IMG/VR virus record: IMGVR_UViG_3300034073_003174
Location: 1 to 23,689 of that record
Length of the DNA: 23,689 nucleotides
Source: a virus
Strand: one strand, 5' to 3'
The first letter of the stretch is position 1; each line of letters starts with the position of its first letter. Shown in pieces: positions 1 through 23,689 of this stretch. The notes below the pieces were generated by a model that saw nothing but the letters and a program-made list of their open reading frames with translations, was not told the DNA's origin and ran no database searches. The position numbers were made by a program, and so were the translations under genes.

Positions 1-187
1 CAATTCCTTCTGCGTTAGCGGCAGCGTCCATCGCCTCATATGCGTCAGCCGCACAATGATGCAACTGACCCTTGCCTTCAATCTTGCGAAGCAGGCTCGG
101 GTCAAGTTCACCTGGCTCCACGTTCTTGAGGTGGGAGCACAACTTCACCTTGATGATGGGAAGTTTGGCGATGTCCACCTTCGCCAT
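1..187 (-). CDS. Probable endolysin, M15 (D-Ala-D-Ala carboxypeptidase) type, N-terminal part
   Basis: This gene starts at the ATG at 187 and runs open off the window edge, so only 62 residues are visible. It begins MAKVDIAKLPIIKVKLCS. At about residues 42-62 it has a segment of the form LHHCAADAYEAMDAAANAEG. That segment resembles the helix preceding the zinc site in VanY/M15 peptidases, which cut peptidoglycan peptide stems. The catalytic SxHxxGxAxD-type motifs would lie outside the window and are not seen. The start overlaps the preceding holin-like stop codon (TAATG), indicating translational coupling. The position after two small membrane proteins fits a lysis cassette. The M15 assignment is inference from a short segment; another lysis enzyme is possible. 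Confidence 0.55.
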   Translation of the reverse strand, partial: MAKVDIAKLPIIKVKLCSHLKNVEPGELDPSLLRKIEGKGQLHHCAADAYEAMDAAANAEGI

Positions 188-441
188 TATGCGGTCGCCT
201 CATCCTTCTTCTTCGGTGCACCAGCACCAGCGAACGCGGCTTCAATTTCTTCCTTGGTGAGAGTGCCATCGACGCTGTAGCGGAGCAACTTCTCGATGAC
301 CTGGGCGCATGCCATGACGCCTGCGAGGGCGGCTGACTTCCAGAGTTCGACTCCGATGATTGCGCCACCTGCGACTGCGGCGAGAGCCGACGAGCCGAAC
401 AGGGCGAAGATGCGGAAGATGATGTTCTTCAACTTTTCCAT
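187..441 (-). CDS. Holin-like small membrane protein
   Basis: This is an 84-residue protein. It has a basic amphipathic start (MEKLKNIIFRIF), then hydrophobic segments at about residues 10-31 and 34-50. A charged tail follows (SVDGTLTKEEIEAAF, then KKKDE). The pattern of two membrane segments, a short loop and a soluble charged C-terminus is typical of small phage holins, which permeabilise the inner membrane to release endolysin. The ATG overlaps the preceding stop (TAATG at 441-443), and its own stop overlaps the next start. Its place directly before the probable endolysin supports a lysis role. No holin family is claimed. Confidence 0.6.
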   Translation of the reverse strand: MEKLKNIIFRIFALFGSSALAAVAGGAIIGVELWKSAALAGVMACAQVIEKLLRYSVDGTLTKEEIEAAFAGAGAPKKKDEATA

Positions 442-608
442 TAGTCAGAGTCTTTCTGTGCGAGAGTGATTATCGAATGTAGCAGAATAGTGAACCCTGT
501 AATCAGGGTTGCCTGCCGTAAGGTAGGACCCGAAAGGGTGATGAGAACCATGCCTGTACCTGCCCAGGTCCATGCGTTGTCCACAAGGTAGGTCAATACT
601 TTCTTCAT
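441..608 (-). CDS. Small two-helix membrane protein, possible second holin or antiholin
   Basis: This is a 55-residue reading frame starting MKKVLTYLVDNAWTW and ending AQKDSD. Two hydrophobic stretches lie at about residues 14-29 and 33-50, separated by a short polar turn with an arginine. Its ATG overlaps the stop of the PA14-like gene (TGATG at 606-610). Its stop overlaps the ATG of the holin-like gene (TAATG at 439-443), so it is firmly embedded in the operon. Two consecutive small membrane proteins before an endolysin are common in actinophage lysis cassettes, where they may act as holin and partner. Function is inferred from position and topology only. Confidence 0.6.
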   Translation of the reverse strand: MKKVLTYLVDNAWTWAGTGMVLITLSGPTLRQATLITGFTILLHSIITLAQKDSD

Positions 609-2020
609 CAGTTTCTGATTCTAGTAGGTGGGGGCAGCATGGTCAGAACGGCTCCGATAGCCACCAAAGTACGGCGTGTCCCGACAGGGATGTTGGAGCC
701 GACAGGGACGTAGGTGTCTAGACCCGTCTTGAAAATGTCTACGGTTTCTTCGAAGGTTTCACGGATTTCCTCGGGTGCATCCTGCACGGCTTCGACAAGG
801 GCTTCAATTTGGGTGTTATCCAATTCGCTAACATCCAGCGCTTCGAAGATTTCTTCGGCTTGGCTGGTGCTAACTACAGCAAGCACTTGTGCGTTTGTGG
901 CTAACTGGGCAGCCTGGTCGGGGCTGGGGGCGGTCTCCAAGATGGCGTCAACCGCTTTAGCGACCTGCTCAGTGGAGGCGTCAGGAGCCCCTAGGACGGG
1001 TTCGGGGGTGTCTGGGACGGTTTCGGGGGTTGCGCTCACGAGAGGGGCTGTGGACGCGACTGGTGGGATTGTGGTGGCAGGGGCTAGGGTGGTTGGTATC
1101 TGAATAGTGGCGGGGGGAGCGGGCTGTGTGGTTGGAGTTTCTGGCAGGGTTGTTGGGGGTGGTGGTGATTCCGTTGTGGTTGTTGGGGGAACGGTCGTGG
1201 AAGGTTCAGTCGTGGTTGATGGCGGTGGAGGTACCCATCCTTGTGTGGTTGACGTGGCAGGTGGCAACGTACTCGTAGTGGTTGCGACCTGAGTCGTGGT
1301 GGTGGTACTTTCTTCTGTGGTTGTCGTGGAAGGAGGAAGCGATGAAGTGGTTGACGTTGGTGTTTCTGTTGTCGATGTACTGGGCGCTTCGGTCGTCGAG
1401 GTCGTAGTTTCCTGAACTGTCGTAGAAGTGGTGGTCGTGGCAGGGACAGTCGTTTCTAGGACAGTAGTAGTAGAGGTCGTCGTCGGGGTCGTGTATTGCG
1501 TTGTAAATGCCCATTCAGGAACAATCTCCCAGTAGCCGTCGTCAATCTTCCATGCGAGCATATAGCACGTTCCGCCTCCAGCCTCAAAGAACCAGCCATC
1601 AAGAGGATTGGGTCCTGCGTCTAGTTCAAGTGTGGCGATAGGGGACCATGAGCAACCTTTGAGGTTCCATGTTCCGAACTCTTGACCAGAGATGTTGATG
1701 GTTCCGCCGTCATCTGCGGCAACCATGAACTGAATCGTGTCATGCTCAGGGATGTTGATGAACCCTGTGTAGTGGACCATGAAGAAGTCGTAGCCGCAGT
1801 CTTGGAATGGTTCACCGTTGAAGTTGCGGTTGATGTTGTTTTCGATTTCACTGCCGCAAGACAGGTAAACGTCATCAGACCTGATGGGTGGTATCTGGTC
1901 GATTGTGTAGCCGACAGCGTGTAACCCTGGTTCGGGTTCAGCGTTCGCCTGTTGTGGGAGTAACGCGAAGAAGGCGACTGGGAGGAAGACTAGCCAGCGG
2001 CTATCCCAGAATCGACGCAA
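608..2020 (-). CDS. Secreted PA14-like protein with Thr/Pro-rich mucin-like stalk
   Basis: This is a 470-residue protein. Residues 1-27 form a signal peptide: basic start, hydrophobic core LVFLPVAFFALL, and a cleavage-type ANA at 25-27. Residues about 32-170 look like a PA14 fold, with a FMVAADDGG core (DDG at 103-105) and four cysteines (55, 75, 122, 152) that could form two disulfides. Residues about 174-345 are a Thr/Ser/Pro linker. Residues 349-435 are acidic and helical. A short hydrophobic stretch (451-462) with flanking arginines ends the chain. The start codon is TTG at 2020, inside the end of the preceding gene. PA14 domains usually bind carbohydrate. It could be a cell-surface or exported protein acting late in infection, or a virion adhesin. 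The signal peptide favours export. Confidence 0.7.
   Translation of the reverse strand: MRRFWDSRWLVFLPVAFFALLPQQANAEPEPGLHAVGYTIDQIPPIRSDDVYLSCGSEIENNINRNFNGEPFQDCGYDFFMVHYTGFINIPEHDTIQFMVAADDGGTINISGQEFGTWNLKGCSWSPIATLELDAGPNPLDGWFFEAGGGTCYMLAWKIDDGYWEIVPEWAFTTQYTTPTTTSTTTVLETTVPATTTTSTTVQETTTSTTEAPSTSTTETPTSTTSSLPPSTTTTEESTTTTTQVATTTSTLPPATSTTQGWVPPPPSTTTEPSTTVPPTTTTESPPPPTTLPETPTTQPAPPATIQIPTTLAPATTIPPVASTAPLVSATPETVPDTPEPVLGAPDASTEQVAKAVDAILETAPSPDQAAQLATNAQVLAVVSTSQAEEIFEALDVSELDNTQIEALVEAVQDAPEEIRETFEETVDIFKTGLDTYVPVGSNIPVGTRRTLVAIGAVLTMLPPPTRIRN
986..1501 (-). repeat. Low-complexity Thr/Ser/Pro codon tract
   Basis: This stretch encodes the linker of the PA14-like protein (about residues 174-345), with runs such as TTTTSTT and PPPPTT. 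On the plus strand it appears as irregular GTGGT/GTCGT repeats. It is not an exact tandem repeat. The mixture of ACC, ACG, ACT and ACA threonine codons suggests selection for protein composition and not recent DNA slippage. Confidence 0.8.
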
Positions 2021-2225
2021 CTTCTTCTGCTGTCAAACCGAGTGCGGCGAGTTTGTTTAGGGCTGATGCTTTTGCTTCAGCCTTTGCCAGTTCCGCAGCC
2101 TCACGCTCTGCCTCGGCAGCAGCCCACGCTTCAGCAGCAGCCTCGCGGTCTGCGATTTCTTCTGCGGTGAGTTCTGCTTCGGTGATGATGCCCGTGGAGC
2201 AATCAACGATAAGTTTTGTGACCAT
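2001..2225 (-). CDS. Small Ala/Glu-rich coiled-coil protein after the fibre genes
   Basis: This is a 74-residue protein starting MVTKLIVDCSTGIITEAELT. A long Ala/Glu/Lys heptad-like helix follows (about residues 20-58), then a terminal LAALGLTAEEVASILG segment. Small proteins of this build are common at the end of tail-fibre gene clusters, where they are often suspected to be fibre accessory or chaperone proteins. That role is not established here. An AGGA ribosome site lies seven bases before the ATG. Its last 20 bases overlap the PA14-like gene in another frame. The first residues look like a small beta hairpin, so it may have a virion-bound end. Confidence 0.6.
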   Translation of the reverse strand: MVTKLIVDCSTGIITEAELTAEEIADREAAAEAWAAAEAEREAAELAKAEAKASALNKLAALGLTAEEVASILG

Positions 2226-2234
2226 GTGTTTATC

Positions 2235-2744
2235 CTAACTGTTCTTTATTCCGTAAAGAGATGCGGATGTGTATTGAACGAACTTGTAAGTGCTATCTAA
2301 ATACAATTTGATTGATGAAATGGATGCCGTGTTTGACCACAGCCCAGCAATAAGTTCGGGGTATGCGGTCGTGCCATTCTGCTCGTGAACACTGTCTATT
2401 GAAAAAGATTTATTTGTTGAACCAGCATAGTTGGGAATATAAATTGAAAAATTTGTAAAGGTGCTAGAGGTGTTACTCGCAGCATTGATGTCCATGATTC
2501 TGTTGGTAGACAGATTGATTGAGCCAGCAGCGGCACCCGTTCCATACACCCATCTACTTGAATAACTGGAGGTGTTGCCGTTGAAACTGATGTTTGAGTA
2601 ACTGAATGTTGCTGATTCGTCTGTCCTTACTGAACTAGCCAAAACAAGGTCGGTGTAGGTCTGTGGGATTGACCCGAACTCGATGCTCGCTGCGCCACCA
2701 GAGCCAACCGTTACCGATTGAATGAGCGTGTAAGTGTTAGCCAT
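2235..2744 (-). CDS. Tail fibre-like protein, third of three tandem paralogues
   Basis: This is a 169-residue beta-rich protein. It shares an N-terminal pattern (YTLIQSVTVGSGGAASIEFGSIPQTYTDLVL) and a C-terminal SLYGIKNS with the two genes before it. The middle is diverged and rich in Ser, Thr and Asn, as in fibre or receptor-binding tips. The gene has no detectable enzyme motif. Its ATG overlaps the stop of its upstream paralogue (TAATG). By hand count, 2281-2700 is about 44-45% GC, lower than the 53% over 2761-2940 in the middle paralogue, suggesting a different recent history. A role in host binding is inferred from position and paralogy. Confidence 0.65.
   Translation of the reverse strand: MANTYTLIQSVTVGSGGAASIEFGSIPQTYTDLVLASSVRTDESATFSYSNISFNGNTSSYSSRWVYGTGAAAGSINLSTNRIMDINAASNTSSTFTNFSIYIPNYAGSTNKSFSIDSVHEQNGTTAYPELIAGLWSNTASISSIKLYLDSTYKFVQYTSASLYGIKNS
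2650..2669 (-). repeat. 20-bp direct repeat, copy 1 (in third fibre paralogue)
   Basis: The plus-strand 20-mer beginning TCGGTGTAGG is identical at 2650-2669 and 3159-3178. It encodes the shared IPQTYTD core of the two paralogues. Surrounding bases are diverged, so it could act as a recombination seam. Confidence 0.8.
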
Positions 2745-3250
2745 TACGCAGCCTTGATTCCGTACAGAGTGAAGGTAGAACCGATTGAGAAGGTGCGTGT
2801 CGAGGCAAGGTCAAAGGTCATAGAGTCAATCGCGGCAGTTGAACCCCACATACCAACAGTCGCATCCACACCGACAGCAGCAGCGTTCGCACGAGCCAAC
2901 ACCGTCTTGTTCGTGGTTGTGTTCGCATAGTTGAAGATGTTGATTGTGTGAACCGATGCACCCTGCGTAGTTGTCACCGCACCGTAATAGGTGAGAATGA
3001 TGTATCCATAACCATCGGAACGAGTGTTGCGAATAGAACCAGCCGATGTTCCGTCACCATAGACAGATGTGCGTGAATACAATGCGGAACTATCAGCATT
3101 GAACGAGACATACAAATCTGACTGCACACTGGAGAACGCATTGACGACCACCACCAAATCGGTGTAGGTCTGTGGGATACTTGACAGCGTTACCGTCTGC
3201 ACAGCGGAACCCAAAGTGGTTGTGCTAATCGGCTCATAGGTCGCTGGCAT
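2744..3250 (-). CDS. Tail fibre-like protein, second of three tandem paralogues
   Basis: This is a 168-residue protein with start MPATYEPISTTTLG. It shares the SIPQTYTDLV core at about residues 25-34, a central GDGTSAGS turn and a C-terminal FTLYGIKAA with its neighbours. The predicted fold is all beta, with no signal peptide or enzyme motif. The ribosome site is an AGGG stretch a few bases before the ATG. Short beta-sandwich proteins ending in LYGIK are frequent among phage tail accessory proteins. The three-gene array suggests duplication followed by divergence of receptor-binding surfaces. Exact role is unknown. Confidence 0.65.
   Translation of the reverse strand: MPATYEPISTTTLGSAVQTVTLSSIPQTYTDLVVVVNAFSSVQSDLYVSFNADSSALYSRTSVYGDGTSAGSIRNTRSDGYGYIILTYYGAVTTTQGASVHTINIFNYANTTTNKTVLARANAAAVGVDATVGMWGSTAAIDSMTFDLASTRTFSIGSTFTLYGIKAA
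3159..3178 (-). repeat. 20-bp direct repeat, copy 2 (in second fibre paralogue)
   Basis: Identical to 2650-2669. The centre-to-centre distance of 509 bases equals roughly one paralogue, so recombination between the copies would delete or duplicate one gene unit in frame. Confidence 0.8.
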
Positions 3251-3252
3251 AA

Positions 3253-3843
3253 CTATCCCTTTATCCCGTACAACGCAAAGTGTGAATACTGAGCCATATT
3301 GCTACCAATAAAAGTCACCTGAATACTTGTTACAGCAGAAGTGCTACGCCACGAACCAGACAAAAGCGTTGCCTTTCCACTCCCATTCAAATCTACACCA
3401 GACAAACTTCTCACAGTCTTGTATTTGTTTGTGTCTGCATAATCAAGAATATCAATGACAGCCACACCAAACATAGAAGCACTTGCGCTTGCAGCAGCAG
3501 ACCTGCCAAGAAACATGTATGTGTTATTTGCTGTTGCACCAGATGTTGCGCTTGCTCCATCACCAGAAATGTTGTGGTCTGAATATGTTGAACCCGTGTC
3601 GCTATTCAGGGTAATTCGCAACTGGTCTTCTGTCGCTGCTCTATCCGTTCTGGCGAGGCAACGAAGTTGCAAATGCTTATAAGTCGCAGGAATAGAACTG
3701 AAACTAACCGTTGCGCTTCCGCCAGAACCAACAGTCGTTGTGGCAATGGACTCAAACGAGCCACGCTCCAAAACAAGACCAGACCCCAACCACTGCCCAA
3801 CCAGGGTCGAAGGACGAGTACGCTTCCCGTAACCAGCAGCCAT
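3253..3843 (-). CDS. Tail fibre-like protein, first of three tandem paralogues
   Basis: This is a 196-residue protein. It carries an extra N-terminal segment of about 30 residues (MAAGYGKRTRPSTLVGQWLG) before the shared FESIATTTVGSGGSATVSFSSIPATY pattern. It ends in HFALYGIKG. The extra basic and aromatic leader may attach it to the tail or to the preceding Gly-rich protein, whereas the two downstream copies lack it. The ATG overlaps the stop of the Gly-rich gene (TAATG). Three lines of its coding DNA (3301-3480) count to about 41% GC, lower than the middle paralogue. Function is inferred from context. Confidence 0.65.
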   Translation of the reverse strand: MAAGYGKRTRPSTLVGQWLGSGLVLERGSFESIATTTVGSGGSATVSFSSIPATYKHLQLRCLARTDRAATEDQLRITLNSDTGSTYSDHNISGDGASATSGATANNTYMFLGRSAAASASASMFGVAVIDILDYADTNKYKTVRSLSGVDLNGSGKATLLSGSWRSTSAVTSIQVTFIGSNMAQYSHFALYGIKG

Positions 3844-4775
3844 TACGAAATCCTCAAACTACTCGTACCAACAGTCGTGAAACTGTGAATCGTGTATCCA
3901 CCAGAGTTTGTGATGGTTCCGCCAACAACCGTGTATCCCAGTTGCGATGCGATTGCTGTTGGGTAGCGAACAATCACGACACCAGAACCACCAGCACCAC
4001 CAGTCTTATTGCCACCACTTGCTGTTGCAGAACCGCCACCGCCACCGCCCGTGTTGGCTGTACCTGCCACCCCATCAACATTCGACCCACTTCCGTTACC
4101 GCCACCACCAGCGCCACCTGTGCCACCACCGCCGCCAGCACCGCCACCACCACCGCCACCACCACGAGTGACAGCAGAACCAGTGATAGATGAAGACACA
4201 CCAGCACCGCCGTTAGACCCAACCTGATTGCTGCTCAAATTAGAGCCAGCAGCACCAGCACCGCCGCCGCCAGAAGCCTCATCTCCACCAGACTGCGCAC
4301 CCTTAGTGCCACCTGCATAGCCCTGATTCGCCGTACCAGAACCCTGAGCAGTAGTCGCATTACTTCCACCGCCACCACCAGAACCGCCACTACTTCCCTG
4401 ATTGGACCAGTAACCACCACCACCACCACCCGTTGAAGTAATAGAACCGAAAACAGAGTTTGCCCCATTACCACCATTTGTGTTTGATGTGTTGTTTCCG
4501 ACACCACCAGCACCAACGACAACCGTGTATGTGCCAGCAGTTAGCGTCAATATGGACTCCGCAGACGCTCCACCACCAGATGATTCACCACGCACAGACG
4601 AACGGTAACCACCAGCACCGCCACCGCCACCAGCAGTAGAAGTGTTCTGAGAACCAGAACCAGCACCACCACCAGCAATCACAAGATATTCAATGGGCAA
4701 ACCTTGCAGCGCAGGGTTCATCCAGTAATTCACATACTGGCTAACCCTCGACCGCTGGTCCCAACGCAAAGTCAT
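3843..4775 (-). CDS. Polyglycine-rich tail adhesin-like protein
   Basis: This is a 310-residue protein. It begins with a basic segment (MTLRWDQRSRVSQYVNYW) leading into LPIEYLVIAGGGAGSGS. From about residue 33 to 270 it is dominated by glycine blocks (GGGGGGYW, GGGGGGGGAGGGGG and similar). It closes with GSGVVIVRYP and a non-glycine C-terminal domain ending TSSLRIS. The EYLVIAGGG...GVVIVRYP frame is typical of the glycine-rich domain found in many phage tail proteins. Related adhesins (for example gp38 of Salmonella phage S16) pack such runs as polyglycine II helices and expose loops for receptor binding. The start lies two residues' distance from the preceding stop with only a weak AGG site. 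Receptor recognition is likely but inferred. Confidence 0.7.
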   Translation of the reverse strand: MTLRWDQRSRVSQYVNYWMNPALQGLPIEYLVIAGGGAGSGSQNTSTAGGGGGAGGYRSSVRGESSGGGASAESILTLTAGTYTVVVGAGGVGNNTSNTNGGNGANSVFGSITSTGGGGGGYWSNQGSSGGSGGGGGSNATTAQGSGTANQGYAGGTKGAQSGGDEASGGGGAGAAGSNLSSNQVGSNGGAGVSSSITGSAVTRGGGGGGGGAGGGGGTGGAGGGGNGSGSNVDGVAGTANTGGGGGGSATASGGNKTGGAGGSGVVIVRYPTAIASQLGYTVVGGTITNSGGYTIHSFTTVGTSSLRIS

Positions 4776-4782
4776 TGGGAAC

Positions 4783-5145
4783 CTACGCCGTAATCTGGTT
4801 TACGAACCCGTGAATCGTAATCACGTTCGCCGTCGCAGCAAACGCACGAACAATCAACGCCGTAGCGTTACCCTTCAACAAAAGTCCAGGGGCAACAAGC
4901 ACCAAACCAGACTCAGCCGCAACAGTCAACTCAATCAAATCGTCAGGCGCAGTCGTGCCACCCCACTCAAGGGTCAACTTCACTGCTGACGTATCCGTGT
5001 TCTGTGCGTACAACCAAATCTCATCGTAAGTTGTAGCGGTCGTCGAACCCGTGTGAATCGTTGTACCAGCAGTAGCGGTCGCGGCAACCTTGATTGCGCG
5101 ACCGTCCGTTGAGCCACTCAACTTGACCTTGGTGTATGTTGCCAC
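4783..5145 (-). CDS. Small beta-rich virion protein, tail module
   Basis: This is a 120-residue protein using a GTG start at 5145, with AGGAG five bases upstream deciding the start. It is beta-rich: KVKLSGSTDGRAIKVAATATAGTTIHTG, then DEIWLYAQNTDTSAVKLTLEWGGTTAPDDLIE, then a hydrophobic strand and a closing NVITIHGFVNQITA. No catalytic motif is visible. Small beta-sandwich proteins of this style lie among tail fibre and decoration genes of many actinophages. It could be a knob or clamp on the tail. The role is inferred from its neighbours. Confidence 0.6.
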   Translation of the reverse strand: MATYTKVKLSGSTDGRAIKVAATATAGTTIHTGSTTATTYDEIWLYAQNTDTSAVKLTLEWGGTTAPDDLIELTVAAESGLVLVAPGLLLKGNATALIVRAFAATANVITIHGFVNQITA

Positions 5146-5153
5146 TTACGCTC

Positions 5154-5711
5154 CTAACTGAAAACCTGAACTTGAAGAACATCCGCACCTGCGGCTGGTG
5201 CAGTCCATGTTACAGCATTACCTGAACCGTTAGCAGTCAACACATAGCCAGCCGTACCAGCAGTCAACCAGTTCACACCATTCGTCGCAGTCGAATCAGC
5301 CACAAAGATGGTTCCGTTTCCGCCGACAGCGAGACGGTTCAAGACCGTGCCATCGGTGGCAAGCAGGTCGCCCTTTGTGGTCAGAACAGATGCGACTCGG
5401 TTCGCCTGGTCTGCATCGACGGCGGTGAACACTGGGTAGCAGGTTGCACCAGCCGAGTGCGATGATGCTGTCGTGCCATCGACGCCACGGGTGATGGAGG
5501 AAAGCGATGAGCCCGAACGAGAAGCAACAAGCACTTTTTCTTCAGTGCTTAGACCTGGGTCGATGACCATGTAGAACGGTCCGTTGGTGGTGTTGTTCCA
5601 GTTAGTGACGTCACCTGTGAGCAGGGCAGAGGTGTCGGATGAGTTGATGGCGTTGGTCAGGGTGCATGCGGGTGCTGCGCCTGCGTATGACCGTCGTGTT
5701 GCGTATGCCAT
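5154..5711 (-). CDS. Minor tail/fibre protein with RGxDGTTA module
   Basis: This is a 185-residue protein. Residues about 18-97 contain a beta module ending SITRGVDGTTASSHSAGA, which also occurs in the head-tail adaptor gene of this window. The second half has the fibre-type pattern LTTKGDLLATDGTVLNRLAVG, then TNGVNWLTAGTAGYVLTANG, common in phage fibre proteins. AGGAG lies five bases before the ATG. It sits directly after the probable nozzle gene, so it may be the fibre connector attaching downstream fibre proteins. No enzyme motif is seen. Confidence 0.65.
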   Translation of the reverse strand: MAYATRRSYAGAAPACTLTNAINSSDTSALLTGDVTNWNNTTNGPFYMVIDPGLSTEEKVLVASRSGSSLSSITRGVDGTTASSHSAGATCYPVFTAVDADQANRVASVLTTKGDLLATDGTVLNRLAVGGNGTIFVADSTATNGVNWLTAGTAGYVLTANGSGNAVTWTAPAAGADVLQVQVFS

Positions 5712-5719
5712 CTAAACTC

Positions 5720-7579
5720 CTAATCCGTTACCGAACGCATTATAACAGTACAGGTTCCCTCTAGGTCCCAGTTGGATTGGAACCCGTCAATTATTTGGAA
5801 TTCCAGGTCCTCTACCACTACAGAAAATACTTCGGCATTTTCTTGATAGTTTACCACGCGCGGGTTGGTGACCAAATCACGCAGGGCTTCTAGTTCTAGT
5901 TCGACATCAAAATAGTATTCGGAGTCTCGGACCCTGATGCGATGGTGCATGAGGATGGGGACTCGGAAAACTTGGCTTCGGGCTGGGGAGGCGTAGGCTC
6001 GTGCCATCCAGCGGGTCATGGTTGGTCCTTCGGTTGCGGAAGCCCGTGCCAACTCCAACTTGAACTTCGCTTCAATGAATTTGGCTTGCGGACCAGTTGA
6101 CACTGATTCGGTGGTGAGTGGCTTGTCGTGCGCGGTAAGAGATGCGTAGTCTGCGGAGTCCGCCGAAATATACGGGGTAATAGTTCCGACCAAAGGCTGG
6201 GTTCGGATGTCGAATTTGGCTACGAACTTTCGGTCAGGGATGCCCCAACGGTAGATTCCCGTAATGATTTCTCCTGTGGCAACAAGGTTTGCTGAGTCTT
6301 CAACGTAGACGCCGTCTCCAGAAACAGAAAAGATGCGTTTGTTGGAAAAGGTTGTGGTCGACAGAATGTTTGCGGTTGTTGAGTGCATCAAGTCTGACGC
6401 GTGTGCGGGGGTGTTGGCGGCAATAAAGGTGCCAAGGTCGAGACGTCCGAGCCCGCCAGAGAAGCCATCGTATTGTGCCCAGGTAAACCAAACGTATCGG
6501 TCTTCGGAGGTGAATTCTCTTACTGCTCCTGTGGTTGGGATGAGTTGTCCTGCGGTGAGGTTTGATGCGGAATCTGCGGTCGCGTAACGGACACCTTTGT
6601 TTGTTCCGATAAGGATTGCGCCAAGGTAGGAGGAGATTTCTGTTGGGTATTCTCCGAATGGAAGTTCAAGTGCGACAACAGGGGTGTCAAGTGTGCCGTC
6701 TGATTTGATGGTCAGTTTGTAGATTGCTCCGTGCGAACCTGAGTAGCCCGCGATATAGATGGCGGTTTGTCCTGCGGTTGCGCCAATCCATTCGAATGAC
6801 GAAACGGGATGTTCGTAGTCGTCTGCGCCGACGTTCCCTGATGGGCTGAAATATAGGTCGTTGCCGTTGCCTGCCGAGGCTGCGCCTGTGACGATGAAGA
6901 AACCTTTGACGAAGTCGATGTATCCGAATTCGTGTCCATATGCGACGTTAGAGGCTACACCTGCTGGCGTGTATTTCCACAGACCGTAACTGCTGGTGAG
7001 ACCTGGGTAGGTGATGTAGACGTTGGTGCCGTCGGTTGTCATGTCGCGCGGGGTGGCGGCAGGCAAACCAGTGACGGTCGTCCAGGTTGGGCTAGATGCG
7101 AATGGGTCTGTCGTATATTTGACGTCCGCCCCATCAAGAACATAAACACGGGTGTCTGTTGATACAAGAAGAAGTTTTGTGTCTGACGAGTTCAGTGATT
7201 CTTTGACTGCGTTGAGAAGCGTCAACTGTCCTTTGGTCCACGGGTTGACGCCCTTGCTGGTAAAGAACCTATAGTCTTGTGCCTCAGCAGTATCCGCATA
7301 CTTTTGTCCTGCACCGTAATGCCATGACACTTCGCCTCGACGCCACAAACCCTGCGGGTTGATAGCGGCTTCACCTGGGGCAGTTGACTGGTCAACAGAG
7401 TCACGGACACGCGGCTCAAAACCTCTAGCGAATGTTCCAGCCTTTTGGTCAACAAGGTAGGGGCGTCCGTTGATGGCGATAGGGAAGATGTCGGGGACAA
7501 GTTGGGTTGTGGTTCCGCCCGAGAAGAATTTTGGTGCGGGGATGAACGCATCCGTGAACCTGTACAGGGTGTCAGCCAC
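5720..7579 (-). CDS. Probable tail nozzle / minor tail protein with beta-propeller body
   Basis: This is a 619-residue protein with a GTG start at 7579 and AAGGA seven bases before it. A conserved N-terminal region has RGFEPRVRDSVDQSTAPGE and INPQGLWRRGEVSWHYGAGQ (about residues 52-92). Residues about 115-430 show repeated blade-like strands (LLLVSTDTRVYVLDG, NVYITYPGL, AIYIAGYSG, GAILIGTNKGVRYA, KRIFSVSGDGVYVED), consistent with a beta-propeller. The C-terminal part is beta-rich and ends WDLEGTCTVIMRSVTD. In podoviruses the nozzle (T7 gp12) is built on a propeller and follows the adaptor gene, as here. Many actinophage relatives are simply called minor tail protein. The nozzle role is inferred from order and fold pattern. 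Confidence 0.65.
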   Translation of the reverse strand: MADTLYRFTDAFIPAPKFFSGGTTTQLVPDIFPIAINGRPYLVDQKAGTFARGFEPRVRDSVDQSTAPGEAAINPQGLWRRGEVSWHYGAGQKYADTAEAQDYRFFTSKGVNPWTKGQLTLLNAVKESLNSSDTKLLLVSTDTRVYVLDGADVKYTTDPFASSPTWTTVTGLPAATPRDMTTDGTNVYITYPGLTSSYGLWKYTPAGVASNVAYGHEFGYIDFVKGFFIVTGAASAGNGNDLYFSPSGNVGADDYEHPVSSFEWIGATAGQTAIYIAGYSGSHGAIYKLTIKSDGTLDTPVVALELPFGEYPTEISSYLGAILIGTNKGVRYATADSASNLTAGQLIPTTGAVREFTSEDRYVWFTWAQYDGFSGGLGRLDLGTFIAANTPAHASDLMHSTTANILSTTTFSNKRIFSVSGDGVYVEDSANLVATGEIITGIYRWGIPDRKFVAKFDIRTQPLVGTITPYISADSADYASLTAHDKPLTTESVSTGPQAKFIEAKFKLELARASATEGPTMTRWMARAYASPARSQVFRVPILMHHRIRVRDSEYYFDVELELEALRDLVTNPRVVNYQENAEVFSVVVEDLEFQIIDGFQSNWDLEGTCTVIMRSVTD

Positions 7580-7582
7580 TGT

Positions 7583-8470
7583 TTAGTCCTTGTTGAGGAA
7601 GGTGGGGTATGCCCTTGCGAGTCGTGCGGCTTCAGCCTGGATGCGGTCGCGGCGCAAACGAAGAAGGTTCGAAACAGACCCAGCGACAGCGCCAGCAGTA
7701 ACTTCGTCGGCGCGACGGGTGTCGCCTTGGGATTCGGTGAAGTTGCGCTTGATTTCTCGTGGCGACATCAAACGAATCTGCGCACCCAACGTCACAATAT
7801 CCGTGACCGAATCCTGGACGCCGCAAGTGCTGTTGATGTCGGTGGCTTCGGTAGAAGCGCTGCTGTATGGTGCCTTGTAGACGATGCGGAGACGCCCTGG
7901 GAACACACCCTGGTCAAAGCGCAGAGCGAATCCTGATGGGAAGTCGTCGGTTGGGACGTCGCGGACGAGGCGAACCTTGCGGGCGACAGGGTAATCATCT
8001 GTCATGTAACGCACAGAAACCTGAAGGATGTCAATGATGCTGGTGACACCTGTCAGGTCAATCATGCTGTCGGAACCGTTGTAATCCAGGTTCATGCTCG
8101 TCACCTTGAACAGCCCGTGCATCGGAGATGAAAGGTCGGCAAGTTCGTCGTTGATTGCTTCAAGCACCTGTGCGCGTGGGAAGCGCGGGGAGACGGTGAC
8201 GATTGCGTTGGCGCTATGGCTGGCTGCGGTCGTCCCGTTGAACCCGCGCTGAACAGTCAGAGTCTTAGTGTTCGGGTCGGTTTCCCAGATGTACATGACT
8301 TCTGAGTCGATTTCGCATACTTGTCCTGGACGCAACCCTTCCAGGTTGTATGACACAGTTACGCTCGTCGTGGACGAGTCAACACTGGAAGCCAGTTTGT
8401 TGCGAGCCTCGACCGTTCCTGAGAGCAGTTGGCGCAACGTCCTGTCAATGACGGTTGCGGCTGTGGTCAC
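7583..8470 (-). CDS. Probable head-tail adaptor (tail tubular A-like)
   Basis: This is a 295-residue protein. Its GTG start overlaps the stop of the preceding 37-residue gene (GTGA at 8467-8470). After an N-terminal helix (VIDRTLRQLL), residues about 27-95 form a beta insertion with EVMYI and VQRGFNGTTAASHSANA. The rest has helices and strands: RAQVLEAINDELADLS, IDILQVSVRY, VFPGRLRIVYKAPY and a final long basic helix, RRDRIQAEAARLARAYP. Helical adaptors with a terminal helix bind under the portal in podoviruses, and the next gene is a probable nozzle. The adaptor assignment is inference from order and build. A more general structural role is the alternative. Confidence 0.6.
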   Translation of the reverse strand: MTTAATVIDRTLRQLLSGTVEARNKLASSVDSSTTSVTVSYNLEGLRPGQVCEIDSEVMYIWETDPNTKTLTVQRGFNGTTAASHSANAIVTVSPRFPRAQVLEAINDELADLSSPMHGLFKVTSMNLDYNGSDSMIDLTGVTSIIDILQVSVRYMTDDYPVARKVRLVRDVPTDDFPSGFALRFDQGVFPGRLRIVYKAPYSSASTEATDINSTCGVQDSVTDIVTLGAQIRLMSPREIKRNFTESQGDTRRADEVTAGAVAGSVSNLLRLRRDRIQAEAARLARAYPTFLNKD

Positions 8471-8580
8471 TTCTTCTTTTTAGCCTTCTTCATTGGCTTG
8501 CCAGACTTCTTGGCTTCCTTCTTAGCGGCAGCCATGCCAGCCTTTGTGTAAGGGAATTCCTTTTTTCCGACCATCGGCAT
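8467..8580 (-). CDS. 37-residue lysine-rich protein
   Basis: The frame reads MPMVGKKEFPYTKAGMAAAK followed by a very basic tail (KKEAKKSGKPMKKAKKKK). A strong AAGGAG site lies five bases before the ATG, and the stop overlaps the next gene's GTG, so it is very probably translated. About 40% of residues are lysine. Similar small basic proteins are often found among structural genes and may bind DNA or the capsid interior, but no function is established. It is the last of three basic small proteins here. Confidence 0.65.
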   Translation of the reverse strand: MPMVGKKEFPYTKAGMAAAKKEAKKSGKPMKKAKKKK

Positions 8581-8603
8581 AAATACTCCTTGACTCTTAG
8601 TTC

Positions 8604-8609
8604 AGTGTA
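8604..8609 (-). promoter_or_regulatory. Possible weak -10 element before the 37-residue gene
   Basis: The minus strand reads TACACT here, the same hexamer as the element at 12121-12126. It lies in the 36-base gap between two genes, one of the largest in this module. The region 17 bases further upstream (CTGTAA) matches a -35 box at only three positions. A start about 7 bases downstream would leave a short leader with AAGGAG. Confidence 0.25.
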
Positions 8610-8616
8610 GGGGAGT

Positions 8617-8874
8617 TTACCACGCCTTACAGGACCAGTATCTTGCCTTTGTCTTAGGACCTGGATTATCGCAGTTGTGGCGGGCACGGAAATTCTTGCG
8701 GCGACCAGGCTGCTCCTTTTTGATAGTCATGTTCGGGTCGCCAAACATCACACGCTTCACCTGCTCGCCAGCCGACACATACACCACAGACTTCTTACGA
8801 CCGTACCCTGGCTCACCCTTTCTGATGGGGCGCGGACTGTTCAGCGAGACGTTCTTGCCTTGATACTTAGCCAT
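8617..8874 (-). CDS. Conserved 85-residue basic phage protein
   Basis: This protein starts MAKYQGKNVSLNSPRPIRKG, with a central GRKKSVVYVSAGEQVKRVMFGDPNMTIKK, and ends in KNFRARHNCDNPGPKTKARYWSCKAW. The C-terminal pattern FRARHxCDxPGPxxKARYWSCKxW, with one His and two Cys, recurs in many environmental tailed phages. It could be a small metal site or a disulfide. It is strongly basic. The ATG overlaps the stop of the 52-residue gene by 8 bases. A structural or DNA-contact role is plausible from its position among head and connector genes, but it is not demonstrated. Confidence 0.7.
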   Translation of the reverse strand: MAKYQGKNVSLNSPRPIRKGEPGYGRKKSVVYVSAGEQVKRVMFGDPNMTIKKEQPGRRKNFRARHNCDNPGPKTKARYWSCKAW

Positions 8875-9025
8875 TGCGTTTTGCCCATGCGTTGTCGACG
8901 AGGTTCGGGTAGGGACGCCCAGCCTTCTTTGCTCGTGCTTTTGCCGCAGACTTCTGGGATGCCGTCAATGGGGTCGATTTCTTGTTGGGGTTTTTGGTGT
9001 CCCAAAACTTTTTCTTTGATGGCAT
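8867..9025 (-). CDS. 52-residue lysine-rich protein
   Basis: The frame begins MPSKKKFWDTKNPNKKST, continues through a basic Ala/Lys helix (ASQKSAAKARAKKAG) and ends RPYPNLVDNAWAKRNG. An AGGA site lies nine bases before the ATG and the gene fills the space between the glycosyltransferase and the 85-residue gene. The AKxAGRPYPNLVDN ending resembles other small actinophage proteins, from memory. Very basic composition suggests binding to DNA or to an acidic virion surface. Function unknown. Confidence 0.65.
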   Translation of the reverse strand: MPSKKKFWDTKNPNKKSTPLTASQKSAAKARAKKAGRPYPNLVDNAWAKRNG

Positions 9026-9030
9026 CTTGG

Positions 9031-10164
9031 CTAATCCTCCAGCAGATACCCTGATTCTTTCAAAGCATCTCTGACGTTCAACACTACATGATAGGTCTGC
9101 CCAGGGACAAGGTCTATGTGGTGGGCACCGATGTCGGCTTTGATGCGGCGGTTGACCCTGACGGCTGTGGTGACGTCCCCTGCCCGCACCCAGTTGGAAT
9201 CAACGGTGTTGCTGGTGGGTTTGACGATTTGGAGGAGTTGGTTGGCTGAGGTTTCCCAGTTGAACGCAGCGGTTTCTGGGGCTGTGTCTAATGCTTGCTG
9301 GGTGTAGCGGTCACGGTTGTTGTACATGTCCCAGAGGGCTTCGGCTAGTTCTTCTCGGTTGGGTTCTTCCCAGTTGCCGATGTCCGACCACTTGCCGATT
9401 GTTGCTGGTTGCGGGGTGGCGGAGATGCGGTGGGTGGCGAGGTCTGAGAATTCGCGGTGACCGTGGGCATCCGTGAGAATGGTGGGGATTCCTGCGGACA
9501 TTGCTTGGAGAGGCATAAGTCCAAAGCCTTCGCCACGGGAAACAGAAACGAAACAGTCCATGCTGTGCATGAGTGCGGCTTCTTCTTCTAGGGTCATCCA
9601 GTCTCGATGCACTACCACGTTCGGGTAGTCGATGCGTTCTGGGGCAGACCTATATGGCGGAACTATCTTGATGTGCAGTTCAGTGTTAGGCATACCTAAC
9701 ATGTTGAAGACTTCTAGGACAACATCAAGTCCTTTGCGGTGCCATTCGGACCCGCCACACAGAATCTTGAAGCGGTCCGTTTTCGGTTGCGGGTTCGGAC
9801 ACCAGATGGTGCGGTCTACGCCGAGAGGTATGACGTGGACATTGTCATGGTATTGGGAGAACAGGTCAAAGTTGTGGAGGCAAGGGACGATGACGGTTTG
9901 GAATTGCGGGAGGTACTCGAAGAATTTGGGTGGGAGTTTGTCTGATTCCCACATGGTGAGGATGGTGGCTTTCTGCCCGTGATACCAGCCTTTGACCATG
10001 TCTGGTTGCATCGCATACACCACATGCTCGGCACGGTCATTCAAGGTGACTTTGGTGGCGAGGGTGTCTCTGAGTGAGACGAACATGCGACCGTACCCGA
10101 CATGGGGTAGGTCTGGTCCGATGAACGCTAAATGTTTGGCAGTATCCCCGTTTCTACCTGCCAT
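9031..10164 (-). CDS. Glycosyltransferase, GT-B fold, GT4-like
   Basis: This is a 377-residue protein. Residues 10-30 hold an N-terminal donor-fold start (KHLAFIGPDLPHVGYGRMF). Residues 111-116 read VIPLGVD and about 133-148 read ILCGGSEWHRKGLDVV, with the basic R143/K144 pair that contacts donor phosphates in this family. Residues 206-232 read VSVSRGEGFGLMPLQAMSAG. GT4 enzymes normally have Glu-x7-Glu here; the first Glu is E212 but the second position is Q220. The last ~40 residues (VPGQTYHVVLNVRDALKESGYL) look like an added domain. The gene overlaps the previous one by 37 bases and sits among virion genes. It probably adds sugar to a virion protein, or less likely to the host surface. Substrate unknown. 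Confidence 0.8.
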   Translation of the reverse strand: MAGRNGDTAKHLAFIGPDLPHVGYGRMFVSLRDTLATKVTLNDRAEHVVYAMQPDMVKGWYHGQKATILTMWESDKLPPKFFEYLPQFQTVIVPCLHNFDLFSQYHDNVHVIPLGVDRTIWCPNPQPKTDRFKILCGGSEWHRKGLDVVLEVFNMLGMPNTELHIKIVPPYRSAPERIDYPNVVVHRDWMTLEEEAALMHSMDCFVSVSRGEGFGLMPLQAMSAGIPTILTDAHGHREFSDLATHRISATPQPATIGKWSDIGNWEEPNREELAEALWDMYNNRDRYTQQALDTAPETAAFNWETSANQLLQIVKPTSNTVDSNWVRAGDVTTAVRVNRRIKADIGAHHIDLVPGQTYHVVLNVRDALKESGYLLED

Positions 10165-10403
10165 GATTCCTGCGCTTTCTTCTCAACTTCGGCTGCACCA
10201 TCTATCTTTTTCGGCTGTAATCCGTTTGCACGGAGCCGCTTATAGGCGGGCATGTCCTTGTTCCAGTTTCGTTCCGTCTGATTTATTGACGCCACCTTAG
10301 CGCCCCGCGACGTCGTCGAGTTGGTACCCATTCGGACACCTGCGACCCTGCAACCGAAACAGCCTTCGACATCCAGGTTGGGATGGGTTTCTCTGTGCTT
10401 CAC
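10128..10403 (-). CDS. Small CxxC (EGCFGCR) phage protein
   Basis: This is a 91-residue protein with a GTG start at 10403, overlapping the previous stop (GTGA). It begins MKHRETHPNLDVEGCFGCRVAG and continues into a basic, helical C-terminal half (ERNWNKDMPAYKRLRANGLQ). The two cysteines at about residues 15 and 18, with nearby histidines, could bind zinc or form a redox pair. The ExCxGC start is widespread in small proteins of actinobacterial phages, usually unnamed. Its 3' end overlaps the glycosyltransferase start, so the two are likely co-translated. Function unknown. Confidence 0.65.
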   Translation of the reverse strand: MKHRETHPNLDVEGCFGCRVAGVRMGTNSTTSRGAKVASINQTERNWNKDMPAYKRLRANGLQPKKIDGAAEVEKKAQESWQVETGILPNI

Positions 10404-10696
10404 GATATGTATGCTCCGTATCCAGCGGCGGTCAACGATGCAACCTCGGTTGCGTCCACTTCTGTACTGTGCCCACCATAGTAAACCTTTGAGATGAGCG
10501 TGTAGTCGGATGGTTGGCGTTCGGTGTAGGTGCCGTTGGTGAGCAGGAAGATGTTTCTTCCTCTGCCCGAGGCTTCAATATGGACACCGAGTTTGTTGGC
10601 GATGCGTTCTTCTTTGCTGATGGGCAGCATGGACATGACATCTTGAATGATGGCTGGTACGACGAAGTTGTCTGTTGGTGGGGTGAAGGTTGCCAT
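10400..10696 (-). CDS. Short virion-type protein sharing a C-terminal domain with the GSG-repeat protein
   Basis: This is a 98-residue protein. Residues about 45-98 (RGRNIFLLTNGTYTERQP, then LISKVYYGGHSTEV, then ASLTAAGYGAYIS) align well with the last ~50 residues of the 344-residue gene just upstream. The latter reads YRLSDGTYTTTDP, LITRTYYGGHDIF and ELTAAGYGASIT. The N-terminal half (TPPTDNFVVPAIIQ) is different and has no repeats. Such a domain probably attaches the proteins to a common site on the virion, perhaps as a head fibre or decoration. That is inference. The ATG overlaps the preceding stop (TAATG). Confidence 0.65.
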   Translation of the reverse strand: MATFTPPTDNFVVPAIIQDVMSMLPISKEERIANKLGVHIEASGRGRNIFLLTNGTYTERQPSDYTLISKVYYGGHSTEVDATEVASLTAAGYGAYIS

Positions 10697-11730
10697 TAGG
10701 TGATGCTGGCTCCGTATCCTGCGGCGGTGAGTTCGGTTACTTCTTCGTCGGTCAAGAATATGTCATGCCCACCGTAGTAGGTGCGGGTGATGAGTTCTGG
10801 GCGTCGCGGGTCTGTGGTGGTGTAGGTGCCGTCGCTGAGACGGTAGAGGTTTTTGGCTCGGATGCCTTGCGGGGTATGGGCGAACAATCTGTCTGGTGCT
10901 TCCTCGGAGAGGCGTTCAGCGAATGGGTAGGTGCGGGTGGTGGGGACTCGGAAGATGTGGGACTTCAGCCAATCGGCTGTGCCACTTCCGCTTCCCGAAC
11001 CTGTGCAAGCACGCTTGAGCGCTCTAGCGCCGACCGACGTATCCGTACCCGCGCCCGAGCCAGTTCCCGTTCTGAGCGCAACAAGAATCCGTGTCGTCGA
11101 CGACCCGCCAATGCCTTGACCGCTGCTGGTTCTAAGTACAACACGGGTGACGACAATAGCAGATGAGCCCACACCAGAACCTGTTGCAGTGCGAGCAGGG
11201 TTGATATTCCAATCTGCCGTCCCTGAACCTGTGCCTGAACCTGTAGCAGTGCGCAGCGCGACCCGCACACCTGATGCTTGCGACGTGCCAGTTCCCGAGC
11301 CTGTCGCAGTGCGCTTGTAAACCCGAATAATGTTTTCGATTGTTGAAGCAGAACCAGCGCCAGACCCCGTAGCAGTACGAATTGCTATAAGCACTCTGTT
11401 TGCGGTAGCCGTTCCAGCCCCTGAACCTGTAGCGGTTCGTTGTTTGAGGATGTTGGCTGTAGCCGATGCGGTGCCTGTGCCTGTGGCGGTTGCGGTAACA
11501 GTTACTGTGGCGCGAACACCCAAATAGAAACGTCCGCCGTTGCCGTAGAAACCCGTGTGGTAATCGACGAGACGGTCAAGGCGGCTGACTACGCGCCCTG
11601 ATGCGGTTTGCTGTGTACCGTTCCCTGGACCTGTGGCGGTTCTGGAGACTGTGCGGAAATAGGTCGCCCGATAAAACGGGTGGGTATCAACGAATCCTTC
11701 TGTAAATCCTGTTACCGCAGTGATAGCCAT
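10696..11730 (-). CDS. GSG-repeat virion fibre-like protein
   Basis: This is a 344-residue protein. Residues 1-72 form a unique head with one outlying repeat-like unit (RTATGPGNGTQQTASG, 30-45). Residues about 73-256 consist of eight to nine units of mostly 20 residues, each beginning RTATGSGxGxxxA and ending in a hydrophobic strand such as VRVALR. Residues 257-344 are a globular end sharing DGTYT, YYGGH and LTAAGYGA with the next gene product. There is no signal peptide. Regular 20-residue beta-turn repeats suggest a rod or fibre on the virion. It follows the capsid and a small decoration-type gene. Role inferred. Confidence 0.65.
   Translation of the reverse strand: MAITAVTGFTEGFVDTHPFYRATYFRTVSRTATGPGNGTQQTASGRVVSRLDRLVDYHTGFYGNGGRFYLGVRATVTVTATATGTGTASATANILKQRTATGSGAGTATANRVLIAIRTATGSGAGSASTIENIIRVYKRTATGSGTGTSQASGVRVALRTATGSGTGSGTADWNINPARTATGSGVGSSAIVVTRVVLRTSSGQGIGGSSTTRILVALRTGTGSGAGTDTSVGARALKRACTGSGSGSGTADWLKSHIFRVPTTRTYPFAERLSEEAPDRLFAHTPQGIRAKNLYRLSDGTYTTTDPRRPELITRTYYGGHDIFLTDEEVTELTAAGYGASIT
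10963..11514 (-). repeat. Tandem ~60-bp coding repeats (GSG units)
   Basis: Eight to nine degenerate units of mostly 60 bases encode the RTATGSG repeats (one is 66 bases, residues 118-139). On the plus strand the recurring core resembles CCTGTAGCAGTGCG. Units differ in sequence, so the array is old or under selection against identity. Low-identity units limit slippage. Confidence 0.8.
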
Positions 11731-11731
11731 A

Positions 11732-11745
11732 AGGGGTTATCCCCT
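11732..11745. promoter_or_regulatory. Hairpin covering the ribosome site of the GSG-repeat gene
   Basis: The minus strand reads AGGGG-ATAA-CCCCT in the 20 bases between the stop of the preceding gene and the ATG at 11730. The AGGGG arm is the only purine-rich site available for ribosome binding, and the CCCCT arm would pair with it. This could lower translation unless a ribosome arriving from the upstream gene opens the stem. Confidence 0.45.
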
Positions 11746-11750
11746 AACGG

Positions 11751-12113
11751 CTAGTCGAGCGACAGGGTGAGAGAAGTGATTTGGAACGTGTCGCCAGCAG
11801 TAACAGCGGCGGAAGAAGACAGAGAACCAGTCCACAGACAGTTGCCCGTAGAAGCATTGTCCCAAAGCGACCAATGTGTGTACGTTTCTGTTGCCGCGAC
11901 GTTGGTCCATTCAAGAGTCGCAGAAGAAGCCATCGAACCCGATGATGCAGCCGACCAAGAAACAGACTTGCGCGTGGTCTCCGTGGCGGCGTTGCTAGTT
12001 CCTGCTTCGCCTGGGTCGCCAGTGTGCAACTTGACGTAGGTGGTCGTGACAGCAAATGACTGGTTCCTTAGCGTGTCAAGTAGTGCGTTTTCGGCGTAGT
12101 TGGAAATTGACAT
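11751..12113 (-). CDS. Small virion protein of the LHTGDPG type
   Basis: This is a 120-residue protein. It begins MSISNYAENALLDTLRNQSF, then TYVKLHTGDPGEAGTSNAA, and later THWSLWDNASTGNCLWTGSL, ending TFQITSLTLSLD. The N-YAExxLLD start with LHTxDPG is a recognisable pattern of small beta-rich proteins placed near the capsid or tail genes of many phages. They are usually called tail fibre or minor structural proteins. There is no Shine-Dalgarno sequence before the ATG. A terminator ends just upstream and an extended -10 element lies seven bases before the start, so the message may be leaderless. It is the first gene of the decoration block. Confidence 0.7.
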   Translation of the reverse strand: MSISNYAENALLDTLRNQSFAVTTTYVKLHTGDPGEAGTSNAATETTRKSVSWSAASSGSMASSATLEWTNVAATETYTHWSLWDNASTGNCLWTGSLSSSAAVTAGDTFQITSLTLSLD

Positions 12114-12120
12114 CGCTAAA

Positions 12121-12129
12121 AGTGTAGCA
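12121..12129 (-). promoter_or_regulatory. Extended -10 promoter giving a probable leaderless transcript
   Basis: The minus strand reads TGC-TACACT (TGn plus a TAnnnT-type -10 hexamer), followed by seven bases and then the ATG at 12113. Transcription would start at or next to the A of the ATG. No ribosome site is available in that space. The element lies immediately after the U-tract of the capsid terminator, so it would restart expression. The -35 region falls in the terminator stem and shows no match. Confidence 0.45.
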
Positions 12130-12162
12130 AAAAGAAAAGCCCCCCGCCGAAGCAGGGGGCTT
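12129..12162 (-). terminator. Intrinsic terminator after the major capsid gene
   Basis: On the minus strand an eight-base stem, AAGCCCCC with GGGGGCTT, is followed inward by one mismatch and a two-base extension closing a C(UUCG)G tetraloop. The stem is followed by TTCTTTTT. Both stem stability and the U-tract fit a strong rho-independent terminator. It lies about 20 bases after the capsid stop codon. Confidence 0.9.
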
Positions 12163-12184
12163 CTCTGAACCAGACTGGGTCTAG

Positions 12185-13150
12185 TTAGTTCGTGCCGATG
12201 CTCGAAGACGATTCGATGCGACGAAGCGAAGCCTCGCGGAAGCGACCGTAGCCACCCAGCCAGTACCAGCCCAAAGGCTGCAAGCGCATGAGGTAGTCGG
12301 TGACGTTGCCGCGGACAATCTTCGGCACTGCGCCGTTTCCGTCCTGCGTCGAGAACGCCTTGGCGAGAGCCTGACGTCCCATGATGTGCGTGCAGTACAC
12401 GTCCACGGTTCCCGTTGAACCCGAGCCGTCCGAGGCGTTCTCGAACACCTTGGCGCGTGGCGTCTCAATGAAACGAACCGACTCGAAGAGTCCGATTTCG
12501 CCGTTGTAGATGCCCTCTGGGTTGACGTAGTTCGCTGGCGTGCGCCATGCGGCTGCGTCGGTTGCCGAACGGAAGTCGTACGACACGTCTGGGTGGATGA
12601 AGCCCATGTACGAGCCGTTGAACGTGGCAACGTTGGCTCCTCGCAACTGTGCGACAACCTTGCGGACGTCGTCAGCGGCGATGATGTCTTCTGCTGCGAC
12701 CGTGGTGCGGCTGGACGGGGTGCTGCTGCCACCCGTTGCGTACACGACGTTGGTGCCGCCTGCGAGAACTTCGCGGACGACCTGGTCCATCGAGTCGCCA
12801 GCGTTGTAGCCGATGATGTTGGCTGCTGCCGAGTCAACGTCGAGGAACGCGGTGCCACGCAACTTTGCGGTGGTGACGACTGCGTTGCCGTACTCGTTGA
12901 GGGTGACGGTCACCTGGCTGTCGGACAGCGCGGTCGGGGTGACGTCGGTGACCTCGTTGAGGGTCGACGTCGCGGCTGCGATGTCAGAGAAGATGGTGAA
13001 CGTGACGCCAGAACCAGGCATTGCCTGGGCGACTGGCTGGATGTCTGCTGCCTGGTCGAACAGGAGTTCCGAACGCAACGCGAAGTACGCGAGGCGGTCA
13101 AATGCAACCTGGTCGATGGACAGAGACGAGGTAGTGGTTTCGCCTGCCAT
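12185..13150 (-). CDS. Major capsid protein, HK97-fold, N4-gp56-like family
   Basis: This is a 321-residue protein. Features of the N4-gp56-type capsid family are visible: VTVTLNEYGNAVVTT at about 80-94, a long helix with AGDSMDQVVREVLAGG at 117-132, YMGFIHPDVSYDFR at 181-194, and EIGLFESVRFIETPRAKVF at 218-236. It ends with GRFREASLRRIESSSS. The protein forms the capsid shell. It directly follows the scaffold-like gene and is followed by a strong terminator, as expected for the most highly expressed gene. The ribosome site AAAGGA lies ten bases before the ATG, a rather long spacing. Confidence in the capsid call is high; the subfamily name is from motif recognition. Confidence 0.88.
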   Translation of the reverse strand: MAGETTTSSLSIDQVAFDRLAYFALRSELLFDQAADIQPVAQAMPGSGVTFTIFSDIAAATSTLNEVTDVTPTALSDSQVTVTLNEYGNAVVTTAKLRGTAFLDVDSAAANIIGYNAGDSMDQVVREVLAGGTNVVYATGGSSTPSSRTTVAAEDIIAADDVRKVVAQLRGANVATFNGSYMGFIHPDVSYDFRSATDAAAWRTPANYVNPEGIYNGEIGLFESVRFIETPRAKVFENASDGSGSTGTVDVYCTHIMGRQALAKAFSTQDGNGAVPKIVRGNVTDYLMRLQPLGWYWLGGYGRFREASLRRIESSSSIGTN

Positions 13151-13168
13151 TTTGGTTTTTTCCTTTTG

Positions 13169-13624
13169 TTAGTAGTTTGCGTTTCCTAGAGCGATTCGTG
13201 CTTCTGCCAGGATTGCATCTACTTCTTGCGGGCTTCGAGCCTCGCTGATTCGCCTGCTCCAGTCGACTGGTGGCTGTGCGGTTTGAGCGCCCGCAGCGAT
13301 TTTGTTGGTTCGCTGCCACGCCTGTGCCTCATCAGCCGTTGGTGTCGTTTCGGGGGGACTAATCAAACGCGCCTCAACTGCTGCTTGCCTGATGGCTTCT
13401 GGGTCGAGGTTGCCGTCGTAGCCTTTGACGAAGTACTTTGCCATCGGGTCGGTCGGGTTGATTCCCGCCTTGACGAAGGCTAGTTCTCGTTTTGCGGCTT
13501 CGGCTTCTGCTACCTGCTTGCGCAGGGCTTCGGCTTCCTTTTCCAGTTGCTTCATCCGCGCTCGAACTGGGTTCTGCGTGGACTCCATCTGGTCGTCGCT
13601 TTCGTAGTTGTCAATTTCTGACAT
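13169..13624 (-). CDS. Probable capsid scaffolding protein
   Basis: This is a 151-residue acidic to mixed-charge protein starting MSEIDNYESDDQMES. An upstream in-frame ATG at 13702 would add 26 residues. The start at 13624 is chosen because AAAGGAGAG lies six bases before it and the promoter leader covers the upstream part. Residues about 20-48 form a coiled coil (RARMKQLEKEAEALRKQVAEAEAAKREL). The middle has KAGINPTDPMAKYFVKGYDG, and the C-terminal half is helical (VDAILAEARIAL). Coiled-coil proteins directly before the capsid gene are usually scaffolds that guide procapsid assembly and then leave. No protease is visible in the window. Scaffold role inferred from position and build. Confidence 0.75.
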   Translation of the reverse strand: MSEIDNYESDDQMESTQNPVRARMKQLEKEAEALRKQVAEAEAAKRELAFVKAGINPTDPMAKYFVKGYDGNLDPEAIRQAAVEARLISPPETTPTADEAQAWQRTNKIAAGAQTAQPPVDWSRRISEARSPQEVDAILAEARIALGNANY

Positions 13625-13630
13625 ATGGCA

Positions 13631-13639
13631 CTCTCCTTT
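13631..13639 (-). promoter_or_regulatory. Strong ribosome binding site deciding the scaffold start
   Basis: The minus strand reads AAAGGAGAG, six bases before the ATG at 13624. It excludes the longer reading from 13702, which has no comparable site. Confidence 0.75.
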
Positions 13640-13647
13640 TACCCACA

Positions 13648-13666
13648 CCACAGCGGAGGACTGTGG
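13648..13666. promoter_or_regulatory. Leader hairpin with anti-Shine-Dalgarno-like loop
   Basis: In the minus-strand leader a perfect six-base stem CCACAG/CTGTGG encloses the loop TCCTCCG. The loop resembles the 3' end of 16S rRNA and could pair over four bases with the scaffold ribosome site nine bases downstream. It is a possible translation control element; this is inferred from sequence only. Confidence 0.35.
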
Positions 13667-13691
13667 CGGCTGTATGTTGATTGGTCTCCCC

Positions 13692-13723
13692 GTATGCACC
13701 ATACAAGTCGGGGGGCGCTTGTA
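13692..13723. promoter_or_regulatory. Two overlapping, mutually exclusive leader hairpins
   Basis: On the minus strand TACAAG/CTTGTA (13702-13723) forms a six-base stem with a ten-base C-rich loop. GTATG/CATAC (13692-13704) forms a five-base stem with a three-base loop. They share bases 13702-13704, so only one can form at a time. They lie in the leader expected from the promoter just upstream. As DNA they could also be protein-binding palindromes. Confidence 0.35.
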
Positions 13724-13734
13724 CAGGTAGTTGA

Positions 13735-13762
13735 ACTATAACACAGTTATTGTGCGTGTCTA
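13735..13762 (-). promoter_or_regulatory. Sigma70-type promoter for the scaffold-capsid operon
   Basis: The minus strand has TAGACA at 13762-13757 and TATAGT at 13740-13735, separated by 16 bases. Each hexamer matches the TTGACA/TATAAT consensus at five of six positions. It lies immediately after the stop codon of the preceding gene, in the largest gap of the window. Transcription would start near 13728, giving a leader of about 100 bases. Confidence 0.6.
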
Positions 13763-14818
13763 CTATTGCCCTACAGTTGTGAGTCCTGTTTGTTGTCCGC
13801 TTGCTCCTGCGAATCCGCCGCCTTGTTCGAAGCCTGCTTGTCGTCGGCGGCGGCGTTGCGCGATGCGTCGTGCGGCAGCCTGTTCATTGGTGAAGACTCC
13901 TGCGAGGATTTCTTCCTGGGTGATTTCTTGTTCACCGATGTTGGTGCGGAACAGTTCTGCTTGTTCACCGATTTGGCTGAAGCCTTGCTGGGCTGCGGCT
14001 TGGGTTACGCCTGAAAGAGCGAGGTTTTCGGCTTGCTGGGCGGTGAGGACGATGTTGGCGGTGGTGCGTGCTTGGGCTGCGATTTGGGCGGAGCGTGCTT
14101 TGCGTTCGATTTCGGTGGTGGTTTTGGCTGGGTCGAGGAAGTATTCGACGAGTTGGCTGTCGTCGATTCCTGTGAGTCGCTTGAGTTCGTTGACGACGGT
14201 TGGGGGTGCGTTGACTACTGCGTTGTACCCCTGCTGGATTCTGTCTGACAGTTCATTGGGCGAGATGTCATTAGCAATGAACTTGGCGAAATCGTCTTGG
14301 CTGTCGTAGAACCCGCGACGCAAACCCTGATTACGAAGAACAGTCTTATACTGCTCTTCCTGGTTGACGTATTCGGCTTCAGACAACTCCGACAAGCCTC
14401 TTGCAACACGGTCGGCGTTACCCTTGAACCGCTGCTTATAGATGTCGGTGTTTCGGACCGCACCGAATAGTGCGTCTGTGGTACGAGCGATGGTCGGGTC
14501 TGCGATAATTGCCTTGTTCAAAGTATCGAACAGGTTTTCGAGACCGTAACGGCGGAGCGTGGCGCGAAGTTCGTCGGCTGCTGCACCTGATACTGGGAGA
14601 ACGGTTGGTCCACCGCCTCCACCGCCCCCGCCGCCTGCTGGGGCGATACCGTAGAACGGGTCACCTGGAGCACGTCCCCATGCGTCAAGAACCACTGTTG
14701 CTGGTTCGACAATTGTGCGGTCCCTGGTGACTGTGCCTTCGGTTGCGGCTGCCCGCGCGGCTGCGGCACGGGCACCAGCATCTTCGGTAATTTCACTGAA
14801 TGGGGATGTCATTGACAT
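13763..14818 (-). CDS. Candidate internal virion protein, 351 residues
   Basis: I do not recognise a named family. The N-terminus is Ala-rich, then comes a nine-glycine run (about 62-70) followed by PTVLPVSG. The rest is helical: YGLENLFDTLNKAIIADPT, GLSELSEAEYVNQEEQYKTVLRN, ISPNELSDRIQQGYNAVVN. A long Gln/Ala-rich helix and a basic QRRRRRQ cluster precede a Gly/Gln-rich tail. There is no signal peptide or membrane span. It follows the 303-residue gene directly (TAAATG) and lies between the giant protein and the scaffold. That is where podoviruses carry proteins packed in the capsid and ejected with DNA, so an internal virion role is likely but not proven. Confidence 0.6.
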   Translation of the reverse strand: MSMTSPFSEITEDAGARAAAARAAATEGTVTRDRTIVEPATVVLDAWGRAPGDPFYGIAPAGGGGGGGGGPTVLPVSGAAADELRATLRRYGLENLFDTLNKAIIADPTIARTTDALFGAVRNTDIYKQRFKGNADRVARGLSELSEAEYVNQEEQYKTVLRNQGLRRGFYDSQDDFAKFIANDISPNELSDRIQQGYNAVVNAPPTVVNELKRLTGIDDSQLVEYFLDPAKTTTEIERKARSAQIAAQARTTANIVLTAQQAENLALSGVTQAAAQQGFSQIGEQAELFRTNIGEQEITQEEILAGVFTNEQAAARRIAQRRRRRQAGFEQGGGFAGASGQQTGLTTVGQ

Positions 14819-15730
14819 TTAGCCACGCACCTTTCCAAATCCGCGAATAAGCGTAGACGCCACATCACGATACACGTTCTTCGCCTCATCAGTCTTCTGC
14901 CACTCAGGAAGAGTACGCAGAAAGGTAGCCCACTCAGTTCCGTTCATCATTCTCGTCTCCCCACTATTCGGGTCCTGGTAGGTGAGAAGACGCCCCCACT
15001 TGTTCGTGTCACTGAAGTCGATGTCATTGGGGTCGATGTTGAGGACGTCTGCCGCCACCGACCTGTAGGTTGCGGTTGCTTGCGCCACCGTTCGACCCTG
15101 AGCAAGTTGACCCTTCAGGGCTGGATAAAAGTTTTCTGCATCTTGACGGAAGTTCTCTTTGATTTGTTCCTGGGTCATGGTGCCAGCAATAAGTTGCTCA
15201 GCATATTTTGCTGCGAGCGAATCATTCAAACGCAGCCCGTAGTCGGATGCCAGTGTCTTGATGGTTTGAGCGTCCTTGCCTTGTGTTGCTGGGGTGGCGG
15301 TGGTGCCAGCCTTGCCAGTTTTGGCGACTTCGGTTCCGACGTAACGGTTTAGTTCGTCGGTGTTCCAGTCGTACTTGACGGCTTGGGTGGCAAGATTGTC
15401 AATGGCTGCTGGAGCCAAACTGTACCCGCCCTTGGCGACGAGGTTTTCGATAGCGATGCGCTTGGCAGAGATGTTGTTTGCGAGGGTGGTCGGGTCGGAC
15501 GCCTGCAACTCGATAAAGGCACGTTCCTTGGCGTCTTTGGTGCGTGACCATGCGGTTGACTTGACAGCGTTGAGGAAGCGGTCTGCGGTGTATTTTTCTT
15601 TGACAGCCTTGTCGATGATGGTTTTGAGTTCTGGTACCGAGTTGTAGAGTTCTGCTATCCAGCCGTATTCTTGGCGAGCAAAATCAAGCCATGCTTGGGA
15701 GCCTTGTTTTGGTGGTGTGTCGGTAGCCAT
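14819..15730 (-). CDS. Candidate internal virion protein, 303 residues
   Basis: The start is set at the ATG at 15730 (MATDTPPKQGSQAWLDF). AAGGA lies five bases before it and it follows the preceding stop by two bases. An ATG six codons further upstream lacks such a site. The protein is helical with no membrane span. Residues about 20-60 read YGWIAELYNSVPELKTIID. Residues from about 160 read YGLRLNDSLAAKYAEQLI, then QEQIKENFRQDAENFYPALKG and RTVAQATATYRSVAADVLN. The latter is a pattern I associate with internal or tape-measure-like proteins of actinophages. It probably belongs to the ejected core with the giant protein. Function inferred. Confidence 0.6.
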   Translation of the reverse strand: MATDTPPKQGSQAWLDFARQEYGWIAELYNSVPELKTIIDKAVKEKYTADRFLNAVKSTAWSRTKDAKERAFIELQASDPTTLANNISAKRIAIENLVAKGGYSLAPAAIDNLATQAVKYDWNTDELNRYVGTEVAKTGKAGTTATPATQGKDAQTIKTLASDYGLRLNDSLAAKYAEQLIAGTMTQEQIKENFRQDAENFYPALKGQLAQGRTVAQATATYRSVAADVLNIDPNDIDFSDTNKWGRLLTYQDPNSGETRMMNGTEWATFLRTLPEWQKTDEAKNVYRDVASTLIRGFGKVRG

Positions 15731-15732
15731 TG

Positions 15733-16464
15733 TTATCCTTGCAACCATTCTGACAGAGCGCCCATGTAGGAGAGGTAGTCGTTGGCTTCTGATTCTACGG
15801 GCATCTGCTTTTCAATCTGGCTAGCAGCAAATGTCTCTGCCGACTGCGGGGCGGTGATGGTCCCACCGAGTGCGGAGCGCTTCTGATACTCCATCATCTG
15901 CTTCTGATAGGTCTCGACCATTCGGTTCAAGTCTGCATCTGGAACGGTGCGCCCGATGGTCGACTGTGCCGCCTTGGTGAATACGGCCTTCAGGTCGTCT
16001 GGGTTGTCGAGACGGTAGGTGGGGAGTTTGGTTGCGGTTTCGAGTTCGGGGTATTCGGCTAGATAGGCGAGAGCCTGGTCGAGTGATTTACCGCGCAACG
16101 GACCGTTCGGGTCAGAGTTCAAAATGTTGATTCGAGTGAGAGCCTTACCGAAATAGGAACGGAGTTTGCTGTCGGAACGATTGTTGACGTTGCTCGGCTT
16201 GTAACCTGGGAACGCTGCCATCAACTGTTTGTTGTATGAAGCAAGTTTGTCTGTGGACACCTTGTACAAAATGTTGATGTCTTTGGTCGTGAACGTGTAT
16301 GGCTGGTCAACCGTTCCCCACGAGGTTGGAATCTTGTAGTTCGGGTCGACTCCACCCATCGGGCTTCCAGCAGAATCTCCGCCAAGGGAACCAGCACCTA
16401 CTGGGTCTTCGAACACGCCCGAACCGCCACCTTCTTCCATTGGTTTTACGTTTCTTGGAGCCAT
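15733..16464 (-). CDS. Candidate internal virion protein, 243 residues
   Basis: The start is taken at 16464 (MAPRNVKPMEEGGGSG), where the ATG overlaps the giant gene's stop (TGATG) and AGGA lies five bases before it. An in-frame ATG 17 codons earlier sits inside the giant gene and is less likely. The first ~45 residues are Gly/Pro/Ser-rich and probably unfolded. The remainder is helical: NILYKVSTDKLASYNKQLMAAF, DDLKAVFTKAAQSTIGRTVPD, RMVETYQKQMMEYQKRS. It ends with APQSAETFAASQIEKQ. No enzyme motif is seen. Its place in a run of helical proteins after the giant gene suggests an inner-core or ejection partner. Confidence 0.6.
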   Translation of the reverse strand: MAPRNVKPMEEGGGSGVFEDPVGAGSLGGDSAGSPMGGVDPNYKIPTSWGTVDQPYTFTTKDINILYKVSTDKLASYNKQLMAAFPGYKPSNVNNRSDSKLRSYFGKALTRINILNSDPNGPLRGKSLDQALAYLAEYPELETATKLPTYRLDNPDDLKAVFTKAAQSTIGRTVPDADLNRMVETYQKQMMEYQKRSALGGTITAPQSAETFAASQIEKQMPVESEANDYLSYMGALSEWLQG

Positions 16465-19400
16465 CACATTCCTATTTCTGCTGGTTCGAACTCTCTTGAC
16501 AGTATATTTTCCCACAACGGCGCAAAGTCTGGGTAGGTATCCACCAACTGTTCACCGATTCTGGTCAACTGTGCCCGCATCGCACCAGCGTTCTTAGCCT
16601 TACGCCAACTGTCATTAGCCAGCGACGGGTCCTGACTCGTTGCCAGGTCGATGCTGCGCTTGCGGAAATCCCAGTACTGCTGCAAAGCCTTACCGCCATC
16701 AAGTTTCAAAACGGCAGGGTCCTTGACCATCTTTTCAATCTGTCGAATCTGGTTGACCAGTTCGCGTTCAAGTTCTCCGCTAGTTGCAGCAGGACTCCAC
16801 ATAGGGAACTGCGTCTTCAGTTCGTCAGACTTTTCCTTGACAAGCGCCTTGAAGTTTTCTGAACGCTTTACCTGTTCCTCGGTGAAGCCTTGCTTGGCTC
16901 CAATGTTCACCAACTGGTCTTTGAAATGGTTGTATTGTGCCCAGGCAAGGTTGTTGAGTGCGCGTTCCTGGCGTTGCTCAATGTCGCGCGGCTTGCGCAA
17001 ACCCGATGAACCTTGCGCCCTGTACGCCGCGGGGTCATATTCGCCTGTTTGTGGTCCAAGCCAGCCAGCGACAAGCGGATATTTGTCGACCAGCCCAGGG
17101 TTAGCGGACTGCCATTGGGCGTATTCCCTGGTTACTTGGAGTCCTGGCGCAGCCTGTGTCGCCCCAGCCAAGAACACCCACGCCCCGTCGCCGTACTTGT
17201 CGAACAATGCGACTACGGCATCGGTGTAGGAGCCACCGTTTTTTCTGGCTTCTTCTTGCATTTTGCTGAAGTCATCAAGCACCTGACCCTGGGTGACGTT
17301 TTCTGCGCCAATCTCGGTGAAGTATTTGGTGTATGAGGCTCCTGGCAGAAAGATGCGTCCAAGTGCTTTGATGGCGAGAAGGTAGTCGGTTTTGGCTACA
17401 GCGTCCTCAATGATTGCTTCGCGTTCTTCTGCGGTAAGAGGAAGACCACGCCTATTTGCTGCAATATTCGTGAGAACGGCATTGACCGTGGTGGCTCGGA
17501 TGGAGTCGTTTGTTTCGGTAGAAGAAAGTTGCTGGAGGTTGTCAAAAAAGTCTGTGCCTGTTTTTCCTCCGCGGGAAGCGGCTGCTGCGATAAGCCCCTG
17601 TCCCCAGGCTGGGACCAGATAGTCCGCAATTTTGGAACGGGTTTGTGGGTCACCGAACGGGAACACGGTAGCCCTCAACGACTGGAAAGCCTGGTTATTG
17701 GGGAGGATGCTGTCCATAACCATTGCGCCGACTCCGAAGAATCCTGGTACTGGAGACCCGAGAAGGCTCAGGTTTCTGGTTCTAATTCGTTCTTGTGCGT
17801 TCAAACCTAGGAGCGCATACACCTCTTTCGAGAATGGGATTGCAACACCCTGTTCACCTGTGTCTTCGTCGGTGTAAAGAACACCAGTGTTTTCGAGCGC
17901 TTGCTGACCAACCCGTACTTTTTCGAGGGCGCTTGGCTGTTCAGCCATTGCCCTCATCCACACAGACCACTGTTCTACCCATGCGTCCATAAACGCGAAC
18001 GTCAAACTGTGGCGATAACCGACATAGGAACGGTTAGATGAATCGAATAGGAGTTGGTCGACCTTTTGGTTGCCGTACATTTCACCCAACACTTCAACCT
18101 GTTTGCGGGTTGCTGTGCCAGTGGCGAACTGCACTTCTTCCCTGATGGAGTCACGCAACCATTTTGGAGCGTCGCTTTGTTCCAATGCGTCAGCCATTTT
18201 TGCTGCTTCTTCTGGCAACATGGCTGGCATGAGTTCGCGGATGCGCTTCCATTTCTGGTAGTCCTTGTATGGTCCACGAGCGTATTTTGCTGAGGCGTTT
18301 CGATAAAGCGCAAATGCCCTTGTGAACAAACGGTCTTTGGCTTGAATTGCGTCTTGCGCAACTTCCGCGGCGAACGGGGCGAATTCGGGGCTGTTTGGGT
18401 TTTGCAACAAATTGTTTTGCACCCACGTTCTGAATTCTGTGGTTGGTTCGTACAGGTTGACGGTTCGAACCGTTTTTACTTTCCATGCGTTCGCGTCAAG
18501 CACGGGGTTCTTGCCCAGTTTTCCTGTTGCGACAACACCGATTGCGACTGGGTCGCCAGCGGTGCGGGTCAAAATATCTTCAAGAATGGTGCGAATCCAC
18601 ACCATTTGACCTTCCATGCTGGTCAATGGGGTGATTGAGGACATGCCTTTTACGCCCTGTGTGCGCAACATTTTTGCCCAAATATCCTCAAACACTGGCT
18701 TCAAATCGCCGTAAAGGAAACGGTTGGGTAGTTGTTCTACTGCGTCTTTCCCGCCAGCAAGCATGGCTCGTGCAACCTCCCGATATTCGGGGGTGTCGGA
18801 CATTTGGACTAGGTCGCGGGCAGTCCCCGTAACCCAGTTTTTGTTGCGCTGGCTTTTCGGGTCAATAATTTGCTGACCATTGAAACCAATCTGAATATCT
18901 TTTTGTACTGATTCTGGCATTTGACGGACATAGTTCAATACCGATGGGTCGCCATATTGGTCAGCCATCAAACCTTTTGACAGTTCCGCCATCTTGCGCC
19001 CAGTGCCAGGGAGTGACTCGTTGATTCGGTCATTGAACAGGTCAATCTGCGCCTGCATTTGTTCTTTCGTTCCGTTTTCTGCAACAAACTTATCGAGTTC
19101 CTTGCGTAAACGGTCTGCGGTTACTGAATCACCTACGGCTTCAGCCGACTTGATTTTGGCGACAAGGTCGTCGTAGTGTTCAAGTTTCGGCATCAGTTTT
19201 TGAATTTCTTTTGCGTTTTTGATTTCCACGCCGAACGTGTTGATGTTGACATGACCGTAAGCGCCGAGTGCTTTTAGCGCAGATTCGTCAAGGGATTCGG
19301 TTACAGCGATTCGGAGGATTTCGTCTGGGAGGATTCGGGTGACCATTCGAATTGGGAGGGGTGCGCCGAGCGCTACTGGCTTCAGGTAGTTCGCCTGGAT

Positions 19401-22031
19401 TTTTTCGAGCCAAGAAAACTTTTTATCTGACAACATGAAGTTGACTGTCCTGGCGATTCGTTTTGCGTTTTCTGGGCTTACACCATTAGCAATCATTGCG
19501 GTTTCGTCCCTGAATGGGGCGAACGCCTGATATGTGTTTGTTACAGCCAGCACCACTTCACGGAACTTTTCTGGCGCGACCATCATGAAACCTTTTTGCA
19601 TCAGGTCTGTTGAGCGCAATACTTCCGCATCGGCAAGCCATGGGGTTGGATAACCACCACCTACAGCGGTGAAAGACCACTGCTGTACGTCGTCTGTTTT
19701 TCCAGCCCAATCCGCTACTTCGTCAATAAAGGATTCTGGTACACCCTTCTTGCGGAGTTGTGGCGCAATGATGGTTTTGGTGAATTGTTTTGAAAGCGCG
19801 AATCGTTCGGATACTTCGCCCTTGGCTACAGCCTTCATCAGTGCTGAAAGCATTGCGTGACGGTCCGCCTTCGGCACCTTCATTACAATCATCAAACGAT
19901 TGGCGTCGCGTACGGACGCGATTGGGTCTTCGAATGAAAAGAATGTTGACCGTGGCATACGCGCCAACTGGCGTGTCACCCCAGAGGTCCATTGGGCGAT
20001 AGCGGGTCCTGTCTGGTTCACCCACTTTTTGTAGACACCTGGGACTTCTCGAATGTTGTAGAGCGGGTCACCAGAATAGACACCGTCTTTGAGAACGCGG
20101 TGGATGTCTTTGAGGTCGACTTGTTTGCCTGCTGCGCGGGCTGTATCAACTATGTCTTGGATGGCGACAGCGAGACCTGGGGGGATTGAACCGAGGAAAT
20201 GGTCGTAGAGTTCACCGACATTATTGAATGAGCCGAGTTTTTCAAGGGTGACTTGTCCTTCTCGGGTGTATGGCATTGCGTCGATTTCGCGTGGCACGAA
20301 TCGTGGCGTTTCGCCAGCGGGGTCGATGACGCCGAGGCGTCGCTTGATGCTGTTTCTGTCGGAAAGAATGGGCAGGTTGGGTGATGGCGGGTTGTCCATC
20401 GCGGCTAATGGAAGGTTGCGAACGGTATCTTCAACGACTTGGTCGACGTATTGCTGTACTTCTTCTGGGATTACGGTGCCTTCTGGGAGGACGCCAGCGA
20501 ATCTTGGTGCTTCTTCGCCTGCTTCACGGGCACTATAGAACGGCAAGTCAATGACGTCTTTGGGTGTGGTTGATGCGCCTGCTGCTTGACGTTCTTTTCT
20601 CCACTTGTCCAGTAGTGCGTCTTTGATGATGCCGTCGTCGAGAACTGTTAGTGCGGCTTTTTCGGTCAGGTTGAATTTGCGCATCAACGCTTGGACTGGG
20701 TCGCCCATAAACAAACCTGGGTCGGTGACCGCGGTGAATGTTCCGTCAACTATCCCAGAGATGAGCGAAGCGACGTAACCGTTTTGGTCAATGTAACCTT
20801 CCTGGATGAGGGGGCTGATTGTGGCTCTGCCCAGTGTCCAGGTTTGTCCGTTGACGGTTGGAAGTGCTGTGTCGTGGGCTTTGCGTGCTTCCTCAGCGAT
20901 TTTGCCTTCTGGAAAGAATCCTGTGCCGATGTCAATTTTTTCTCCAGCGATAGCGCTTTTTGCGATTTGGCTGAGGATATTTCCTTCGACGACGAGTTGG
21001 TTGAATTTTTGTAGTGAGTCTGGTTCGACTGGGACGGATGCTACGCCGAGCGCAGAGAGCGGTCCTCGGTTTGTGATGGCGTATTCGAAGGTGCTTTTGC
21101 TTGCCTGTGCTGCTGCAACGAACCCTGTGGTTACTGCACGGACTCCGCCCTTGGCGATTTCTCCTGCGCCTTTCAAACTGATGCGGGATGGCAGGTTGAT
21201 TCCTGCGACTTCTACTCCGCCTGCTGGACCGATGTGGTCTGGTGCGGCAAAACCTAATGCTTTGAATGGGAGTTGGAGTGTGCTGATTGAGCGTGCCATT
21301 CCTTCTTGGAAGGATGAGATGAGGTTGGAGGAGATTGCTTCTGGGGACCAGGGTTTTGGTCCGTCACCGAACGCTGCTCGTGCATCCCACATGGAACGAA
21401 GATTTGGGAATTTTGCGCCAAGGTCGGCGTATGCGTCAAACGTGCCAGGGATGCGTTCACCTTTGGTGTTATAGGTTCCTTTGGCGACCATGCCTGGGAT
21501 TGCGTACCATTCGTCTTCCGTTTTTGAAAGAAACAGTTTGATGACTTGTGTTTCTTGGAGGTCGAGAAGTTCTTTGGCGTCTTTGATTTCTGATGGGACT
21601 GGGATGTTGCGCCAGTTCAATCCGTTTTCTGGGTTGATTGGGTCTACCTGGTCCCACCATGCTGGAGCCTTATCGGAACGAATGGCGAGTTCCTGTGGGT
21701 CCATGCGCAACAGGTCGACAAGGGTGTATGGAAGGTTCGGGTCTTGTTCTGGGGTTGCGCCTGCGGCGAGTGCGCGACGGTCCTTCAACTGTTCCTTGTA
21801 TTTTGCTGCTTGGACAGCGGAGTTGATGTGGACTTCTTTGTAGTCGACAGGAATGTCGGATACGCCGAGTGCGGCGGTTACTTCTGGGTTGGTGTAGTAA
21901 CTGCCGTGGTATGCGCGTGAGAGACGTTCAGCGGTGTCTGGGGTGTAGCGGTCTACGATTTCTTGGCGGCGACGAGCGAGTGCTTCTGTTTCCCGTGCTT
22001 CAGCCTCAAGTTGCTGAACAGTTTTTTTCAT
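16464..22031 (-). CDS. Giant 1855-residue candidate internal (ejected) virion protein
   Basis: This is one uninterrupted frame taking almost a quarter of the window. It opens with a charged coiled coil (residues about 1-35, VQQLEAEARETEALARRRQE). There is a weakly hydrophobic Ala-rich stretch near 300 (VTTGFVAAAQASK) and amphipathic segments near 900 (LPIRMVTRILPDEIL). A second coiled coil lies near 945-1000 (AKIKSAEAVGDSVTADRLRKELDKF), and a Gly/Ala/hydrophobic stretch near 1430 (PGFFGVGAMVMDSIL). The end is helical. I see no HExxH, lysozyme or polymerase motif. The ATG overlaps the preceding stop (ATGA). Length, helical makeup and position after the portal fit an inner-core protein like T7 gp16, ejected to cross the cell envelope. 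Homology is not shown; a polyvalent, toxin-like or antirestriction protein is the alternative. Confidence 0.6.
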   Translation of the reverse strand: MKKTVQQLEAEARETEALARRRQEIVDRYTPDTAERLSRAYHGSYYTNPEVTAALGVSDIPVDYKEVHINSAVQAAKYKEQLKDRRALAAGATPEQDPNLPYTLVDLLRMDPQELAIRSDKAPAWWDQVDPINPENGLNWRNIPVPSEIKDAKELLDLQETQVIKLFLSKTEDEWYAIPGMVAKGTYNTKGERIPGTFDAYADLGAKFPNLRSMWDARAAFGDGPKPWSPEAISSNLISSFQEGMARSISTLQLPFKALGFAAPDHIGPAGGVEVAGINLPSRISLKGAGEIAKGGVRAVTTGFVAAAQASKSTFEYAITNRGPLSALGVASVPVEPDSLQKFNQLVVEGNILSQIAKSAIAGEKIDIGTGFFPEGKIAEEARKAHDTALPTVNGQTWTLGRATISPLIQEGYIDQNGYVASLISGIVDGTFTAVTDPGLFMGDPVQALMRKFNLTEKAALTVLDDGIIKDALLDKWRKERQAAGASTTPKDVIDLPFYSAREAGEEAPRFAGVLPEGTVIPEEVQQYVDQVVEDTVRNLPLAAMDNPPSPNLPILSDRNSIKRRLGVIDPAGETPRFVPREIDAMPYTREGQVTLEKLGSFNNVGELYDHFLGSIPPGLAVAIQDIVDTARAAGKQVDLKDIHRVLKDGVYSGDPLYNIREVPGVYKKWVNQTGPAIAQWTSGVTRQLARMPRSTFFSFEDPIASVRDANRLMIVMKVPKADRHAMLSALMKAVAKGEVSERFALSKQFTKTIIAPQLRKKGVPESFIDEVADWAGKTDDVQQWSFTAVGGGYPTPWLADAEVLRSTDLMQKGFMMVAPEKFREVVLAVTNTYQAFAPFRDETAMIANGVSPENAKRIARTVNFMLSDKKFSWLEKIQANYLKPVALGAPLPIRMVTRILPDEILRIAVTESLDESALKALGAYGHVNINTFGVEIKNAKEIQKLMPKLEHYDDLVAKIKSAEAVGDSVTADRLRKELDKFVAENGTKEQMQAQIDLFNDRINESLPGTGRKMAELSKGLMADQYGDPSVLNYVRQMPESVQKDIQIGFNGQQIIDPKSQRNKNWVTGTARDLVQMSDTPEYREVARAMLAGGKDAVEQLPNRFLYGDLKPVFEDIWAKMLRTQGVKGMSSITPLTSMEGQMVWIRTILEDILTRTAGDPVAIGVVATGKLGKNPVLDANAWKVKTVRTVNLYEPTTEFRTWVQNNLLQNPNSPEFAPFAAEVAQDAIQAKDRLFTRAFALYRNASAKYARGPYKDYQKWKRIRELMPAMLPEEAAKMADALEQSDAPKWLRDSIREEVQFATGTATRKQVEVLGEMYGNQKVDQLLFDSSNRSYVGYRHSLTFAFMDAWVEQWSVWMRAMAEQPSALEKVRVGQQALENTGVLYTDEDTGEQGVAIPFSKEVYALLGLNAQERIRTRNLSLLGSPVPGFFGVGAMVMDSILPNNQAFQSLRATVFPFGDPQTRSKIADYLVPAWGQGLIAAAASRGGKTGTDFFDNLQQLSSTETNDSIRATTVNAVLTNIAANRRGLPLTAEEREAIIEDAVAKTDYLLAIKALGRIFLPGASYTKYFTEIGAENVTQGQVLDDFSKMQEEARKNGGSYTDAVVALFDKYGDGAWVFLAGATQAAPGLQVTREYAQWQSANPGLVDKYPLVAGWLGPQTGEYDPAAYRAQGSSGLRKPRDIEQRQERALNNLAWAQYNHFKDQLVNIGAKQGFTEEQVKRSENFKALVKEKSDELKTQFPMWSPAATSGELERELVNQIRQIEKMVKDPAVLKLDGGKALQQYWDFRKRSIDLATSQDPSLANDSWRKAKNAGAMRAQLTRIGEQLVDTYPDFAPLWENILSREFEPAEIGM

Positions 22032-22432
22032 GCGATTGGTGTGCCCTCAAGTTCGAACAGTAACTGTAGCAACGCGCTGTTCGGATTCTGTGAGTATGCG
22101 TAACGAACCTGGTTGATGAGGTCCTGTTTCGAGCCAACTTGGATGGTTTCTGGAAGTGGTGACGGTAAGACTTCTGGTCCTGGTCCAGCACCGAGCGGGT
22201 TTCCTGCGGTTACTGGTTCGAATGGTCGCTCTGATGGGCGGTCTAATGGTCCGAAGCCGCCAGCAGGAACAAAGTTCTTCGGTTCAGGTGCGACAGGTGT
22301 GCCCATCGGAACAGCGCGTTGCGCTTCCATCTGTTGCTTGGCTTCACCATAGGTTTGACCTGTGGCGACAGTCTTAGCAATTTTTTTGGTTGGGTTTTGC
22401 AGGTCGCTGCGGTTTGAGTATTGCTGTGCCAT
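22028..22432 (-). CDS. Small protein after the portal gene
   Basis: This is a 134-residue protein starting MAQQYSNRSDLQNPTKKIAK. The first ~45 residues are basic and polar, with GQTYGEAKQQMEAQRAVPMG. A Pro/Gly-rich, probably unfolded middle follows (about 46-95). The C-terminal helix region reads KQDLINQVRYAYSQNPNSALLQLLFELE. The ATG directly follows the portal stop (TAAATG) and its stop overlaps the giant gene start. I recall similar short proteins with an SNRSDLxNP start next to portal genes of actinophages, without function. It may be a small head-assembly or internal protein. Confidence 0.6.
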   Translation of the reverse strand: MAQQYSNRSDLQNPTKKIAKTVATGQTYGEAKQQMEAQRAVPMGTPVAPEPKNFVPAGGFGPLDRPSERPFEPVTAGNPLGAGPGPEVLPSPLPETIQVGSKQDLINQVRYAYSQNPNSALLQLLFELEGTPIA

Positions 22433-23689
22433 TTACAGTCTCCCTTGAAGGCTGAGTACGGCTCCTGGTGTGTTGGGTTGGGTGGCTACGGCTGCTGGCT
22501 GTCCTTGAAGTTGACCTAGCAAATCTTGGATGGATGGCGGTCCTGCTGGTGCTGGCTGCATTTCTGCACCCATTCCTGGCATCGCCAACCCTGGCATCGT
22601 CTCAGGCGCACCCTGCGGTGCCATCGCAGCCTGTCGTTCCTGTGCACGGCGTTGGGTCATTTGGACCGCCTCATAAAGAGGTACGTTCTTTTCGACCGTG
22701 AGCATGGTGAGATAAGCCAAATCTTCTGGTTGGTAAGGTCCGTTGGGGTCCGCTGCTTGTGCCTGGATTGAGGACAGTAGAGCGGCTTCCATGGACTCTG
22801 CGGTGATGCGGTCCTTTTCGAGTTCTGGGTCAGTGATAAGTGGGTCTGCTTCGCGCGCCGACTCTTTCGACATGAGACCAGTACCGAGGCGCTGACCCAA
22901 ACCAACAATGAGACCGTTGACATCTGAACCAGACGACGGATAGGTGACGTAGTGGAAGTCTGTTTCGAAAACTTTGTTCGGAACATAGTTGGTCATTCCT
23001 CCTGTTGCGCGTCCCGAAAGGAAGAACGACTTTTTCTGATTCCCCCAATACGCCTTCTCAATAGCGATAGCAATCTTGTCTTCTTCAAACAGGGATTGTT
23101 CGAATACTGATTGTGCTTCTTGTACACGGAAGTCGACGGTTGCGGAGAGGACGTTTTCTCCGCGGCGACCCGTACGAATGTTCGTACCAGATTCGCCACC
23201 GAACTCTGCGGGTATAGCACCCTCCAGGCGTTCTTGGCGCTCAAGTCGGTCGAGGGCAGTGTCGGTTTTGTAGCCAGGGTTGGTTTGCAACTGTTGAATG
23301 TCGCCACCCTTGACAACACCAAGTTGTCCTGTTTTGCCGTCAGCCATCTGGATGATTTCAGGGTTTTCTCCAGCACGAGCGACGAGGTATTCGTCGGGGA
23401 AGATGCCGCGTTCAATCGCAATCTCAGTGAGTGCCTGGAGTCGTGCGCGGGTGAAGTACATTCCGAGTACGCCGTCGTATTGTCCGCGTGGCTGGTCGAG
23501 GGAGATGCGTTGCGGGATTACAACCATTGGCATGCCTGTGCGGTTGGGGATGCGTTCGAGTTCGACGGTTTCTAAGCCTGCTCGTTCGGATGGGGTCATG
23601 CCTTCGGTGAGTGGTGAGCCGATGACGCAGACGACGAGTTCGTTGTCGTCGACGTATTGGAGGAGGGTGTATTTGGTGTCGAAGGTGAC
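22433..23689 (-). CDS. Portal protein, C-terminal part (cut by window edge)
   Basis: The frame is open to the window edge, so 418 residues are visible and the first internal ATG at 23599 is not the true start. Visible segments include PNRTGMPMVVIPQRISLD, LGMYFTRARLQALTEIAIERG, SATVDFRVQEAQSVFEQSLFE, IAIAIEKAYWGNQKKSFFLSG, and a helical PEDLAYLTMLTVEKNVPLYEA. A Met/Pro/Gln-rich tail follows. A mixed helical/beta body with such a flexible tail fits a portal, the ring through which DNA enters and leaves the head. Position at the start of the structural block, before internal proteins, scaffold and capsid, supports this. No diagnostic portal motif is quoted, so the call rests on context. Confidence 0.65.
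   Translation of the reverse strand, partial: VTFDTKYTLLQYVDDNELVVCVIGSPLTEGMTPSERAGLETVELERIPNRTGMPMVVIPQRISLDQPRGQYDGVLGMYFTRARLQALTEIAIERGIFPDEYLVARAGENPEIIQMADGKTGQLGVVKGGDIQQLQTNPGYKTDTALDRLERQERLEGAIPAEFGGESGTNIRTGRRGENVLSATVDFRVQEAQSVFEQSLFEEDKIAIAIEKAYWGNQKKSFFLSGRATGGMTNYVPNKVFETDFHYVTYPSSGSDVNGLIVGLGQRLGTGLMSKESAREADPLITDPELEKDRITAESMEAALLSSIQAQAADPNGPYQPEDLAYLTMLTVEKNVPLYEAVQMTQRRAQERQAAMAPQGAPETMPGLAMPGMGAEMQPAPAGPPSIQDLLGQLQGQPAAVATQPNTPGAVLSLQGRL

Follow-up and report, generated by a model that had tools for sequence, protein, structure and literature searches.

PA14 domains are not always lectins. In the yeast Epa and Flo adhesins, which are eukaryotic and GPI-anchored, a PA14/GLEYA lectin head is combined with a Thr/Ser-rich stalk and a surface anchor. 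The clostridial RsgI-type PA14 sensors (PDB codes 6qdi and 6qe7) are anti-sigma factor proteins that signal through a cytoplasmic anti-sigma domain. In the RTX adhesins, MpPA14 and MhPA14 (PDB codes 6x7j and 6m8m) are ligand-binding domains on long exposed proteins, with a DDG at the calcium and sugar site; MpPA14 is thus part of an adhesin, and its DcisD pair and loop 11 hold the calcium ion and the sugar (PMC8092209). Phage-made envelope proteins that block adsorption are represented by the superinfection-exclusion lipoproteins Llp of T5 and Cor of T1 and phi80, which are small and bind FhuA. The T5 llp gene adjoins the receptor-binding gene pb5, a precedent for an adsorption-blocking gene at such a position (PMC9586334). 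In Drexlerviridae, a standalone SH3 protein with a proposed wall-binding domain is encoded beside the holin and endolysin genes, and no stalk or membrane anchor is described for it in the accessible part of that report (PMC13164509).

The protein analyzed here is encoded on an IMG/VR virus record of 23,689 bases, referred to as the window. It shares with MpPA14 and MhPA14 the PA14 fold and the DDG, but each of these is one domain within a large bacterial adhesin, whereas the phage lectin is a protein of 470 residues that has four invariant cysteines and is predicted to be anchored in the membrane. Its best sequence and fold matches are the RsgI-type sensors, although no anti-sigma domain is visible in it. 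With Epa and Flo it has the type of head in common, but no relation was found in the stalk or the anchor. Llp and Cor are not lectins and have no homology to it, and the Drexlerviridae SH3 protein has a different fold. A group of Acidimicrobiia surface proteins (loci L170-L179) has the signal peptide, the stalk, the C-domain, and the 2-TM module, whether in one fused protein or split over two genes, but the heads of these proteins are DUF4082, RCC1, or DUF285 or are absent, and L170 lies among chromosomal genes. In the published literature, we found nothing relevant on lectin display by phages of such hosts.

The stalked protein and its PA14 fold

A reading of the sequence alone had described a signal peptide with an ANA site, a PA14-like DDG core with four cysteines, about 170 residues of Thr/Ser/Pro, an acidic helical domain, and a short hydrophobic end. 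It also placed the gene between fibre-like and lysis genes, with a TTG start overlapping the neighboring gene. All of these features were recovered on closer analysis, and the gene lies on the minus strand (Table 1). The 5' end of the lectin gene overlaps the upstream ORF (2001-2225) by 20 nucleotides, and the relatives begin with GTG or ATG, at the position of the TTG or close to it. The N terminus shows a hydrophobic peak at residues 7-23 followed by an ANA/E site, and a crude signal-peptide test was passed by 90 of the 101 unique relatives. Calls of signal peptides and topology were made from hydropathy and motifs. Thr, Ser, and Pro make up 68% of the 171 residues of the stalk, which contains no Lys or Arg. 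Of the 101 residues of the C-domain, 21 are acidic and 3 are basic. The C-terminal hydrophobic run (residues 446-461) is followed by RIRN, and a basic tail is found in 93 of 97 relatives.

Table 1. Positions of the lectin gene, its parts, and the adjoining genes in the window
Feature	Position	Strand	Description and basis
VanY-type D-Ala-D-Ala carboxypeptidase (start), endolysin candidate	2-187	minus	Cut by the window end; similar to L042:1818-2372
84-aa membrane protein, holin-like	187-441	minus	One-base overlap with the two-TM gene; hydropathy, neighbors, PHROG 26427
55-aa two-TM partner	441-608	minus	Start shares one base with the lectin stop; kept after relatives, fused elsewhere
Stalked PA14 lectin gene	608-2020	minus	470 aa; TTG start; stop at 610-608
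Hydrophobic helix and basic tail, predicted membrane anchor	611-682	minus	Residues 447-470; hydropathy, model
Acidic helical C-domain	683-985	minus	Residues 346-446; common to cellular Acidimicrobiia proteins; AlphaFold and profile matches
Thr/Ser/Pro stalk	986-1498	minus	Residues 175-345
PA14 domain	1499-1939	minus	Residues 28-174; four invariant cysteines; AlphaFold model and Foldseek PDB matches
D103-D104-G105	1706-1714	minus	Putative counterpart of the Ca/sugar-binding DcisD motif; invariant, aligned with the DDG of 6m8m; DcisD role from PMC8092209
Signal peptide	1940-2020	minus	Residues 1-27; cut expected after ANA; hydropathy peak and A-x-A, conserved in relatives

Two scans of IMG/VR yielded 70 and 80 loci, and the second scan confirmed 535 stretches. 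The stalked protein had been regarded as unusual from its sequence, but with relatives encoded in 535 IMG/VR stretches it is no lone oddity. One relative, L002, is identical to the lectin of the window. Exactly four cysteines occur within the first 230 residues in 93 of the 101 unique relatives, and 91 of them contain an (A/S)DDGG motif. Where it could be computed against relatives, dN/dS over the PA14 domain was about 0.07-0.13. The reading frame is therefore not a chance ORF, and such low values are unlike those of an arms race.

The match of the lectin to the Pfam PA14 family (PF07691) has an E-value of 0.0019 and a score of 18.5 bits, under the gathering score of 24; fused relatives with another PA14 head score above it. 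When the PDB was searched with phmmer, PA14 proteins ranked first, although weakly (E-values of 0.019 and 0.044). An AlphaFold2 model was calculated from a 25-sequence alignment, and its pLDDT is about 90-96 for most of the PA14 domain, drops to 74-79 around residues 61-80, and exceeds 90 across most of the C-domain, which is helical. Foldseek with the lectin model gave 67 matches in the PDB at E ≤ 0.001, and the 50 listed were nearly all PA14/GLEYA domains or proteins that carry them. The matches include the sugar-bound domain from Marinomonas primoryensis, RsgI-type sensors, and Epa/Flo adhesins. The PA14-like fold suspected from the sequence is thus present in a confident model. A weak Pfam match of the C-domain to DNA_pol_A was dismissed as chance.

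In the 25-sequence alignment, cysteines 55, 75, 123, and 152 and the D103-D104-G105 motif are invariant, as are Glu-146, Gly-148, and Gly-149. The DDG of the lectin lies opposite that of 6m8m in the phmmer alignment. At the sequence level, the Asp-Asp (DcisD) motif of calcium-dependent PA14 lectins is found as D103-D104, which is kept in the 25 sequences, and the GGG loop of the lectin is also invariant, in line with the calcium and sugar site of MpPA14. The tip of the lectin probably binds a glycan through a calcium-dependent DDG site.

The two-TM gene, the lysis block, and the neighboring genes

The stop codon of the lectin gene and the ATG of the 55-aa gene have base 608 in common. The 55-aa protein contains two hydrophobic segments by hydropathy, and its only NCBIfam match is weak and below the cutoff; NCBIfam gave no match for the lectin or for the fused protein of DSL-LC01 described below. 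A first junction scan found a two-TM gene directly after the lectin gene in 88 of 90 loci with flank, the two others being L054, in which the genes are fused, and L051, in which a 2-TM frame lies further on. A stricter HMM count placed the two-TM gene after the lectin in 84 of 90 relatives. In 56 loci, the two-TM gene starts at an offset of -1 or -4 relative to the stop of the lectin gene. These and the following neighbor counts describe the lectin family and not phages at large, the loci having been retrieved by similarity to the window.

The one-base overlaps in the window run from the lectin gene through the two-TM and holin-like genes to the VanY gene. By HMM count, linkage to the holin-like gene is found in 78 of 86 relatives and linkage to VanY in 63 of 79. 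The locus L042:1818-2372, close in sequence to the VanY start of the window, matches Pfam VanY with an E-value of 1.2e-15. Because the lectin gene is part of a tightly overlapping block that continues into the holin-like and VanY genes, the lectin should appear late. The PHROG family matched by the 84-aa protein carries the label nuclease, which looks wrong because hydropathy and the neighboring genes suggest a holin. Searches of named phages by tblastn with the 84-aa protein and with a relative of the 55-aa protein gave no matches.

On the other side of the lectin gene, the adjoining fibre-like genes are rarely kept beside relatives (2-9 of 68), which gives no sign of a tie between the lectin and a particular tail fibre, and the idea of the lectin and a tail fibre as a co-evolving pair was dropped. 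The three minus-strand genes at 2235-2744, 2744-3250, and 3253-3843 encode tandem proteins of 168-196 residues that start similarly (SIP..Y core) and have LYGIK as their common C terminus. Their sequences make them likely paralogues, and they lie beside just 2-3 of the 68 relatives with enough flank. Elsewhere on the minus strand of the window, a group 1 glycosyltransferase (9031-10164; Glyco_trans_1_4, E = 2.3e-12) is encoded amid virion genes, a protein of 344 residues (10696-11730) consists largely of RTATGSGAG-like repeats, and a protein of 1,855 residues (16464-22031) lies in the virion gene region. The latter two have no Pfam match.

WhiB is a mark of actinophages (PMC10202952), and it is encoded in 14 of 20 long relatives, among them the contig of L002. 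No integrase was found in these 20 relatives, whose contigs may be incomplete.

Anchor modules and heads in phages and in Acidimicrobiia

The C-domain has no match in Pfam, NCBIfam, or the PDB. The model of the C-terminal anchor is of moderate confidence (mean pLDDT 63.6), and Foldseek found nothing convincing for it in the PDB (best E-value 2.2). Anchoring by sortase was rejected, as an LPXTG motif is absent before the hydrophobic end; the conserved stretch there is Y.P.GS.IPV..RR.

A genome scan with the whole-protein alignment A1 gave no cellular relatives. When 84,980 genomes were scanned with the C-domain alignment, two MAGs labeled Ferrithrix thermotolerans, a species of the Acidimicrobiia, were identified. 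The C-domain gave matches in eight of 395 sampled Acidimicrobiia genomes, seven of the matches being strong (E-values of 1e-32 to 1e-43) and one marginal (8.7e-4). In a 396-genome sample of the phylum, it was found solely in two genomes already included in the class sample. The Acidimicrobiia MAG proteins L170 (118-1419) and L171 (301-1650) consist of a stalk and a C-domain without a recognizable head, and each is followed by a separate 2-TM gene. The neighbors of L170 look chromosomal by sequence (ABC transporters, amidase, acyltransferase). In two cellular genomes, the display proteins L174 (409-2295) and L175 (1060-3357) lie beside the same two neighbor genes, judged by sequence, which suggests a conserved chromosomal locus. 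The cellular heads are DUF4082, RCC1 repeats, DUF285, or none recognized, and no lectins were recognized among them.

All of the strong cellular loci, as well as the second MAG locus L171, have a homologue of the 2-TM protein (E-values of 3e-8 to 2e-16). The 2-TM part is fused in five cellular loci, and it forms a separate frame directly after the C-domain protein in L170, L171, and L176; the 2-TM protein of L170 is 53% identical to that of phage L028. The phage C-domain is homologous to the cellular copies, and the 2-TM part is fused or adjacent to it. Because the cellular loci carry homologues of both parts, the two-part unit of C-domain and 2-TM protein exists in cells and phages alike. On these homologies, the anchor is one that some Acidimicrobiia use to display surface proteins of their own.

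Fusion of the two parts is also seen in phages. DSL-LC01 is a metagenome assembly for which an Actinomycetia host was predicted by its authors (PMC10611076). Residues 891-936 of its protein WJZ48438 (944 residues) match a stand-alone 2-TM protein (BLASTP E-value of 6e-8). L054 aligns in the same way, and both fusions have the same linker joining the C-domain helix to the 2-TM part. Fused loci were counted in one scan with one query, the C-terminal region of DSL-LC01, which found 24 loci. A single ORF encodes both the stalk protein and the 2-TM part in no fewer than 14 of the sequences inspected, and overall this arrangement is present in DSL-LC01 and in 15 or more further phage loci.

Lectins of unrelated folds serve as heads of the fused proteins. 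Pfam identifies an L-type lectin (5.7e-43) together with a SUEL lectin (1.5e-7) in L155, a C-type lectin (1.5e-5) in L167, and another PA14 domain (7.4e-8) in L148; other heads have no Pfam name. The proteins L151 and L160 are 98.9% identical over the head and stalk, compared with 38.9% over the leader and 66.4% over the anchor, from which it follows that cassettes exchange. In several large phages the fused gene is 0.6-2.5 kb from the holin-like gene and on the opposite strand, so that co-transcription with the lysis genes is not universal, and in others it lies directly upstream.

Proposed display of the lectin and its possible purpose

We propose that the lectin gene and the 55-aa gene form one surface-display unit. 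The lectin would be exported by Sec and held in the cytoplasmic membrane by the acidic C-domain, the C-terminal helix, and the two-TM partner, so that a mucin-like stalk would carry the PA14 domain at its tip, outside the infected cell. Anchoring with the head outside is argued from the export signal, the C-terminal helix with its basic tail, and the dedicated 2-TM partner; membrane insertion is not certain because the helix is short (about 16 residues). The sequence-only reading had envisaged a secreted, stalked, carbohydrate-binding surface protein. A surface lectin is still the best reading, but in place of free secretion, membrane anchoring together with the second gene (608-441) is likelier. 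That the lectin is displayed and anchored on the surface of the infected cell, whatever its purpose, we regard as likely. Phages would swap different lectin heads onto the Acidimicrobiia-type anchor. The wider proposal is that a display system shared with the host enables phages of Acidimicrobiia and of related actinobacteria from aquatic habitats to dress infected cells, before lysis, in interchangeable lectins drawn from four or more unrelated folds. It appears to us somewhat favored on balance.

As for purpose, the lectin may coat glycans on the host surface, so that neither progeny nor sister phages would adsorb again to the dying cell or to debris from it. This fits the expected late timing of the lectin and has a precedent in T5 (PMC9586334), but the fibre-like genes that flank the lectin vary. 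We hold such masking to be the likeliest of the uses considered, though a tentative one. Tethering of virions, which the sequence-only reading had put forward along with a block on re-adsorption, received no specific support in this analysis. A displayed lectin could also make infected cells adhere to algae, particles, or further cells, and the burst would then take place among new hosts. The heads of the cellular relatives (DUF4082, RCC1, DUF285) are typical of surface proteins, a diversity of heads suits varied targets, and the PA14 lectin MpPA14 itself sits in an adhesin (PMC8092209). We nevertheless consider adhesion unlikely, given that the PA14 family is strongly conserved and that linkage to the lysis genes leaves adhesion little time to act.

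The same linkage could instead mean that the anchored lectin takes part in lysis, binding wall or surface polysaccharide and helping the membrane to separate from the wall or positioning the VanY peptidase. The lectin gene is the first of the block with one-base overlaps leading into the holin-like and VanY genes, the linkage is kept in the relatives, and the proposed wall-binding SH3 protein encoded next to the Drexlerviridae lysis genes offers a parallel, as far as the accessible part of that report describes it (PMC13164509). However, cellular homologues occur without lysis genes, which shows that the anchor does not belong to the lysis machinery. Moreover, the holin-like gene and some of the fused genes are on opposite strands, and the lectin has no catalytic domain. 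We judge a lysis accessory to be unlikely as well. The 55-aa gene could easily be mistaken for a holin gene, since its product is small, has two predicted TM segments, and is encoded within the lysis block. Yet homologues are fused to or follow chromosomal Acidimicrobiia surface proteins, and phages in which a holin-like gene is present separately have them fused to the stalk protein, which leaves little room for a holin or antiholin lying beside the lectin by accident. There is least to be said for the lectin as a virion fibre or receptor-binding protein: a Gly-rich fibre-like gene is nearby and other annotated phage proteins carry PA14 domains, but the signal peptide, the C-terminal helix with basic tail, and the 2-TM pairing and fusion are all common to cellular surface proteins, and we give a virion role only a very slim chance.

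If display on the infected cell is correct, lytic phages of abundant aquatic actinobacteria use exchangeable lectins on a host-type anchor to remodel the surface of the infected cell, and testable names become available for three unannotated pieces, the stalk protein, the C-domain, and the 55-aa gene. If masking is right as well, this would be a carbohydrate-based form of superinfection exclusion or of protection against debris in Gram-positive hosts.
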